Made by a program: the position numbers and the translations under genes
Notes under the pieces: generated by a model
What the model saw: the letters and a program-made list of their open reading frames with translations, nothing else
What the model was told of the DNA's origin: nothing
The model's database searches: none
Origin: Acidobacteriota bacterium
GTDB lineage: Bacteria; Acidobacteriota; Terriglobia; Bryobacterales; UBA6623
Direction of reading: 5' to 3'
NCBI GenBank assembly: GCA_016125275.1
Contig: WGMB01000001.1
Location: 186,001 to 250,000 of the forward strand
Length of the DNA: 64,000 bases
Part shown: positions 1-64,000 of the stretch, piece by piece
How positions within the stretch are numbered: position 1 is the stretch's first letter
Layout of the letters: each line of letters starts with the position of its first letter

Positions 1-1
1 G

Positions 2-865
2 ATGTTTCGCGAGGCGGCCAAGCAGTACGAGGAGAACGGACAGGCGATCCGGGCGCGGCAGGCGCTGGCCAACGCGGCTCTCTACGACTACCTGACGGCG
101 CGGACGCCGGAGACGCTGGGCGCGGCGAGCCGCAGCCTGGAGCACATCGACGAGATCGAGGCGCCGGGCTCGCGCGACGAGGTGTTGCAGGCGGCCGATC
201 TGCTGGCCGAGTTGCAGGGGCGGCAGTTCGAGATGCTGGCCTTTCAGGCCCAGGAGCAGCCGAACCGGGCGCTGGACCTGCACCGCAGCGCGGCGGGCTG
301 CTTCCGCAAGCTGATCGGCAAGGACTTGCAGACCTACCGGCTGATTCCGACGGGTTTCCACGACGGCTCGGCGCAGGAGCGCTACTTCTTCCACGAAGGC
401 CACGCAGCCTACTACAGCGGCCTGCAACTGCGCTATGCCGACCCGGAGGGCGCGGCCGGGCTGATCAACACCGCGGCGCAGCACTTTCGGCAAGCCGGCA
501 ACGGCGACTGGCAGCAGCGCTGCACGACGTTGCAGGCGGATTTGCGGGCGAAGCGCACCTGCTGGTTCTGCCACAGGGAGATGCAGGGCGTGGGGCTGAA
601 CGTGGACTTCTATCCGGCGCGGATCACGCAGTACGCGCGGGAGCTGATTGCGCGGCTGGACCAGGACAAGTCGTCGCTGCACCCGGAGGGCGGCCAGGCG
701 GCCATCTGCATCGTGTGCGCGACCGCCATCCAGAGCCAGGCGGACGCTTACGCCGAGCAGCGCGTGGCCGAGCTGCGCGCCGAGGTCGAGCCGCAGTTCG
801 CGGCGCTGGCGCGGCAGATCGCGAGCCTGAGCAGCCGCATCGACAACCTGCGCTTCAGCCAGTGA
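2..865 (+). CDS. Helical protein with two CxxC pairs, first gene of HerA/SbcCD operon (5' end may be cut)
   Basis: Unrecognised 287-residue (as seen) protein. The reading frame is open to the window edge and the first ATG lies at base 2, so the true start may be outside the window. The first ~180 residues are alpha-helical and TPR-like (for example FREAAKQYEENG). Two cysteine pairs, C187/C190 (CWFC) and C236/C239 (CIVC), are spaced like a split zinc site, and the last ~45 residues look like a coiled coil. It sits 13 bases before a zinc-ribbon protein in the same direction, in an operon that continues to SPFH, NurA, HerA, SbcD and SbcC. A scaffold or adaptor role is inference from context only; the zinc site is inferred from Cys spacing. 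Confidence 0.75.
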   Translation: MFREAAKQYEENGQAIRARQALANAALYDYLTARTPETLGAASRSLEHIDEIEAPGSRDEVLQAADLLAELQGRQFEMLAFQAQEQPNRALDLHRSAAGCFRKLIGKDLQTYRLIPTGFHDGSAQERYFFHEGHAAYYSGLQLRYADPEGAAGLINTAAQHFRQAGNGDWQQRCTTLQADLRAKRTCWFCHREMQGVGLNVDFYPARITQYARELIARLDQDKSSLHPEGGQAAICIVCATAIQSQADAYAEQRVAELRAEVEPQFAALARQIASLSSRIDNLRFSQ

Positions 866-878
866 ACCGGAAACTTTG

Positions 879-2666
879 ATGGACGCCGCGGAGATCCAGA
901 GGCTGCTCGACAGCTTCGACATGCAACTGGCCGAGGGCCGCATCGACCTGGCGACCTACCAGGAGCTGAGCGGGCGCTGGCGGGCTCGGTTGGGCGAGGC
1001 TCCGGCCGCCGCGGCGCCGCCTCCGCCGCCGCCGGTGATTCCGATCGAGCAGGACGTGGAGGCGGTGAAGGTCTCCTGCCCGAACTGCGGCGGCTCGCTG
1101 GAGGATTCCACGCCGGGGTCGGACGGGATGCACGAGTGCCTGTTCTGCGGGCACAGCTACCGGGTGCAGTCGGCCAAGGCGAAGCTGCAGGAGGAGTTGC
1201 AGCAGTGGCTGGGGCAGTATGTGTCGGAGCAGGCGCGGTCGACGGTGGTGGATTCGGCGTCGCGCAGCGTGATCTTTCAAGACAAGCTGCTGCCGAGCTT
1301 GGAGAGGGATTTCGACCGGCTGTTCGAGAACGTGGACGGGTACCGCGAGCATCCGCTGATCGAGCTGCCGCTGGCGAGCCGGTTCGGGCCGGCGTTTTCC
1401 GGCGGGCTGCTGTCGACGCGGCGGGATCTGCTGGCGCCGGTGAAGAGCCTGTCGACGCGGTTGCAGTCGCCGGCGCTGCGGGATTTTGCGGTCAAGGACG
1501 AGGGCAAGCGGCGCCTGGAGCGGATGGAGCGGCGGATCACGGAGATTCTGCACGTGGCCAACGCGCTGGAGCAGACCCAGCGGCCCTACGCCGAAGGCGC
1601 GAACGGCGCGCTGCGCAGCCTGGGGGCGATCCGCACGTCGTACATCGAGAGCTTCGACGAGGCGGGCCCGGAGGAGCAGGCCTTTCTGCGGGCGGTGCTG
1701 GCGCGGATCGAGGCGGCCGAGACGAGCCTGACGGTGCTGCGCGACATCGAGGCCGGCGGAGACCTGCCGGGGGAGTCGCTGGCGACGCGGCTGGACCAGG
1801 CCGTGGAGAGGTACCGCGAGGCGATCGGCATGGCCGAAGCCAGCGGGCACTCGCCGCTGGAGACGGTGCCGTGGCAGCGCGGCGCGCAGCGGGAGCTGGG
1901 GCTGGTGCAGCTCCACGCGGGCTTGTTGCGGGCGTATGAGGAAGCCGCGGGGGCGGGCGTTTCGAGCTACCCAAAGTTCCAGTCCGACGTGCTGGGCTTT
2001 GTGCAGGCGGCGGATTTGCCGCTGAGCGAGCCGGCGGAGTTGGAGGTGACGGTCCTGCAGTTGGGCGAGATCGTTTCCGCGGCGCGCGGCGACAGCGGGT
2101 TGCCGCGGGTGCGCGACTGGAACTGGGTGGACGCGGCGGTGGAGGACCGTCGGCGGAAGGCCAAGTTCGGCTTCATGGGCGTGAACGAGGAAGTGGCTTC
2201 GGTGGTGCGCTGCTGGCGGCCGTTCTGGGCGGCCTCGGTGAGCTATTCGCAGGCCAGCGGCGTGGTGCTGCGCAGCGGCGCGGCGGCGCAGGCGTTTCTG
2301 CTGCTCGACGCGCTGGACCGGCGGCAGGCGCAGATCAGCCGGGTGCCGCTGGACGCCGGCTGGGGGCCGCAGATCCAGTCGGCGCTGGGCCGGCCGGCGG
2401 CGGACTCGCTGCTGACGCTGCCGGCGCTGGTGGACCGGCAGCGGGCGCAGCGGATGCTGGAGGCTTCGGTGCGGGGGAACCCGCAGTTCCCCAACGGGCG
2501 GGTGAAGGTGGAAGGGGTGCTGTGGCTGCCGTCGGTGGTGGCGCACTACCAGTCCAAGGAAGGAGCGCGGGCCGAAGAGGTGATCCCGATCGAGAGCTAT
2601 CGGGCGGACATCCAGTCGATACGGGGAGCGACGGCGCGGTTCCGGCAGAGTGTTTTGGGTTCGTAG
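879..2666 (+). CDS. Zinc-ribbon protein with N-terminal SHOCT-like hairpin
   Basis: A 595-residue protein starting at ATG 879; a TTG immediately before it is in frame but less likely. Residues 3-38 form a short helical hairpin resembling SHOCT modules (DMQLAEGRIDLATYQ), followed by an Ala/Pro linker (43-53) and a four-Cys zinc ribbon (C67, C70, C87, C90). The remaining ~500 residues are mostly predicted helical and I do not recognise them. The same hairpin recurs at the C-terminus of the SPFH protein encoded next, 21 bases downstream, which suggests the two proteins meet or share a partner. No signal peptide. The function is unknown; placement in the NurA-HerA-SbcCD operon suggests a membrane-associated or DNA-end-associated accessory role (inference). 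Confidence 0.8.
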   Translation: MDAAEIQRLLDSFDMQLAEGRIDLATYQELSGRWRARLGEAPAAAAPPPPPPVIPIEQDVEAVKVSCPNCGGSLEDSTPGSDGMHECLFCGHSYRVQSAKAKLQEELQQWLGQYVSEQARSTVVDSASRSVIFQDKLLPSLERDFDRLFENVDGYREHPLIELPLASRFGPAFSGGLLSTRRDLLAPVKSLSTRLQSPALRDFAVKDEGKRRLERMERRITEILHVANALEQTQRPYAEGANGALRSLGAIRTSYIESFDEAGPEEQAFLRAVLARIEAAETSLTVLRDIEAGGDLPGESLATRLDQAVERYREAIGMAEASGHSPLETVPWQRGAQRELGLVQLHAGLLRAYEEAAGAGVSSYPKFQSDVLGFVQAADLPLSEPAELEVTVLQLGEIVSAARGDSGLPRVRDWNWVDAAVEDRRRKAKFGFMGVNEEVASVVRCWRPFWAASVSYSQASGVVLRSGAAAQAFLLLDALDRRQAQISRVPLDAGWGPQIQSALGRPAADSLLTLPALVDRQRAQRMLEASVRGNPQFPNGRVKVEGVLWLPSVVAHYQSKEGARAEEVIPIESYRADIQSIRGATARFRQSVLGS

Positions 2667-2687
2667 GCGCGGAGCGAGGGTTTTGCC

Positions 2688-3968
2688 ATGGGCGTGATCA
2701 ATTGGCTTCTGTACAAGGTGGGCGGGCTGGTGGACAGCGTGGAAGACGCCGCCACGGGGATGGCGACGCGCGGCGGCCGGCTGGCCATCCAGTGGCCGCA
2801 TGACCGCCGGCCGGGGCTGATTTGGCGGGTTCCGGAGCCGGAAACGGTGCCGAAAGCCGAGCGCGTGACCACGGCCAGCATCTTCGTGAGCAAGCAGCCG
2901 GTGGTGGTGCGCGAGTACGAGCGGGCGCTGGTGCTGCAGGACGGCCGCAACCAGGGGCTGCTGGAGCCGGGGGTTTACGACCTGTCGCGGGCGCCGGTGA
3001 CGGGCCGCATCGAGATCATCTGGGTGATGCTGCGCGACGCCCAACTGCGCTGGGGCGTGGGCGGCGTGATGTCGTCGGACTTCGTGACCGTCGGCGGGCA
3101 CGGCAAGGTGATCGTGAGCGTGACGGACGCCGAGAAGTTCGTGCTGCAGTTTGCGGCCGGGCGGGACGAGCTGACGCAGAAGGCGCTGGAGGACTGGGTT
3201 CGGGACCTGGTGGGCGGGGTGATTCGGCAGCAGTTCGCGTCGCGGACGGCGCAGGAGCTGAACCAGGACCGCGAAGGCTTTATCCAGGTGTGCCGCGAGA
3301 AGCTGACGGGCCTGTTGGCGGAGTGGGGCCTGGGGTTCAAGCACATCGAGGTGGACATCAACCTGGCCGGCGAGTACACGGCCGCCGCGCAGCAGGTGGC
3401 GGTGACGGGGTTCCGCAACCAGCAGGCGCTGATGGAAGCGCAGATGGAGGCGCAGCGGAAGCAGTTGGAGGCGGCGGCCGAGGCCAACGCCATGCTGTCG
3501 AAGGGCGCGGCGGAGGTGCGCATCATGAACATGCTGCAGCAGAGCGGGCTGGACCCGATGCGGCTGGAGATGGTGAAGGCCTTGCAGAGCTACGCCGAGA
3601 CGCCTTCGGGCGGCGGCGGGCTGATCGGCGGGGACCTGCACAAGGGGCAGGCGTTCGCGGCGCTGACACAGGCGCTGCTGGACCCGGGGATGCCGCCGCA
3701 GGTGAAGCAGACGCTGCGCGACAGCTATCCGGAGGAGGCCAAACAGATCGAGGCCCCGGGGGCTGGGTCGCCGCCGCCGGCGGTGCAGGCTCCGGCGATC
3801 GAGCAGGCCGCGGCGCCGGCGGGGCCGGGCGGGGGGATGAGCCGGGAGAAGATCGAGCAGATGATCGAAGGCCTCGATACGCAACTGGCCGAGGGCAAGA
3901 TCACCGACGAGCAGTACGAGCAGAGGGTGGCGCGCTGGGAGAAGCGGCTGGCGGAGTTGGACGCCTGA
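2688..3968 (+). CDS. SPFH/band-7 family protein with C-terminal SHOCT-like hairpin
   Basis: A 426-residue protein. Residues ~60-270 match the SPFH (stomatin/prohibitin/flotillin/HflKC) pattern: a beta-rich domain that begins REYERALVLQDG, then the helical stretch rich in Ala/Glu/Gln (QALMEAQMEAQRKQLEAAAE) typical of these oligomerising proteins. There is no strong N-terminal membrane helix, so membrane contact would be peripheral. After a Gly/Pro/Ala linker the last ~43 residues repeat the hairpin seen in the preceding gene (DTQLAEGKITDEQYEQ). SPFH proteins form large ring or raft-like assemblies at membranes; their presence beside NurA/HerA/SbcCD is unusual. ATG 2688 follows a purine-rich GCGAGGG. 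Family call is firm; role in the operon is inference. Confidence 0.87.
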   Translation: MGVINWLLYKVGGLVDSVEDAATGMATRGGRLAIQWPHDRRPGLIWRVPEPETVPKAERVTTASIFVSKQPVVVREYERALVLQDGRNQGLLEPGVYDLSRAPVTGRIEIIWVMLRDAQLRWGVGGVMSSDFVTVGGHGKVIVSVTDAEKFVLQFAAGRDELTQKALEDWVRDLVGGVIRQQFASRTAQELNQDREGFIQVCREKLTGLLAEWGLGFKHIEVDINLAGEYTAAAQQVAVTGFRNQQALMEAQMEAQRKQLEAAAEANAMLSKGAAEVRIMNMLQQSGLDPMRLEMVKALQSYAETPSGGGGLIGGDLHKGQAFAALTQALLDPGMPPQVKQTLRDSYPEEAKQIEAPGAGSPPPAVQAPAIEQAAAPAGPGGGMSREKIEQMIEGLDTQLAEGKITDEQYEQRVARWEKRLAELDA

Positions 3969-4002
3969 GGCGGCGGGCCCCAGCGGGCATGGGGAGCCCG
4001 GC

Positions 4003-4989
4003 GTGAAGTTGCGACTCGATCCTTGGGACGCGGAGTACGGCGCGGGCTTTTCCGGCGGCGACGACGTGGTCGGCGAGGAGACGCCGGAGGGCGTGGACCT
4101 GGAGGCCGAGGCGCCGGCGGGCGAGTGGGGGCCGGTGGAGCCCTCGCAGGGCGCGGAGATCGGCGAGGTCTGCTTTGTGGACGGCGTGCGCCGGCTGGAG
4201 GCGCGGCTGTCCGTGGAGCACGGAGGCGTCTACGGCTACGGCGCGATGGGCAGCGGCGCGGTGGGTGCGGTGCGGTTGGACGGCGAGACGGCGGTGTTCG
4301 AGCGGCTGATCGTGGACCGGCTGCTGGCGGTGGGGCTGAGCGAGCTGCCGGAGCCGGTGAAGCTGGCGGCGGCGGCGACGTATCGGCCGATTCCGGCGAA
4401 CGATCCCACTGCGGACGGTCCGCTGCAAGCGATTCACAACGAGATGCGGAAGCTGGAGGAGCGGCTGGGGCGCGAGCTGGCGGCGGCTCCGGAGCGGCTG
4501 GTGGTGGCCGACGGTCCGCTGACGTTTGCGGAGCCGGCGCACGGCAACGTGGTGGGCTACATCAAGCGAGTGATGCGTCCGTATCTGCCGGCGGCGCAGT
4601 TGCGGGTGGTGGCGGGGCTGCCGAGCGGGGCGCGGTCGCCGCTGTTCGGGTTGCGCTCGTCGCAGAGATTCGAGAGGCTGTCGTGGTTTCTGCGGTTGCA
4701 GGCGCCGCGGCCGGGCGACTCGGAGTTTGCCGGCGTGGTGCGGCTGGAAGTGGCTGCCGAGGCGGGCGCGGAGCGGGCCAGGGCGCTGGCGGACGCCTGC
4801 TGCGCGCTGCTGCCGCCGCTGAGCGGGCGGCGTGGCCTGGACGCGCGGGCGCCGCAGAACCTGTTGCCGATTGCGGCGCTCGAGAATCGGCTGCGGCGGC
4901 AGATGGGCGATCAACGCATCGCCCGGCGGCGGATCGAGGCATGGATCTCCAGAGAAGCGGGGCAGGCGGCGTTCGATGCAAGGGCTTGA
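4003..4989 (+). CDS. nurA: NurA-domain nuclease
   Basis: A 328-residue protein starting at GTG 4003, with GGGGAG just upstream. It shows the NurA pattern of acidic motifs: FVDG with D60 (motif I) and VVADGPL with D170, followed by a C-terminal RLQAP/RLEV segment. NurA is a 5'-3' exo/endonuclease that works as a dimer docked on the HerA translocase hexamer to resect DNA ends with Mre11-Rad50. The next gene encodes HerA and overlaps this one by 14 bases, the coupling expected for subunits of one complex. The sequence is diverged from archaeal NurA, so the call rests on the two Asp motifs plus context; I am fairly sure of the family but not of activity. Confidence 0.8.
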   Translation: MKLRLDPWDAEYGAGFSGGDDVVGEETPEGVDLEAEAPAGEWGPVEPSQGAEIGEVCFVDGVRRLEARLSVEHGGVYGYGAMGSGAVGAVRLDGETAVFERLIVDRLLAVGLSELPEPVKLAAAATYRPIPANDPTADGPLQAIHNEMRKLEERLGRELAAAPERLVVADGPLTFAEPAHGNVVGYIKRVMRPYLPAAQLRVVAGLPSGARSPLFGLRSSQRFERLSWFLRLQAPRPGDSEFAGVVRLEVAAEAGAERARALADACCALLPPLSGRRGLDARAPQNLLPIAALENRLRRQMGDQRIARRRIEAWISREAGQAAFDARA

Positions 4990-6652
4990 TCTGAAAGAAC
5001 GGGAAGACGTGGGCGTGGTGCTGGGCTCGCGAGACAGCGCGCCGCTGTCGTTCTGGGTGGGCGTGCGGGCCGGCGCGACGGTGCAGCTCGACGACTTGAT
5101 CGTGGTGGACACGCAGACGCCGGACGGGCGGCCGATCGCGTATTTCGGCATCGTGGACGAGGTCGCCAAGCGCTTCGAGGGCCAGACCTACGATACGGAC
5201 GCCTTTCTGGTGGCGGAGAACGCCTTGCCGGCCGAGGTCGCCTATGTGGCGCACGTGCAGGTGACGCGGCTGGAGCCGGAGGTGTTCGTGCCGCCGCACC
5301 CGGGCTCGACGGCGGCGGTGGTCCACGGAGAGGCTTATCAGCGGGCTCTGTCGTTCGACACGATGGAGCGGAAGGCGGTGATCGGCATCACCCGGACTGG
5401 CGAGGCGGTCTACGCGAACCTGGAGTTTCTGGACGGGACGCGGGGCGCGCACGCTTCGATCAGCGGGGTGTCGGGCGTGGCGACGAAGACGTCGTACGCG
5501 ACCTTCCTGCTGTACTCGCTGTTCCACTCGGATGCGCTGGGGGCGGACGCGACGAACTCCAAGGCGATCATCTTCAACGTAAAGGGCGAGGACCTGCTGT
5601 GGCTGGACCAGCCGAACAGCAAGCTTTCGGAGGAGGCGCGGGCGCAGTACGAGCGCCTGGGCCTGCCGGTGGGGCCGTTCCGGTCGGTGCGGCTGTTCGC
5701 GCCGGCGAAGCGGGGAGACCGCATCGCGCCGGATACGGGCGGACGGTTCGAGGGCGTGGACCCTTACGTGTGGAGCTTGCGGCAGTTTGCGCGGGAGAGG
5801 CTGCTGCGCTTTGCCTTTGCGGGGGCCGAGGACGCCCGGCAGCAGTTGAGCTTTGTGGTGACGCGGGTGGAGCGGGTGCTGGAGAAGGCCGCGCAGGAAG
5901 GGAACTTGCAGGACCCCACGATCGAGGTGGCGGGGACGCGGCTGCACGACTTTCAGGAGCTGACGGATCTGCTCGACGGCGGGGCGCTGGACCAGATGGC
6001 GCCGAACGCGGCCTCGGGGACGCTGGACGCCTTTCGGCGGCGGCTGCACGCGGCGGCGCACCACATGGGCCATCTGGTGAGGGGGGACGAGGAGGCGGCC
6101 AAGTATCCCATCGACTGGCGCTCGTCGCAGGTGACAGTGATCGACATCCACCGGCTGCACGCCACGGCGCAGTTGTTCGTGGTGGGGGCGATCTTGAAGC
6201 GGGCGATGGAGGAGAAGGAGGCCAAGGGGACGTCCAAGCCGTTGCAGTTCATCGTGCTCGACGAGCTGAACAAGTACGCGCCCCGGCAGGGCTGGTCGCC
6301 GATTCAGGAGACGCTGCTGGACATCGCTGAGCGCGGGCGGTCGCTGGGGGTGTCTCTGTTTGGGGCGCAGCAGACGGCCAGTGAGGTGGAGCGGCGGGTG
6401 GTGTCGAACGCGGCGCTGCGGGTGGTGGGCCGGCTGGACGCGGCCGAGGCCGAGCGCGACGAGTACCGCTTCCTCGGGCGGGCGACGCGGACGCGGGCGA
6501 CGGTGCTGCAGCCGGGCTCGATGATCGTGTCGCAGCCGGAGATTCCGGTGCCGATCCTGCTGCGGTTCCCGTTTCCGGCGTGGGCGACGCGGGCTTCGGA
6601 AGCGGACCGGGACTTTGACGAGGACGAGCTGTTCTCGAGGATGGGGGAGTAG
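4976..6652 (+). CDS. herA: HerA-like DNA translocase ATPase (DUF87)
   Basis: A 558-residue HerA/FtsK-superfamily ATPase. I place the start at ATG 4976, overlapping the end of nurA; the frame is open upstream to ATG 4832 but that would bury the start deep in nurA. Residues 1-110 form the HAS-barrel-like N-terminal domain. The P-loop region reads GVSGVATKTS (164-173), one residue longer and less Gly-rich than the usual GxxGxGKS. Walker B is VLDELNKYAP, followed by FGAQQT and an Arg-containing RVVSNAALRVVGR segment typical of HerA. HerA hexamers pump DNA and feed NurA. The downstream sbcD begins one base after the stop codon. Confidence 0.88.
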   Translation: MQGLDLKEREDVGVVLGSRDSAPLSFWVGVRAGATVQLDDLIVVDTQTPDGRPIAYFGIVDEVAKRFEGQTYDTDAFLVAENALPAEVAYVAHVQVTRLEPEVFVPPHPGSTAAVVHGEAYQRALSFDTMERKAVIGITRTGEAVYANLEFLDGTRGAHASISGVSGVATKTSYATFLLYSLFHSDALGADATNSKAIIFNVKGEDLLWLDQPNSKLSEEARAQYERLGLPVGPFRSVRLFAPAKRGDRIAPDTGGRFEGVDPYVWSLRQFARERLLRFAFAGAEDARQQLSFVVTRVERVLEKAAQEGNLQDPTIEVAGTRLHDFQELTDLLDGGALDQMAPNAASGTLDAFRRRLHAAAHHMGHLVRGDEEAAKYPIDWRSSQVTVIDIHRLHATAQLFVVGAILKRAMEEKEAKGTSKPLQFIVLDELNKYAPRQGWSPIQETLLDIAERGRSLGVSLFGAQQTASEVERRVVSNAALRVVGRLDAAEAERDEYRFLGRATRTRATVLQPGSMIVSQPEIPVPILLRFPFPAWATRASEADRDFDEDELFSRMGE

Positions 6653-6653
6653 C

Positions 6654-7820
6654 GTGCGCATTCTGCACACGTCGGACTGGCACGCCGGGAGGATTTGGAA
6701 GGGGCTGAACCGGCTGGACGAGCTGGAGCGCTGCCTGGAGCAGATGGCCCGCTATGTGGAGAGCGAAGGCGTCGACCTAGTGCTGATGACGGGCGACGTG
6801 TTCGATTCGGGGGCGCCGTCAGCGGAGGCGGAGCGGGCGGTGTTCCGGTTCTTCAAGCGAGTGGGCGCGGCGGGCGCGCAGACGGTGGTGATCGCGGGCA
6901 ACCACGACTCCGGCGCGCGGCTGGAGGCCTGGAGCCTGCTGGCGGAGCTGGTGGGCGTGAGGGCGCTGGGAAGGCCCCGCAAGGCCGCTGACGGCGGGCT
7001 GATGGAGCTGCGGACGGCGGCGGGCGAGACGGCGCAGGTGGCGGCGGTTCCGTTTGCGGCGCCGCGGACGCTGGTGAGCGCCTTGGAGCTGGCTGACGAC
7101 GAGTCGCGCTCGCTGCAGAGCTACGCCGAGCGGATGGGGCGGCTGGTGCAGTCGCTGACGCGCCGCTACCGCTCGGACGCGGTGCGGCTGCTGTGCCTGC
7201 ATACGCACCTGGAGGGCGCGGTGAAGTCCGGCTCGGAGCGGCAGGTGCACGTGAACGAGGACTGGGCGGCGACGCCGGCGGGGTTGCCGGCCGATGCGCA
7301 CTACATCGCGCTGGGCCACATCCACAAGCCGCAAGAGGTGCGGTCATCGCCGTCGCCGGCGTTCTATGCCGGGTCGCCGTTGCAGCTCGACTTTGGCGAG
7401 GCCGGCGAGCAGAAGAGCTTTGTGGTGATCGACGTCCAGCCGGGCACTCAGCCGGCCCGGTTCCAGCGCGTGCCGTATGAGGGCGGCAAGGAGCTGCGGC
7501 GGGAGCGGATGACGCTGGAGCAACTCACGGCGGCGGCCGAGAGGCTGAAGGGCAGCGGTTGGCTGCGGGTGACGGTCCCGCTGGAGTCGGCGGACCCGGA
7601 GATGAACCGCAAGGTGCGGGAGCTGCTGGGCGCGTCGGCGCTGGCGGTGGACGTGGAGCTGCCGCGGGAGAAGGGCGAGCAGGAGCTGCGACCTTCGCTG
7701 GAGCTGGAGGGGCCGCGCAAGGTGTTCGAACACTACTACCGGCGGCGGCACGAGCGGGAGGCGCCGGAGGCGCTGCTGGAAGCGTTCGAGGCGCTGCGCA
7801 AAGAGGTCGAGGGATTCTGA
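6654..7820 (+). CDS. sbcD: Exonuclease SbcD / Mre11-type nuclease subunit
   Basis: A 388-residue metallophosphoesterase. The start is GTG 6654, one base after the herA stop and preceded by GGGGGAG. All five Mre11/SbcD motifs are present: HTSDWH (D8, H10), GDVFDSG, GNHDSG, LHTHLEG and LGHIHKP, which bind two Mn ions. With SbcC it forms the ATP-dependent nuclease that opens hairpins and trims blocked DNA ends. Its stop codon overlaps the ATG of sbcC (ATGA), so the two are translationally coupled. Length is normal for the family. The bacterial SbcCD pair is common; its placement behind nurA-herA is not. Confidence 0.95.
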   Translation: MRILHTSDWHAGRIWKGLNRLDELERCLEQMARYVESEGVDLVLMTGDVFDSGAPSAEAERAVFRFFKRVGAAGAQTVVIAGNHDSGARLEAWSLLAELVGVRALGRPRKAADGGLMELRTAAGETAQVAAVPFAAPRTLVSALELADDESRSLQSYAERMGRLVQSLTRRYRSDAVRLLCLHTHLEGAVKSGSERQVHVNEDWAATPAGLPADAHYIALGHIHKPQEVRSSPSPAFYAGSPLQLDFGEAGEQKSFVVIDVQPGTQPARFQRVPYEGGKELRRERMTLEQLTAAAERLKGSGWLRVTVPLESADPEMNRKVRELLGASALAVDVELPREKGEQELRPSLELEGPRKVFEHYYRRRHEREAPEALLEAFEALRKEVEGF

Positions 7821-10798
7821 TGCGGCCCTTGAAGCTCCAAGTGGAAGGGTTTACGTGCTACCGAGAGCGGCAGGAGATCGACTTCGAGCGGCTGAAGCTG
7901 TTTGCGATCGCCGGGCCGACGGGGGCGGGGAAGTCGACGCTGCTGGACGCGATCACGTTCGCGCTGTACGGGCAGATTCCGCGGATGGGCAGCCGCAACC
8001 TGGACGAGTTCATCAGCCTGGGGGCGAAAGAGGCGTCGGTGGCGCTGGACTTCGAGCTGCACGGGGGGCGCCGCTACCGGGTGGCGCGGACGATGCGGCG
8101 CTCGGGGGCGAAGAAGGCTCAGCTCGAGGAACTGCGGGAGAGCGGGCCGCAGCCGTTGCAGGACGGCGTGACGGCGGTGAATCAGGCTTTGACGCCTTTG
8201 CTGGGGCTGCGCTACGAGACGTTCGTGCAGGCGGTGCTGCTGCCGCAGGGCAAGTTCGCGGAGTTCTTGCAGGGGGACAAGGGCAAGCGGCGCGAGATTC
8301 TGCGGGAGCTGCTGCGGCTGGGCGTCTACGAGGAGATGCGCAAGCGCGCCGAGAGCCGCAAGAGGGAGCTGGAGACCGAGCTCAAGACGCTCGACCAGCG
8401 CCTGGAGCAGGACTACGGCGAGGCGACCGCAGAGAACCTGGCGGCGCAGGAAGCCGAGGAGGCCGCCCTGGTCGCCCAGTGCGCGCAGGCGGAAGTCGAG
8501 GCAGGGCGGCTGGCGCAGGAGGCGCAGCGGCTGAACGCGCTGTGGGCGCTGCAGGCGGAGCTGGCGGCGAAGCGGCGGGCGCTGGAGGGCAAGGAGGCCG
8601 AACGGGGCAAGGTGGAGAGCGACCGCAAGCGCGCGCAGAGGGCGCGGCGGGCGGCTGCGCTGCGGCCTTACCTGGAGCGCGTGAGCCGGGCGGCGGCGGA
8701 GAGGGACGAGCGACGCGGGGAGGAGGCCGGCGCGGTCACGGCGGAGCGGGCGCGGCTGGCCGGGAAGGAGCAGGCGCGGGCGGCTCTGGCGGAGGCCACC
8801 GAGGCGGCCGCGGAGGTTCCGGCGCTGCGGACCCGGCGGGAAGAGCTGCTGGCGGTGCTGCCGCTGCTGCCGGAGAGGGACCGGGTCGAGCAGAGCGCGA
8901 AGGGTTTGCAGGCGGAGCTCGCGAAGGAGCGGGCGGAGGCCGGCCGGCAGAGGGAGGAGGCGGAGAAAAGCCGGGCGGACGAACGCCGGTTGGCGGAGCG
9001 GTTGGCGGCGCTGGTGGAACGGCAGGCGGCGCTGGGGTATGACGGGGCGCGGCACGAGCGGCTGCTGGGGTTGCGCGAACCGGCGGGCGAGCTGCGGAGG
9101 GTTCGGCCTGAGCTGCGGACCGTGAGCGAACGGCTGGGGGCGCAGCGGGAGGCGCTGGAAGCGGCACGACGGGAGAGCGCCGCGGCGGCGGTGGGGCTGG
9201 AGGAGGCCGAGCAGGCGGTGCGGGCGGCGCGGTCGGCGGACATGGCGGCGGACCTGCGGCGGCATCTGCATGCGGGCGACAACTGTCCGGTGTGCGGCCA
9301 GTTGGTGGATGTCCTGCCCGAGGTTGCGCCGGGCGCGGACGTGGGCGCGCTGGAGCGGGCGGAGAAGGCGGCGCGCGTGGCGAGCGACGGGGCCCGAACG
9401 AGGCTGGCGAGCGCGGAGAGCGCTCTGCGCGAGCGGGAGGGGCGGCGCGAGGAGCTGACCGGCTTGGCGGCGCGGCTGGAGGCGCTGCTGCGGGAGTCCG
9501 CGCCGGAGCTCGGCGGAGACGAGGCGCCGGAGGAGGCGACGCTGGCCGCGCTGGAGGAGATCGACCAACAAAGCCGCGAGCGCCAGGCGATCGAGAAGGA
9601 ATGGAATGCGCTGGAGATGCAGCGGCGGGAGGCGGAAGGCGCAGCGCAGCGCGCCGCCGACGCCGCGGCTCACGCGGAGAAGGCGGGGACCCGGCTGGAG
9701 CAGGAACTGGCGGCGGCACGGGAGCGGCTGGCCGAGTACGGCGAGCGGATCGCGGCGGCGGGTTCGGCCGATCCCCAGCGCGACAAGGGCCTGCTGGAGC
9801 GCCGCATCGAGGGGCTGACGAACGTCTTCGAGAAGGCCCGCCAAGCGGCCGAGCAGGCCGAGGCGGGCTGGCGCGAGGCGGCGCAGACGCTGGCGGTGGC
9901 GCAGAGCGCTCGGCAGGCGGCCGATCTTGCGGCGGAAGAGGCTGCGGAGAGCGCCGAGAGGGAGTCGAGAACGGCGGGCTTCCAGGGTGAGGAGGAGGCT
10001 CGGGCCGCCGCGCTGGCGGCAGAGGAGCTGGCGGCGCTCGAAGCGGGGATCGAGCGGTATGAGCGGGACGTGCAGGCGCTGCGGGCGGCGATCGAGGGCC
10101 TGGAGGAACGGCTGGGTGGGGCGCGGGTGGACGAGGAGCAGGTCAGGGCGGCGTCCGAGTCGGAAGGCCGGGCGCGCGAGGAGCTTCGGGCGCTGGTGGG
10201 CGGGCGGCATCGGCTGGCCGAGCGGCTGGAGGCGTTGCGCGCCGCAGTGGCGAAGGCCGCGAAGCTGCGGCAGGAGCGCACGGAGGTGGCGGGCCGGCAG
10301 GCGCTGCAGGCTGAGCTGGCGCTGGAGCTGCGCAGCGATCGCTTTCAGCAACACCTGCTCGACGAGGCGTTTCAGCAGCTCGTGGCGGGGGCTTCGGTGC
10401 GGCTGCGGCAGCTCAACGAGCGCTATTCGCTGCACTTCAGCGACGACGCCTTCGTGGTGCTCGATCACGACCATGGCGGCGAGCAGCGCTCGGCGGACAC
10501 TCTGTCGGGCGGAGAGACCTTTTTGGCGTCGCTGGCGCTGGCGCTGGAGCTCAGCGAGCAGGTGCAGCAGGCGGCCGGGGCGGTGCGGCTGGACAGCCTG
10601 TTCATCGACGAAGGCTTTGGGACCCTAGATCCGGAGACGCTGGACGTGGTGGCGGGCGCGATCGAGGCGCTGAGCGCGGGCGAGCGGATGATCGGCGTGA
10701 TCTCGCACGTGGCGGAGCTGCACCGGCGGCTGCCGGCGCGGCTGGAAGTGCGTCCAGGGCCCCAGGGATCGCGCGTGGAGCTGGTGGAAGCGGGCTGA
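7820..10798 (+). CDS. sbcC: Exonuclease SbcC / Rad50-type SMC ATPase
   Basis: A 992-residue SMC-like ATPase starting at ATG 7820 inside the sbcD stop. Walker A is GPTGAGKST (32-40). Two long coiled-coil arms flank a zinc hook CPVC (about C489/C492). The C-terminal half holds the ABC signature LSGGETF (~894) and Walker B LFIDEGFGTLD (~928). Two such heads with SbcD form the DNA-end-processing complex, and the hook joins complexes or arms. Typical length. It is the last gene of the operon; the next start codon on this strand is 170 bases away. Coiled-coil arms are extremely Ala/Glu/Arg-rich, consistent with the high GC content. Confidence 0.95.
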   Translation: MRPLKLQVEGFTCYRERQEIDFERLKLFAIAGPTGAGKSTLLDAITFALYGQIPRMGSRNLDEFISLGAKEASVALDFELHGGRRYRVARTMRRSGAKKAQLEELRESGPQPLQDGVTAVNQALTPLLGLRYETFVQAVLLPQGKFAEFLQGDKGKRREILRELLRLGVYEEMRKRAESRKRELETELKTLDQRLEQDYGEATAENLAAQEAEEAALVAQCAQAEVEAGRLAQEAQRLNALWALQAELAAKRRALEGKEAERGKVESDRKRAQRARRAAALRPYLERVSRAAAERDERRGEEAGAVTAERARLAGKEQARAALAEATEAAAEVPALRTRREELLAVLPLLPERDRVEQSAKGLQAELAKERAEAGRQREEAEKSRADERRLAERLAALVERQAALGYDGARHERLLGLREPAGELRRVRPELRTVSERLGAQREALEAARRESAAAAVGLEEAEQAVRAARSADMAADLRRHLHAGDNCPVCGQLVDVLPEVAPGADVGALERAEKAARVASDGARTRLASAESALREREGRREELTGLAARLEALLRESAPELGGDEAPEEATLAALEEIDQQSRERQAIEKEWNALEMQRREAEGAAQRAADAAAHAEKAGTRLEQELAAARERLAEYGERIAAAGSADPQRDKGLLERRIEGLTNVFEKARQAAEQAEAGWREAAQTLAVAQSARQAADLAAEEAAESAERESRTAGFQGEEEARAAALAAEELAALEAGIERYERDVQALRAAIEGLEERLGGARVDEEQVRAASESEGRAREELRALVGGRHRLAERLEALRAAVAKAAKLRQERTEVAGRQALQAELALELRSDRFQQHLLDEAFQQLVAGASVRLRQLNERYSLHFSDDAFVVLDHDHGGEQRSADTLSGGETFLASLALALELSEQVQQAAGAVRLDSLFIDEGFGTLDPETLDVVAGAIEALSAGERMIGVISHVAELHRRLPARLEVRPGPQGSRVELVEAG

Positions 10799-10970
10799 TC
10801 CAGCGGCGGGCGACTCGGATATCGACCGCAATTTGGGCCAAAACCAAATGGCTACGAAGAACTCCCTATCTTGCTGGGAAGTATGTCCGAGGGTATTGCG
10901 GGCTTCGGCAATCGCAGTTTACTCTGGCCCTCGGCGGCTCAAAGCCGGTCCATTTGGAAGGAATCACTTC

Positions 10971-12035
10971 ATGCGCCCTGTCATTTTTCGATTTGCGACC
11001 GTTTTGACGGCGGTCTGCGCCGCGGTTTTGCCGCTGGTCGCGGAGAGCTCGATCACGGGTCCGAGCTTGGGATTCGTGTTCGATGAAGAGGCGCAGGGGA
11101 TTCGCCGGATTGCCGGATTGCCGGGCGCTGCGCAGCTCTCGGAGCCTCTGCCGCTGGGCGTGAGCCTGTCACTGGCCAAGATCGCGCCGGGGCAGGAATA
11201 TGCGCTGGGTTTGGATGCGGACGGGCGGCTATTGCGGATCGATTTGTTGGGGACGATTCCGACGATGCGGGCGATGGCTACGGACTTGGCGAGCGTGGAT
11301 ACGTTCGTGATTTCGCCGACGGGCTCGGCGGCGGCGGTCTATGACCGGCGCAACCGCCAGGCGCAGATGTTGGGCGGGATGTTGGCGACGCCGGAGGCCC
11401 GTACGGCGGTGGAGCTGGGCGGCCTGCCCGGGATGCTGACGGCGCTGGCCGTGGCGGACGACGCGGGCTCGATGCTGGCGGCCACGGCGGGGCGCGACGG
11501 AGACGGCGGGCTGTACCGCATCGACGCGAGCGGCGCGGCGCGGTCGCTGGGATCGGTGACGCGGGTGACCTCGATCCGCTTCGTTCGCGGGCGGGACAGC
11601 GCCGTGGCGGCGGACTACGGCCGCAACGAGGTGCTGCTGGCGACGGGGCTGAGCGAAGGCGGCGCGGTGACGACGCTGGCGACGGCGCGGGACGGCGTGA
11701 GAGGGCCGGCGGCGGTGGCGGCGGACGTCTACCGCGAGCGCGCCATTGTGGCGATGCCGGCGATGGGCCGGGTGGCCCTGCTGCCGCTGGACGGCGGCGC
11801 CGCGCAGTTCTTCGACTGCCGCTGCCGGCCGACGGAAGTGTCGCCGCTGAGGGGCCGGTCGCTGTACCAGCTCACCGAGGACTTGCGGCAGCCCGTGATC
11901 TTGCTGGACGCCAGCCCGCTGGCCGCGGACGGTGCGACCCTGGCGCCGAGGGCGCAGTTCGTGCCGGCGCTGGCCGCCGAGGCGCCCGCCGGCGAAGAAG
12001 CGCCGAGCCGCCTGCGGGTCTCCGCCTCCCGATAG
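10971..12035 (+). CDS. Exported beta-propeller-like protein of unknown function
   Basis: A 354-residue protein. I chose ATG 10971 because it begins a clean signal peptide (MRPVIFRFATVLTAVCAAVL, cleavage near residue 24) and is preceded by GGAAGGAATC; the frame is open further upstream but without export features. The mature part has repeated short beta-strand segments with small Gly/Ala/Asp-rich turns (for example GLDADGRLLRIDLLG, DGDGGLYRIDASG), as in beta-propeller or WD/NHL-like folds. I cannot name a family. It is separated from sbcC by a 172-base gap and is followed immediately by a strong terminator, so it is probably a single-gene transcript. Confidence 0.7.
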   Translation: MRPVIFRFATVLTAVCAAVLPLVAESSITGPSLGFVFDEEAQGIRRIAGLPGAAQLSEPLPLGVSLSLAKIAPGQEYALGLDADGRLLRIDLLGTIPTMRAMATDLASVDTFVISPTGSAAAVYDRRNRQAQMLGGMLATPEARTAVELGGLPGMLTALAVADDAGSMLAATAGRDGDGGLYRIDASGAARSLGSVTRVTSIRFVRGRDSAVAADYGRNEVLLATGLSEGGAVTTLATARDGVRGPAAVAADVYRERAIVAMPAMGRVALLPLDGGAAQFFDCRCRPTEVSPLRGRSLYQLTEDLRQPVILLDASPLAADGATLAPRAQFVPALAAEAPAGEEAPSRLRVSASR

Positions 12036-12051
12036 ACGAGTTTCCTCCCAG

Positions 12052-12087
12052 GGCCGGCCCGGACCCCGCCGTCCGGGCCGGCCTTTT
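12052..12087 (+). terminator. Rho-independent terminator
   Basis: A perfect 13-bp stem (GGCCGGCCCGGAC paired with GTCCGGGCCGGCC) with a six-base loop CCCGCC, directly followed by TTTT. It lies 16 bases after the stop codon of the exported propeller-like gene and insulates it from the exopolysaccharide locus. Confidence 0.88.
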
Positions 12088-12652
12088 CCTGTTCGAGCGC
12101 CTTTTCCTGAGGCGCCGCCTGCGTTCTGCGATCGACGTGAGCGCGAGTTTCCTGGCATCCAATGCGAAGTCCGTCTGGGGCAAATGCCCCCACGGAGGGT
12201 TATATGTCATTTCGAAATATCTCGCGCCGGGAGTGGAATCTCGGAAGAGATTCGTGTATGCGTGCGCATGAAAGTCAAGATTGCAGGACGCTGAGCCGAC
12301 GGCAAAAATCACCATCCGAATGCTGTGGCGCGCCGGCGGCGCGGCGGGCCCGCGACGGGGCTTGGGCGGTTGCCGGACGAGGCTGCCGCGGCAAAGCCGA
12401 CGAAGCTTGCGGCACGGGCAGGGCGGGCTTTTCGGGGCCGTGTGGGCGGGGCTTTCGAGCTTCGCTTAGAACCATGGTCCTAGGAATTCTACTAGGCGCC
12501 CCAGAGGCGCCCTAAGAGTCCAGGTTTTTCCCTAGCGCATATTGGGGATCGCCCTGTAGACCGACCGCCAATTCGCAGATATTCTGACTCTGTCGTTGAA
12601 AAAAGGAACGGAACCAGAGCTTTTCGACACGCCTTTCAATAGGAACGCCTCC
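12088..12652 (+). other. Long non-coding leader/intergenic region before the exopolysaccharide operon
   Basis: About 565 bases with no convincing gene. Small open frames here have no export or domain features and no good ribosome sites. It contains a small hairpin GGGGCAAATGCCCC near 12177-12190 and the nested inverted repeats described at 12465-12516. The segment after 12460 is noticeably more AT-rich and repeat-structured than the coding DNA around it, as expected for a regulatory region. I looked for a c-di-GMP riboswitch and do not find its conserved core. No promoter can be assigned with confidence. Confidence 0.5.
12465..12516 (+). promoter_or_regulatory. Nested inverted repeats, possible structured leader or attenuator
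   Basis: An outer pair CTTAG (12465-12469) / CTAAG (12512-12516) encloses two hairpins: CCTAG/CTAGG (12479-12483, 12492-12496) and GGCGCC/GGCGCC (12495-12500, 12506-12511). The two inner stems share two G residues, so they cannot both form fully, which is how many attenuators are built. A run of five T lies about 13 bases downstream. It is ~140 bases before the first exopolysaccharide gene. This is structure seen by eye; no folding calculation was done. Confidence 0.35.
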
Positions 12653-14335
12653 ATGACTGAACATCGCACTTCGAGCCTAGACCTTGGCGCTAATCATGCC
12701 TCTCTGTCGACCGGCTTTTCCGCTCTCGACGAGCTCACGGGTGGGCTCTTCGCGGCGGAGTCGTACCTCCTCTACGGGCCGGCCGGCGCTGGAAAGACCA
12801 CGTTCGCGATGGGCTTTCTGGCCGAGGGCGTCCGCGAGGGAGAGCAGGTGGCGATGGTGACCCATCGCGCGCCTTCCTCGGTTTTGCGCCACGCCGAGAC
12901 GATGGGCTACGAGTTCGCCTCGTACGTCCGCTCGGGGCGGCTGATCCTTCTGGAGTATCCGGAGGAGATCCAAGAGAACGCGGCGCGCGTAATGGCCGAC
13001 GCCAGGATTATTGACGAATTTCGCTCGGCGGTCGGCTCGGGCGACGTGCGCCGGGTGGTGTTCGACCCGGTGACGCCGCTGCTGGCGGGGCAAAACGGGT
13101 TCCGGGCGGCGCGGGCCAAGACGGTGGGTTCGGCGTTTGCGGACCTGGGCGCGACGACGCTGCTGTTGGTGGATACGCCGGACGGCGAGGACTGCCTGCA
13201 GTCGTGCAAGGACGCCGTGCGCGGGGTGCTGCGGTTCGAGGATTCGCCGGCGCTGCACGTGCCGCACTCGATGATCGTGGAGCGCTTTCCGCACATGGAA
13301 GGCCGCCAACCGCGACTGTTCTTCGAGGTGACGCCGGGCCTGGGCCTGGTGGAGCAGCAGGGGCGGCTGCTGACGGCTCCGGAGCCGCGAGCGAACGGGC
13401 AGACGATCATCGGCGCTTCGCGGGCGGATTTGGCCTCGACGGAAGGGACGAACGCGATGCTGGGCCGGGGCGATGCGCCGGACGCGCGGATTCTGGTGAT
13501 CCATCCGGACGCGACGATTCGCGGGGCGGTGTCGTCGCTGCTGGGCGACAACTACCGGCTCAGCGAGGCCAGCGGCGCGGCGCATGGCTTTGCGCGGCTG
13601 GGTGCGGAGGCGCCGGACCTGATCATCCTCGGCGTGGAGACGCGCGGGGTTAGCTCGGCGGAGTTTACGCGGAAGCTGCGCCACAGCGGCTGGAACATGC
13701 CGGTGCTGATGCTGGGCGAGCGGCTGTCGCGGCGCGCGGACCGCATTCGGGCGCTGGAGGCGGGCGCGGACGTGGCGCTCTCGCTGCCGCTGGACGGCCG
13801 GCTGTTGACCTCGCAGGTGAAGGCCCTGCTGCGCCGCCGCAGCCTGACGCGGCTGGCTTCGATTCCGCTGACCGACCCGAAGGATTCGCTGGCGCCGGAG
13901 TGGCAGGACGACGGCGTGCGGTGTACGGAGGACCCGGGCTACTTCCGCCGGCGGCTGAGCCAGGCGGTGGACGGGCTGAAGCGGTTCGGCGCGCCGTTCA
14001 CGGTGGCGTTTCTGCGCCCGCCGGCCGGGGGCTCGGACGTGATGGAGCTGGCTTCGCTGGCGGCGGTGACCGCGCGGACGTCGGACCTGGTGCTGCTGGG
14101 AGGAGAGGGCATCGCCATTCTGCTGCCCGAGTGCGAGTCGTTCTCTCCGTATTACGAGCGGCTGAAGTCGCGCTGGCCGTCGAACTATGCGCCGGCGGCG
14201 GACTGCCCCCCGATCGGCGCTTCTCCCGACCTGGATCTGCTGATGCAGCGGGCCGTGGTGGCGATCGGCGGCATCGGCGACCGTGACCGCGACCGCGACC
14301 GCGAGCGCGCGTCGGCGGCGGCGGTTCGGGCCTGA
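12653..14335 (+). CDS. KaiC-like ATPase / pseudo-receiver / GGDEF-like regulator
   Basis: A 560-residue three-domain protein; ATG 12653 is preferred over an upstream TTG at 12596. Residues ~18-260 are a KaiC/RadA-type RecA domain with Walker A GPAGAGKTT (42-50) and Walker B RRVVFDP. The pair of catalytic Glu residues that KaiC has after its next strand (TTEES) reads VTHRA here. Residues ~278-400 are a receiver fold (DARILVIHPD), but the phospho-acceptor Asp is Gly (LIILGVETRG) and the conserved Lys is Leu (SLPLDG). Residues ~420-530 resemble GGDEF with the signature degenerated to LGGEGIAILLP. It heads an exopolysaccharide operon, so it is probably a non-enzymatic switch or c-di-GMP/nucleotide sensor. 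The regulatory role is inference. Confidence 0.82.
   Translation: MTEHRTSSLDLGANHASLSTGFSALDELTGGLFAAESYLLYGPAGAGKTTFAMGFLAEGVREGEQVAMVTHRAPSSVLRHAETMGYEFASYVRSGRLILLEYPEEIQENAARVMADARIIDEFRSAVGSGDVRRVVFDPVTPLLAGQNGFRAARAKTVGSAFADLGATTLLLVDTPDGEDCLQSCKDAVRGVLRFEDSPALHVPHSMIVERFPHMEGRQPRLFFEVTPGLGLVEQQGRLLTAPEPRANGQTIIGASRADLASTEGTNAMLGRGDAPDARILVIHPDATIRGAVSSLLGDNYRLSEASGAAHGFARLGAEAPDLIILGVETRGVSSAEFTRKLRHSGWNMPVLMLGERLSRRADRIRALEAGADVALSLPLDGRLLTSQVKALLRRRSLTRLASIPLTDPKDSLAPEWQDDGVRCTEDPGYFRRRLSQAVDGLKRFGAPFTVAFLRPPAGGSDVMELASLAAVTARTSDLVLLGGEGIAILLPECESFSPYYERLKSRWPSNYAPAADCPPIGASPDLDLLMQRAVVAIGGIGDRDRDRDRERASAAAVRA
14279..14308 (+). repeat. Six-base tandem repeat encoding Asp-Arg dipeptides
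   Basis: Five consecutive six-base units (GACCGT, three GACCGC, then GAGCGC) near the 3' end of the KaiC-like gene encode DRDRDRDRER. Unit gain or loss would keep the frame, so it would alter only the charged tail length. Confidence 0.7.
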
Positions 14336-14358
14336 GACGGAGGAACCGGAGAACGGTC

Positions 14359-17300
14359 ATGGACCATCACAGGCTCAATATCCGCCGGTTGACGGCGCTT
14401 GGAGGCCGGGGCGCGCTGCTTGCGCTGCTGCTCGGCTTGGCAGGGATGGGCGCTCCGGCGGCCAAGGCGCAGGGTCCGCTGAGCGAGGCGCTGGACGCCT
14501 ATCGGCGCGGCGACTGCGCGGCGGCGGCTCCGGCGCTCGAGAAGATTCTGGAGACGCAGCCCAAGAGCGTCCGCATGCGCAAGCTGCTGGCGGACTGCCA
14601 GACGCGTCTGGGACGGCACGAGGCGGCTCGGGCGAACTATTTGGCCGTGCTGACGCTGGCTCCCGGCGACGTGGAGGCCCGGCGAGCGCTGGAGGCTCCC
14701 GAGGAAGAGGAGAAGCCGAAGCCGACGGCGGCGCCGAAGCCGGTTGTGGCGGCGGCCCCGAAGGCTCCGCAGGGCGAGGAGGCCGAGCGGCTGCGAGCGG
14801 GCGGCGCGCTGGAGGAGGCCGAGCGGCTGATCCAGGCCGGCCGGCTGGACGAGGCCGAGCGCAAGCTCAATGACTTGATTGCGCGGCAGCCGCGTTCGGT
14901 GGTGGCTCGACTTCGCTTGGCGGAGATTTGCAGCGGCTCGGAACGCTTCCACCAAGCGGCGGACCTATATGGCGCGATCGCCGATCAGTCCGGGGACAAG
15001 GAGTTCCACCGGCGGGCGGCGCTGAACTTCTCGTGGGCGGCGGAGTATACGCCGGCGATCGACCGCTTTCGGGCGTACCTGAGCTCCGTGCCGACGGACG
15101 CCGAGGCGCGGCTGGGGCTGGCGAACGCGCTGCTGTGGTCCGGACAGCCGGGCGAGGCGGCGGAGGAGTACCAGGCGTATCTGGCGGCGCGGCCCGATGA
15201 CATCGACGCGCTGCTGAACCAGGCGCGGGCCTTGACGGAGTCCGGCCGCGCGAGCGAGGCGCTGGAGAGCTTGGCGGCCGTGAAGCGGCGGCGTCCGGAC
15301 GACGCGGAGGTCGACTTCGCGCTGGCGCAGGCGACCGAGAAGGCCGGCAAGCTGAGCGAGGCGGTCGAAGCGTACCGGCGGGTGCTGGCGAAGAATCCGG
15401 ACCGCAAGGACGCCCGCGAGGCCTATGACCGGCTGCTGGAAGAGTCGACGCTGCAGAAGGGCTATCGCTCGGTCGAGGAAGGGCGGTTCAAGGACGCGAT
15501 CGTGGTCTTTTCGGACTACCTGTCGCACCACCCCGACGACGACGCGGCGCTGTTGCAGACGGCTCGCGTGAACGCCTGGGCGGAGCAGTATCCGCAGGCG
15601 GCGCGGCGCTACAGGGACTATTTGCAAAGGAATCCGAGCGATCCGGACGCGCTGCGGGAGCTGGCGCGGGTGGAGCTGGCGCTGCCGGACTTTCCGGCCG
15701 CGCAGCAGCGCTTCGCCCGGCTGGTGGAGGGCCCGTTTGGGACCGTGGCCGACCGAGAGGGGCTGACGCAGTCGTACCTGTGGGCCGGCCGCACCGAGGA
15801 AGCGCGGGAGCAGGCCAAGCGGCTGCTGGAAATCGAGCCGACCAACGCGGTGGCGCTGGAGGCGCTGGAGCAGGCGCAGACGCAGAGCCGCGACACGCTG
15901 CTGGAGAAGGCTCGGCGGCTGACGGCGGAGAGCAACTACGCCGGCGCGCTGGACGCCTACAACGCCTTCCTCGAAAAGTACGGCTCGGACCGCACGATCG
16001 ACTTGGCCGTGGCGAGGGTCTACGCCTGGGACAAGCAGTGGGGCAACGCCACTCAGGCCTATGAGAACTACGTGGCCCGCTACGGCGACGACGAGACGGC
16101 TCGGCTGGAGCTGGCCCGCGTGCGCGAGTGGTCAGGGCAGTACGAGCAGGCCGAAGAGGACTACAGGGCGCTGGCGCAGAGCTCGCCGGAGCCGAACGCG
16201 GACGCTCTGCTGGGCTTGGCGCAGGTGTCGGCCTACCGCGGCGACGACAAGTTCGACGTGGTGCAGAAGTACCGCAACGTGCTGGAAGCGGACCCGACGA
16301 ACAAGGTCGCCCGGGAGCGTTACGAGGAGCTGGGACCGGAGGTCTCGCCGTCGGTGGGCTACAACCTGTACTCGTTCAACAACTCCGACGACTTCGGATT
16401 GGCGATGAACTCGGTGCGGGCCACGCTGCCGTTCCGCGGCGGGCTGAAGGCCTCGCCGTTCTACCGCTACGACTACTTCAAGCAGGCTCGCCAGGTGGGC
16501 GGCACGGCCTGCGGCGGGACGAGCCCGACGGCGGCCGGCGCGCGGGCGCTGAGCGACAGCATCTGCGGCGCGGACGGCATTACGAGCGCGCACGTGGGCG
16601 GCGTGGAGCTGGCGCTGCAATCGGGCGGCGTGGACTTCAGCGCCGAGGTGGCGGCGGCCCAGTTCGATCTGGGGCGCAACGCCTTGCAGGCGCAGATGCA
16701 GCTCTACGCCCGCACCGGGGAGCGGGGCCGCTTCGGCGTCTCGTTCAGCCGGCGCGACGCGGCCTATTCGACGCAGACCATCGCTCCGGTGTTTGCGGGC
16801 GTGCAGGCGGACTCGCTGAGCGTGAGCTACGAGCAAGGGCTCTCCAACCGCTGGACGGCTTCGTTCCTGGCGGGCGTGACGCGCTACTCGCAGAGCCTGG
16901 ACGGGGCGTTCGGGTCGAACTTCCAACGCTTCGGCGGGGCGCGCTTGAACTACAAGGTGACGAACTCGTTTTCGGCCGGCTACTACTTCCGGCTGACGGG
17001 CTTCAACGAGATGACGCCGATTTACTTCAGCCCCTCGACGTATGGCTCGGGCGGCGGCGTGTGGCGCTGGGATCGCAAGATCAGCGAGAACGTGCGGTTC
17101 AGTTGGGATGCCGAGATCGGCTACGGCCGCATCGACCGGCCGGGGCTGCCGCGGGTGAACACGGTGGAAGTGATGATGCGGCCCGAGTTGCTGTGGCGCA
17201 TTCAGCCGGACTTGGCGCTGCGGACCTCGTATCGCTACGGACGCGGCAGCAACAGCGTGTTCCGGACCAGCGCGTATCAGACGGACGTGCTGGAGTTCCG

Positions 17301-17367
17301 CCTGGAATCGTCGTTCTTGGATCGGGTGGGCCAGCGCGGGCGGCCTAGCGGTCTGGTGATTCGCTAA
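14359..17367 (+). CDS. TPR-repeat outer-membrane exopolysaccharide export protein (BcsC/PgaA-like architecture)
   Basis: A 1002-residue protein with a signal peptide (residues 1-37, ending AAKAQ). Residues ~40-650 are tandem TPR repeats (for example AVEAYRRVLAKNPDRKDAREAY). The last ~340 residues are beta-rich with alternating aromatic and polar residues (NLYSFNNSDDFGLAM, RFGVSFSRRDA), as in an outer-membrane barrel. BcsC (cellulose) and PgaA (poly-GlcNAc) have this TPR-plus-barrel layout and carry the polymer out of the periplasm. The next gene, 16 bases downstream, is the synthase. It lacks the typical terminal aromatic residue. Function from architecture and context; I cannot assign it to Bcs or Pga specifically. 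Confidence 0.82.
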   Translation: MDHHRLNIRRLTALGGRGALLALLLGLAGMGAPAAKAQGPLSEALDAYRRGDCAAAAPALEKILETQPKSVRMRKLLADCQTRLGRHEAARANYLAVLTLAPGDVEARRALEAPEEEEKPKPTAAPKPVVAAAPKAPQGEEAERLRAGGALEEAERLIQAGRLDEAERKLNDLIARQPRSVVARLRLAEICSGSERFHQAADLYGAIADQSGDKEFHRRAALNFSWAAEYTPAIDRFRAYLSSVPTDAEARLGLANALLWSGQPGEAAEEYQAYLAARPDDIDALLNQARALTESGRASEALESLAAVKRRRPDDAEVDFALAQATEKAGKLSEAVEAYRRVLAKNPDRKDAREAYDRLLEESTLQKGYRSVEEGRFKDAIVVFSDYLSHHPDDDAALLQTARVNAWAEQYPQAARRYRDYLQRNPSDPDALRELARVELALPDFPAAQQRFARLVEGPFGTVADREGLTQSYLWAGRTEEAREQAKRLLEIEPTNAVALEALEQAQTQSRDTLLEKARRLTAESNYAGALDAYNAFLEKYGSDRTIDLAVARVYAWDKQWGNATQAYENYVARYGDDETARLELARVREWSGQYEQAEEDYRALAQSSPEPNADALLGLAQVSAYRGDDKFDVVQKYRNVLEADPTNKVARERYEELGPEVSPSVGYNLYSFNNSDDFGLAMNSVRATLPFRGGLKASPFYRYDYFKQARQVGGTACGGTSPTAAGARALSDSICGADGITSAHVGGVELALQSGGVDFSAEVAAAQFDLGRNALQAQMQLYARTGERGRFGVSFSRRDAAYSTQTIAPVFAGVQADSLSVSYEQGLSNRWTASFLAGVTRYSQSLDGAFGSNFQRFGGARLNYKVTNSFSAGYYFRLTGFNEMTPIYFSPSTYGSGGGVWRWDRKISENVRFSWDAEIGYGRIDRPGLPRVNTVEVMMRPELLWRIQPDLALRTSYRYGRGSNSVFRTSAYQTDVLEFRLESSFLDRVGQRGRPSGLVIR

Positions 17368-17383
17368 GCAAAGGGAGAAACCC

Positions 17384-18700
17384 GTGAACCGCCGTATCGC
17401 ACAACTCTTATTCTCGGTCCTGGCCATAGGCCTGGTGGTCGTCGCCGTCCTGCTGCTGTTCGGCAGCTTCCGGCTGACGCGGTTGGAGCTGACGGACATC
17501 TTCCTGTTCAGCTCGACGATGGTGCTGTTCGTGTTCTTGCTGACGTTGGTGTTGCGCTACCTGGCGCTGCTGGTGCTGGCCTTCCTGCAACACCTGCGGT
17601 ATGCGAACCGGTCCAAGGAGCTCACCGAATATCCCTCGGTGACCGTGGTGGTGCCGGCCTACAACGAGGAGAGGGTGATCGAGGCCTGCATCCGTTCGGT
17701 GATGGAGCTGGATTATCCGAACCTCGAGACGATCGTGGTGGACGACGGCTCGAGCGACCACACCTACTACGTGGCGAGCAAGCTGATCGAGCGCTACGGC
17801 TCGGACCGCCTGCGGGTGCTGACGCAGCCGAACTCGGGCAAGGCAACGGCGCTGAACCACGGCATTTCGCACGCGCGGGGAGAGATTCTGCTGTGCGTGG
17901 ACGCCGATTCGCGGCTGGAGCCGGACGCCGTGCTGAAGGCCATCCCCAACTTCAATGACCCGACGATCGGCGCGGTGGCCGGCAACGTCCGCGTGGCCAA
18001 CCGCCGGAACCTGCTCACACGGTTGCAGGCGCTCGAGTACATCGAGGGCTTGAACCTGGTGCGGGCGGCGCAGGCGGTGGTGGGACGCGTGGCCGTGGTC
18101 CCGGGGCCGGTGGGCTTCTTCCGCAAGACGGTGATGGATGAGATCGGCGGATATACGACCGACACGTATGCGGAGGACTGCGAGCTGACGCTGCGGATCA
18201 TGCTGTCGGGCTGGAAGATTCAATACGAGCCCCAGGCGATCGCCTGGACCGAGGCTCCCGAGGATGCGCGCGCGCTGTTCCAGCAGCGCTACCGCTGGGG
18301 GCGCGGGATTCTGCAGGCGATCAACAAGCACCGGGGCCAACTGCTGCGGCCGGCTCCGGACCCGCTGAGCTGGGCGATGCTGTGGATGCTCGCCTTCGAG
18401 AGCGTGGCGTTGCCCGCGATGGACATCATCGGAATGCTGGTGTTTATTTTCGCGGGAATTACCGGGGGCCTTTCACCGCTGATCGTGTTGTGGTGGGTGC
18501 AGCTCGCCATTCTGGACACGGTCATTGCCATGTACTGCGTGGTGCTGGACCGAGAAGACGTGACGTTGCCGGTCTACGCCGTGCTGTATCGGCTCTACTT
18601 TGTGCCGTTCGTGGATTTGATGCGCTTTTTCGCCTGGCTGGATGAGTTGTTCGAGATCCGGATGGGCTGGCTGCGCTTGGAACGGCTGGGCAGGATCTAG
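17384..18700 (+). CDS. Processive membrane glycosyltransferase family 2 (exopolysaccharide synthase)
   Basis: A 438-residue GT2 synthase. Two N-terminal membrane helices (~10-28, 42-70) precede the catalytic domain with VVDDGSSD (D120, D121), DAD (173-175), the AED base motif (263-265) and QQRYRW (300-305), the Q(Q/R)xRW motif of processive enzymes. Further membrane helices follow from ~330. It resembles PgaC/hyaluronan synthase in size and layout; there is no PilZ domain as in BcsA. It would join activated sugars and push the chain through the inner membrane. It begins 16 bases after the export-protein gene, preceded by AAGGGAG. The sugar substrate cannot be told from sequence alone. Confidence 0.9.
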   Translation: MNRRIAQLLFSVLAIGLVVVAVLLLFGSFRLTRLELTDIFLFSSTMVLFVFLLTLVLRYLALLVLAFLQHLRYANRSKELTEYPSVTVVVPAYNEERVIEACIRSVMELDYPNLETIVVDDGSSDHTYYVASKLIERYGSDRLRVLTQPNSGKATALNHGISHARGEILLCVDADSRLEPDAVLKAIPNFNDPTIGAVAGNVRVANRRNLLTRLQALEYIEGLNLVRAAQAVVGRVAVVPGPVGFFRKTVMDEIGGYTTDTYAEDCELTLRIMLSGWKIQYEPQAIAWTEAPEDARALFQQRYRWGRGILQAINKHRGQLLRPAPDPLSWAMLWMLAFESVALPAMDIIGMLVFIFAGITGGLSPLIVLWWVQLAILDTVIAMYCVVLDREDVTLPVYAVLYRLYFVPFVDLMRFFAWLDELFEIRMGWLRLERLGRI

Positions 18701-18721
18701 ACAAGAGTTTTGGGGGTTTCC

Positions 18722-18922
18722 ATGGATATCGAACTGTATGCCTTGCTCTCGACCGTGATTCTCGTCTCGACGATCATCACGCTCGTCTTCGCATTGTTCT
18801 CGTACCTGGCGTTTCGCTATCGGCAGAGCGGCCGGCGGAGCGCGGCGGTGGAGACGATGGCCGGCCCGGCGGAAGTGGCTCGGCCGATGTTCTTTCGGCG
18901 TCACGAAGGCGCCGGCTACTAA
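18722..18922 (+). CDS. Small single-helix membrane protein of the exopolysaccharide operon
   Basis: A 66-residue protein; I use ATG 18722 rather than an in-frame TTG at 18710. Residues ~6-30 form one membrane helix (LLSTVILVSTIITLVFALFS), followed by a basic segment (RYRQSGRR) and a short cytoplasmic tail. It lies between the GT2 synthase and the deacetylase-like gene with short gaps. Small membrane partners of synthases are known (PgaD with PgaC, for example), but this one shows no clear sequence match to PgaD. A synthase-partner role is inference. Confidence 0.65.
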   Translation: MDIELYALLSTVILVSTIITLVFALFSYLAFRYRQSGRRSAAVETMAGPAEVARPMFFRRHEGAGY

Positions 18923-18940
18923 CCAAAGCGAGATAGATCC

Positions 18941-20806
18941 TTGCGCAAAAAACCCCAGAGTCGGTACGGCTTGCTGCTGTTCGTCGGTCTTGGCGTGACC
19001 TTGACCGCTCAAGTCCTGGTCTATTTGTCGACGATCGACATGACGATCGGAGTCGCTCCGCTCTTCGGCCGGCAGCCGGAGACTCCGGCGTCGCTGCGCC
19101 AGGATCTGCGAGTGGCGGTTCTGAACAGCGAGATGAGCTCGAAGATCGACGGTCAGGACCCGCAGTCCTACTTCGATCTGGCTCGCAAGTGGCAGGCGTT
19201 GCTGACCAACGCCGGCATCGCGAATCAGTTGGTTTCAGATCATGACCTGGAGAAGGGGATCGGCGTTTCGTTCGACGTGCTGGTGCTGCCGGCGGCGGTG
19301 TGCCTGAGCGAGACCCAGAAGGAAGTGATTCTGGGCAGCCTCGAGGCGGGCATGGGCGTGGTGGCGGGCGGCGCGATCGGCGCGCGCAACGAGCAGTGCG
19401 AGTGGCAGGGGCTGGACTTCGTGTCCGAGTTTTCCGGCTTGCGCTCGCCGGAGGTGCTGCCGACCGGCGCGGAAGGCTACGCGATGGTGCGCGGCGGGCG
19501 GTTCTACTCGAACCAGGCCCCGACGGGCTACAACCTGCCGCTGCCTTCGCAGGAAGTGGTGGTGGGCAACGCCGCGGACCCGGACATGTACCTGAGCGAC
19601 CGCCGCACGCGGCCGGTGAACGGGCCGCTGACGGAGGGTTCGGCGCTGGCGACCAGCGGCACGAGGGGCCGCGGCCGCTACGTATGGTTCGGCTTCCGGG
19701 AGTCGATTCCGGGCTTCTCTTCGGCCGACCACGAGGCGCTGGACGGCTACCTGCAGGCGGCCGTGCATTGGACCGGCGTGCAGCCGATTGCGGTGCTGGG
19801 CGACTGGCCGGGGCGGAACACGTCCGCCGTGGTGCTGGCGCAGAATGTGCAGGACAACGGCGCGAGCGTGCGGCCGAGCGTGGCCTTTCTGGTGGAGAAC
19901 CGGGCGCCGGCGACGTTCTTTGTGACGCCCGCGAGCGCCGAGGCCAACACGGCGGCCCTGGTGGAAGGCGGCGACTTGATCGAGATTGCGGCGACCGACG
20001 CCGAATCGCAGCCGCTGGTGGGGCAGTCGGCGACGACGCAGACCGAGCGGATCCAGAACATCAAGGCGGGCGTGGAGAGGGCCTTGCCGGGGCGCACCGT
20101 GCGAGGCTTCCGGCCGCCGCAGGAGCTGGTGGACCAGGCCACGGTGGGCGCACTGGAGGCCAGCGGCCTGGAGTACTACTACGACGGCGTGGCGGCGAGC
20201 CACGCGACGCCGCGGTCGTTGGCGCACCCGACGCAGGACTGGCTGTACGTGGACACGCACTCGTTCATGCGGCTGAGCCGAGCCGGCAGCGACGACTTCG
20301 AGGCGCTGGTGAGCTACGAGGGCGAGACGGCCTGGGGCGACGACTTCGTGAACCACTTCTTGGAGGACTACGACCGGACGGCGAGCCTGGGCGGCGCGTA
20401 CACGCTGCTGTTCCACAACGACCTGCTGGGCGCCCCCGAGAACCTGCCGGCGCTGGAGCGGGTGATCCGGCGGATTCGCCAGGGGCGGGTCTGGATGACG
20501 ACGGCGGCCAACTTGGCCGATTGGCGGGCCCGCCGCAGCAATGTGTCCGTGGAGACGCGCTACGTGAGCGGCAGCCGCATCCGGCTGGCGGTGACCAACC
20601 GCGGCGCGAAGCCGCTGGACGAGGCCACGGTGAACGTCTACTTGCCGTTTCGGCCGGAGGCGGTGCGTGTGATTCCGGCCGTGCTGCGCAGCGGCCTGCC
20701 GGAGACCCATCTGCTCGACGACAGCGACGTGTTGAGCCTGGAGTTCCCGTCGATCAAGGCCCAGAGCAGCTATGTGTTGCTGATCGCATTGGATGAACAG
20801 CTATGA
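18941..20806 (+). CDS. Membrane-anchored polysaccharide-deacetylase-like protein lacking metal ligands
   Basis: A 621-residue protein starting at TTG 18941 (no closer ATG gives the N-terminal anchor). One membrane helix (10-30) is followed by a flavodoxin/GATase-like alpha/beta domain (~55-190; LRVAVLNSE, DVLVLPAAV). Residues ~295-480 fit the NodB deacetylase fold: PATFFVTP and the RPP motif (VRGFRPPQE, ~387-395) are present. However, the usual TFDDG is replaced by NVQDNG, and the HxxxH metal motif by IEIAATDAE, so no catalytic zinc site is visible. The C-terminal ~110 residues look Ig-like. In poly-GlcNAc systems PgaB deacetylates and guides the chain; here a binding or guiding role seems likelier than catalysis (inference). 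Confidence 0.78.
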   Translation: MRKKPQSRYGLLLFVGLGVTLTAQVLVYLSTIDMTIGVAPLFGRQPETPASLRQDLRVAVLNSEMSSKIDGQDPQSYFDLARKWQALLTNAGIANQLVSDHDLEKGIGVSFDVLVLPAAVCLSETQKEVILGSLEAGMGVVAGGAIGARNEQCEWQGLDFVSEFSGLRSPEVLPTGAEGYAMVRGGRFYSNQAPTGYNLPLPSQEVVVGNAADPDMYLSDRRTRPVNGPLTEGSALATSGTRGRGRYVWFGFRESIPGFSSADHEALDGYLQAAVHWTGVQPIAVLGDWPGRNTSAVVLAQNVQDNGASVRPSVAFLVENRAPATFFVTPASAEANTAALVEGGDLIEIAATDAESQPLVGQSATTQTERIQNIKAGVERALPGRTVRGFRPPQELVDQATVGALEASGLEYYYDGVAASHATPRSLAHPTQDWLYVDTHSFMRLSRAGSDDFEALVSYEGETAWGDDFVNHFLEDYDRTASLGGAYTLLFHNDLLGAPENLPALERVIRRIRQGRVWMTTAANLADWRARRSNVSVETRYVSGSRIRLAVTNRGAKPLDEATVNVYLPFRPEAVRVIPAVLRSGLPETHLLDDSDVLSLEFPSIKAQSSYVLLIALDEQL

Positions 20807-21639
20807 AGCCAGTGATTGCATTTGCTAGAGCCCTGACGGCGCTGCCGCTGCTGGCGGCGCTGCTGACGGCGGCGGAGCCCGCGGCTCGGCGCACCGACGG
20901 GGTGCAGATCGCCTCGGGGACGCCGTTGAGCCTGCGGTTTACGTCCACGGTCTCGTCGGCGCAAGCGCGGCAGGGCCAGATCGTACCGTTCGAGGTGACC
21001 CGGGCGCTGCGCGTCGACGGGGTGACGGTGATTCCGAGCGGCAGCGAGGGTTGGGGCGTAGTGTCGGCGGTGGCGCCTCCGGGACGGCTGCGCCGGGACG
21101 GAAGCCTCGAGATCGAGCTGCAAGGCGTCTGCCTGGCCGACGGTTCGGCGATGGGCCTGCGGGCGGCGGCCCAAGGGGCGGCCCCGGCGCCGACGCGGGA
21201 CGAGGGCGAGGACGACCGGATGTATGTGCTGCCGGCGCTGCCGGTGATGATGTTCCTCTACGGCGACGCCGTGACGGTTCCGGCGGGGCAGGAGGTTCAT
21301 GCCGAGCTGGCGGAGTCCAGACGGCTGAGCTCGATGGATCTGCATACGGACGAGCCGGCGACGGGCTGCCGGCCTTCGCGGTCGACGGTGCAGGCGGCGC
21401 GGGCGGGCTCGCGGGTGTCGGTGCGGTCGGACCCGGCGGGCGCGGAGATCCACGTGGACGGCGTGTACGTAGGCGATACGCCTTCGACGCTGAATCTGCC
21501 GACGGGAAATCACCACCTGGAGGTCGTCAAGAGCGGTCACACGCGGTGGGAAAGGACGATTGCGGTGACCGGCGGCGGGGACGTGAACGTGTCCGCATCG
21601 CTCGAGCGCGAGCTGCGAGCCGGGAAGGAGGATCGCTAG
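20803..21639 (+). CDS. Exported PEGA-domain protein
   Basis: A 278-residue protein with an N-terminal signal peptide (residues 1-24). A beta-rich middle domain (residues ~35-190) is followed by a PEGA domain at ~205-270 (VRSDPAGAEIHVDGVYVGDTP). PEGA domains are small beta-structures found in surface and envelope proteins. Its ATG overlaps the stop of the deacetylase-like gene by four bases, so it is part of the operon. It may help hold or organise the polymer or envelope complex; that is inference. Confidence 0.75.
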   Translation: MKPVIAFARALTALPLLAALLTAAEPAARRTDGVQIASGTPLSLRFTSTVSSAQARQGQIVPFEVTRALRVDGVTVIPSGSEGWGVVSAVAPPGRLRRDGSLEIELQGVCLADGSAMGLRAAAQGAAPAPTRDEGEDDRMYVLPALPVMMFLYGDAVTVPAGQEVHAELAESRRLSSMDLHTDEPATGCRPSRSTVQAARAGSRVSVRSDPAGAEIHVDGVYVGDTPSTLNLPTGNHHLEVVKSGHTRWERTIAVTGGGDVNVSASLERELRAGKEDR

Positions 21640-22245
21640 GTGCTGACGAGATTTGGTCTTTTGCTGGCGCTCTCGGCGGCGTCGCTTTGCGCCGCGGGCG
21701 GCATTCTGGAGATCGTGCCCATTCAGGGCGAGCACGCCGTACACGATCCGATTCGCGGGATCGCCTCGCCGACGGTGATCGAGGTGCATGATGCGGCGGG
21801 CAAGCCGGCGCGGGGCGTGGAGGTGACCTTCTCGGCCCCGGCGATCGGCCCCAGCGGGCGGTTCGCGGACGGCTCGCGGAGCCAGTTGGTGACGACCGGC
21901 TCGGACGGCCGGGCGTCGATGGTGGGTTTCCAGCCGAACTCGTTCGAGGGGCCGTTCAGCCTGGCCGTGAGCGCGCACGCGCAGGACGCCCGGGGTTCGA
22001 TCGTGCTGCGGCATTCGAACCGGCCGATGTCCACGACGCCTCCGATGGCTTCGTCGGCGGCGCCGCGCAAGTCGAGCGGAATGGGCAAGAAGCTGCTCAT
22101 CATTCTGGGCGTGGGCGCGGCGATTACTGCCGCCAGCGTGGCGGCCACGGGCGGCTCTCCGGCGGCTGCGCCGAGCGCCGTGTCGCCGTCGGGCGGCCCC
22201 ATCACGATTACGGTCGGCGACATTCGCGTCGGGCCTCCGCAGTAA
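21640..22245 (+). CDS. Exported protein with Ig-like domain and internal membrane helix
   Basis: A 201-residue protein starting at GTG 21640, directly after the preceding stop and with GGAAGGAGG upstream, which supports this start. A signal peptide (1-19) precedes an Ig-like/Big_1-type domain (~25-125; PARGVEVTFSAP). A membrane helix (KLLIILGVGAAITAASVAA, ~148-166) and a Gly/Ser/Pro-rich tail follow. The Ig-like domain plus anchor points to an envelope accessory protein of the polysaccharide locus. No enzyme motif seen. Confidence 0.7.
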   Translation: MLTRFGLLLALSAASLCAAGGILEIVPIQGEHAVHDPIRGIASPTVIEVHDAAGKPARGVEVTFSAPAIGPSGRFADGSRSQLVTTGSDGRASMVGFQPNSFEGPFSLAVSAHAQDARGSIVLRHSNRPMSTTPPMASSAAPRKSSGMGKKLLIILGVGAAITAASVAATGGSPAAAPSAVSPSGGPITITVGDIRVGPPQ

Positions 22246-22267
22246 GAATTTCCCCGGTTTCATTGTT

Positions 22268-23734
22268 ATGCCAAGCGAGCGGACTCTCCCCATGCGGTCC
22301 AAGAAACTACCCCTGACTCTTCTTCTCCCCGTGCTGGCGCTGTTGGCGACGGCGCCGCGGGCGGGCGCCGCGCTGACCTACCAAACGGAGGTCGACGGGG
22401 CGGCGCAGCCGCTGGCCGTGGGGGACACCCTCGAGTTTCCGTCGCTGACGGCCGGGGAGGACTCCTCGGTGGTGACAGTGCGGGTGCTGAACACCGGCGA
22501 AGAGGTCGAGCAGATCGACTCGATCAAGGTGGAGGGCGCGGCGTTCACGCTGGCCCCGCTGGCTGAGTTTCCGATCCTGATCGGTTCGGGCAGCGCACTG
22601 GTGTTCCAGATTCGCTTCAATCCGCCGGCGCCGGGCGAGTTCGGCGGACGGCTGAGCATTGACGCGGACCAGTTTCCGCTGAGCGGCGAGAAGCCGGCGG
22701 TGCAGTTGAGCCTGTCGCTACGACTGCCGAACCAGACGCTGGAGCTGGACAGGGTGACGCGGGTGAGCCTGCCGAGCGTGACGGCCGGGGGGCGGCTGGA
22801 GTTCACGATCGTGGTGAAGAACCTGGGCGGCCTGGCCGGACAGGTGACGTTTCTGGACCTCTCCGGCTACGGGTTTGCGCTGCTGAGCGCGCCGGTTCTG
22901 CCGGCGACGGTAGGGCCGGGCGAGTCGCTGGAAGTGAACGCGCAGGTGGCCCCGAAGGCGGCCGGCAACGTGATGGGCGTGCTGCGGGTGAACGATCGCA
23001 GCGTGCAGATCGAGAGCGTGGGCGGCAATCCGCCGCAGTTACAGGAGATCCGCATTACGGACCTGCCGAACCCTGCGCCGCCGCTGGCGCAGCCGGCGAT
23101 CGGTTTGGAGCTGGCGGAGCCCTATCCGGCGGACCTGGTGGGGCGGCTGACGCTGGACTTCACTTCCGAGTCGTTCGTGAGCGAGCCGACGATCGTGTTC
23201 TCCACCGGCACGCGGCAGGTGGACGTGCGGATTCCGGCGGGCTCGACGCGGGCGATTCTGGGGCCGGACTTGGACTACGTGCTGCTGCAGACGGGGACGA
23301 CGGCGGGCGTGATCACGCTGTCGGCTTCGCTGACGGCGGCCGGCATCGACGTGACGGGCGGCAGCCCGCTGACGTATTCGGTGCGGGTGGTTCCGAGCGA
23401 GCCGCAGATCTATTCGCTGGACGTGACGACGGTGGGCGACCGCAGCTTCGACCTGATGGTGACGGGCTTTGCCACTTCGCGTTCGCTCTCGGAGCTGGAA
23501 TTTCAGTTCCAGGGGCGGCCGGGCGTGCGGCTGGATACGACCGAGCTGAGCCTGGACGTGGAGAGGGCGTTCGCGTCGTGGTACCGCAGCCAGGCTTCGC
23601 AGTCGTTCGGCAGCCAGTTCACGGCGACGGTGCGGGTGACGCTCTCGGTGGAGGCGACCGCGCTGGATTCGGTGACGGTGACGGCGGCGAACGAGCTCGG
23701 AAAATCGGCGCCGAAAACCTTAGGACTTCGGTAA
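22268..23734 (+). CDS. Secreted multi-domain Ig/ASH-like adhesion-type protein
   Basis: A 488-residue protein; start may be ATG 22268 or ATG 22292, the latter giving a shorter standard signal peptide (MRSKKLPLTLLLPVLALLAT). The mature protein is almost entirely beta-sandwich in character. Residues ~40-150 and ~155-245 resemble ASPM-SPD2-Hydin (ASH) domains (SSVVTVRVLNTGEE, LVFQIRFNPPAPGEFGG), followed by two further Ig-like segments. No catalytic motif. It follows the operon by 22 bases and is probably co-transcribed. A structural or adhesive surface role is inferred. Confidence 0.7.
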   Translation: MPSERTLPMRSKKLPLTLLLPVLALLATAPRAGAALTYQTEVDGAAQPLAVGDTLEFPSLTAGEDSSVVTVRVLNTGEEVEQIDSIKVEGAAFTLAPLAEFPILIGSGSALVFQIRFNPPAPGEFGGRLSIDADQFPLSGEKPAVQLSLSLRLPNQTLELDRVTRVSLPSVTAGGRLEFTIVVKNLGGLAGQVTFLDLSGYGFALLSAPVLPATVGPGESLEVNAQVAPKAAGNVMGVLRVNDRSVQIESVGGNPPQLQEIRITDLPNPAPPLAQPAIGLELAEPYPADLVGRLTLDFTSESFVSEPTIVFSTGTRQVDVRIPAGSTRAILGPDLDYVLLQTGTTAGVITLSASLTAAGIDVTGGSPLTYSVRVVPSEPQIYSLDVTTVGDRSFDLMVTGFATSRSLSELEFQFQGRPGVRLDTTELSLDVERAFASWYRSQASQSFGSQFTATVRVTLSVEATALDSVTVTAANELGKSAPKTLGLR

Positions 23735-23789
23735 TTGAAGGGCGAGTCTCGGTCGGGTTCTAAGCATGGATAACTAGGGTTGTTCCGAA

Positions 23790-23819
23790 TTGTCGGGAGT
23801 TATCCGGTTTGAAGATAAT
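23790..23819 (+). promoter_or_regulatory. Candidate sigma-70 promoter for the CBM2 hydrolase
   Basis: TTGTCG (23790-23795) and GATAAT (23814-23819) are 18 bases apart, about 22 bases before the TTG start codon. This suggests the secreted hydrolase has its own promoter in addition to operon read-through. Confidence 0.45.
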
Positions 23820-23841
23820 CATTGTGCAAGGGTGAAAGAGA

Positions 23842-26238
23842 TTGGCCAAGCTTTACATCCGATGGGTCCTGACGTGCCTGGTCGCCGCCTGGGCCGCGGG
23901 CGGCGCGTTTGCCGCCGCTGTGTCTTATCAGACGACGGCGGACTGGGGCGCGGGTTTTACCGGACAAATTACGATTCGGAATGACTCGGATCTACCCGTG
24001 AGCGGGTGGGCCTTGGAGTTCCAGTTCGAAGGCGAGATCAACAAGGTCTGGGACGCCGAAATCCTCGAACACGGCGACCGGCGGTACGTGATCGGCAGCG
24101 CGGGCTGGAACAGCTTGATTCCGCCAGGGCGGAGCGTGTCGTTCGGTTTCGCGGGCGAGCCCGGGAACCTGCAGCAGGTTCCGCGGGGTTTTCTGCTGAG
24201 CCAGTCGCTGGGCGAGCCGGCGCCGCCGACGCCGAAGCCTCCGACGACGCCGACCGATCCGGATGAGCCGGACCCGCCGCCGTCGGGGCCGCCGGACCAG
24301 TTCGTGGTCTCGATCATCCAAAATTCGCAGTGGGACGGCGGCTTTACCGCCAACCTGAAGGTTTCGAACAACTCGACGCAGCCGCTCAACGGCTGGAACG
24401 TGCGGCTGCGGATGGACCCGGTGATTACGGCGCTGTGGAGCGCTTCGCTGACGCGGGACGACGAGGCCTACCAGATCAAGAATGAGTCGTGGAACGGCTC
24501 GATTCCGCCGGGAGATTCGGTGGAGATCGGGTTTTCGGGCAACGGCAGCTTGCGGGGCAGCACAGTGAGCGATTGCGCGCTGAACGGACAGGCGTGCTCG
24601 GTGGTGGTGGAGACGCGGGTAGCCGCGCCGGGCCAGCCGGGCGTGCCGGCGGGGGTCGAGGTGATCGCCATCGGCGGAGACATCGACGCGACGCAGATGA
24701 CGATTCCGCAGGGCGAATCGCGCTTCCCGCTGGAGCTGCGCAGCGGGGCGACGCCCACGCTGGAAGCGGCCACGAACAACCCGACGGTGCTGGACGTGCG
24801 CGTGGAGGGCTCCGAGCTGGTGGTGACGGGCAAGCGTGGCGGGCGGGCCGGCATCCGGGTGAAGGATTCCGGCGGCACGGCCGTGCGGTTCATCGGCATG
24901 AGGGTGCGCGAGGCGAATGGCGACCTGCCGGGCTTTCCGGACTACGTATCGCTGGCCTCGGTGAGCGAAGACACGCCGTCGCACCTGGACTTTTGGGGCG
25001 GCTTTGGCGAAGGCCGCAAGAATACGCGGGTGGACGCGCGCTACATCTACATCAACGGCGGGCCGTTCTTCGGCTGGGACACCTGGGGCTCGGGCTCCGG
25101 GACGCGCGTGATCAACTACATCCGCAACAGCCGCATCTACGGGCAGATGCCGTTCTTCGTCTTCTACAACATTCCCGAGGGGTCGGAGAGCTTTCAGGTC
25201 GACTTGGAGCACGTGCAGACGCAGAGCTACCTGCGCGGGTACTTCGAGAACATGATGCTGTTTCTCGACCTGATCAACGAGCAGTCGCCGGACGACCTGG
25301 TGGGCGTGGTGCTCGAGCCGGACTTCTTGGGCTACATGGCGCAGAACGCGGGCGGGCCGGCGCGGACACTGTTCGCGGCGACCAGCGCGGCCTACGACGC
25401 CGGGGCGCTGACGAGCGAGGACCCGAAGTTTGACAACACGATCAAAGGCTTCGTGGAAGCGGTCAACTACTTGATCAACAAGCGTTGCCCGCAGTGCTAC
25501 TTCGGCTGGCAGCTCAACTTGTGGGCTTCGCCGCCGGGGGGCTTCACGACGAAGGTTCCGGCCAACGGCATCATCCGCAAGACCGATGACGTGGGCGTGG
25601 CGCAAGGGCGGCCACTGATCTACCAAGAGGCCAAGGCGATCACGCAGTACTACCTGGACGCGGGGATCATGTCCCACGGGGCGGATTTTCTGTCGATCGA
25701 CAAGTACGGCTTGGACGCGGTGGGCTACCAGGGGCAGGCGGCGCGCGATCCGGCGGGGTCGATCTGGTTTTGGAACGCCGACCACTGGACGAACTATCTG
25801 ACGTTCGTGCGGGCGATGCACGACGCCTCGAAGCTGCCGATTCTGCTGTGGCAGCTTCCGGTGGGGCGCATCAACAGCACGCGCGAGGAGAATCCGTACA
25901 GCGACACGGGGGTGTTTCCGGACTTGGCGAACACGCACCAGCGCTTTGAGGATTCGGCGCCGGTGTACTTTCTGGGCGACGTGTTCGAGACCGAAGGCGC
26001 TCGGCTGAAGCACTTCGGCACGAACGAGGGGCGCGATCCGAAGGTGACGGTGAACGGCTCGCGGGTGGAGTGGCAGTCGCACATGAAGGAAGCGGCTGAG
26101 GCGGGCGTGACGATGATCCTGTTCGGACCGGGCGTGGGCGCCAGCACGGGCAACGTGGGCACGCCGCCGACCGACGACTACTGGTGGATCGTGAAGGCGC
26201 AGAAGTACTACGAGAATCCGCAGCCGCTGATCAAATAA
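23842..26238 (+). CDS. Secreted two-CBM2 protein with remotely GH6-like catalytic region
   Basis: A 798-residue secreted protein from TTG 23842 with a signal peptide (1-25). Two carbohydrate-binding type-2 (CBM2) domains are clear at ~28-118 and ~153-250; each keeps the aromatic pattern (TADWGAGF...SGW...GWNSLIPPG; SQWDGGF...NGW...SWNGSIPPG). They are joined by a Pro/Thr/Asp-rich linker. A Big-like beta domain (~265-360) follows, then a ~430-residue catalytic-type region. That region contains GVVLEPDFLGY (~488), close to the GH6 cellulase signature around its catalytic Asp, and FFVFYNIPE, reminiscent of the other GH6 motif but without its RDC. A glucan-acting hydrolase, parallel to the cellulase of bcs operons, is likely but not proven. 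Confidence 0.75.
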   Translation: MAKLYIRWVLTCLVAAWAAGGAFAAAVSYQTTADWGAGFTGQITIRNDSDLPVSGWALEFQFEGEINKVWDAEILEHGDRRYVIGSAGWNSLIPPGRSVSFGFAGEPGNLQQVPRGFLLSQSLGEPAPPTPKPPTTPTDPDEPDPPPSGPPDQFVVSIIQNSQWDGGFTANLKVSNNSTQPLNGWNVRLRMDPVITALWSASLTRDDEAYQIKNESWNGSIPPGDSVEIGFSGNGSLRGSTVSDCALNGQACSVVVETRVAAPGQPGVPAGVEVIAIGGDIDATQMTIPQGESRFPLELRSGATPTLEAATNNPTVLDVRVEGSELVVTGKRGGRAGIRVKDSGGTAVRFIGMRVREANGDLPGFPDYVSLASVSEDTPSHLDFWGGFGEGRKNTRVDARYIYINGGPFFGWDTWGSGSGTRVINYIRNSRIYGQMPFFVFYNIPEGSESFQVDLEHVQTQSYLRGYFENMMLFLDLINEQSPDDLVGVVLEPDFLGYMAQNAGGPARTLFAATSAAYDAGALTSEDPKFDNTIKGFVEAVNYLINKRCPQCYFGWQLNLWASPPGGFTTKVPANGIIRKTDDVGVAQGRPLIYQEAKAITQYYLDAGIMSHGADFLSIDKYGLDAVGYQGQAARDPAGSIWFWNADHWTNYLTFVRAMHDASKLPILLWQLPVGRINSTREENPYSDTGVFPDLANTHQRFEDSAPVYFLGDVFETEGARLKHFGTNEGRDPKVTVNGSRVEWQSHMKEAAEAGVTMILFGPGVGASTGNVGTPPTDDYWWIVKAQKYYENPQPLIK

Positions 26239-26267
26239 AGGGCTGCTCGCAGGCTCTCCCTGACGGC

Positions 26268-26303
26268 AAAGCGCCCGTTCGCCTCGATGGCGGCGGGCGC
26301 TTT
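26268..26303 (+). terminator. Rho-independent terminator after the exopolysaccharide locus
   Basis: AAAGCGCCCG (26268-26277) pairs with CGGGCGCTTT (26294-26303), with CGCC/GGCG extending the stem inside. It lies 30 bases after the stop of the CBM2 hydrolase. Confidence 0.75.
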
Positions 26304-26435
26304 CGCTTTGGGTGGGAGAGGGGGGTGTCGGCCGGGGCGCGGAGAGCGAGGGCGGAGGGGCAGGAGAGGCGAGGGCGAACTTTGGGCGGCGGGTCCGGAG
26401 GCGCGTGGGGGGAGCGGCGAGGGGCTGGAAATGAG

Positions 26436-26463
26436 AAGGCCGGCTCCCAGGGGAGCCGGCCTT
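26436..26463 (-). terminator. Terminator hairpin of the PEP-CTERM gene
   Basis: A 13-base inverted repeat AAGGCCGGCTCCC / GGGAGCCGGCCTT separated by two bases (real loop larger), 28 bases downstream of the stop of the PEP-CTERM gene read on the - strand. The following T-rich tract is weak (TTCTCATTT). Confidence 0.65.
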
Positions 26464-26490
26464 CGAGGAACCGAGTGCGATTCGAGGCGA

Positions 26491-27063
26491 CTAGTTGCGG
26501 GCCGCTTTGCGGCGGCGGAGCCAGCCGATGCCGATGAGGCCGGTCGCCAGCAGGGCGACGGAGCCGGGCTCGGGGACCGCGGTGGTCTCGATGTCGATGG
26601 TCACGGTCGGGTCGGTGCCGGCGAACCAGCCGGAGACGCCGAAGTCGATCTGCACGCTGTTGGAGGTGAAGGTGATCGGGCCGATCAAGGGGTTGAAGGT
26701 TCCGCTGGTGGAGACGTTCACGCCGGTGATGATGGCCGGACCGCCGACCCAATCCAAGTCGGAGATCGTCAGGATTTGCGACAAACCGTTGAAATTGGCG
26801 CCGTTCACGCCGGCGGCGAGCACGATCGAAGTCGCCGCCACGTCGATGGTCACGTCGCCAATTCCGCTTGTAACCGAGCCTTCCGTACCGGCGCCAACCA
26901 GGACATTTGACGGTCCGCCGCCCACCAGACAATCCGTATTGGGGCTGGGAAATTGCGCAACACAAGTGAGCGTGACGGTGTCGCCAATGAAGCTCGCCTG
27001 CGCCGGCGCTCCGAGAAACGCGGCCGCGGCGACGGTCGCCATTAGGCCAAGATGAACCCGCAT
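26491..27063 (-). CDS. PEP-CTERM sorting-signal exported protein
   Basis: A 190-residue exported protein. Signal peptide at 1-24 (ends APAQA), then a small beta-rich domain with two Cys (C34, C45). The C-terminus is a textbook PEP-CTERM signal: VPEPGSV, a hydrophobic stretch (ALLATGLIGIGWL) and RRRK. Such proteins are processed and anchored by an exosortase, and the system is linked to exopolysaccharide loci, in keeping with the locus just upstream. No exosortase gene is in this window. AGAGGAGAATC precedes the ATG at the right spacing. Its own function is unknown. Confidence 0.88.
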   Translation of the reverse strand: MRVHLGLMATVAAAAFLGAPAQASFIGDTVTLTCVAQFPSPNTDCLVGGGPSNVLVGAGTEGSVTSGIGDVTIDVAATSIVLAAGVNGANFNGLSQILTISDLDWVGGPAIITGVNVSTSGTFNPLIGPITFTSNSVQIDFGVSGWFAGTDPTVTIDIETTAVPEPGSVALLATGLIGIGWLRRRKAARN

Positions 27064-27315
27064 CGTTGATTCTCCTCTAGGTACCGCACCATCTTACCGA
27101 CTCGGGATCAAGATTGCCACATGGTGATTTTGCTGAGATCTCATCTTTCTATCGCCGGACGGAAAGTCACTATGCGGGGGAGTGCATTCCGCCGCCGGGC
27201 CGAGGAGTTACCCGTGGGGGTTCAGGGTGTTTGAGGCTCGAATCGAGAGGGATTCCGGAGGGCTTCGAGGCCGGAAGAGATTTGGATTCCGGCCCCGATT
27301 CAGCGTTCGCCGATT

Positions 27316-28188
27316 TCAGTAAAGCAATTCGATCCAACGCTTTCCGGCGACCATTTCGGCTTTGCGGAGCTCCCAACGCTCGCGAGATCCCATGCGTTTC
27401 GAGAAAACTGCGTCCAACTGCTCGCGCATGGCTTCGAGACCCGCCACGAAGACATGGGTCTTGGTTTGGTCGAACATGCGGAGGAGCTCGTCGGCGCGAG
27501 TTTCGATGGCGAAGTCCCAACTGATGGGGTCGGACCAGTGCGGGCGGGGGCTGAGGGCTTGGAAGGCCTCGAAGGTTTCCTTGTCGTAGTAATTGACGAG
27601 GTCGTCGTTGCGGTCGTTCATGTAGACCAAGTCCAGGGGGCTCTGGGCGCCGTAGAAGAGCAGGATCTTGCCGGTCCAGTCGGGGATGTCGCGGTAGATG
27701 TGCTTGACGAAGGCCCGGAAGGGCGCAATGCCGGTGCTGGTGCACAGCAGGATCAAGTTGGCGGAGTGGTCGCGGGGAACCTGGAAGGGCAGGCCGTAGG
27801 GGCCGGAGATGGAGACGGGGTCGCCGGCGCGCAGGTCGCAGAGGTAGTTGGAGGCGATGCCGATGTAGCGTTCGCCGCTGTATTCATCGATGAAGTTGCA
27901 GCGGCGGACGCAGATCTTGATGCGGGGCAGGTTGCCGGGGCCGGTTTCGGGGAGGTCGGCGATGCTGTAGAGCCGGAAGTGCTCGATTTGGCCGAGCTCG
28001 GGATCGCCGGGGGCGATGACGCCGATGCTCTGGCCGGCTTCGTAGTGGAAGCCGGGCCGCTGGACATCGAGCACGATCTCGCGGACCTCGTCGACGGCCT
28101 CGGGGGTGATGCGCTCGGACGAGACGACTCGAGCCGCGAAGCGGGCGGTCGCGTCGCAGTCAGTCAGGCGAAGGACAGCTTCGGTCAT
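27316..28188 (-). CDS. Ferredoxin-NADP(+) reductase-like protein, last gene of the Rnf operon
   Basis: A 290-residue plant-type FNR fold. Start is ATG 28188, preceded by GGAGAAATCATC and overlapping the stop of the small gene upstream by four bases. FAD-binding motif RLYSI (~92-96), nucleotide-binding motif CTSTGIAPFRAF (~175) and a terminal WIELLY with Trp in place of the usual aromatic Tyr stacking on FAD. It would shuttle electrons between ferredoxin and NADP(H). As the last gene of rnfB-POR-rnfCDGEA it links the same ferredoxin pool to NADPH. No membrane segment; cytoplasmic. Confidence 0.85.
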   Translation of the reverse strand: MTEAVLRLTDCDATARFAARVVSSERITPEAVDEVREIVLDVQRPGFHYEAGQSIGVIAPGDPELGQIEHFRLYSIADLPETGPGNLPRIKICVRRCNFIDEYSGERYIGIASNYLCDLRAGDPVSISGPYGLPFQVPRDHSANLILLCTSTGIAPFRAFVKHIYRDIPDWTGKILLFYGAQSPLDLVYMNDRNDDLVNYYDKETFEAFQALSPRPHWSDPISWDFAIETRADELLRMFDQTKTHVFVAGLEAMREQLDAVFSKRMGSRERWELRKAEMVAGKRWIELLY

Positions 28189-28394
28189 GATGATTTCTCC
28201 TGCAGGTGTCTGGAGGGCGCTTGCCTGCGGCAGACCGAGAGGCAGCCGCAGCCGGCGCAATCGAGGCGGCGGGCGAGCACGTCGGGGTCGGAGTCGGTTT
28301 CGGGAAAGCGGCGTCCCCAGGCGGACTGGATTGCGACCCAGGCGAAGAGGAGGAGGACGACGACGGCGATGGCGGTGGCGTAGGTTGCGAGCAT
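28185..28394 (-). CDS. Small Cys-rich single-helix membrane protein, NqrM-like
   Basis: A 69-residue protein with one N-terminal membrane helix (TAIAVVVLLLFAWVAIQ) and a cysteine cluster CAGCGCLSVC near residues 46-55. This layout is like NqrM (DUF539), the small factor needed to assemble the membrane iron centre of Na+-NQR, whose subunits NqrD/NqrE are homologous to RnfE/RnfA. It lies directly after rnfA and overlaps the reductase gene. A role in building the RnfA/RnfE metal site is inference; sequence identity to NqrM is limited. Confidence 0.7.
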   Translation of the reverse strand: MLATYATAIAVVVLLLFAWVAIQSAWGRRFPETDSDPDVLARRLDCAGCGCLSVCRRQAPSRHLQEKSS

Positions 28395-28400
28395 GACGGT

Positions 28401-28982
28401 CTAGCCTCCGAGTCCGGCGAAGCCCATGAAGGCGATGGAGAGGATGCCGGCGAGCACGAGCGTGAGGGCCGTGCCGCGGACGACCTCGGGCGTGTCGGCC
28501 AGGGCGAGCTTTTCGCGCAGGCCGGCGATGAGGGTGATGGCGAGCGTGAAGCCCAGCCCGGCGCTGAAGGCGTAGACCAGGCACTGGAGCAGGTCGTAGC
28601 CCTTGTTGGTTTGAAACAGCGCGACCGCCAGGATGGTGCAGTTGGTGGTGATCAGCGGCAGGAACACGCCCAGGGAACGGAACAGGGCGGGGCTGACCTT
28701 CTTGATGAACATCTCCACCAACTGCACGGTCGAGGCGATGACGGCGATGAAGCAGATCAGGCGCAGGTAGGGTGCGCCGATGGCGAGGAGCAGGGCGTTG
28801 ATGCCGTAGGCGCACAGCGAGGCGACCAGCATGACGAAGGTCACCGCGGCGCCCATGCGGCCGGCGGTCTGCATTTTGCCGGAAACGCCCAGGAACGGGC
28901 AAATTCCCAGGAAGTAGGCGAGCACGAAGTTGTTGGTCAGGCAGGCGCTGACGAAGATGGTGGAAAGGGACTGGTCGTTCAT
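28401..28982 (-). CDS. rnfA: Electron transport complex subunit RnfA
   Basis: A 193-residue, six-helix integral membrane protein starting at ATG 28982. The conserved NNFVLAYFLGICPFLGVSGK segment at the N-terminus and LPLITTNCTILAVALF in the middle carry the Cys residues (C26-type and C108-type) that bind the intramembrane [2Fe-2S] centre shared with RnfE. RnfA forms the central ion- and electron-path of the Rnf complex. Coupled to rnfE by a four-base overlap. Confidence 0.94.
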   Translation of the reverse strand: MNDQSLSTIFVSACLTNNFVLAYFLGICPFLGVSGKMQTAGRMGAAVTFVMLVASLCAYGINALLLAIGAPYLRLICFIAVIASTVQLVEMFIKKVSPALFRSLGVFLPLITTNCTILAVALFQTNKGYDLLQCLVYAFSAGLGFTLAITLIAGLREKLALADTPEVVRGTALTLVLAGILSIAFMGFAGLGG

Positions 28983-29596
28983 GCCGCGGCCTCCCGGCGC
29001 CGCTTCAGCGCGCTGAACAGGAGCAACCAGAGGGCCAGAGTGAAGAAGCCTCCGCTGGGCAGAGCCATCACGACCCAGGGCTCGAAGGCGGCGGGCAGCA
29101 CGGCGACGCCGAAGAGGCGGCCGGCGCCGAGGACCTCGCGCAGAGAGCCGAGGCACAGCAGGGCGAAGGTGAAGCCGAGGCCCATGCCGAGGCCGTCGAA
29201 GACCGCCGGAACGACGGGGTTCTTGGAGGCGAAGGACTCCGCGCGGCCCAGGATGATGCAGTTGACGACGATCAGGGAGATGAAGGCTCCCAGGGCGCGG
29301 TGCAGGTCGAGCCTGAGGGCCTGGATCACGTAGTCCACGCAGGTGACGAAGGTGGCGATCACCAGGATGAAGGTGGTGATGCGGACCTGCTTGGGGACGA
29401 AGTTGCGGATGAGGGAGACGACGGCGTTGGACAGGACGAGCACGAAGGTGGTCGCCAAGCCCATGGCCAGAGCGTTGAGGGCCGTGTTGGAGACGGCCAG
29501 GGTGGGGCACATGCCCAACACCTGCACGAAAACCGGGTTTTCCCGCCAAAGGCCCTTGACGAGCTCGTCGGCGGAGGCTGGGGCGGCGTAGGGCAT
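28979..29596 (-). CDS. rnfE: Electron transport complex subunit RnfE
   Basis: A 205-residue membrane protein homologous to RnfA. LWRENPVFVQVLGMCPTLAV and VVNCIILGRAESFASKN are the characteristic RnfE segments carrying the metal-binding Cys residues. It pairs with RnfA around the [2Fe-2S] centre in the membrane. Start ATG 29596 overlaps the rnfG stop. The frame upstream is open because of high GC but belongs to other genes. Confidence 0.94.
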   Translation of the reverse strand: MPYAAPASADELVKGLWRENPVFVQVLGMCPTLAVSNTALNALAMGLATTFVLVLSNAVVSLIRNFVPKQVRITTFILVIATFVTCVDYVIQALRLDLHRALGAFISLIVVNCIILGRAESFASKNPVVPAVFDGLGMGLGFTFALLCLGSLREVLGAGRLFGVAVLPAAFEPWVVMALPSGGFFTLALWLLLFSALKRRREAAA

Positions 29597-30252
29597 CAGC
29601 GGGCCTCCTGGAGCTGCGCGGCGTGGGCCTGGATGCGCGGGGCCCAGGCGGAGACGCTGCGGTTGAGGGCGTTGGCGACGGCGTTGGAGGAGATGGTGGC
29701 TCCGGTGATGCCGTCGATCTGCCAGGGCTGGGTCTTGGCGCCGTGCTTGACGGCGACGATGGAGTGGGCCAGGGCGGCGGAGGCGGCGTCGAGCTGGGCG
29801 TCGAGGCTGTCGAAGTTCTCCGCGAAGGCGGCGTCGGACTGGATTTTGTCGCCCAGGCCGGGGGTCTCCTTGCTTTCGAGCACGCGCAGGCCGACGATGC
29901 GCTGCTGGACCGGGGAGTAGCCGTAGAGCAGGCGGATGACGTCTTGGTAGCCCATGCCGGAGGCTTCGACGGCGACGCCGACGAAGGCTCCGGAGGCGTC
30001 GTAGCCGGCGTGCACGACGGTCTCGTCGGCGGGTGCGCCGGGCTCGAGCGGCCGGAAGCCGTCGGGGTCGGCGTAGCGGAAGGCTCGGCTGGACGCCACG
30101 CCGGGCAGGACCTGGAAGACGGCGGCCTGGAGGGCCTCGGCTTGGTTGCGGGCGATGACGGGCTTGGTCAGCTCGAAGACGGTGACGATGAGGCCGCCGC
30201 AGAGCAGACCGACGCCGACCATGGCGCGGTAGAGGGGCCAGGCGGAGCTCAT
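29596..30252 (-). CDS. rnfG: Electron transport complex subunit RnfG (covalent FMN)
   Basis: A 218-residue protein with one N-terminal membrane helix (~10-28) and an outside FMN-binding domain. GITGATISSNAV near residue 180 contains the Thr that carries covalent FMN in RnfG/NqrC proteins; an ApbE-type transferase attaches it. No apbE gene is in this window. The start ATG 30252 overlaps rnfD by four bases. Confidence 0.93.
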   Translation of the reverse strand: MSSAWPLYRAMVGVGLLCGGLIVTVFELTKPVIARNQAEALQAAVFQVLPGVASSRAFRYADPDGFRPLEPGAPADETVVHAGYDASGAFVGVAVEASGMGYQDVIRLLYGYSPVQQRIVGLRVLESKETPGLGDKIQSDAAFAENFDSLDAQLDAASAALAHSIVAVKHGAKTQPWQIDGITGATISSNAVANALNRSVSAWAPRIQAHAAQLQEAR

Positions 30253-31268
30253 GACCGGGCCTCCTTGGGGAGGGTTCCGTAGACCCTGGGCTGGATGAGG
30301 CGGTCGATTTGGGGGGAGACCGCATTGCCGAGCAGGATGGCGTACATGACGCCTTCGGGCATGGCTCCCCAGATGCGGATGACGGCGATCAGGACGCCGA
30401 TGAGCGCGCCATAGAGCCAGCAGCCGAGCGGCGTGAGCGGCGAGGCCACCATATCCGTCGCCATGAACACGGCGCCGAGCATGAGGCCGCCGGAGAAGAG
30501 CATGAACTGCGGCGGGGCGTAGCGCGAGGGGTCCCAGGCGTGGGCCGCGCCGCTGACGATGACGACGGCCAGCAGGAGGCCGGCGGGGATGCGCCAGCTC
30601 ATCATGTTGCGGGCGATGAGGTAGGCGCCGCCCAGCAGGATCAGCACGGCGCTGGTTTCGCCGGCCGAGCCGCCGGTGAGGCCGAAGGCGAGGTCGCCGG
30701 CGGGCGTGAGAACGCCGTCGAACTTCCAGCGGGCCAGCGGCGTGGCGGCCGAGACGGCGTCGTAGGCGGGCTTGGCGAAGGGGAAGGCCAGCGAGGACGA
30801 GGCGAGGCTGCCGAAGCGGCCTTCGGCGAAGGCCGGGGCCCAGGTGGTCATGGAAGCCGGAAAGGCCGCCTGCAGGAAGGCTCGGCCGACCAGGGCGGGG
30901 TTGAAGGGGTTCTGGCCCAAGCCGCCGAAGATCGCCTTGCCGAGCAGCGTCGCGATCACGCCGCCCAAGGCGACCATCCACAGGGGCAGGCTGGGCGGGA
31001 GGGTGAGGCCGAACAGCAGCCCCGTGATGACGATGGACCAGTCGCCGAGGGTGGAGCGGCCTTGCCGGCGGGAGACCCAGCGCTCGGCGGCGGCGCAGGA
31101 GGCCACGGCGACGGCGAGCGTCAAGAGCGCGGTGAGGCCGAAGGCGTAGGCGGCGAAGGCGGCGGCCGGCAGCAGCGCCAGCACGACGTTGAACATGATG
31201 GAGTCCACGCCATAGCCGCTGACGATGTGCGGCGAGGTGCGGATTTCGAGCGTTTTGGCGACGGTCAT
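30249..31268 (-). CDS. rnfD: Electron transport complex subunit RnfD
   Basis: A 339-residue membrane protein of about ten helices, homologous to NqrB. GQNPFNPALVGRAFL and FMATDMVASPLTPLG are typical RnfD segments; the latter region corresponds to the covalent-FMN site, although the expected Thr cannot be placed with certainty (VASP where many homologues have VTSP). It is thought to be part of the ion-translocating path. ATG 31268 overlaps the rnfC stop. Confidence 0.93.
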   Translation of the reverse strand: MTVAKTLEIRTSPHIVSGYGVDSIMFNVVLALLPAAAFAAYAFGLTALLTLAVAVASCAAAERWVSRRQGRSTLGDWSIVITGLLFGLTLPPSLPLWMVALGGVIATLLGKAIFGGLGQNPFNPALVGRAFLQAAFPASMTTWAPAFAEGRFGSLASSSLAFPFAKPAYDAVSAATPLARWKFDGVLTPAGDLAFGLTGGSAGETSAVLILLGGAYLIARNMMSWRIPAGLLLAVVIVSGAAHAWDPSRYAPPQFMLFSGGLMLGAVFMATDMVASPLTPLGCWLYGALIGVLIAVIRIWGAMPEGVMYAILLGNAVSPQIDRLIQPRVYGTLPKEARS

Positions 31269-32602
31269 CGCGGCGCCCCCGCTTTGCGGACGGCCGCCTT
31301 GGCGGCACGGAACTGCTGCACCAGCGGAATGTGCGCGGGGCAGACGTAGCTGCACGAGCCGCACTCGAAACAGTCCATCAGGCGGCGCTCGGAGGCCATG
31401 CGCTGGTATTCGCGGTTGCGCGCCAGCAGGCCGAGCTCGGCCGGGTTGAGGAAGATCGGGCAGGCGTCCAGGCAGTAGCCGCAACGGATGCAGGGAAAGA
31501 CCTGGGCGTGGGTGCGCTCGGCTTCCAGGTCGCGGAAGGCGGTGACGCCGGAGGTTCCCTTGGTGATGGGGATGTCGAGGCTGGGTGCGGCGGCGCCCAT
31601 CATGGGGCCGCCGAGGAAGACTCGGTTCACGTCCGCCGCCACGCCGACGTAGTCGAGCAGGAAACGCAGCGGCGTGCCGATGGGGATGCGATAGTTGCCC
31701 TTCTTTTCGACGGCCGGGCCGGTGATGGTGATGACGCGCTCCTGGATGCCGCGGCCGTGGGGCAGCAGGCGCCCGATCTCGGCGCAGGTGGCGACGTTGA
31801 CGCAGAGCGCGTGGGCGTCGAGCGGCAGGCCGCCGGAAGGCACCTCGCGGCCGAGCAGGGCCGTGATGAGCATCTTCTCGGCGCCCTGGGGGTATTTGAC
31901 GCGGAGGGACTCGACGGAGGCGGGCAGGTCCTGAGGCAGGCGCGCCCGCAAGCGCTCGACGGCGTCGGGCTTGTTCTCTTCCACGCCGAGGATGCAGCGG
32001 CCGGCTCCGGTGGCCTTCAGCAGGTAGCGGACGCCGACGAAGATGTCGTCGGTCTGCTCGAGCATCACGCGGTGGTCGGTGGTGAGGTAGGGCTCGCACT
32101 CGGCGCCGTTGATGAGGAGCGTGTCGGCACTCTTGCCTTCGGGGATTTTGAGCTTGACGTGGGTGGGGAAGGCGGCTCCGCCGAGGCCGACGACGCCGGC
32201 GGCTTGGATGGCGGCGAGGATCTGGTCCGGCGTGGCGGTTTGGAGGTCGCAAGGCTTTCCGTCGGCGACCTCCTGGGTGGAGCCCGGAAACGGCGCCAGA
32301 TAAAGGGCCGGGACCATCTGACCGCCGATGGAGGGGGCCAGTCCGATGCGCTCGATGACGCCGCTGGCGGGGGCGTGCATGGCGACGGAGAAGAAGCCGT
32401 CGGGCTCGGCGACGACTTGGCCGCGCCGCACCTCTTGGCCCTCGCGCACGACGGCTTTGGCGGGCTTGCCCAGGTGCTGGCTCAGGGGCAGCGTGAGCAG
32501 GGGCGCGAAGGGGAACTGCCGAATCGGCAGGTCCTTGGTGGCGTCCTTCGCCTCCGGCGGGTGCACGCCGTGACGAAAGGTCTTGAGTCCGAGCAGGCTC
32601 AT
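31265..32602 (-). CDS. rnfC: Electron transport complex subunit RnfC (NADH-side iron-sulfur subunit)
   Basis: A 445-residue peripheral subunit, normal length for short-form RnfC. An N-terminal lipoyl-like hammerhead domain is followed by a NuoF-like nucleotide/FMN fold with GLGGAAFPTHVKL (~139). Two [4Fe-4S] motifs lie near the C-terminus: CIRCGYCLDACP and CFECGSCSYVCP. RnfC exchanges electrons with NAD(H). It starts 10 bases after the POR stop. Confidence 0.95.
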   Translation of the reverse strand: MSLLGLKTFRHGVHPPEAKDATKDLPIRQFPFAPLLTLPLSQHLGKPAKAVVREGQEVRRGQVVAEPDGFFSVAMHAPASGVIERIGLAPSIGGQMVPALYLAPFPGSTQEVADGKPCDLQTATPDQILAAIQAAGVVGLGGAAFPTHVKLKIPEGKSADTLLINGAECEPYLTTDHRVMLEQTDDIFVGVRYLLKATGAGRCILGVEENKPDAVERLRARLPQDLPASVESLRVKYPQGAEKMLITALLGREVPSGGLPLDAHALCVNVATCAEIGRLLPHGRGIQERVITITGPAVEKKGNYRIPIGTPLRFLLDYVGVAADVNRVFLGGPMMGAAAPSLDIPITKGTSGVTAFRDLEAERTHAQVFPCIRCGYCLDACPIFLNPAELGLLARNREYQRMASERRLMDCFECGSCSYVCPAHIPLVQQFRAAKAAVRKAGAPR

Positions 32603-32612
32603 GGCGGCCACC

Positions 32613-35600
32613 CTAGTTGTGCTTGCTCCCGCGCGCGATCCACTTGTCGATGTCCTTGGCGGAGCGGTCGCGCGGCAGCCCGGGGTGGATGACCTGGGCG
32701 GTGCACTTCTCGGCGGCCTTGACGAGGTCCTGGTAGGGGCCTCCGTTGGGGTCCTGGATGTAGGCCTTGCCCTTGTCGTTGTAGGCGAAGATCTTGCTGT
32801 TGACCTTGATGCACTCGTCGCAGGAGGTGCATTCGTCGGTGTCGATCCAGGGCGCCATGGCTTCTTGGGAGGGGGCGTCCTGGGAGGCGACGGCCGCGGG
32901 CGCCGTTGTGGCGGGCGGGGCGGGGATTTCGACCGGGGCGGCTTCGCCGGAGACGAGCTGCAGGAGCCCGGCGGCGAGCTTGCCGACGACATCCCGGCGG
33001 ACTTCCCTCTCGATCTGCTCGCGCGAGGGCGGCTGCTCGCCGGGCGCGAGACCGGCCAGGGAGCGCAGCATGATCCAGAAATCCTTGCGGTCTTCGGCCG
33101 ACTCGACCATGGCCTTGTCGACGAGCAGGCGCGTGAGGCGCTGCTTGCGATCGACCGACCAGACGTAGGGGAACTTGCCGGTCCGCTCGTCGGCCGAGAG
33201 GTCGAGGAACTCGGCCAGGGGGACCATGTTGTCGTTCCAGGCGTCCTGCGGGGCGACGCGGAAGTGCTTGCGGAAGCGGGCTTCGGTGATGGCGAAGTCC
33301 ACGAAGGTCAGCGGGACCTGCATGGCCTTGTCGCGCGAGCCGAGCTTGTAGTGCAGGTCGTAGGTCGGCCAGTCCTGGTCGATGGCGGGGTTGCCGTCGA
33401 GGTCGAAGCACTCGGCCGGGGTCTTGCCCTTGTCGGGGTTGTAGCGGAACAGGGGGTAGGCGCGGGATTCGACGGCGAGCTTGGCTTGGTGCGAGCTCAT
33501 GTCGTCGGCGATGCCGTGCTCGGGCTGGCAGGAGCTGTAGATGTTGAACAGGGCGGGCCGGCGGGCCTGCAGGCCTTCGAGGAAGCCCTCGATCATGTGC
33601 GAGGGGTGGGCGATGGTGGATTGCAGGATGTAGCTGTTGCGGTGGGCCATGCCGATGAGGCCGATCTCCTTGCGGGGCTCCTGTTTGCCCTGGATGGCTT
33701 TGCCGAACTGAGCCATGTCCGAGACTTGGCCCAGGAAGCCCGAGGTGCAGGCCTGGCCGCCGGTGTTGGAGTAGACCTGGGTGTCGACGATGAGGACCTT
33801 GATGGGCTTGCCGGAGGCCAGCATGCGGGAGAGGTTTTGGAAGCCGATGTCGTACATGGCGCCATCGCCGCCGACCGCGGCCACGGGCGGGCACAGGGCC
33901 CATTCGTCGTCGGTGAACTGGCGCCAGTTGAAGTAGGTCAAATCGGCTTCGCTCTGGCCCGGCTTATATTCGCCGGCGAGCTCGAGCTCGGCCAGGCGGA
34001 CGACCTTGAAGCACTCGGCCATCTTGGCCATGTGGCCCTCGAAGACGCCCATGGCGACCGAGGGGGCGTCTTGGAACAGGTGGTTGGCCCAGGGGAACGG
34101 GTAGGGGTTGAAGGGGAAGGTGCTGCCCCAGACCGACGAGCAGCCGGTGGAGTTGACCATGCCCATGGTGGAGCGGCCACGTCCGGTGACGCCGTCGACG
34201 TAGCGTCGGCGGGTGTCGTTGAGCTTGGCGATCAGGTGCGTGACGCGGCGCAGCCAACCCTGGTCGATCGGCTTTCCGCCGTCGTCGTCGAGCCGGCCGG
34301 CGAGATCGGCCAGGGTGAGGTCGTGGCCGCCCGCCGAGAGCATGAGGCGCTCGACCTTGGCGGCGTCGCTGATGTCGAGCCCGCCGACGAGTTGGAGCTG
34401 GACGCGGCGTTCGAGCCCCGCGATGAGCTTGTCGAGCTTTTCGACGTGCTTTTTGACGCGCGGCTGCATCAGGGCTTCGACGGTGGCGACGAACAGGTGG
34501 ATGGCGGTCTTCTCCGAGCAGCCCAGGCAGGCGCCGTCGCCGCTGGAGAAGGCCAGATAGTTGGCCTTGTCGAGCAGGATGGTTTCCAGGGCGCCGACGC
34601 CCTCCTCGAGGTTTTCCACGCGGGAGTAGCGGGCGGGCGTGGTGGGCAGGTCGAGCCAGAAGTCCCAGCCCTTGCGCAGGCGATCGACGGACTCCGTGGT
34701 TTGGGTGACGGCGCGCAAGGCGTCGTCTTCGCAGACCGCCACGCACTCCATGCAGCCCTTACAGGTGGAGGGGTTGATGGTGATCGACAGCAGGCCGCCG
34801 GAGCCCGCCTCCTTCTTCTCGTGCAGGGTGTAGTAGGGGCGGGTGAGGGCAAAGTCCATGCCTTCGAGCTCTTCGCGGAAGGCTTGGAACTCCTTGGCGA
34901 GGGCGGTTTTGTCGGCGTCGCTCTCGGCGACGGTCGCTTCGATGGCTTCGTCGAGCAGGTCGAGCACGCGGTCGCTCTCGGCGGCCTCGTGCAGCAGCTT
35001 TTCGAGGCGCGCGCCGAGCTGGCGGACGGCCTTGGGGAGCAGCTCGGCGGAGCCGCCATGGCGGCGGACGCGCTTGACGGCGGTCTCGAGGACCTGGCCG
35101 ACCTCGCTGACGAGGCCGGGGATGGCTGTGTCCGGGCAGACGGTGTAGCACTTGCCGCAGGCGGTGCAGTTCTGCGAGACCCACTCGGGGTGCTGGAAGC
35201 GGATCTGCGTCATGTCGCGGAACAGGGCCGAGCCGGCGGGCATGACGCCGAGCCCGATGAAGGGGTCGGTGATGTTGTCGTTGCCCATGCCGCGGACGTA
35301 GAAGTTGCCGGTCTGCTCCCAGAAGCGGTGGACGTCGGTGATGGGGGCCTTGCTCGACGGCAGGCTCTTGACCATCACGGGGATGTCGGGAGTTTCGCCG
35401 AAGCTCCGTTCGCCGGGCTTGTCCTTGGTGATCTCGCCGGCCGGGACGAGCGTGACCTCGTCGAAGCCGCGGCGGACGACGCGCATGTTGTCTTCGACGA
35501 CCCGGGCTCCCTTGGCTCCGAACTTGTGCTCGAGTTGCGAACGGATGGCTTCGAGCAGGCGGGCCTCGTCGAGGCCGGCCTGCTGCATGACCGGCGAGGC

Positions 35601-37565
35601 GGCGAAGAAGGCGCCCTGGAAGGCGATGCCCTGCATGCGGAGCTGGAGCTCGGGGTCGGTGGCTTCCTCGCGGGCGATCTTGAAGCCGTCGAGGGCGTAG
35701 AGCTTGATCTGCTTGTCGCGGATGATCTTTTGGAAGGCGGAAGGGATGTCGGCCCAGACCTTTTCGGGGGAGCTGCGCTCGCTCTGGATGATGAAGACTC
35801 CGCCTTCCTTGAGCCCGGCCAGGGCGTTGGTGTGGTGGAAGACGTTGGGGTCGGGCGAGAGCACGACGTCGACGTAGAAGTACTCGCAGTTGACGCGGAT
35901 GGGCTCAGGGGCGGCGGAGAGGTAGTAGGTGGTGGGCTGGCCCTTCTTCTCGGAGCCGTACTTGGGGTTGGCCTTGATGTGGTAGCCGAGCAGGTCGAAC
36001 AGCGTCATCGCCAGGTTCTTGCCGGTGGTGATGGCGCCCCAGCCGCCCACGGAATGGAACCGCACGGTGATGCTGTTGCGAGGCATCAGGTTGGGGTTTT
36101 CCGAGCCGCGCAGGGCCAAATCGCGCACGTGCGGGTAGTCCTGCTCGATGGTCTGCTGGTACATCTCCTGCTTGGGCGTGATGGCCTTGGGCCGGATGAA
36201 GTCGATGGAGAGGTAGAAGAGCTTTTTGCGCTTGCCGTCGGGCAGCATGTTCTCGATGGCGGCGATGAGGCCTTCGGGCTGCAGGTCGCGGCTGCCCATG
36301 CCGAACGAGCCCGAGTAGAGGGCGGGCGCGTCGTCGGGGCCGTAGGAGGCCAAGCCGGGGTAGACGGGAGCGCGCGGGTCGCGGCCGTTTTCGAGGCATT
36401 TGCTGACGACGGCGCGGGTTTCGCGCATCAGCGGCAGGTCGACGGCCAAGGGCTGGTCGAGCCGTTCGAGCACGGCCACGCCGGTCTTTCCCTGTAGGAC
36501 GCGGCCGAGGAGGTCCGCGGGGAAGGGGCGGAACATCAGCAGGTTGACGACGCCGACGCGGAGGCCGCGGGTCTCGCGCAGATAGTCCGCGACGGCTTCG
36601 GCGCTGGGGATGAGGCTGCCCTGGCCCAGGATGAGGTAGTCGGCGTCGTCGGCGCGGTAGGTCTCCACGCGCTGGTAGGTCCGGCCGGTGAGGGCCTGGA
36701 ACTCCTTCATGGCGCGGTCGGTGAGGGCCTGCACGTGGTCGAAGAAGAACGGGCGCTGGGCGGCCACGCTCTGCATGTAGGAGTCCTGGTTCTGGACCAG
36801 GCCGGCCATGACGGGGTTGTCGACGTCCCACAGCAGCGGAATGCGGCGGCGGGTGGGGCCGTAGAGAATGCGTTGGGCGGGCGTGGGGGTCTCGATGACG
36901 TCGTCGGGGCGGCCCAGGTACTCGGCGATGAGGGCGCGCTCGGGCGCCAGCATGGACTCGATGAGGTGGGTGGTGAGAAAGCCGTCTTGGGCGACGGCGC
37001 CGGGCGTGAGCGCGAGCTCGGCGATGCGGTGGGCGATGAGGTTGAGGTCGGCGGCGGCTTGGGCGTTCTTGGCGAAGAGCTGGAAGAAGCCGGTGTCGTC
37101 AATGCAGTGGTAGTCGTCGTGGCCGGCGTGCACGTTGAGGGTGGCCTTGGTCATGGCCCGGGCGCCGATGTTGAGCACGTAGGTGAGGCGTTTACCCACG
37201 GCCGCGTAGAGCGACTCGTGCATGTAGGCGATGCCTTGGCCGGAGGAGAAGTTGGCCGAGCGCAGCCCCGTCATCGCCAGGCCGGCGGTGACGCCCGCGG
37301 CGGCGTGCTCGCCTTCGGGCTCAATGAAGATCAGCGGCCGTTCGGAGACGTTGATGTGGCCGGCGGCGGCGGCTTCGGCCCAGTATTCGCCCATTTGCGT
37401 GGACGGCGTGATGGGATAGGCTCCGGCTCCGTCGCTGGCCTCACGCTCACAATGGATGACGGCCGAGTTGCCGTCCATGGCGGCCCGCACTCCCGGGTAT
37501 TTGAAGCGTCCGGCGGCGTCGGCCGGCGTCTCTTTCTTCTTGGAAACGAGCGAGAGCAGGGGCAT
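32613..37565 (-). CDS. nifJ: Giant pyruvate:ferredoxin/flavodoxin oxidoreductase with extra ferredoxin domain
   Basis: A 1650-residue single-chain 2-oxoacid oxidoreductase, against ~1170-1230 for standard NifJ/PFOR. Order: N-terminal pyrimidine-binding domain (AYPITPSTQMGEY), transketolase-like and gamma domains, a two-cluster ferredoxin region (CTACGKCYTVCP ~798 and CKGCMECVAVCE ~933), then the TPP domain with CLGC (~1012), GGDGAMYDIG and VDTQVYSNTGGQ. About 120 helical residues separate the two ferredoxin motifs, more than usual. A C-terminal extension ends with another ferredoxin-like site (CTSCDEC ~1577 with a distant Cys). It oxidises pyruvate or a related 2-oxoacid with CoA and reduces ferredoxin. 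Lying between rnfB and rnfC, it likely feeds Rnf directly. Confidence 0.9.
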   Translation of the reverse strand: MPLLSLVSKKKETPADAAGRFKYPGVRAAMDGNSAVIHCEREASDGAGAYPITPSTQMGEYWAEAAAAGHINVSERPLIFIEPEGEHAAAGVTAGLAMTGLRSANFSSGQGIAYMHESLYAAVGKRLTYVLNIGARAMTKATLNVHAGHDDYHCIDDTGFFQLFAKNAQAAADLNLIAHRIAELALTPGAVAQDGFLTTHLIESMLAPERALIAEYLGRPDDVIETPTPAQRILYGPTRRRIPLLWDVDNPVMAGLVQNQDSYMQSVAAQRPFFFDHVQALTDRAMKEFQALTGRTYQRVETYRADDADYLILGQGSLIPSAEAVADYLRETRGLRVGVVNLLMFRPFPADLLGRVLQGKTGVAVLERLDQPLAVDLPLMRETRAVVSKCLENGRDPRAPVYPGLASYGPDDAPALYSGSFGMGSRDLQPEGLIAAIENMLPDGKRKKLFYLSIDFIRPKAITPKQEMYQQTIEQDYPHVRDLALRGSENPNLMPRNSITVRFHSVGGWGAITTGKNLAMTLFDLLGYHIKANPKYGSEKKGQPTTYYLSAAPEPIRVNCEYFYVDVVLSPDPNVFHHTNALAGLKEGGVFIIQSERSSPEKVWADIPSAFQKIIRDKQIKLYALDGFKIAREEATDPELQLRMQGIAFQGAFFAASPVMQQAGLDEARLLEAIRSQLEHKFGAKGARVVEDNMRVVRRGFDEVTLVPAGEITKDKPGERSFGETPDIPVMVKSLPSSKAPITDVHRFWEQTGNFYVRGMGNDNITDPFIGLGVMPAGSALFRDMTQIRFQHPEWVSQNCTACGKCYTVCPDTAIPGLVSEVGQVLETAVKRVRRHGGSAELLPKAVRQLGARLEKLLHEAAESDRVLDLLDEAIEATVAESDADKTALAKEFQAFREELEGMDFALTRPYYTLHEKKEAGSGGLLSITINPSTCKGCMECVAVCEDDALRAVTQTTESVDRLRKGWDFWLDLPTTPARYSRVENLEEGVGALETILLDKANYLAFSSGDGACLGCSEKTAIHLFVATVEALMQPRVKKHVEKLDKLIAGLERRVQLQLVGGLDISDAAKVERLMLSAGGHDLTLADLAGRLDDDGGKPIDQGWLRRVTHLIAKLNDTRRRYVDGVTGRGRSTMGMVNSTGCSSVWGSTFPFNPYPFPWANHLFQDAPSVAMGVFEGHMAKMAECFKVVRLAELELAGEYKPGQSEADLTYFNWRQFTDDEWALCPPVAAVGGDGAMYDIGFQNLSRMLASGKPIKVLIVDTQVYSNTGGQACTSGFLGQVSDMAQFGKAIQGKQEPRKEIGLIGMAHRNSYILQSTIAHPSHMIEGFLEGLQARRPALFNIYSSCQPEHGIADDMSSHQAKLAVESRAYPLFRYNPDKGKTPAECFDLDGNPAIDQDWPTYDLHYKLGSRDKAMQVPLTFVDFAITEARFRKHFRVAPQDAWNDNMVPLAEFLDLSADERTGKFPYVWSVDRKQRLTRLLVDKAMVESAEDRKDFWIMLRSLAGLAPGEQPPSREQIEREVRRDVVGKLAAGLLQLVSGEAAPVEIPAPPATTAPAAVASQDAPSQEAMAPWIDTDECTSCDECIKVNSKIFAYNDKGKAYIQDPNGGPYQDLVKAAEKCTAQVIHPGLPRDRSAKDIDKWIARGSKHN

Positions 37566-37587
37566 GGTCTTGTCTCCTCAATAGCCT

Positions 37588-38451
37588 TTACGAGGGCGCA
37601 TCCTGGAGCGCTCCGTGACGGATGACCGGCTTGGCGGCGGGGCCCTTGGCAAGGCCAAGGACATCGTCGATCCAAACGATCGCGCCGGTAGGACAGCGCT
37701 GGATGGGAAGGCGGCTCTGCGGCCGGGAATAGTCCACGACGGGGAGGCCGCCTTGCATGGCGACGAGGCCGTCGGGAGCGTCCATGGCGCAGCGACCGCA
37801 GGCCGTGCAGGCGACCTGGCAGTCGTCGAGTTGCTGGTCTCCGGCGGCCAGGGATCGGCAATTGACCCACAGCTGGTGGCTGACCGGATGCAGCTCGAAG
37901 AGATCCTTGGGGCAGGCGACCACGCAGTCGCCGCAGGCGGTGCATTTGGCGGGGTCCACGACAGGCAGCGAATGCTCGTCCATGGAGATGGCGTCGAAGC
38001 CGCAGGCCTCAGAGCAGTCTGCCAAGCCCAGGCAGCCCCAGAAGCAGGCCTTGCCGCCGCCGGCGACGCGGGCCGCGGCGGCGCAGGTTTGCAGGCCGTG
38101 GTAGTGGGCGCGGTTGCGGGCGACGTTGGTTCCGCCGGCGCAGGCCAAGCGGGCCACGCGCTTCTCTTCGGCGCCGACGTCGACGCCCAAGTACGTTGCG
38201 ATACGGAGGCGGGCGGCGTCGGCGCTGACGGTGCATTTGCCCGGCAGGGCGCGGCCTTGAACCAGGGCTTCGGCGAAGGGGCGGCAGCCGGGAAAGCCGC
38301 AGGCGCCGCAGTTGGCGTGCGGCAGCATGTCCTCGACGATGTCGATGCGGGGATCTTCGACGACTTGGAGCTTGCGGTCGGCGAGGGCCAACAGAGAGAC
38401 GAGTGTGAGCGCCAACGCTCCGACCGCTCCGATTGCCGTCCAGATCAGCAT
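37588..38451 (-). CDS. rnfB: Electron transport complex subunit RnfB (ferredoxin-side)
   Basis: A 287-residue subunit; ATG 38451 is chosen over an upstream TTG at 38496 because it opens directly into the N-terminal membrane helix and follows GGGGG. The helix (2-24) is followed by the Fe-S domain CGACGFPGC (C48-C56) with C72, then several Cys-rich ferredoxin-like clusters (CTACGDCVVACP and others). RnfB accepts electrons from ferredoxin. It is the first gene of the operon, while rnfB is last in acetogens and second in E. coli. The next gene, POR, is 22 bases on. Confidence 0.92.
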   Translation of the reverse strand: MLIWTAIGAVGALALTLVSLLALADRKLQVVEDPRIDIVEDMLPHANCGACGFPGCRPFAEALVQGRALPGKCTVSADAARLRIATYLGVDVGAEEKRVARLACAGGTNVARNRAHYHGLQTCAAAARVAGGGKACFWGCLGLADCSEACGFDAISMDEHSLPVVDPAKCTACGDCVVACPKDLFELHPVSHQLWVNCRSLAAGDQQLDDCQVACTACGRCAMDAPDGLVAMQGGLPVVDYSRPQSRLPIQRCPTGAIVWIDDVLGLAKGPAAKPVIRHGALQDAPS

Positions 38452-38496
38452 GACCCCCGGGCTTCCAAGCCGCGCTGGAAGCACGCGCGTTACCAA

Positions 38497-38684
38497 GTGA
38501 GGCTGAGGAGCGGGCAGGGGCGGGGAGCGCTGGGGCCGTGGGATGCGGGGCCGAAGGAGGGGCGTGGGGCGTGCGAAGGGCTTGGGGCAAATGCCGCAAA
38601 GTGGGCCTTGGCCTGGGGCTTCAGGCCTAGCGGGGCCTACCCGAGCGGAGGGTGATAGGATCTGGCGGCAGGAGGGAGAGATCC
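38497..38684 (+). other. Divergent intergenic region between rnfB and the small ABM-type gene
   Basis: It holds a hairpin GGCCTG/CAGGCC (38610-38615, 38622-38627) and, on the + strand, a -10-like TAGGAT (38656-38661) ahead of the next start codon. No promoter for the Rnf operon can be named with confidence. Confidence 0.4.
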
Positions 38685-38969
38685 ATGCTGATCGTTCGCA
38701 ATACGTTCGTGGCGAAGCCCGGACTGGCCGGCCAACTGGCGTTGAAACTGAAGGACATGGTCGCCGCGGGAGGGCTCGTGAACGCGCGCATTCTGACCGA
38801 CGCCGTGACCGACTTCAATCAGGTGGTGATGGAGCACGAGGTCGAGTCCCTGGCCCAGTTCGAAGAGACGATCCGGCGCTATACCAGCGACGCGACGATC
38901 CAGGAGAAGGCCAAGGGCTACACGGCGCTCTGGCTGACGGGCCGGCGCGAGATCTTTCGCGTCGCGTAG
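38685..38969 (+). CDS. Small dimeric alpha/beta-barrel (ABM/NIPSNAP-like) protein
   Basis: A 94-residue cytoplasmic protein from ATG 38685, preceded by GGAGGGAGAG. The pattern beta (MLIVRNTFVAKPG), helix (LALKLKDMVAA), beta, beta (NQVVMEHEVES), helix (AQFEETIRRY) and a terminal GRREIFRV strand fits the ferredoxin-like ABM/NIPSNAP family. Such proteins are often small oxygenases or stress proteins, but no catalytic residue can be assigned. It converges on the amidase gene with six bases between them. Confidence 0.7.
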   Translation: MLIVRNTFVAKPGLAGQLALKLKDMVAAGGLVNARILTDAVTDFNQVVMEHEVESLAQFEETIRRYTSDATIQEKAKGYTALWLTGRREIFRVA

Positions 38970-38975
38970 CGGCGG

Positions 38976-40556
38976 CTATTCGGCCGCCAGGGGTGGAAAC
39001 GCCTCCGGCGGCCGGCGGTGGCGCGTGCGCTGCTCGTAGGCGTAGGCGACGCGGAAGAGGGCGCCTTCGTCGTAGCGGCGAGCCAGGATTTGCAGTCCGG
39101 CGGGCAGGTGGCCGTGGGAGTGGCCCATGGGGACCGTGGCGGCGGGCATGCCGGTGGCCGGCGCGACGAGCTGAGAGTTGTCCCCCTTGTACTCCTCGCG
39201 GGCCTTGTCGAGATGGGCCGGCGGGTTGGTCCAGGTGGGGTAGAGCAGGACCTCGACGCGGTCGCGGTCCATAGCGGCGGTGACGGCGTCGAGGAAGGCT
39301 CGGCGGGCGGGGTGGTCGAGGTAGGCCGGGCAGGGCGGGTCCCAGCTCTCCGGCGGAACGTCGAGGGGCGCGTCGGCGAACCGCCGCAGGGATTCCTCGG
39401 CGTATGGGGCGTATTGGCCGCTCTCGAGGACCTCCAGGACGTCATGCAGCGGGGCCTGGGGGCCGAGCGAGCGCAGGTAGACTGCCATGTCATAGCGGAA
39501 CCTGCGGCAGAACGATTTGGCGTCGAGGTGGGCCTGGAAGTCGGGGATTTCGACCGGGTCGACGATCTCCGCGCCGGCTGCGCGCAGATGGGTCAGGGCG
39601 GCTTGGAACAGGGCTTGGATTTCGGGGTCGGCGTCGGGCGTATCGACCAGGGCGCGCAGGACGCCGAGGCGTGCGCCGCGCAGGCCGTCAGGGTCCAGAA
39701 AGACGGTGTAGTCGGGCTGGCGCTTGTCGGGCTCGGTGAAGGGGTCGGCGGGGTCGTAGCCGGCGACGACGTTGAAGAGGCGGGCGCCGTCTTCGACGGT
39801 GCGGGTCATGGGGCCGGCGATGTCTCGGTCGAAGGCCAGCGGGATGACGCCGTCGCGGCTGGTGAGCCCGATGGTGGAGCGGATGCCGAACAGGGCCAGG
39901 TGCGAAGACGGACCGCGGATGGAGTTGCCGGTGTCCGTACCCATGCCGGCCACGCCGAACGAGGCCGCGACGCCGGAGGCCGTGCCGCCGGAGGAGCCGG
40001 CCGGCACGCGGTCGAAGTCGTAGGCATTGCGGGTGACGCCGAAGGAGGAGCTCTCGGTCTGGCGGGGGCTGAAGGCCCACTCGGCCATGTTGGTCTTGGC
40101 GAGGACGATGGCGCCGGCTTCGCGGAGCTTGCGGACCATGAAGGCGTCGTCGGGCGGCAGGCTGTGGCGGAGGGCGATGGAGCCGCCGGTGGTGGGCAGG
40201 TCGTGGGTGTCGAAGTTGTCTTTGATCAGCAGGGGAGCGCAGAAGAGGGGGCCGGGGTCGAGGCCTTGGCGGAGCTGCTCGTCGATGCGGTCGGCGCGCT
40301 CGAGGGCGTGGGGGTTGAGGACGGTGACGGCGTTGAGGCCGGTAGGCTGGTCGTAGGCCTCGATGCGGTCGAGATAGGCCTGCACGACTTGGCGGCAGGT
40401 GAATTCGCCGGAGCCGACGGCTTGCTGGATCTGCGCGATGGTGGCCTCGACCGGATCGAAGCGGGCCTGGGGGCGGCAGCCGCTGAACAGGCAGGCGGCG
40501 ACGGGGAGAGTGAGCGCCGGAAGGACTCGCAAGGCAGCGGCAAGCCGTCGTTGCAT
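38976..40556 (-). CDS. Lipoprotein amidase-signature hydrolase
   Basis: A 526-residue amidase-signature enzyme. The N-terminus has a lipoprotein signal with lipobox LFSGC, so it is probably membrane-tethered outside the cytoplasm. The Ser-cisSer-Lys machinery is visible: Lys in LLIKDNFD, the cis-Ser in PAGSSGGTASG and the nucleophile in GTDTGNSIRGPSS. These enzymes cut amide or related bonds; the substrate is unknown. Long relatives with lipoboxes are common in Acidobacteriota. It is transcribed divergently from the PLP-enzyme gene. Confidence 0.88.
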   Translation of the reverse strand: MQRRLAAALRVLPALTLPVAACLFSGCRPQARFDPVEATIAQIQQAVGSGEFTCRQVVQAYLDRIEAYDQPTGLNAVTVLNPHALERADRIDEQLRQGLDPGPLFCAPLLIKDNFDTHDLPTTGGSIALRHSLPPDDAFMVRKLREAGAIVLAKTNMAEWAFSPRQTESSSFGVTRNAYDFDRVPAGSSGGTASGVAASFGVAGMGTDTGNSIRGPSSHLALFGIRSTIGLTSRDGVIPLAFDRDIAGPMTRTVEDGARLFNVVAGYDPADPFTEPDKRQPDYTVFLDPDGLRGARLGVLRALVDTPDADPEIQALFQAALTHLRAAGAEIVDPVEIPDFQAHLDAKSFCRRFRYDMAVYLRSLGPQAPLHDVLEVLESGQYAPYAEESLRRFADAPLDVPPESWDPPCPAYLDHPARRAFLDAVTAAMDRDRVEVLLYPTWTNPPAHLDKAREEYKGDNSQLVAPATGMPAATVPMGHSHGHLPAGLQILARRYDEGALFRVAYAYEQRTRHRRPPEAFPPLAAE

Positions 40557-40715
40557 GAGGAAACGCTAGCAGAGAGGGGAGCGGGGCGGCGACGGCGGTT
40601 GGCGGGTATTCCTCACGTCGGCTCATGGACGCGGGCGGCCGTGCGGCGTAAAGTGTAGGGACGAATGCGCGCCAGCGTCGGTTCAGCGGATTCGTAGAGA
40701 AGGCGGGAGGAAATC

Positions 40716-42368
40716 ATGGCCGAAAAGGAAACGGCATCCAACGCTGAAAAGTCCCAGCTTGCGGCGACCCGGCGCGAGCTCTTGCAGATCGGAAACGCGC
40801 TTGCGCTGCCGCTGCTGTTCGGCGCGGCCGGTGCGAGCGCGAGGGCGGAAGGTCCCTTGACGCCCGGCCCGGGGATCTACCAGTCGATCGGCGTGGAGCC
40901 GGTCATCAACTGCCGGGGGACGTTCACGATCATCGGAGGCTCTTCGGAGCTGCCGGAAGTGCGGGCGGCGATGGACGCCGCGACGAAGTATTTTGCGCAG
41001 CTCGACGAGGTGGCCGACGGCGTGGGCCGGCGGCTGGCGGAGCTGACGGGCGCGGAGTGGGGCATGGTGTCGTCAGGCTGCGCGGCGGGCCTGAAGCACG
41101 TGACGGCGGCCTGCGTGACCGGCGGCAACCCGGAGAAGCTGATCCGCATTCCGAACCTGGCGGGCTTCGAGAAGACCGAGGTGGTCGTGCCGAGCACGTC
41201 GCGGACGGTGTACGACCACGCCATCCGCAACATTGGCGTGCAGATGATCAACGTCGACACGCCCGAGGAGATGGCGAACGCGATCGGCCCGCGGACGGCG
41301 ATGATCTACCTGATGGCCGACCGCGAGGGGCCGTCGCGGCCGCTGGACCTGGAGAACGTGGCCAAGATCGCCAAGCCGCGCAACATCCCGATTCTGGTGG
41401 ACGCAGCCGCGGAGATTCTGACGATTCCGTGCGTGCATCTGCAGAAGGGCGCCACGGTGGTGGCCTACAGCGGCGGCAAGGCGATCCGCGGGCCGCAGTG
41501 CGCGGGGCTGCTGCTGGGCAGCAAAGACATTCTGATGGCCGCCTGGCAGGCCAGCGCGCCGCACCACGGCCCGGGCCGCGACAACAAGGTGGGCCGCGAG
41601 GAGACTCTGGGCATGCTGGCCGCCGTGGAAGCCTGGGTGAAGCGCGACCACGAGGCGGAGTGGAAGACCTGGCTGACGTGGCTGGACACGATCTCCAAGC
41701 GCGTGAAGACGGTGGACGGCGTGAGCGTGAGCCTGCGCGAGCCGACCGGGCTGGGCAACCGCAGCCCGTCCCTGACGATCAGTTGGGACCCGGCCCGACT
41801 GCACATGACCGGCGAGGACGCGGCCGAAGAGCTGGCCACGACCAAGCCCCGGATCGCGCTGGGCAGCCGCACCAACTCCGACTCGGAGACCTCCATCACC
41901 GTGACGGCCTGGATGATGCAGCCCGGCGACGATAAGGTGGCGGCGGAGCGCATCCACAGCGTGCTCTCCAAGAAGCGCAGCCCGCGGCCGAAGATGAAGC
42001 CGCCGGCTGTGGACTTGAGCGGCCACTGGGACGTGGAACTGGCTTTCTTCCACGGCAACACCACGCACTCGCTCTACCTGGAGCAGGACGGCAACTGGAT
42101 CAGCGGCACGCACCGCACGGACTTCGAGACCCGGGAGCTGTTCGGGGCGATCGACGGCAACCAGGTGACCCTGCGCAGCGACGGTCCGGGCCGGCACACC
42201 GGCGACTCGGTGCCGTTCATCTTCTCGGCGGCGGCTGCGGAGAACGGCTTTGGGGGGCCCGTGCACATGGGCGAGTACCTGAACGCGAAGTTCGAGGCCA
42301 AGCGGCACGGCTACCCGACGCGGCACGAGAAGATCCGCGTTCCCAACGGCCCGCCGCTGGCGACGTAG
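40716..42368 (+). CDS. Tat-exported SelA-like PLP enzyme with C-terminal beta domain
   Basis: A 550-residue fold-type I PLP protein of the SelA / D-glucosaminate-6-phosphate ammonia-lyase (DgaE-like) group. A twin-arginine signal TRRELLQIG at residues ~17-26 and a hydrophobic stretch ending ASARA suggest folded export. The PLP Lys lies in YSGGKAIRGPQ (~K255) with VDAAAE upstream contacting the ring. Residues ~430-550 add a lipocalin-like beta domain (GHWDVELAF, LYLEQDGNWISGT). GGGAGGAAATC precedes ATG 40716. The substrate is unknown; a periplasmic member of this group would act on an amino sugar or amino acid (inference). Confidence 0.85.
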   Translation: MAEKETASNAEKSQLAATRRELLQIGNALALPLLFGAAGASARAEGPLTPGPGIYQSIGVEPVINCRGTFTIIGGSSELPEVRAAMDAATKYFAQLDEVADGVGRRLAELTGAEWGMVSSGCAAGLKHVTAACVTGGNPEKLIRIPNLAGFEKTEVVVPSTSRTVYDHAIRNIGVQMINVDTPEEMANAIGPRTAMIYLMADREGPSRPLDLENVAKIAKPRNIPILVDAAAEILTIPCVHLQKGATVVAYSGGKAIRGPQCAGLLLGSKDILMAAWQASAPHHGPGRDNKVGREETLGMLAAVEAWVKRDHEAEWKTWLTWLDTISKRVKTVDGVSVSLREPTGLGNRSPSLTISWDPARLHMTGEDAAEELATTKPRIALGSRTNSDSETSITVTAWMMQPGDDKVAAERIHSVLSKKRSPRPKMKPPAVDLSGHWDVELAFFHGNTTHSLYLEQDGNWISGTHRTDFETRELFGAIDGNQVTLRSDGPGRHTGDSVPFIFSAAAAENGFGGPVHMGEYLNAKFEAKRHGYPTRHEKIRVPNGPPLAT

Positions 42369-42481
42369 GCGACTTGGGCGGCCGCCCGGGACGGGCTGTA
42401 ACCGAATCGTGGAACGTTGTAACGCAAGATTGTTTTCAAGGATCTTGCAACCATCGCGGCGGCGCAGCATCCTAGAGAGGT

Positions 42482-42515
42482 AATCTCCCCATTCCTGGTA
42501 GGGTTTGGGGAGATT
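42482..42515 (+). promoter_or_regulatory. Perfect 9-bp inverted repeat upstream of cysteine synthase
   Basis: AATCTCCCC (42482-42490) and GGGGAGATT (42507-42515) are perfect inverted copies with a 16-base spacer, 35 bases before the ATG. It may be an operator or a leader hairpin sensing sulfur or cysteine supply. There is no T-run after it, so not a standard terminator. Confidence 0.45.
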
Positions 42516-42549
42516 CGATGCTGAGCTAAGATGGGAGGACGTTCCGGCG

Positions 42550-43494
42550 ATGACGATGCTCCGGACCGCGGCGGCCGCACAGGTGCTCGAAGAGTCTCAT
42601 TTCATCCTCGACAAGATTGGCGACACTCCTCTGATCCGTTTGGAACGGATCGGCAAGGCGGAGTTCCCTGACGTCGAAATCTACGCCAAGGCGGAATACT
42701 TCAACCCGGGAGGGTCGGTGAAGGACCGGCCGGCGTTGAACATGGTGCAGGACGGCGAGCGCAGCGGGCGGCTGCAGCCGGGGGGCACGATTATCGACGC
42801 CACCAGCGGCAACACCGGCATCGCCTACGCGATGATCGGGGCGGCGAAGGGCTACAAGGTGAAGCTCTATATGCCGGCCAACGCCAGCGAGGAGCGCAAG
42901 AAGATCCTGAAGGCCTACGGCGCGGAGCTGGTGATGACGGACCCGACGCGCCAGACCGACGGGGCCATCGAGGCCTGCCGAGCGGAGTACAACGCGAACC
43001 CGGACCGGTACTTCTACCCGGACCAGTACAACAACCCGGCCAACTGGCAGGCGCACTTCCAGACGACGGGTCCGGAGATTTGGCGTCAGACCCAGGGACG
43101 GGTGACGCACTTCGTGGCCGGGCTGGGTACGAGCGGAACGTTCATGGGCACGGGCCGCTACTTGCGCGAGGCGGCGCCGCATGTGGAGCTGATCTCGATG
43201 CAGCCTTCGACGGGCTTCCATGGGCTGGAAGGTTTGAAGCACATGGAGACCGCGCTGGTGCCGGGGATCTACGACCCGTCGCTGGCCGACCACAACCTCG
43301 AGGTGGACACCGAGGACGCCTACGAGATGGTGAAGCGGTTGGCTCGCGAAGAGGGGCTGCTGGTGGGCGTTTCCGCTGGAGCGAACGTCGTGGCGGCGCT
43401 GAAGGTGGCGCGGCGCATCGGCTCGGGCGTGATCGTCACGGTGTTCTGCGATTCGGCTGACAAGTATCTCAGCGACAAGTTCTGGGAAGATTGA
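42550..43494 (+). CDS. cysM: Cysteine synthase (CysK/CysM family)
   Basis: A 314-residue PLP fold-type II enzyme from ATG 42550, with GGGAGG upstream. The PLP Lys is in NPGGSVKDRPA; DATSGNTGIAYAM and GLGTSGTFMGTGRYL are the conserved substrate and phosphate loops. It makes cysteine from O-acetylserine or O-phosphoserine with sulfide or a protein thiocarboxylate. The gene behind it encodes a JAMM peptidase, the partnership known for CysM with Mec in actinobacteria, where a small carrier (CysO) supplies sulfur. That context favours CysM over CysK. No carrier gene is visible here. Confidence 0.92.
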   Translation: MTMLRTAAAAQVLEESHFILDKIGDTPLIRLERIGKAEFPDVEIYAKAEYFNPGGSVKDRPALNMVQDGERSGRLQPGGTIIDATSGNTGIAYAMIGAAKGYKVKLYMPANASEERKKILKAYGAELVMTDPTRQTDGAIEACRAEYNANPDRYFYPDQYNNPANWQAHFQTTGPEIWRQTQGRVTHFVAGLGTSGTFMGTGRYLREAAPHVELISMQPSTGFHGLEGLKHMETALVPGIYDPSLADHNLEVDTEDAYEMVKRLAREEGLLVGVSAGANVVAALKVARRIGSGVIVTVFCDSADKYLSDKFWED

Positions 43495-43502
43495 GTCCAA
43501 CG

Positions 43503-43928
43503 ATGTTGCGGATTGAACCCGGGCCGATGGCCGAAATGATCGCCCATGCCGAGGCGACCTACCCGAACGAGTGCGTCGGGGCGATGATCGGCACGATCTC
43601 CGGCGGAGAGAAGCGGGTGGAGTTCGCCCTGCAGTTGGAGAACTCCGCCGACGGCTCCCAGCGAGCGTATTACGAGCTGAAGCCGGAGCACCTGCTGAAG
43701 GCCGACCGGGCCGCCCGCGAGCAGGGCAAGGACCTGATCGGCATCTACCACTCGCACCCGGACTGCGACGCCTACTTCTCGCAGACGGACTTGAAGAACT
43801 CCTGCCCGTGGTACAGCTTCGTGGTGCTGTCGATCAAGCAGGGCCAGTTCGACCACGCCAACTCGTGGCTGCCCGACGCCGACCAGACGAAGGCGGACAA
43901 GGAAGAGCTGGAGTTCGAGCGGGCCTGA
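43503..43928 (+). CDS. JAMM/MPN metallopeptidase (Mec-like)
   Basis: A 141-residue JAB1/MPN domain protein; ATG 43503 is preferred to a TTG at 43491 that overlaps the cysM stop. The zinc site is complete: Glu in YPNECVGAM and HSHPDCDAYFSQTDL (HxHPx7SxxD). Mec in Mycobacterium releases cysteine from the sulfur-carrier protein CysO. Eight bases separate it from cysM, supporting the same role. It could alternatively process another ubiquitin-like carrier. Confidence 0.9.
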   Translation: MLRIEPGPMAEMIAHAEATYPNECVGAMIGTISGGEKRVEFALQLENSADGSQRAYYELKPEHLLKADRAAREQGKDLIGIYHSHPDCDAYFSQTDLKNSCPWYSFVVLSIKQGQFDHANSWLPDADQTKADKEELEFERA

Positions 43929-43937
43929 GCCGCGCCG

Positions 43938-44909
43938 CTAGTTGATCTCGAAAAATTCGTAGTGGATCGTCCAGCGATCGGCCTGCCCGGGCTGGATCGA
44001 CAGGGCGATGTAGGGCTCGGGGCAGAGGGTCGTTCCCGGCGACCAGAACTGCATCTTCTCGAGCGGCTTGTCAGTGGACATGCGCACGGCGGCGTGGCTG
44101 CGCATGTTCTCGATGACGAAGGCGTTGTCGGCCGAGGTGGCGCCGAAGCCGTCGAATAGCGTGATGATCGACTCGCCGGCCGGGATCTCTTTCAGATAGA
44201 CCAAGTTGCGCTTCTGCTGGACGGCGGCGTAGCCCTTGAGGTCGCGGTCGGGCGTGAGGTCGAAGGGGAACTTCACGACGAACTCGGGGCCGGTGGGACG
44301 GCCGTCGATGACGAAGAAGTTGTGGTTGTAAACCGAGGTCTCGATCGGGCGGGTCCCGGTGTTCTCGAGCAGATGGTCGATGACCAGTTGCGGTTGGCCC
44401 GGAACCAGGGTGAGGCGCTTGATGTAGCGGTAGGCGTAGCCGGAGACGGGTTCGCGCACCTGGTGGATGAACTCGATCCAGTTTTCGCCCTGTTGGATGC
44501 TCCAACTGCCCGGGTCGACGACCTTGTAGGACTTGCGCCAGTCGTACTCGGCTTCGTCGCGGGGCTTCTCGCAGACGCCGACGCCGATGCGCAGAAAGCG
44601 CCCGCCGGGCTCGGCTTCGGCGTAGCCGAGGCCCTTGTCGCCGGGCCGATACTCCTCGACCGGGCCGGTGATGCGGTCGTGGAGGTAGGGGTCGTCGGAC
44701 TGCTGCCACTCGCCGAAGTATTGGTGCTTCTTGTAGGTGAGGCTGTAGATGGAGCCGGACCAGTCGAAACTGGTGCCGCGATAGTAGCCGTTGACGGGGT
44801 CGGGGGTGTGGATCTTGGCCTCGATGAGGCCGTTGGTGATGGCGGCCGAGGGGTGGTCGGCGGCCGGCAGCGCGGCGGCGAGGAGAAGGGCGCAGACCAG
44901 GAGTCGCAT
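43938..44909 (-). CDS. Exported mutarotase-like (galactose mutarotase superfamily) protein
   Basis: A 323-residue protein; I start at ATG 44909 because it opens a signal peptide (MRLLVCALLLAAALPAADH), while the longer frame has none. The mature protein is beta-rich with patterns of the mutarotase/GH-like beta-sandwich (NGLIEAKIHTPD, YYRGTSFDWSG, TSVYNHNFFVIDG). Conserved His of true epimerases is not obvious. A periplasmic sugar-binding or sugar-modifying role is possible. It ends nine bases from the end of the convergent JAMM gene. Confidence 0.72.
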   Translation of the reverse strand: MRLLVCALLLAAALPAADHPSAAITNGLIEAKIHTPDPVNGYYRGTSFDWSGSIYSLTYKKHQYFGEWQQSDDPYLHDRITGPVEEYRPGDKGLGYAEAEPGGRFLRIGVGVCEKPRDEAEYDWRKSYKVVDPGSWSIQQGENWIEFIHQVREPVSGYAYRYIKRLTLVPGQPQLVIDHLLENTGTRPIETSVYNHNFFVIDGRPTGPEFVVKFPFDLTPDRDLKGYAAVQQKRNLVYLKEIPAGESIITLFDGFGATSADNAFVIENMRSHAAVRMSTDKPLEKMQFWSPGTTLCPEPYIALSIQPGQADRWTIHYEFFEIN

Positions 44910-44970
44910 CAGGGCAGAGCATAGCAGGATGGCGCCGAGGGCGTCGTGATATGCTGTTGCTTCCCCCCCG

Positions 44971-47964
44971 ATGCGCCTCGCCTTCGGAATCCTCCTGTGT
45001 GCGGCGGCCGCCAGTGCGCAGCTCACGATCTCTCCGTCGTCTCTTCCGAACAGCTACAGGGGTTCCGGGTACGCCTCGACGAACCCGAGCGGGTGCGAGA
45101 TCAGCACGAACCCGGTGGTGCTGGCGTCGGCCGGCGGGGCGGCTCCTTTTACCTACAGCGTGGTAGCGGGGGCTCTGCCTCCCGGGCTGACGCTGGGTTC
45201 GGACGGCATCTTCGTCGGCGAGACGCGGACGGAGGGAAACTTCACGTTCACGGTGCGGTCGCGGAGCTCGGACGGCGTGCTGGGGTTCCAGACCTATACG
45301 GTGACGGTGCTTCCGCAACCCTCGTGCGGACCGTTCGCGGCGACTGAGGGGCGTTCATTGGTGCTGACGTTCTCCTGCTCCGGCACAGGGGAGACGTTCA
45401 CGTACTCGTTGCCGAACGGGACGCCGCCTCCGGGCGTGACGGTCAATCCAACGACCGGCTTCATCGAAGGGGTTCCGACGCAGCCGGGCAGCTTCGTGTT
45501 CGACTGGCGCTGCGCGGGCACGGCGCTATTCGTGACGGGGACGCTGACGGTGGACGTGGCGCCGCTGCCGCAGGCGAGCTATTCCACGCAGGTGGGAGCG
45601 GCCTTCAGCCAAGCCTTCGACCTGGGCGCGGGGACGGCTCCGTTCACTTACGCGGTCGGGCAGGGCACGCCGCCGCCGGGCATCCAAGTGGCCGCCGGGC
45701 AGCCGCTGATCAGCGGTTCGGCGACGCAGGCGGGCTCGTACACCTTTGATGTGGTGCGCACCAGCTCCACCCAGCGGGTGGCGACGCAGCGGTTCACCAT
45801 CAACGTGGGGCAGTCGGGCGGACAAGGCCCGGCGCCGGCGCTGACCGCGGCCCCGAGCGCGCTGAGCTTTACGGCTTCGGCGCAGGCCGGATCGCCGCTG
45901 CGGAGCGGGCTGACGCTGAGCAGCTCGACGGGCGCGAGCTTCCAGGCGGCGGCGTTTACGGAGTCCGGCGGGACTTGGCTGAGCGTGACGCCGGGCGCGG
46001 GCAGCGTGGCCGCCGGCCAGACGGCGACGCTGAGCGTGCAGGCGGACGCGGCGGCGCTGGCGGCGGGCGCGTACGTGGGCCGGATCGAGCTGACGGCGCC
46101 GGGAGGCAGCGCGCCGGTGGTGATTCCGGTGACGCTGACGAAGACTCGGCTGGCCAAGCAGTTGCTGCTGACGCAGACCGGCCTGACGGTGACGGTGGAG
46201 GAAGGGGCTCCGGCGCTGGAGAGAGGCTTCTTCGAAGTGGCCAACGCCGGCGGCGGGGTGATCAACTTCACCACCACGGCCGCGACGAGCTCCGGCGGGA
46301 ACTGGCTGCAAGCGGGACGGCCGACGGGGAGCACCAGCAACTCGTCGTCGAGCGACCCGGAGACGGTGCTGATCAATCCGAGCGGCTTGGCCGCCGGGGC
46401 GTACTACGGCTTCTTGGAAGTGACCGCGCCGGACGCGGCGAACTCGCCGCAGAGGGCCACGGTGGTGCTGGACGTGCGGCCTCGGGGCGGCCCGGTGACG
46501 CCGCTGGCGGAGCCGCAGGGCGCCGCCGTGATCAGCGAGGCGGGCAAGAACTCGTCGATCTTTCAGTTCTTCACGATCCGCAACGCGGGCGCCTCGGCGC
46601 TGACGTTCACGGTCAGCTCAACGACCGACGACGGGGGGCCGTGGCTGCCGACGGGGCAGGGTTTCTATTCGACGACCCCGGGCAGCTCGACCGACCTGGC
46701 GCCGGGGCTGGCCGTGCCGCTGCCGGCGGGAGGCTCGGTGCGGGTGGCGCCGCTGGTGCGGACGGCCGGCCTGGCGCGAGGCGTCTATCGCGGGCGGGTG
46801 ACGCTGGCGTTCAGCAACGGCACGTCGACGACGCTGCGGCTGGCGCTGGTGCTGATTCCGCCGCGGGCGACGCCGCTGACGGCGGAAGGGCCGGGGCAGA
46901 CGGCGAACTGCCAGCCGAACCAGACGATCCCGGTGGTGACGCAGCTCGGGGGCGGCGGGCCTCCCTCGGCGGGCTGGGCGCAGCCGATCAGCGTGCAGGT
47001 GGTGGACGACTGCGGCAATCCGGTGACGCAGGGCAGCGCGGCCGTGCAGTACCAGGGCGTGGCCTCTCCGCAGACGCCGCTGACGCAGATTTCGGGCGTG
47101 TACTCGGGCTCCTGGACGCCGCCGCTGACCGAGGGCGAGACGAGCGTGGAGGTGACCGTGACGGCGACCGACGCCGACGGCAACACGGGCTCCACGAGCG
47201 AGACCGTGAACCTGCAACCGAACGCGGCGGCGCCGCCGGTGGTGGCCGAGGGCGGCGTGGTGCAGGCGGCGAGCTTTGCGCGGGAGCCGCTGGCGCCGGG
47301 AACGATCGTGTCGATCTTCGGCACGGGGCTGTCTCCGCAGACGACGGCTTCGGGCGGGCTGGGAGCCGCGGCGCTGCCGCTGAGCACCGAGCTGGGCGGC
47401 ACGAAGATCACCCTGGCGGGCGAGGCGTTGCCGCTGCTGTTCGTGCGGGAGGATCAGGTCAACGCCATCCTGCCGTTCGAGCTGGGCGACCGGGCGGCCG
47501 AGGACCTGCCGCTGATCGTGCAGCGGACGGACACGCAGGCGCTTTCGACGGCGCAGAAGGTGGTGGTGAGCGCGACGCGGCCGGGCGTGTTTACGCAGAG
47601 CGGCGGCGGGACGGGGCCGGGGGCGATTTTGGACGCCTCCTACAAGCTCGTCAACGCCGACAACGCCGCCAAGGCCGGTGACGCGATCGTGGTGTTCGCG
47701 ACCGGGCTGGGGCCGACGAATCCGCCCGTGCCGACCGGCGCCGCCGCGCCGTCGACGGCTCCGTTCGCCGAGGCGGCGGCGGAGATCCGTGTGACCATCG
47801 GAGGCCTGGACGCCCCGGTGCTGTTTGCGGGGCTGAGCCCGGGGTTCGCCGGGCTCTTCCAGGTGAACGCGCTGGTTCCGGACGGCGTGGAAGCGGGCGA
47901 GGCCGAGCTGGTGATCTACGCCGACGGCCAGCCGAGCCAGACGACGACGGTCGCGGTGCGGTAA
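44971..47964 (+). CDS. Secreted Ig-like repeat protein with Solibacter-type C-terminal domain (TIGR03437)
   Basis: A 997-residue secreted protein with a short signal peptide (1-17, SAQ). Residues ~17-290 hold putative Ig/cadherin-like domains (GAAPFTYSVVAGALPPGLTL, repeated three times in variants). Middle domains resemble BACON-type repeats (TWLSVTPGAGSVAAGQ). The last ~215 residues match the TIGR03437 domain known mostly from Solibacter relatives: AASFAREPLAPGTIVSIFGTGL, FVREDQVNAILPFEL and VVFATGLGPTNPPVPTG. The domain's function is not known; large surface or secreted proteins carry it. A -10-like TATGCT lies 15 bases before the ATG. This gene is the strongest taxonomic hint in the window. 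Confidence 0.9.
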   Translation: MRLAFGILLCAAAASAQLTISPSSLPNSYRGSGYASTNPSGCEISTNPVVLASAGGAAPFTYSVVAGALPPGLTLGSDGIFVGETRTEGNFTFTVRSRSSDGVLGFQTYTVTVLPQPSCGPFAATEGRSLVLTFSCSGTGETFTYSLPNGTPPPGVTVNPTTGFIEGVPTQPGSFVFDWRCAGTALFVTGTLTVDVAPLPQASYSTQVGAAFSQAFDLGAGTAPFTYAVGQGTPPPGIQVAAGQPLISGSATQAGSYTFDVVRTSSTQRVATQRFTINVGQSGGQGPAPALTAAPSALSFTASAQAGSPLRSGLTLSSSTGASFQAAAFTESGGTWLSVTPGAGSVAAGQTATLSVQADAAALAAGAYVGRIELTAPGGSAPVVIPVTLTKTRLAKQLLLTQTGLTVTVEEGAPALERGFFEVANAGGGVINFTTTAATSSGGNWLQAGRPTGSTSNSSSSDPETVLINPSGLAAGAYYGFLEVTAPDAANSPQRATVVLDVRPRGGPVTPLAEPQGAAVISEAGKNSSIFQFFTIRNAGASALTFTVSSTTDDGGPWLPTGQGFYSTTPGSSTDLAPGLAVPLPAGGSVRVAPLVRTAGLARGVYRGRVTLAFSNGTSTTLRLALVLIPPRATPLTAEGPGQTANCQPNQTIPVVTQLGGGGPPSAGWAQPISVQVVDDCGNPVTQGSAAVQYQGVASPQTPLTQISGVYSGSWTPPLTEGETSVEVTVTATDADGNTGSTSETVNLQPNAAAPPVVAEGGVVQAASFAREPLAPGTIVSIFGTGLSPQTTASGGLGAAALPLSTELGGTKITLAGEALPLLFVREDQVNAILPFELGDRAAEDLPLIVQRTDTQALSTAQKVVVSATRPGVFTQSGGGTGPGAILDASYKLVNADNAAKAGDAIVVFATGLGPTNPPVPTGAAAPSTAPFAEAAAEIRVTIGGLDAPVLFAGLSPGFAGLFQVNALVPDGVEAGEAELVIYADGQPSQTTTVAVR

Positions 47965-47965
47965 G

Positions 47966-47971
47966 TACAAT
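47966..47971 (+). promoter_or_regulatory. -10-like element just before the cytochrome gene
   Basis: TACAAT ends 10 bases before the ATG at 47982, leaving room for only a very short 5' leader. Confidence 0.4.
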
Positions 47972-47981
47972 CAAGGGACGA

Positions 47982-48764
47982 ATGAGACTTCTGCTTTGCG
48001 CCTGGTTGGGCTGCGCCGTCAGTTTGTGCGCGGCCGACTCGAAGAATCCGCTGGGGAACGGTCCGCAGGTGGTGGAAGCCGGCCGGACGGTCTACAACCA
48101 GACCTGCACGGTTTGCCACGGCGTGGACGGCGACGCGGGCGACCGCGCGCCGGCGCTGGGAGCGGCCCGGCGCTACGCCCACAACACCGAAGAGGACATC
48201 TTCAACGTGGTGCTCAACGGCATTCCGGGCACGCAGATGCCGTCGATGGGGCTGTCCGAGGAAGACGCCTGGCGCATCACGGCGTGGATCCGCAGCTTGC
48301 GGGCCGTGGCGGCGGACTTTCCGCCGGACGGCGACGTGGCGGCGGGCGAGAAGGTGTTTTGGGGCAAGGGCGAGTGCGGCCGTTGCCACCGCATCAACGG
48401 TCGGGGCGGCCTGTTGGGACCGGATCTTTCGAACCTGGGCGGCGGCATGCGGCTGAGCGCGATTCGCGAGTCGCTGACGGTTCCCAAACCGCACGTCCCC
48501 CTTGGATTTCGGCCCGCGACGGTGGTGACCAAGGACGGACGGACGATTCGAGGGGTGCTGAAGAACGAGCACAACTTCTCGATCCAGATGCTGGGCGACG
48601 ACGACCGCCTGCACCTGCTGACTTCGGACGAGATCGCTTCGATCGAGCGCGGCGAGACGTCGCTGATGCCGACCGATTACGACAAGCGGCTGAGCGAGAC
48701 GGAGTTTCGCGATCTGGTCGCTTTTCTCAGCCGCCTCACCAAGCGCGCAGCCGCCTCTGAGTAA
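47982..48764 (+). CDS. Exported dihaem cytochrome c
   Basis: A 260-residue periplasmic protein with signal peptide (1-18). Two c-type haem sites: CTVCH (~42-46) and CGRCH (~126-130), each followed by a Met that could be the axial ligand. The C-terminal third (FRPATVVTKDGRTIRGVLKNE) is a small beta domain often fused to such cytochromes in Acidobacteriota and Planctomycetes. The next gene, six bases on, encodes a PQQ dehydrogenase, so this is its likely electron acceptor. Confidence 0.9.
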   Translation: MRLLLCAWLGCAVSLCAADSKNPLGNGPQVVEAGRTVYNQTCTVCHGVDGDAGDRAPALGAARRYAHNTEEDIFNVVLNGIPGTQMPSMGLSEEDAWRITAWIRSLRAVAADFPPDGDVAAGEKVFWGKGECGRCHRINGRGGLLGPDLSNLGGGMRLSAIRESLTVPKPHVPLGFRPATVVTKDGRTIRGVLKNEHNFSIQMLGDDDRLHLLTSDEIASIERGETSLMPTDYDKRLSETEFRDLVAFLSRLTKRAAASE

Positions 48765-48770
48765 CCCGCC

Positions 48771-50342
48771 ATGGCTCGACTTCTGATTGCTTTGTTCGCC
48801 GTCGCCGCCGCACTGTCGGCGCAAGTGTCCTTCGAGGACTTGAAGAATCCGGACCCGGAGGACTGGCTGACCTACGGCCGCACCTACGATTCGCAGCGGC
48901 ACACGCCGCTGAGCGAGATCACGCCGGAGAACGTAAAGGACCTGCAGGCGGCGTGGATCTACCCGATCCCGTCCACGCCGCGCCAGCAAGCGGTGCCGAT
49001 CGTGGTGGACGGCGTGATGTACGTGAGCGCGATGAACGAGGTGCACGCGATCGACGCGCGCACGGGGCGCAACATCTGGACCTGGCGCCGGACTCCGGCG
49101 GTGAACCGCGGGCCGGAGCGCGGCGTCTGCGTGTTGGGCGACAGGGTGTACGTGTCGACGCCGGACGCCCACTTGGTGGCGCTGGACGCGCGCACGGGTT
49201 CAGAGATCTGGGCTTCGAAGATCGCCGAGACCAAGGACGGCTATTACAGCCCGTCGGCGACGTTCGCCATCGACGGCAAGATCATCGCCGGGGTGGCGGC
49301 GGGCGACTACGGCCTGAACGGCTGGCTGGACGCCTATGACGCCGAGACGGGCGAGAGGCTGTGGCGCTGGTACACGATTCCGCGTCCGGGCGAGCCGAAC
49401 CACGACAGTTGGGAAGGCGACTCCTGGAAGACCGGCGGCGGCGGCACCTGGCTGACCGGTTCGTACGACCCGGAGCTGAACCTGCTGTATTGGGGCATCG
49501 GCAACCCTGCGCCGGACTTCGACGGCGACGACCGAGAAGGCGACAACCTCTACACCGAGTCGGTGGTGGCGCTCGATGCGGACACCGGCGAGCTGAAGTG
49601 GTACTTCCAGTTCACGCCGCATGACGTGCACGACTGGGATTCGGTGGAGATCCCGATTCTGGTGGACGCCGAATACAAGGGCAAGATGCGGAAGCTGCTG
49701 ACGCACGCGGACCGCAACGGCTTCTACTACGTGCTCGACCGGGAGACGGGCGAGTTCCTGCACGGGACGCCGTTCATCGACAAGCTCAACTGGGCGTCGG
49801 GGCTGACCGAGAAGGGACGTCCGATCCGCGTGCCCGGCGTGGAGCCGACGCCGCAGGGGAACTTCGTGTGCCCGTCGACGTCGGGCGCGACGAACTGGAT
49901 GTCGCCGGCCTACAACCCGGCGACGGGACTGTTCTACCTGGCGGTGAAAGAAGGCTGCGGCGTGAGCTACAAGGCCAAGCAGGAGTTCCGGCCGGGCGGC
50001 TTCGGCTACATGGGCACCGGCTATGTAGAGTCTCCCGAAGAGCCGTGGCAGATGTGGGTGCGGGCGCTGGATTTGACGACCGGCGAGCGTAAGTGGGAGT
50101 ACAAGCAGATCACCTCGAAGCAGTACGGCGCGGGCGTGGTGTCGACGGCGACCAAGCTGCTGTTCGCCGCCGACGACCAGGGTTTTCTGACGGCTCTGCA
50201 CGCGGAGACGGGCGAGCCGCTGTGGCACTTCAACACCGGGATGCGGATCTCGGCTTCGCCGATCAGCTACGGGGTGAAGGGCAAGCAGTACGTGGCGGTG
50301 ACGGCCGGCGTGAACATCGTGTCGTTTCGCCTGCCGGACTAG
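48771..50342 (+). CDS. PQQ-dependent dehydrogenase (quinoprotein propeller)
   Basis: A 523-residue exported (signal 1-17) eight-bladed propeller of the methanol/ethanol dehydrogenase class. Tryptophan-docking repeats recur (DARTGRNIWTW, DAETGERLWRW, DADTGELKWYF, HAETGEPLWHF). The Ca/PQQ-binding GNPAPDF and catalytic-type TPHDVHDWD are present. The adjacent Cys-Cys disulfide seen over PQQ in many members is absent (GVCVLGD has one Cys), so it is a variant branch. It oxidises an alcohol, aldehyde or sugar and passes electrons to the cytochrome encoded just upstream. Confidence 0.9.
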   Translation: MARLLIALFAVAAALSAQVSFEDLKNPDPEDWLTYGRTYDSQRHTPLSEITPENVKDLQAAWIYPIPSTPRQQAVPIVVDGVMYVSAMNEVHAIDARTGRNIWTWRRTPAVNRGPERGVCVLGDRVYVSTPDAHLVALDARTGSEIWASKIAETKDGYYSPSATFAIDGKIIAGVAAGDYGLNGWLDAYDAETGERLWRWYTIPRPGEPNHDSWEGDSWKTGGGGTWLTGSYDPELNLLYWGIGNPAPDFDGDDREGDNLYTESVVALDADTGELKWYFQFTPHDVHDWDSVEIPILVDAEYKGKMRKLLTHADRNGFYYVLDRETGEFLHGTPFIDKLNWASGLTEKGRPIRVPGVEPTPQGNFVCPSTSGATNWMSPAYNPATGLFYLAVKEGCGVSYKAKQEFRPGGFGYMGTGYVESPEEPWQMWVRALDLTTGERKWEYKQITSKQYGAGVVSTATKLLFAADDQGFLTALHAETGEPLWHFNTGMRISASPISYGVKGKQYVAVTAGVNIVSFRLPD

Positions 50343-50379
50343 GCGCGGCGTGAGAGCAAGCGGCTCCCAAGGCAAGCGG

Positions 50380-50385
50380 TATACT
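50380..50385 (+). promoter_or_regulatory. -10-like element at the start of the small CxxC gene
   Basis: TATACT ends six bases before the GTG start at 50392. A transcript from it would begin at or within a base or two of the start codon, that is, be leaderless. Confidence 0.45.
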
Positions 50386-50391
50386 CAGGGC

Positions 50392-50790
50392 GTGAGAGCT
50401 CTAGCCCTTTGTCTGCTGTTGGTTGCGCCGGCGTTGGCGGATTCGCAAGTCGAGTTCACCACGATCCGCGGACACGTGCTGCCGATGGCCGACGAAGAGG
50501 CCGAGCCTCGCCTCCGCGACGAGAGCGGCAAGGTCTGGACGCTGGCGGTGGAGACCGACGCGTTCCACACGCTGCACGACCCGAAGCTGGCCGACAGGAC
50601 TTGGGAATTCGTGGGCGTGCCGCAGGCCGGCGGATCGTTCGACGTGCACAAGCTGTTCACGATCAAGGACGGCGAACGCTTCCAGGTGACCTACTACTGC
50701 GAGATCTGTCACATCGTGAGCTACCGGCCGGGACGCTGCATGTGTTGCCAGGAACCGGTCGAGCTTCGAGAGATTCCGGCGGAGAAATGA
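50392..50790 (+). CDS. Small exported protein with C-terminal Cys cluster
   Basis: A 132-residue protein from GTG 50392, chosen because it begins a signal peptide (VRALALCLLLVAPALADS). A beta-rich body (TTIRGHVLPMADEEAEP, VWTLAVETDAF) ends in a Cys cluster YYCEICHIVSY...CMCCQEP that could bind a metal (CxxCH is also haem-like, but the second cluster suggests zinc or copper). Family not recognised. Its stop overlaps the ATG of the following epimerase gene, so the two are co-translated. Confidence 0.72.
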   Translation: MRALALCLLLVAPALADSQVEFTTIRGHVLPMADEEAEPRLRDESGKVWTLAVETDAFHTLHDPKLADRTWEFVGVPQAGGSFDVHKLFTIKDGERFQVTYYCEICHIVSYRPGRCMCCQEPVELREIPAEK

Positions 50791-51845
50791 TGCTTCTGCG
50801 CGTTGCGTTCGTTCTATCCCTCTTCGTTCCCCTCATGCAGGCCCAACCCTACGCCGCCACGGTGACCACCCAGGACGGCGTGGAAGTCGTCCGCCTCGTT
50901 GACGAGGGGCGCAACATGCGCGTCTCGATTGCGCCGAAGATCGGCGCCAACGCCTACGAGTTTCTGGTGAACGGGAAGAACGCGCTGTACTTTCCGTACG
51001 AGAACGTGGCGGAGTTCCAGAAGGCGCCGCGGCTGGCGGGCGTGCCGCTGCTGTGGCCGTGGGCGAACCGTCTGGATCGCGACGGCTTCTTCTTCGACGG
51101 GCGCTATTACGGCTTGCAGGAAGGGCTGGCGCCGTTCCGGCGGGACGGCTCGAAGTTCCCGATTCATGGGCTGCTGGCGTTTTCCGACGCGTGGGAGGTG
51201 GTGAACGTCTCCGCGGACGACCGCGACGCGGAGGCGGTGCTGCGGCTGGAGTACGAGCGCTACCCGGAGCTGGCGGCGCTGTTTCCGTTCGCGCACAGCA
51301 TCGAGCTGCACTACAGCCTCAGCGGCGGCGCGCTGGCGGTGACGACGCGGATCGACAACCACAGCGTACGGCGGATGCCGGTCTCGCTGGGCTTCCACCC
51401 GTACTTCCAGGTGCATGACGCGCCGCGCGACGAGTGGACGGTGGAGCTGCCGGTGGGCTCGGTGTGGAAGCTGAGCGAGCAGGTGGTGCCGACCGGCGAG
51501 AAGGTCGCCAGCGAAGAGCTGTTCCCCGAGCGCAAGAAGATGGGCTTGAAGGGTTCGAAGCTCGACAACGTGTTTGGCGACCTGGAGAGGGGCGCCGAAG
51601 GCTGGGCGACGTTCGTGCTGTCGGGCGAGCGCGAGAAGGTGACCGTGGAGTACGGCGAAGGCTTCGACGTGGCGGTGGTCTACGCGCCGGGCGGCGAGCG
51701 GGGCGGGTTCGTGTGCTTTGAGCCGATGGCCGGCGTGACCAACGCGATCAACTTGGCGCACGAAGGCAAGTTCCCGGACTTGCAGAGCATCGAGCCGGGT
51801 GAGAGCTGGACGGCGACGTTCCGGATTCGGCCGACAGACTTCTGA
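50787..51845 (+). CDS. Exported aldose 1-epimerase (GalM-like)
   Basis: A 352-residue mutarotase with signal peptide (1-20, MQAQP). ATG 50787 overlaps the preceding stop. Family features: GANAYEFLVNGKNALYFP, PLLWPWANRLDRDGFFFDG, the HGLLAF His (near residue 130), LGFHPYFQV (second His) and a late FVCFEPM with the catalytic-type Glu. It would interconvert alpha and beta anomers of a sugar in the periplasm. It converges with the O-antigen-ligase-like gene seven bases away. Confidence 0.88.
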   Translation: MMLLRVAFVLSLFVPLMQAQPYAATVTTQDGVEVVRLVDEGRNMRVSIAPKIGANAYEFLVNGKNALYFPYENVAEFQKAPRLAGVPLLWPWANRLDRDGFFFDGRYYGLQEGLAPFRRDGSKFPIHGLLAFSDAWEVVNVSADDRDAEAVLRLEYERYPELAALFPFAHSIELHYSLSGGALAVTTRIDNHSVRRMPVSLGFHPYFQVHDAPRDEWTVELPVGSVWKLSEQVVPTGEKVASEELFPERKKMGLKGSKLDNVFGDLERGAEGWATFVLSGEREKVTVEYGEGFDVAVVYAPGGERGGFVCFEPMAGVTNAINLAHEGKFPDLQSIEPGESWTATFRIRPTDF

Positions 51846-51852
51846 TTCCTTC

Positions 51853-53733
51853 TTAGGGCGGCGGCGCTTGCAGGGCGCGCGCGATGTAGGCGGCCTCGGC
51901 CTCGGGCGGCTGTAGCGCCTGCTGTACGACCAGGCGCTGGTTGGCCTGCAGTAGCTCTTCGCGCAATCCCTCGCGGGCCAGAAAGGCCAGGTAGTCGCCC
52001 GCGGCTCGCCCGTCGGACTGGGCCAGGGACTGCTCGATCGAGGGGGGCGGGACGCCGGCTCTCCAAAGGGCCTGGATGGCCGCCGGGCGCAGGTCCGGCG
52101 CAGCGTTCGCCAGAGCCGCCAGGCGGGCCAGGGCGGCGTCGAGCGCGCCGGTCGCCAGCTCGAGATCCGCCAGGGCCCACTCCGTCCGTACCGTATGCGG
52201 CTGCCAACGGCGAGCCGTTTGGGCCCATGCCAGGGCCTGGTCGAGGTCTCCTTCGGAGCGAGCGTGCTCGCTGAGGCGCAGCCAAGCGGCGGCGGCTCGG
52301 GGCTGGGCGGAGAGCGTGGCGAGCCAGCCTTGGCGGGCCTGCTCGAGGTCTCCGGCGGCCCAAGCCTGCTCGGCCCGGGCGAACAAGTCGGCGGAGGAGG
52401 CGGGCGCGAACGCCAGAGAGGCTGCGGCGAGGAGAGCCGGGACGGCTGTGGTTGCGCGGCGGAGCGGGTGGGGCCGGGGAGGCTCCGGGAGCGCGAGGCC
52501 GACGGCCAGCCCGAGACAGCAGGCCGCCGCGTAGGCGACCGCGGGGGATTGCAGGGGCAGGTCCACGGCGGCTTGGGCCAGGGGCGCGGCGGCGCCGGCG
52601 AGGCAGCCCCAGGCCAGCGGACCCGGGCGGGCGCGCGCCACGGCGACGAAGGCGCCGAGCACGGCGATCGCCGCTAAGACCCAGCCCACGCCGCCGAGGT
52701 CGATCCACAGCTCGTAGAGGTCGCTGTGCGCGTGCCGGACGCTCTTGCGGGGCAGGTAGGGCGCGCTGCGCTCGAAGGTGGCCCCGAAGCCGCCGATGCC
52801 GGCGCCCCACACGGCGTTGCGCGCCGCCAGAGGGGCTGCGTCGGCCCAGACGGCCAGGCGGCCGGGGTCGCCCTGCTCCGCCGCCAAACGGTCGAAGCGG
52901 GCCCAGGCGCGCGCGCCGACGCTGGTGAGCGTGAGGGTCAGGACGGCCGCCAGGGCCAGCGCGGCTCCGGCGAGACGCGCGCGGCGTCGGCCGCAGGCCA
53001 GCGCAGGCAGCGCCAGTAAGGCGGCGGCGGCCAGGGCCGCGCGGGAGAGAGAGGCGGCCAGGGCGGCGGCGAGCAGGCCCGAGACCGCCAAGCCGGCGAG
53101 CAACGGCTCGAGCTGGCGGCGGTCACGACCGGCCAGCCAGCCGACGGCCGGGCCGAGGGCCGTGAGCAGGAAGGCGGCGAACTGGCCACGGTTGACGAAG
53201 GTTCCGCGGGCCAGGGTTTCGGCCGCGCCGGATTGGGCCGCCCAGAGGTACTGCTGGAGCCCTATGACGGCCTGGGCTAGCGCCAGCGCAGCCAGGCAGC
53301 CCGCCACCCAGACGGCGCCGCGCTCGGTGCGGGCGGCTCGGCGGGCCAGCCCGAACAAGGCCCAGGCGCCGAGCCACACGACGGCGCCGCGCCAAGCCGC
53401 GGCGGGGTCCGCCGCCAGCGACGTGGCCGGAGAGGCTCCCGCCGCCTGAGCCAGGCGCACGGCTTCGGCTCGCTGGGGGGCCAGGGCCTGTAGCCAGTCG
53501 AGCGGCAGCGGGGCGAGCTGCCAGGCCATCCAGAGGGCCAGCGCCAGCGCCGGCCAAGGCAGAGAAGGCGGCCGGCGGAAGGCCAGCGCGCCGGCGCCGA
53601 AGGCGAGCAGGACCGCGGCGGCGACCCACAGGTGCAGGTCCGCCTGGGCTGCGACGGGCTTGGCGCTCAGCAGGGCGAGCGCTGCGACAGTGGCCGTGGC
53701 GGACAGGGTGGTTTCGAGGGCGTCGCGCGACAC
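51853..53733 (-). CDS. O-antigen ligase-like membrane protein with C-terminal TPR region
   Basis: A 626-residue protein with about eleven membrane helices in the first ~430 residues and the Wzy/WaaL-type signature HAHSDLYELWIDLG (~340), followed by a soluble helical tail (~440-620) with TPR-like repeats (LFARAEQAWAAGDLEQARQGW). This layout belongs to PF04932 O-antigen ligase/polymerase relatives, which move or polymerise lipid-linked glycans at the periplasmic face. The substrate is unknown. The FkbM methyltransferase gene is divergent 70 bases away. Confidence 0.85.
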   Translation of the reverse strand: MSRDALETTLSATATVAALALLSAKPVAAQADLHLWVAAAVLLAFGAGALAFRRPPSLPWPALALALWMAWQLAPLPLDWLQALAPQRAEAVRLAQAAGASPATSLAADPAAAWRGAVVWLGAWALFGLARRAARTERGAVWVAGCLAALALAQAVIGLQQYLWAAQSGAAETLARGTFVNRGQFAAFLLTALGPAVGWLAGRDRRQLEPLLAGLAVSGLLAAALAASLSRAALAAAALLALPALACGRRRARLAGAALALAAVLTLTLTSVGARAWARFDRLAAEQGDPGRLAVWADAAPLAARNAVWGAGIGGFGATFERSAPYLPRKSVRHAHSDLYELWIDLGGVGWVLAAIAVLGAFVAVARARPGPLAWGCLAGAAAPLAQAAVDLPLQSPAVAYAAACCLGLAVGLALPEPPRPHPLRRATTAVPALLAAASLAFAPASSADLFARAEQAWAAGDLEQARQGWLATLSAQPRAAAAWLRLSEHARSEGDLDQALAWAQTARRWQPHTVRTEWALADLELATGALDAALARLAALANAAPDLRPAAIQALWRAGVPPPSIEQSLAQSDGRAAGDYLAFLAREGLREELLQANQRLVVQQALQPPEAEAAYIARALQAPPP

Positions 53734-53788
53734 TCGAAAGGTCCAATCGGCGGATTCGGCGGAGGCGTTACCCGAGCCCGGATTGGCT

Positions 53789-53794
53789 TACCCT
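53789..53794 (+). promoter_or_regulatory. -10-like element before the FkbM gene
   Basis: TACCCT ends nine bases before ATG 53804, within the short divergent gap to the O-antigen-ligase-like gene. Confidence 0.3.
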
Positions 53795-53803
53795 GAGAGC
53801 GAT

Positions 53804-54748
53804 ATGGGCAAGCTGATTTTGGCGGGCGGATTGTGGCTGGGGCTGGCGTCGTTATTTTTGCCGGCAGTGCAATGGAGGGTGCGTGCGCTGACGCTGAAGG
53901 CGTCCGGGCAGGCGCCGGAGTGGCCTTGGGAGGACGTGCTGGTGGGCATGGCGCCGGGGAGCTACCGCGGCCAATTGCTCGAGGACCGGTTTCGGGGCGA
54001 CGCGCGCTTTGTCCGCAGGATCAGCGAGGATTCCTGCCCGGTGCTGTGGGATACGGCGCTGGGGTCTTTCTGGGCGCAGATGGTGGACCACGACTATGTC
54101 TCTTGGCACGTCCGCCGGATGGACAAGCTGTTTGCCGTTCACGAGGACGTGCCGCGGGCGCGTCCGGGCGACGTGGTGCTGGAGATCGGGGGCTGGGTGG
54201 GCTGCTTTACGCGCCAGTGCCTGATCGACGGGGCTGAGCGGATCGTGGCCTTGGAGCCGGAGCCGAGCAACATCGACTGCTTCCGCAAGAACCTCGGGGC
54301 GGCGCTGCGGGACGGCCGGGTGGAGCTGGTGGAGAAGGCCGCTTGGAGCCACAGCGGAGGGACGGTGCGCTTCGGGCTGCCCGAGATCGACCCGGAGGGC
54401 AATCCGCAGGTCAGCCCCGAAGGCTTCATGCCGATGGAGGACGGGCCGGTGGAGGTGGAAGTGGTCACCATCGACGACCTGGTGCGCGAGCGCGGGCTGG
54501 AGCGGGTGGACCTGATCCAGATGGACGTGGAGGGCGCCGAACGCCACGCCCTGGCCGGCGCGCGCGAGACGCTGCGCCGCTTTGCGCCGGATCTGATCCT
54601 GTGTTTGCACCACCTGCCGGACGACTTCGAGGTGCTGACCGGGATGATGCGTGAGATCAATCCCACCTATCGGCGGACGGGGGACGACCTGCACGGCTTC
54701 TTCATCGGGGCGCGGCCCTTCAGCGGCGACGAAAGTTTGCCAGAATGA
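53804..54748 (+). CDS. FkbM-family methyltransferase
   Basis: A 314-residue protein from ATG 53804; the frame is open upstream but this ATG begins an N-terminal hydrophobic anchor (LILAGGLWLGLASLFLPAVQW). The SAM-binding motif is VVLEIGGWVGCFTRQ (~125-139), followed by IVALEPEPSN and VDLIQMDVEGAE, all typical of FkbM O-methyltransferases that modify glycans. The neighbouring O-antigen-ligase-like gene fits a surface-polysaccharide role. The membrane anchor is unusual for the family. Confidence 0.88.
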   Translation: MGKLILAGGLWLGLASLFLPAVQWRVRALTLKASGQAPEWPWEDVLVGMAPGSYRGQLLEDRFRGDARFVRRISEDSCPVLWDTALGSFWAQMVDHDYVSWHVRRMDKLFAVHEDVPRARPGDVVLEIGGWVGCFTRQCLIDGAERIVALEPEPSNIDCFRKNLGAALRDGRVELVEKAAWSHSGGTVRFGLPEIDPEGNPQVSPEGFMPMEDGPVEVEVVTIDDLVRERGLERVDLIQMDVEGAERHALAGARETLRRFAPDLILCLHHLPDDFEVLTGMMREINPTYRRTGDDLHGFFIGARPFSGDESLPE

Positions 54749-54755
54749 GTCCGTC

Positions 54756-55190
54756 ATGCGTGTGACGAAGACAGTTTGGACCCTGGGGGCGGCGGCGTTG
54801 CTGGCTTTGGCGCCGGGAGCGCCGACGGCGGCCTGGGGACAGTATCAGCCGCCGGGCCCGCAGATCAACGGCTGCCCGCTGCGGGCCGTGGACGCCGTGA
54901 TCGAGAGCATCAGCCCGAAAGGGGAGATGGTGCTCAACGAGCGCGGCGAGACCATCGTGGGGCGGATCACCACTGAGACGCGCTACCGCATCTCCGGCTA
55001 CTCGCAGAAGCAGATCCAGGAAGCCCCGAGCATCCAGTTTCCGCCGGGGACGCGGGCGAAGTTCCTGATCTGCGAGGCCAACGGCGACGTGATCGACATG
55101 AAGGTCGTCGAGGACCTCAGGCGCGACAAGAAGTCCAAGAAGAAGAAAGCCAAGGACGACGACAAGGAGCAGGAGAAGCCGGACCGGTAG
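54756..55190 (+). CDS. Small exported protein with Lys/Asp-rich tail
   Basis: A 144-residue protein from ATG 54756 with a signal peptide (1-30, ends AAWGQ). A compact beta domain (IESISPKGEMVLNERGETIVG) with two Cys (~41, ~102) is followed by a highly charged C-terminal tail (DKKSKKKKAKDDDKEQEK). The tail could bind anionic polymers or be disordered. No family recognised. It follows the FkbM gene by seven bases. Confidence 0.68.
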   Translation: MRVTKTVWTLGAAALLALAPGAPTAAWGQYQPPGPQINGCPLRAVDAVIESISPKGEMVLNERGETIVGRITTETRYRISGYSQKQIQEAPSIQFPPGTRAKFLICEANGDVIDMKVVEDLRRDKKSKKKKAKDDDKEQEKPDR

Positions 55191-55207
55191 GCCGGCTCGG
55201 GTTCCTG

Positions 55208-56404
55208 CTACTGGATCACCGCGAAGCCGGAGCCGCTCCAGAAGGGGGCGGCGAAGCTCCACACGGGCAGCGGCGAGCTTTGGGGCGAGGCCGTTAGCGC
55301 CTGGCCGTCGGCTCCGAAGACCTCCCAAGACATGGCGCCGGGCTTGCTCCAGCCAGGGACCTCGGTCCACACCATCAACAGATTTCCGGCGGGGTCGAAG
55401 GCCAGCCGAGGATGCTTGCGCTTGCCGGCGGGGCCGGGCGCGGCGACGGGCCGCAGGGGGGCGTCGGGCGAGGCGGGCAGACGAGCCCACCAGACTTGGC
55501 CCTCGGTCTCCCAAGCCGCCGCCACGCCGCGGTCGTCTTCGGCGAAGGCCATGGACGTCATGGGGCAGGCGTTGATCTCCCACTTTTGCAGGCGGCGGCT
55601 GGAAAAGGTTTGGCCGTGGTCGCGGGAGACCAGCAGATCGACGTCGCGGTGGATTTGGTCGCGGGCGGTGCGGAAGAGGCCGTACAGCGTTCCGTCCTCG
55701 GCCGCGTAGAGGCGCATTCCACAGCAGCCGCAAGCGCCGGAGGACTCCGGCGAGATGGGGCGCTCGGCCGAGAAGGACTTGCCGTCGTCGGTGGAGCGGG
55801 CGAGGTAGACCCGGCGGCCGGCCTCGCCTTCGGCCGCGCCGGGGGCCTTGGCGTGCCAGGCCACGTAGACGTTGCCCTGGCTGTCGGCGGCCACGGTTCC
55901 GCCGCCGTCGAGGCCGAAGGTGCCGCGCATGAGGTTGCGCTGGGGCTCGAAGGCGTCGCCGGCCTCGTTGAGCCGGGAGTAGAGCATGGGCAGGCCGCTG
56001 TAGGGGCTGTTGGCGGGATCTTCGGGGTTGGGAGGTCCTTTGGGCTCGGCGGTGGAGGAGCCGTTCCAGACGACGTGCGGGCGGCCGCCCTTGCCGAGGG
56101 CCATCTGGCCGCCGCGGATGGTTCCGGCGGCGACGGCGCTGTCGGGCTGGGAGTTCACGCGGAGGGGCTGAGTGAAGGTCTTGCCGCCGTCGGAGGAGTG
56201 GACGTAGAAGAGGTCGCCGCGAGCCGGGTCGCCCTGGTAGTAGAGGACGTGCAGGACGCCGTCGGGGCCGACCAAGGCTTCGGGCTGGATGCCTCCGCCG
56301 GGGGCGGCGATGGCGGGCAGGGAGCCGGCGGGAAGGGCGGAGGAGAAGGCCAATTCAACGGCGAGGAGCGCTAGCGCGGTAATGGCGAGAGCCAGTCGGA
56401 ACAT
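55208..56404 (-). CDS. Exported Asp-box (BNR/sialidase-like) propeller protein
   Basis: A 398-residue protein with an N-terminal signal or anchor (1-24). Three Asp-box motifs (SSDGGKTF, STDDGKSF, SRDHGQTF) mark a sialidase-like beta-propeller. A compact CGCC motif (SSGACGCCGMRL, ~224) could bind a metal. The Arg triad and Tyr of true sialidases are not evident, so hydrolase activity is doubtful. It is transcribed divergently from the DUF1549/DUF1553 gene through a symmetric promoter region. Confidence 0.8.
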   Translation of the reverse strand: MFRLALAITALALLAVELAFSSALPAGSLPAIAAPGGGIQPEALVGPDGVLHVLYYQGDPARGDLFYVHSSDGGKTFTQPLRVNSQPDSAVAAGTIRGGQMALGKGGRPHVVWNGSSTAEPKGPPNPEDPANSPYSGLPMLYSRLNEAGDAFEPQRNLMRGTFGLDGGGTVAADSQGNVYVAWHAKAPGAAEGEAGRRVYLARSTDDGKSFSAERPISPESSGACGCCGMRLYAAEDGTLYGLFRTARDQIHRDVDLLVSRDHGQTFSSRRLQKWEINACPMTSMAFAEDDRGVAAAWETEGQVWWARLPASPDAPLRPVAAPGPAGKRKHPRLAFDPAGNLLMVWTEVPGWSKPGAMSWEVFGADGQALTASPQSSPLPVWSFAAPFWSGSGFAVIQ

Positions 56405-56413
56405 GTCGCTCGT

Positions 56414-56448
56414 ATTCTAGGGCGCCGCCGGCTCAGAGCCGCTAGAAT
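56414..56448. promoter_or_regulatory. Symmetric divergent promoter with paired -10 elements
   Basis: ATTCTAG (56414-56420) and CTAGAAT (56442-56448) are perfect inverted copies. Read outward, each gives a TAGAAT -10 element: one faces the Asp-box gene (start 10 bases away), the other the cytochrome-type gene. The dyad could also be an operator shared by both genes. Confidence 0.5.
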
Positions 56449-56458
56449 GTCGTCGCAG

Positions 56459-59296
56459 ATGCGATTGGGTGTGCGGATTGTTGCATTGTCGGCGCTGCTG
56501 GTGGCGTGGGCGGCGATGGCGGGCGCGCAGACGGCGAGCTTTCGCCAGAACGTGCTGCCGGCGCTGGAGAAGCGTTGCGCGCTGTGCCACCAGGGCGAGC
56601 AGGCGCAGCAAGGGCTGCGGGTGACCAGCGCCGCGGCGCTGCTGGCCGGCGGCAACAGCGGTCCGGCGGTGGTGGCGGGCCGGCCGGAGGAGAGCCTGCT
56701 GCTGGCGAAGGTGAGTGGGGACAAGCCCGCGATGCCGCCCGCCGGCGAGGGCCTGAGCGCAGAGGAGATCGCGGCGCTACGGGCGTGGATCGCCGCCGGG
56801 GCGCCGGACGACGGCTCGGCCGAGGACGAAAAACGGGAGACGGTCTGGTGGTCCTTGCGGCCTTGGCGGGAGGTCGCAGCTCCGGAAACGTCCGGCGACT
56901 GGGGGCGCGGCGAGATCGACGCCTTCGTGCTGGCCAAGCTGCGCGAAGAGGGCTTGGCTCCGTCCGGCGAGGCGGATCGCAGGACGCTGATCCGGCGCGT
57001 GACCTACGACTTGACCGGGCTGCCGCCGACCCCGGAGGCCGTGGAGAGCTTCGTGCAGGACGACGAGCCCGACGCCTACGAGAAGCTGGTGGACCGGCTG
57101 CTCGACGATCCGGCCTACGGCGAGCGCTGGGGCCGGCATTGGCTGGACGTGGTGCGCTTTGGCGAGAGCAACGGCTACGAGCAGAACCACCTGCGGCAGA
57201 CGGCTTGGCCGTACCGCGACTGGGTGATCCGGTCGTTGAACGAGGACAAGCCGTACAACCGCATGATCGTGGAGCAGTTGGCCGGGGACCAGGTGGGCGT
57301 GGGCGATCCTTCGATCGAGGCGGCCACGGGCTTTCTGGTGGCGGGTCCGCACGACACGGTAAAGATCCAGAACCCGGAGGGCGAGGCGCAGAAGCGCGCC
57401 AACCATCTCGACGACATGATCACCGCCACGGCTTCGTCGTTTCTGGGGCTGACGGTGCACTGCGCGCGCTGCCACGACCACAAGTTCGATCCCATCCGGC
57501 AGAAGGACTACTACCGGCTGCAGTCGGCCCTGAACGGCGTGTGGCACGACGAGAGGAATTGGGCCGAGCCCGCCGAGGTGGCCGCCTACGAAGCCGCCGC
57601 GGAGCCGCTGCGAGCGGCTCTGAAGGAGGCCGGAGAGGGGCTGGACGCCCTGCGGGAGAGCGCCGACGCGCGGGCCAAGGCGGCTCGGGACGAGGTGTTC
57701 GGGCGCTACCGGGCGAGCGTGGACCCGACCGAGACCGAGGAGGCCTTCCAGCCGGTGGAGGCCCGCTTCGTGCGGCTGGTGATCGAGCGGCCGACGGCCG
57801 GGCGGACGGTGGCGGACCTCGATGAGCTGGAGGTGTGGAGCGAGGACGGCCGCAACGTCGCGCTGGGCGGCAAGGCGTCCGCCAAGTCCATGCGCATCGA
57901 CGAAGCCAGCCCGGAGACTTACGCGGCGGCTAATTTGATCGACGGCAAGTTCGACAAGCGCTGGGTGTCCGGCGGAGGGATGCCGGAGTGGGTGCAGGTG
58001 GAGCTGCCGCGGGCGGAGACGATCGCGAAGGTCTCGTGGTCGTCGGACCGCCTGATGGGTTTTGGGGGGCGCTTCGGTCGCTCGATCCCGGAGAGGTACC
58101 GCGTGGAGGTTTCCGCCGACGGCGAGAGTTGGAAGGCCGTGGCGAGCTCGGAGGGGCGCTTGCCGTTCTCGGACGAGGACCGCGAGCGACTGCTGCTGTT
58201 TGCGGTGTTCTCGGACGAGGAAAGGAGCCGCTGGGAGGCTTTGGAGGCGAGCAAGGAGTCGGCCCAGAAGGGGCTGAATCGCCTGGAGAAGCCGGCCCGG
58301 GCGTTCTTGGGACGGTTCGAGGAGCCGGCCGAGCCGAGCTTCGTGATGGTGCGGGGCAACCCGATGGACCACGGCGAGCAAGTGGCGCCGCGCAGCCTGA
58401 GTCCGCTGGACGCGATGCTGGAGGGCTTTGAGCTGGCGCCGGACGCGCCCGAGGCGGAGCGCCGGCTGGCGTTGGCGCGCTGGATCGCGGCGGACGAGAA
58501 CGCGCTGACGGCGCGGGTGATCGTGAACCGCGTGTGGATGTATCACTTTGGTCAGCCGCTGGTGCGCACGCCGAGCGACTTCGGCGTGAACGGCGGGGAG
58601 CCGACGCATCCTGAGCTGTTGGAGAGCCTGGCGCGGCGACTGGTGCAGGAGTATGGCTGGCGGCTGAAGCCGCTGCACCGGGAGATCGCGCTCTCGGCGG
58701 CCTACCGGCAGTCGAGCGAATACCGCGAGGAGCCGGCGAAGATCGACCGCAACGCGGAGCTGCTGTGGCGCTTTCCGCCGCGGCGGTTGGAGGCCGAAGA
58801 AGTGCGGGACTCGATGCTGGCGGTGAGCGGCAAGCTCGACCGCACGATGGGCGGGCCGGGCTTTCGGCTGTATCGGTATACGGTGGACAACGTGGCGACG
58901 TATTACCCGATCCGGGAGTTCGGGCCGGAGACGTTCCGGCGGTCGGTGTACCATCAGCACGCCCGCTCGGTGAAGCCGGAGTTGCTGGGCCAGTTCGACT
59001 GCCCGGATACCGCCCTGGCGGCGCCGAAGAGGGTTTCGACGACGACGCCGCTGCAGGCGCTGAGCCTACTGAACAACGAGTTTGCGCTGCAACAGGCGGG
59101 GTTCCTGTCCCAACGGTTGGCCGATGAGGCCGGCGACGACCCGGCGGCGCGGGTGGAGCGGCTGTGGCGGCTGGCCTTCGGGCGGGCGCCGGACGCGGAA
59201 GAGTCCGCCCGGGCGCAGGCGCTGGCCAAGGCCCAGGGCTGGGATGTGTTGACGCGGGCGACGCTGAACGCCAACGAGTTTGTGTATGTCTTTTAA
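56459..59296 (+). CDS. Planctomycete-type cytochrome protein (PSCyt1-DUF1549-F5/8C-DUF1553)
   Basis: A 945-residue exported protein. I start at ATG 56459 rather than ATG 56447, which overlaps the -10 element. Signal peptide 1-23. PSCyt1 (~25-110) has one CALCH haem site. DUF1549/PSCyt2 (~145-370) contains the second haem motif [13 protein letters not shown] discoidin (F5/8C) domain is inserted at ~420-580 ([34 protein letters not shown]). DUF1553/PSD1 (~655-905) contains [13 protein letters not shown]. These proteins pair with DUF1501 partners in polysaccharide-degrading Planctomycetes and Acidobacteriota; the activity is not established. The next gene overlaps by 11 bases. Confidence 0.9.
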
Positions 59297-60695
59297 GCCC
59301 CTCACACGCCGCGACTGGTTCGCTGACTTGGCCGGAGGGCTGGGGGGCGTCGCCCTGGCTTCGATGCTGCCCCGCGAGGCGGGCGCGGCGCCGGTGGGGA
59401 CGCATTTTGAGCCCAAGGCCAAGCGCGTATTGCAGATCTTCTGCCCCGGGGCGGCTTCGCACATCGATTTGTGGGACTACAAGCCGGAGTTGCAGAAGCG
59501 TTCCGGCGAGGAGCCGCCGGCGAGCGCGCAGATGGTGACGTTCCAAGGCAAGAACGGGGCGCTGATGGGTTCCCCTTGGGCATTCAAGCCGCGGGGGAGC
59601 TCGGGCAAGCCGATCACGGAGCTGCTGCCGCACTTGGGCGGCTGGGCGGACGAGATCGCGTTCGTGCACTCGATGACGTCGAAGACGAACACGCATGGGC
59701 CGGGCTGCGTGTTCATGAACACGGGCTTCACGCTGGAGGGGTTTCCTTCGGCGGGGGCTTGGGTGAGCTACGCGCTGGGCTCGGCGAATGACAATTTGCC
59801 GACGTACGTGGCGATTCCGGACGTACGGGGAGAGCCGCCGGCCGGGCCGGCCAACTGGGGCGCGGGGTTCCTGCCGGCCGAGCATCAGGCGATCGTGTTC
59901 AACGCGCAGACGCCGATTCGGAACCTGGAGCGGCCGGCGTCGATCAGCGGCGCCGAAGAGGACGCGACGCGAGACTTTCTGGGCTTCTTGAACCAGAAGC
60001 ATGCCGCCGAGCACCCCGGCGACACGGAATTGCAGGCGCGGATCGCGGCCTACGCCTTGGCGGGGCGGATGCAGCTCTCGGCCCCGGAGGCGGCGGACCT
60101 GTCACGGGAGTCCAAGGCGACCCGGGATCTGTACGGGGCCGATGATACGAACCCGCTGAAGGCCGCGTATGCGCGCAACTGCCTGCTGGCGCGGCGGCTG
60201 CTGGAGCGCGGCGTGCGGTTCGTGAACCTGTTCTGCGCCTCGCGGGCCTCGGGCGTGGACGGGTTGCTGAATTGGGACGCCCACAAAACGCTGCAGGCGG
60301 ACTACGAGCGGCACTGCCCGGTGCTGGATCAGCCGACGGCCGCGCTGCTGCAGGATTTGAAGACGCTGGGGCTGCTGGAGGACACGCTGGTGGTGTGGGC
60401 GACCGAGTTTGGCCGCATGCCGACGCACCAGCAGGGCACGGTCGGGCGGGACCACAACCCGAACGCCTTCACGGTCTGGTTCGCCGGAGCCGGCGTGAAG
60501 GGCGGCGTGAGCTACGGCGCGACGGACGAGTTCGGCGGCAAGTCGGTGGAGAATGTGGCGACGCCGTATGATTTCCACGCCACGATGCTGCACCTGCTGG
60601 GCATCGACCACGAACGGCTGACGTGGTACCACAACGGGATCAACCGGCGGCTGACGGACGTGCACGGCCACGTGATCCGCGAGATCTTGAGCTAG
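59286..60695 (+). CDS. Tat-exported DUF1501 protein
   Basis: A 469-residue protein; ATG 59286 chosen over a TTG at 59280. A twin-arginine signal ([14 protein letters not shown]) leads a sulfatase/alkaline-phosphatase-like fold typical of DUF1501: [46 protein letters not shown] and [13 protein letters not shown]. It partners the preceding DUF1549/DUF1553 protein, with which it overlaps. The family is common next to these genes and may hydrolyse a phosphate or sulfate ester; the substrate is unknown. Confidence 0.92.
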
Positions 60696-60751
60696 CCGGC
60701 GACGCGCGGCGAAAGGCTTGTTTGCAGGGCTCCAGCGCGTGCGAAAAGGGC

Positions 60752-60780
60752 TTGACAGGGTGAAAATCGAGGCGTAGTAT
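60752..60780 (+). promoter_or_regulatory. Near-consensus sigma-70 promoter
   Basis: A perfect -35 TTGACA (60752-60757) and -10 TAGTAT (60775-60780) with an ideal 17-base spacer. It is the strongest promoter I see in the window, yet no protein gene follows closely. Transcription would start near 60787. Confidence 0.8.
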
Positions 60781-60786
60781 CCTAAT

Positions 60787-60980
60787 CAGATGACATCAAT
60801 TCCGTGGCTTTCGGGTGTCGTTCATTTGTAGGAAAAGCCACCGCAAAGGAGGCCGTGATCGAACCACCGAAGCAGACATGGGCGGCTGATGGTACGGCGC
60901 GTGGCAGCGTGACAGGCTTGCCGGCGAGGGGATAACAGGAGGCTCTGCCTCAGGGGACTTGTAAGTCCCGTTGATCCTCG
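60787..60980 (+). ncRNA. Candidate structured non-coding RNA or leader, unidentified
   Basis: About 190 bases downstream of the strong promoter hold three hairpins: GTGGCTTT/AAAGCCAC (60804-60811, 60834-60841), GAGGC/GCCTC (60939-60943, 60947-60951) and GGGACT/AGTCCC (60954-60959, 60964-60969). The only small reading frame, ATG 60790, is about 13 codons long and lacks a ribosome site. The length is like 6S RNA, but I cannot match it to 6S, SRP RNA, RNase P or any riboswitch core. It could also be the start of a long btu leader. No clear terminator at the 3' end. Confidence 0.35.
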
Positions 60981-61105
60981 AAGCGCGCGAAAAACCACTG
61001 CCGCCCTCTCTCTGTTTTGGGTTTCTGCGTTCGATTAGCACGAGCCTTTCTCTTCGTCGGATTTCTATAAATAATCCTGTTGGACCGTTGGCTTGGGGCG
61101 GCTCC
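60981..61105 (+). other. Gap between candidate RNA and the btu promoter
   Basis: Pyrimidine-rich and relatively AT-rich stretch. I see no gene or clear signal in it. Confidence 0.4.
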
Positions 61106-61135
61106 TTGACCGTTTCCGGACGGAGCTGCTATCGT
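61106..61135 (+). promoter_or_regulatory. Candidate promoter of the cobalamin riboswitch-btu transcript
   Basis: TTGACC (61106-61111) and TATCGT (61130-61135) are 18 bases apart, just upstream of the riboswitch. Confidence 0.45.
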
Positions 61136-61141
61136 CGCCTC

Positions 61142-61370
61142 AGCGGTCGGGCTTTGCGGCCCGCGCCGTCGCGCTACGGGCGCCCCGCGAGGAAGAACGG
61201 GGCGACAAGGGAAACGGGTGAGAATCCCGTGCGGACCCGCCACTGTATGGAGAGTCGCCTGAGGCGACTGTCCGAGCCAGGAGACCGGCCCGTTGCGCTG
61301 ATGCCGTGCGTTGCTTCGAGGAGTGAGCGAGGCCGGCGACCGCTCGGGCAGCGCCGTTCCCTCCTGGACG
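61142..61370 (+). ncRNA. Cobalamin (adenosyl-B12) riboswitch
   Basis: The conserved B12-box core is clear: GGGAAACGGGTGAGAATCCC (61209-61228), GCCACTGTATG (~61238-61248) and GAGCCAGGAGACCGGCC (~61274-61290). Outer boundaries are approximate. It ends shortly before btuF and would repress the transporter genes when cobalamin is plentiful. Downstream pairing (kissing loop/expression platform) lies about 61300-61370. Confidence 0.92.
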
Positions 61371-61409
61371 CGCCCTCCTTGGCGGCCGCTCCGGTGCCTT
61401 TGCGGAGAG

Positions 61410-62288
61410 ATGGCCGCCCGAATTCTGAGTCTGGTATTGGTCTGGGCGCTGACGGCGTTTGCCGCGCAGCCGCCGCAGCGCATCATTTCGGCCGCGCCTT
61501 CGGTGACGGAGATGCTCTATGCGCTGGGTCTGGGCGACCGCGTGGTCGGGGTGACGACGTTTTGCCACAACCCGCCCGAAGCGCGTGAGAAGCCGAAGAT
61601 CGGCGACTATCTGCGGCCGAACGTGGAGATGATCGTGGCGATGCGGCCGGACCTGGTGGTGGCGCTGGCCGAGCACGGCGAGCTGATTCCGCAGCTCGAG
61701 AGGCTGGGGCTAAAGGTGTTGCCGCTGCGCCACAACAACCTGGAAGGCGTCTACCGCTCGCTGGAAGAGCTGGCGGAGGCGACGGGAGTACCCGAGCGCG
61801 GGACGGCGCTGGTGACGAAGATCCGGGCGGACTTGGAAGCCGTGCGGGCCCGGGCCCGGGGGCTGGAGCGCCGCAAGACGATCTTCATCGTCGGGCGGAC
61901 GCCGGGCGCGATCCAGGACCTGATGGCGGTGGGACAGGGGCCTTTCCTCAACGAGCTGATCGAAGCGGCCGGCGGCGTGAACCTCTTCGCCGAAGCGGGG
62001 CAGTTCTACCCGCGCATTCCGCGGGAGGAGATTCTGGCCGGGCGGCCGGACGTGATTCTGGACATGGGCGACATGGCCGTGACCGACGCGGTGACGGAGG
62101 AGCACAAGCGGGCAGTGGCGGCGCTGTGGAAGCGAGAGTTTCCGGACCTGCCGGCGACGCGGGCGGGGCGCGCCTATGCGGTGGCCGACGACCGCTTCGT
62201 GGTGCCGGGGCCGCGCGTGGCCGAGGCGGCCGCGCTGCTGTTTCGCCTGATCCATCCCGAGGCGGCGGGGACAGAGGCCGGGCGTTGA
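61410..62288 (+). CDS. btuF: Cobalamin ABC transporter substrate-binding protein BtuF
   Basis: A 292-residue periplasmic binding protein; ATG 61410 follows GGAGAG and starts a signal peptide (MAARILSLVLVWALTAFAA). Family features: RIISAAPSVTEMLYALGLGDRVVGVT at the front, LRPNVEMIVAMRPDLVVA and LIEAAGGVNLFAEA. The riboswitch upstream and ATPase/permease downstream identify the substrate as a corrinoid. The stop overlaps the start of btuD. Confidence 0.9.
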   Translation: MAARILSLVLVWALTAFAAQPPQRIISAAPSVTEMLYALGLGDRVVGVTTFCHNPPEAREKPKIGDYLRPNVEMIVAMRPDLVVALAEHGELIPQLERLGLKVLPLRHNNLEGVYRSLEELAEATGVPERGTALVTKIRADLEAVRARARGLERRKTIFIVGRTPGAIQDLMAVGQGPFLNELIEAAGGVNLFAEAGQFYPRIPREEILAGRPDVILDMGDMAVTDAVTEEHKRAVAALWKREFPDLPATRAGRAYAVADDRFVVPGPRVAEAAALLFRLIHPEAAGTEAGR

Positions 62289-63052
62289 AGCCGCTGTATA
62301 CGCTGCACGGGCTGAGCTACCGCTACGGCGGACGCCGCGCCGTGGACCATGTGGACTTGAGCTTCGAGGCCGGCCGGATGACCAGCGTGGTGGGTCCGAA
62401 CGGGGCCGGCAAGTCCACGCTGATGGGCGTGATGGCCGGCGTGCTCGAAGGCTACGAGGGCGGCTGCCGCTTCGAGGGCCGCGAGATCGCCGCTTGGAAC
62501 CGGCGGGAGTTGGCCGCGCGGGTGGCGTTCATTCCTCAGACCCTGCGGTTGGAGTTTCCCTTCACCGCCGAGCAGGTGGTCTTCATGGGGCGGACGCCGC
62601 ATGGCAGGGGGCTGTTCGAGACGGAGGCAGACCGGGCGGCGGTGGAGCGGGCGCTGGCGCTGACGGACTCGCAACAGTTCATCGGCAGAGCGTTTGGGGA
62701 GCTCAGCGGCGGCGAAAAGCAGCGCGTGGTGCTGGCTTCGGCGCTGGCGCAGGAGCCGGAAGCGCTGCTGCTGGACGAGCCGACGACCTTTCTGGACTTG
62801 AAGCACCAACTCGACCTCTACGGCCTGCTGCGGAAGCTGGCGGGCGAGGGCGTGGCCGTGGTGGCGGTGACGCACGACCTGAACCTGGCGGCGGCGTACT
62901 CGGACCGGCTGGTGGCGATGGCTTGCGGCCAGGTGGTGGCCGACGGGGCCCCGAGCGAGGTGCTGCGCGCGGACGTGGTGGAGAAGTACTTTGGCGCGCG
63001 GGTGCAGGTGATCGAGACCGCCGCCGGGCGGCCCTGGGCGGTCTACGGGTAG
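62285..63052 (+). CDS. btuD: Cobalamin ABC transporter ATP-binding protein BtuD
   Basis: A 255-residue ABC ATPase. I use TTG 62285, which overlaps the btuF stop and gives a normal N-terminus; longer in-frame starts run into btuF. Walker A GPNGAGKST (~38-46), Q-loop FIPQTL, signature ELSGGEKQR, Walker B ALLLDEPT and the switch His in VTHDLN. Powers corrinoid or iron-complex-type import with BtuC. Confidence 0.92.
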   Translation: MKPLYTLHGLSYRYGGRRAVDHVDLSFEAGRMTSVVGPNGAGKSTLMGVMAGVLEGYEGGCRFEGREIAAWNRRELAARVAFIPQTLRLEFPFTAEQVVFMGRTPHGRGLFETEADRAAVERALALTDSQQFIGRAFGELSGGEKQRVVLASALAQEPEALLLDEPTTFLDLKHQLDLYGLLRKLAGEGVAVVAVTHDLNLAAAYSDRLVAMACGQVVADGAPSEVLRADVVEKYFGARVQVIETAAGRPWAVYG

Positions 63053-63053
63053 G

Positions 63054-64000
63054 ATGCTGACGCCGGAGAAGTTTGGCCGGGCCCTGGCGGCGGCGGTCGG
63101 CCTGCTGCTGGCCGCGGTGGCGCTGGCGCCGCTGATCGGCTCGTCGCCGATCTCGCTGGAGAGGGCTTTTCAGGGCGAATCGCCCGATGCGGAGATCCTG
63201 TTCGACATCCGCTTGACGCGGACGCTGCTGGCGGCGGCGGCGGGCGGGGCGCTGGCGCTGGCGGGCGTGATCTTTCAGGCCCTGCTGCGCGACGCGCTGG
63301 CGACGCCGTTCACGCTGGGGGTTTCGAATGGGGCCGCCCTGGGAGCAGTGGTGGCGATCTGCTTCGGCTGGGGGACGGTGGGAGAGCTTTCGGCGCTGGG
63401 GCTGGCGGCGATGGTCGGCGCCTTGGCGGTGATGGGCGCGGTGCTGAAGATTGCCAGCGAAGGCCGCCGGATGAGCTCGTTCACGCTGCTGCTGACGGGC
63501 GTGACGATCAACAGCATCTGCATGGCGGCGATCCTGTTCCTGCACTCGTCGGCGGGATTCATCCAGTCGTTCGCGATCGTGCGCTGGCTGATGGGCGGCA
63601 TCGACTCGCCGCGTCCGGCGACGTTGGCGGCGGTGGGCGCGGGGGTGCTGGTCGCGCTGGGGCTGACGATGGCGAAGGCCAAGGACCTGAATCTGCTGGC
63701 GGTGGGCGAGGATTGGGCCCTGACGCGCGGGACGGACGTGCGGGCGCTGATGCGCTTCTGCTTCGTGCTGGGGTCGTTTCTGACGGCGGTGATCACGGCC
63801 ATGACGGGGCCGATCGGCTTTATCGGCCTGATTACGCCGCACGCGCTGCGGATGGTGGTGGGGGCGGATCACCGGCTGCTGGTTCCGGCGTCGTTCTGCG
63901 TGGGCGGAGCGTTTCTGGTGGTGTGCGACACGGCGGCGCGGACGATGATGGCGCCGGCGGAGATTCCGGTGGGGGTGATCACGTCGATGCTGGGCGGGCC
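63054..64000 (+). CDS. btuC: Cobalamin ABC transporter permease BtuC (3' end beyond window)
   Basis: A FecCD-family permease from ATG 63054, one base after the btuD stop; about 315 residues are visible and the frame is still open at the window end. Features: RLTRTLLAAAAGGALALAG, DALATPFTLGVSNGAALGA, WLMGGID and the late GPIGFIGLITPHALR, in the usual order for BtuC/FhuB-type permeases of ~330 residues. Only the last few residues appear to be missing. Confidence 0.9.
   Translation, partial: MLTPEKFGRALAAAVGLLLAAVALAPLIGSSPISLERAFQGESPDAEILFDIRLTRTLLAAAAGGALALAGVIFQALLRDALATPFTLGVSNGAALGAVVAICFGWGTVGELSALGLAAMVGALAVMGAVLKIASEGRRMSSFTLLLTGVTINSICMAAILFLHSSAGFIQSFAIVRWLMGGIDSPRPATLAAVGAGVLVALGLTMAKAKDLNLLAVGEDWALTRGTDVRALMRFCFVLGSFLTAVITAMTGPIGFIGLITPHALRMVVGADHRLLVPASFCVGGAFLVVCDTAARTMMAPAEIPVGVITSMLGG

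Follow-up and report, generated by a model that had tools for sequence, protein, structure and literature searches.

Seven closely packed genes at the start of a 64,000-nucleotide stretch of Acidobacteriota DNA (the window) encode a helical protein with CxxC pairs, a zinc-ribbon-like protein, an SPFH protein and then NurA, HerA, SbcD and SbcC, raising the question of whether all seven serve a single process. A preliminary description had taken them as one operon, and as a possible membrane-tethered machine that processes DNA ends for repair or for destroying foreign DNA. Our analysis favours, at a probability of roughly 0.78, two independent modules lying end to end: a DNA-end processing cassette and an unrelated SPFH trio. 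The features are as follows.

2..865, + strand: g1, predicted helical protein with two CxxC pairs, 5' end cut by the window edge
879..2666, + strand: g2, zinc-ribbon-like protein, starting at ATG 879 or TTG 876
2688..3968, + strand: g3, SPFH/Band 7 protein
3969..4002, + strand: g3-NurA junction (34 nt), where the SPFH trio meets the NurA cassette
4003..4989, + strand: NurA nuclease
4976..6652, + strand: HerA DNA translocase, ATG start
6654..7820, + strand: SbcD (Mre11-type nuclease), GTG start
7820..10798, + strand: SbcC (Rad50-type ATPase), ATG start

The seven ORFs share one strand, and neighbours overlap or lie at most 34 nt apart, as first described; the one correction concerns the truncated g1, whose full frame of 330 amino acids begins 128 nt before the window (position 7873 of the extended locus L001, from which window positions follow by subtracting 8000). 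Gaps of 13 nt (10 nt if the TTG is used), 21 nt and 34 nt separate g1 from g2, g2 from g3 and g3 from NurA, whilst NurA and HerA overlap by 14 nt, HerA and SbcD are 1 nt apart and SbcD and SbcC overlap by 1 nt. On inspection, the g3-NurA junction (3969-4002) contains no promoter-like or terminator-like site, and its fold is not unusual (z 0.23). Going by spacing, both modules may be carried on one transcript; the 34-nt gap, the shared strand and the lack of such sites at the junction would fit this in the present genome. Foreign composition is not apparent in g1-g3, which neither GC nor GC3 separates from g4-g7.

The NurA-HerA-SbcD-SbcC cassette

By sequence, genes 4-7 make up a NurA-HerA-SbcD-SbcC cassette whose NurA-HerA pair is of the Deinococcus type and whose catalytic motifs are intact. 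Orthologues of both Deinococcus proteins lie adjacent here, HerA matching at 4.4e-144 and NurA at 8.7e-25 (PDB 7f6d); NurA residues D60, K188 and R282 align with the catalytic D53, K201 and R309 of the Deinococcus enzyme, and HerA has the same unusual P-loop (GVSGVATKT, 5465-5491). A Pfam search of the organism's own genome gave no match for NurA because the protein scores below the Pfam cut-off (18.2 bits against 21), and relatives of NurA were sought by protein searches instead of the Pfam model. Amongst loci of the best 80 of 497 HerA relatives, the G.SG..TKT P-loop is present in all 81 HerA frames, and 59 of 60 NurA frames carry the D and R motifs, all except a split one in L011. SbcD passes TIGR00619 (160.7 bits, cut-off 77.65) and contains DWHAG, GDVFDSG, GNHDSG, LHTHLEG and GHIHKP, whilst SbcC matches TIGR00618 at 5.9e-89 yet falls under its cut-off (299.3 against 478.5 bits) and has Walker A, a zinc hook (CPVC, 9284-9295), a signature and Walker B. 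SbcC also matches mad3 (3.1e-20) and, better, LmuB (2.6e-25), which may be such matches as SMC-type ATPases give.

What distinguishes the window locus from the Deinococcus radiodurans NurA-HerA pair is that its cluster continues with SbcD and SbcC; D. radiodurans is said, in the cited part of PMC12977600, to lack Mre11-Rad50, and the link of its NurA-HerA with its sbcCD is left open in that of PMC4663267. The four-gene arrangement recurs widely. With 28 of the best 80 of 497 HerA relatives set aside for having too little flank, 46 of the 52 well-flanked loci had all four genes on one strand, in the order NurA-HerA-SbcD-SbcC (18 loci) or HerA-SbcD-SbcC-NurA (28 loci). Successive frames are separated by no more than 110 nt in 40 of these 46 loci and in all 18 that have the window's order. 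Within these best 80, cassette loci carry the labels Acidobacteriota, Actinomycetota, Chloroflexota, Spirochaetota, Myxococcota and Armatimonadota, the Pseudomonadota loci being partial clusters on short contigs, and the 25 largest neighbour clusters listed, considered as possible recurrent extra operon partners, are restricted to actinobacterial loci. In the HerA tree, the window copy groups with two other Bryobacterales copies, L009 and L010 (SH-aLRT 99), in a clade of 13 rows that carries six phylum labels; a second Acidobacteriota clade of eight rows is separate.

That the four genes are the bacterial counterpart of the archaeal nurA-herA-mre11-rad50 operon, as had been proposed, is supported by these counts and by a gene order kept across phyla. 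The archaeal operon, as described in the cited parts of the literature, unites the same four functions, whereas in the window SbcD and SbcC belong to the bacterial type and HerA to the Deinococcus type. A bacterial HerA followed by SbcD and SbcC has been published before: the hepA-sbcD-sbcC cluster of Oceanithermus profundus, with SbcD and SbcC likewise encoded 3' of HerA, appears in the cited portion of PMC5448004, although O. profundus belongs to the Thermales whereas the loci found here carry seven other phylum labels.

Orthology and intact motifs suggest how the cassette would act. Blocked ends or hairpin ends would be recognised and opened by SbcC and SbcD, and the duplex would be driven by a HerA hexamer into a NurA dimer and cut there, as expected of a Deinococcus-type 6:2 HerA:NurA complex that digests ends with the help of ATP. 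The job of the cassette would be resection or degradation of DNA ends. To this extent the DNA-end processing role first envisaged stands, and destruction of foreign DNA stays possible in view of the defence genes found near cassettes elsewhere.

Repair or defence

One reading of the cassette, at a little short of even odds, is housekeeping double-strand-break repair, with SbcCD and NurA-HerA acting together to prepare ends for recombination by resection, as has been suggested for archaea. The same four functions share an archaeal operon (passages of PMC4663267, PMC12977600 and PMC5448004), Sulfolobus Mre11 interacts with HerA (according to part of PMC2288612) and Thermus hepA mutants are described in PMC5448004, in the part cited, as sensitive to UV and heat; in addition, the neighbours of the cassette at three loci (L026, L066 and L060) look like housekeeping genes by our reading of their N-termini. 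Against this, Deinococcus lacking nurA and herA is reported, in the cited part of PMC9960219, to be about 10-fold more resistant to far UV and mitomycin C, and NurA is patchy, with five clear matches and one weak match besides the own genome in 100 genomes searched. Repair also has to accommodate the defence genes near cassettes in some lineages.

These came to light in a comparison of gene-called loci: 12 in set A, 13 in set B and 10 in an actinobacterial control, set C. With L020 lacking neighbour calls and L066, L041 and L023 outside the scan, 11, 10 and 10 loci were compared. Excluded from set A were calls under about 100 amino acids (L018:22-288 was kept), four calls of 101-126 amino acids (L014, L018, L011) and two calls that run antisense to core genes; from set B, four calls (L026, L022) were excluded. 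Set C was added afterwards because set B, meant as background, itself held defence genes, and the defence comparison is therefore post hoc.

Known or candidate defence genes lie close to the cassette in six of the 21 scanned loci. SngABC (Shango) is found about 240 bp upstream of the cassette in L012, with a type I restriction subunit downstream; JetABC (Wadjet) begins 18 nt past SbcC in L014, with a capP-like peptidase upstream; in L025 cyclase, HORMA, TRIP13 and NucC genes are upstream, NucC about 16 nt ahead of the likely NurA start; GajA and GajB are near the cassette in L040, DarT-DarG is about 7.6 kb upstream in L018, and a GajA-like protein and PDC-S68 are near the cassette in L011. Set B also gave a reverse-transcriptase-type match and type I methyltransferase and specificity matches, tied to no single locus. 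None of the 10 control loci has these or other systems, SNF2-type helicases aside, three control proteins matching SNF2-type models of the defence library. Fisher tests on these related loci, in sets chosen post hoc and with no genome-wide background, give p 0.055 for four of 11 loci against none of 10, and p 0.074 for six of 21 against none of 10; the contrast disappears (six of 21 against three of 10, p 0.70) if the SNF2-type matches are counted, here taken as three loci. The association of the cassette with defence genes elsewhere is only suggestive.

It is unlikely, on this evidence, that the cassette of the present lineage is an anti-phage or anti-plasmid device that breaks down foreign DNA from the ends in the manner of other HerA-nuclease defence complexes, with g1-g3 as an unrelated neighbour. 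The defence genes near six of 21 cassettes and the HerA clade spanning six phylum labels speak for it, as do precedents: archaeal HerA-NurA has been proposed, in the cited part of PMC12977600, to be possibly antiviral rather than directly resecting, and DUF4297-HerA is, by the cited part of PMC11291478, a phage-defence nuclease. The p values and the relatedness of the loci tell against it, as do the housekeeping-looking neighbours at L026, L066 and L060 and the home locus itself, where none of 32 scanned neighbours (26 of 32 downstream calls and six upstream genes) is defence-like or matches a PADLOC model at 1e-20. Like the DUF4297-HerA and Sir2-HerA defence systems, the cassette pairs a HerA translocase with an effector enzyme, but the nuclease here is NurA, and the window HerA scores 14.0 and 15.6 bits against the two NCBIfam HerA_antiphage models, far under their cut-offs of 800 and 850. 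In HerA/FtsK-anchored capture systems a HerA-type translocase is similarly proposed to feed DNA of invaders into nucleases; the partners given in the cited part of PMC12839542 are PglZ, DUF6079 and DUF4007. The 32 neighbours at the window locus yield no PADLOC match. HerA further matches mad8 at 1e-11. MADS presumably has a mad8-type HerA together with other mad genes, and was rejected as an identification, none of the 32 neighbours matching any PADLOC model at 1e-20.

For the 13-row cross-phylum sub-clade, which includes the window copy, a role of the cassette in destroying foreign DNA is a serious possibility. The broader proposal, that the cassette, above all in that sub-clade, is an undescribed anti-invader DNA-end degradation system travelling with Shango, Wadjet, CBASS and Gabija, we regard as improbable.

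The SPFH trio beside the cassette

Of the trio proteins, g3 scores 58.2 bits against Band_7 (cut-off 23.6) and 23.7 bits against Band_7_1 (cut-off 24), the latter rising to 37.4 in its G956 relative. Neither g1 nor g2 reaches the cut-off of any Pfam or NCBIfam family. Two CxxC pairs occur in each, CWFC (560-571) and CIVC (707-718) in g1, CPNC (1077-1088) and CLFC (1137-1148) in g2; the helices of g1 are seen in a low-confidence model only, single-sequence AlphaFold giving mean pLDDT values of 49 for g1 (window part) and 52 for g2, too poor for use. A SHOCT-like hairpin lies at the N-terminus of g2 (879-998) and another at the C-terminus of g3 (3837-3956), identical at 15 of 40 positions and with an alignment score of 81 against 40 for the best of 1000 shuffles, though the g2 proteins of G627 and G956 lack the N-terminal hairpin. 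SHOCT is most often joined to Band 7 (PF13421), according to the cited parts of PMC3581485 and PMC11237479. YdjI-like SPFH proteins with zinc-ribbon neighbours (Bacillus ydj operon, PSP-linked) likewise combine a Band 7 protein with a zinc-ribbon partner; the present trio differs in that g1 and g2 lack a family match and no clear transmembrane stretch is seen. The trio products probably form a ring or scaffold of soluble SPFH protein together with zinc-binding adaptors, SHOCT-like hairpins being common to them. No clear transmembrane stretch occurs in any of the seven proteins (highest 19-residue hydropathy 1.37), and the membrane tethering first suggested is for this reason unsupported.

The trio is a rare module that is able to stand alone. 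Besides the own genome, g3 finds no match in 199 genomes of the phylum (E 1e-20) and g1 none in 250 genomes of the order (E 1e-3); plasmids searched with each of the three proteins and phages searched with g2 yielded no match, and viral contigs yielded no relatives of the three. The same three genes in the same order do occur in three other genomes (G627, G956 and G911), one trio being truncated in g1 (C-terminus) and g2 (N-terminus) and one lying on a contig of just 5,493 bases. HerA gave no match in these three genomes (E 1e-5), whilst four control genomes did match. All three further trios thus place the homologues of the first three genes away from herA/sbcCD; the trio stands without HerA there, and the seven are therefore probably not one system.

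The converse search agrees. Relatives of g1-g3 did not turn up in the loci of the best 80 of 497 HerA relatives in single-sequence and four-sequence-profile searches, the upstream flank being at least 4.2 kb in 60 loci and shorter in 20, and a g3 search of 42 HerA-bearing genomes drawn from the 80 loci found one weak match. The SPFH and zinc-ribbon partnership originally put forward as new thus finds no support. A single SPFH-tethered DNA-end machine made up of all seven proteins is very improbable and already disfavoured: the genes are contiguous and on one strand, but, one weak g3 match aside, trio and HerA are found apart in both directions of search, and a clear transmembrane stretch is lacking throughout. 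A functional link of the trio with the cassette, specific to this lineage, is possible. On the preferred reading of two independent modules, the trio probably came to lie beside the cassette through rearrangement or transfer.

A tempting seven-gene 'system' is accordingly removed as unsupported. This leaves the g1-zinc ribbon-SPFH trio as a small module in which two of three proteins match no Pfam or NCBIfam family, and a cassette spread among bacteria beyond Deinococcus-Thermus, the phylum that the cited papers name. In some lineages the cassette directly adjoins known defence systems, and the question of whether HerA-NurA serves repair or defence therefore becomes testable in mesophilic bacteria. 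Were the anti-invader proposal true, the debate over resection versus antiviral roles of HerA-NurA would, as far as bacteria are concerned, be decided in favour of defence.

Layout of the seven genes and identity of their products

The run of seven same-strand, closely spaced genes set out in the preliminary description is borne out by the measured junctions, which are 13 (or 10), 21 and 34 nt (the largest gap), an overlap of 14 nt, a gap of 1 nt and an overlap of 1 nt. The first three genes form a trio (g1, a CxxC protein; g2, a zinc-ribbon-like protein; g3, an SPFH/Band 7 protein) and the last four encode NurA, HerA, SbcD and SbcC (the cassette). The g1 gene is cut by the start of the window; on the assembly its frame opens 128 nt earlier and encodes 330 amino acids. 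The gene upstream of it is read, on its sequence only, as sugar-isomerase-like, and the next frame 3' of SbcC opens after 34 nt.

879-998, + strand: SHOCT-like hairpin, g2 N-terminus
3837-3956, + strand: SHOCT-like hairpin, g3 C-terminus
4003-10798, + strand: NurA, HerA, SbcD and SbcC

Pfam identifies g3 as an SPFH/Band 7 protein; for g1 and g2, no Pfam or NCBIfam model scores above its cut-off. Each of the latter has two CxxC pairs, both lying in the C-terminal third in g1. The hairpins of g2 and g3 are identical at 15 of 40 positions, with an alignment score of 81 against a maximum of 40 among 1000 shuffles; their similarity suggests docking, either between the two proteins or of both onto a common partner. 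The hairpin is absent from g2 of two relatives (genomes G627 and G956). By hydropathy, which peaks at 1.37 over 19 residues, no strongly hydrophobic stretch occurs in any of the seven proteins.

The window HerA aligns with Deinococcus radiodurans HerA across residues 8-544 (4.4e-144) and its NurA with Deinococcus NurA (8.7e-25). Mutation of D53, K201 or R309 of the Deinococcus protein abolished nuclease activity, according to excerpts of PMC9960219; in the alignment their counterparts in the window NurA are D60, K188 and R282, mapped with an offset of 20 (chain versus paper numbering) counted by hand. An unusual HerA P-loop, G[I/V]SG[V/I]ATKT, is present in 81 of 81 HerA frames in the set built on the best 80 of 497 relatives. 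The SbcD and SbcC motifs found in the window are what we take to be the standard ones for both proteins, and 52 of 59 long SbcC frames, again from the best 80 of 497 HerA relatives, have a mid-protein CxxC.

Conservation and phylogeny of the cassette

Searching GTDB genomes with HerA gave 497 relatives, the best 80 of which were used; 52 of these 80 loci extend 1.3 kb or more upstream and 7 kb or more downstream of HerA. Among these well-flanked loci, 46 encode NurA, SbcD and SbcC on the same strand as HerA, in the order NurA-HerA-SbcD-SbcC (18 loci) or HerA-SbcD-SbcC-NurA (28 loci), and six lack at least one of the three. No two successive frames are separated by more than 110 nt in 40 of the 46; the other six, all with the HerA-SbcD-SbcC-NurA order, have gaps of 0.6-3.7 kb. 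SbcD-SbcC 3' of a bacterial HerA has already been reported in Oceanithermus profundus (excerpts of PMC5448004). The cassette is patchy among relatives, with a NurA match in 7 of 100 genomes, including the window's own genome and one weak match.

In a HerA tree made by a quick method without bootstrap, the window copy and two other Bryobacterales group together (SH-aLRT 99); they fall within a clade of 13 rows, separate from an 8-row Acidobacteriota clade. The 13 rows are labelled Acidobacteriota, Spirochaetota, Myxococcota, Armatimonadota, Pseudomonadota and Actinomycetota, the last via locus L018. That record bears the title 'Bifidobacterium breve', probably through mislabelling of the bin, because in the tree its cassette pairs with that of an acidobacterial MAG.

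Probable independence of the trio and the cassette

Outside the window the trio is rare. Among 199 genomes of the phylum, g3 gave its own match only (E 1e-20) and g2 its own match plus two short weak ones near 7e-4; g1 gave its own match only among 250 genomes of the order. Wider sampling gave one genome with g3 among 188 from the phylum to which the Sorangiineae genome belongs and, for g1, one among 251 from the phylum of a Chloroflexota genome and two among 240 from the class of the first matching genome, that genome counted. A g3 search at E 1e-20 across 396 genomes from one actinobacterial phylum, run without a positive control, was negative.

The three genes are in the same order in all three new genomes (G627, G956 and G911). 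In G911, from Chloroflexota (locus L101:8834-10434), g1 is without its C-terminal part and g2 without its N-terminal part, and most zinc-binding residues are therefore lost. The pattern is as if a single internal deletion had taken both zinc-binding parts.

A HerA search was negative for the three other trio genomes and positive for four control genomes. Conversely, none of g1, g2 and g3 was detected in the best 80 of 497 HerA loci, by single sequences or four-sequence profiles (at least 4.2 kb of flank upstream of the cassette in 60 loci, and on at least one side in 68). A g3 search of 42 HerA-bearing genomes gave one weak match (25%, 8.1e-7). From these searches we conclude that trio and cassette are evolutionarily independent modules. 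Their contact in the window is the only one found, and the open-licence PMC literature yielded no paper joining HerA, NurA, SPFH and bacteria.

Defence genes near the cassette and its possible role

Known or candidate defence genes lie in 4 of 11 loci of the sub-clade of the window copy (L012, L014, L018 and L011; 89 neighbours scanned). A second set of 10 loci, drawn from other Acidobacteriota and Chloroflexota (105 neighbours), has them in two, L025 and L040.

L012:3102-8870: Shango SngA, SngB and SngC, ending ~240 bp upstream of NurA, with a type I restriction subunit downstream of the cassette
L014:15939-21347: Wadjet JetA, JetB and JetC, starting 18 nt after SbcC
L014:7087-8959: HTH gene, capP-like peptidase and DUF1883 gene, 5' of NurA
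L018: DarT and DarG, ~7.6 kb upstream of the cassette
L011: GajA-like protein and PDC-S68
L025:1591-4740: type III-CBASS-like cyclase, HORMA, TRIP13 (C-terminal half of the model only) and NucC, ending ~16 nt short of the likely start of NurA
L040: GajA and GajB

The sub-clade scan also gave PD-T4-6 matches, which we infer to be an ordinary kinase. The capP-like peptidases of L009 and L014 were left out of the count; by analogy with CapP, related to an ssDNA-sensing protease (excerpts of PMC10904395), they could be damage sensors. A DUF1883 gene lies directly 5' of NurA in both L019 (422-733) and L014 (8693-8959), which carry different phylum labels.

In the actinobacterial control (10 loci, 137 neighbours) three proteins match SNF2-type models and no other defence system was found. 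Large genes lie downstream of NurA in three Acidimicrobiia loci (L044, L049 and L059) and are probably these three matches. Against the control, Fisher's test gives p 0.055 for the sub-clade alone (4/11 versus 0/10) and 0.074 for both sets together (6/21 versus 0/10), but 0.70 once the SNF2-type matches count as three defence loci. The comparison is post hoc, its background is the control loci rather than whole genomes, and enrichment of defence genes near the cassette is suggestive at most. None of the 32 neighbours scanned around the window's own cassette reaches 1e-20 against a defence model. Among the open-licence PMC papers listed, none was found on NurA-HerA-SbcCD adjoining these defence systems; excerpts of PMC10904395 mention NurA and CBASS both, but separately.

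Judging from the protein families, SbcCD would recognise and open DNA ends and HerA would pump duplex DNA into NurA, which would cut it. Such a machine could serve either repair or defence against foreign DNA. Published evidence divides between the two: in favour of repair, a Thermus hepA mutant is sensitive to UV and heat (excerpts of PMC5448004); against simple repair, deletion of nurA-herA in Deinococcus gave ~10-fold greater resistance to far UV and mitomycin C (excerpts of PMC9960219), and work from 2026 on the Thermococcus complex, as excerpted, disputes direct resection and favours a possible antiviral function (PMC12977600). A defensive role for the bacterial cassette is a possible reading, for which the neighbouring defence genes are suggestive at most. 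In another Acidobacteriota clade (L026, L066 and L060) the region upstream of NurA is a housekeeping-looking neighbourhood that the loci share, so the role of the cassette may differ by clade.
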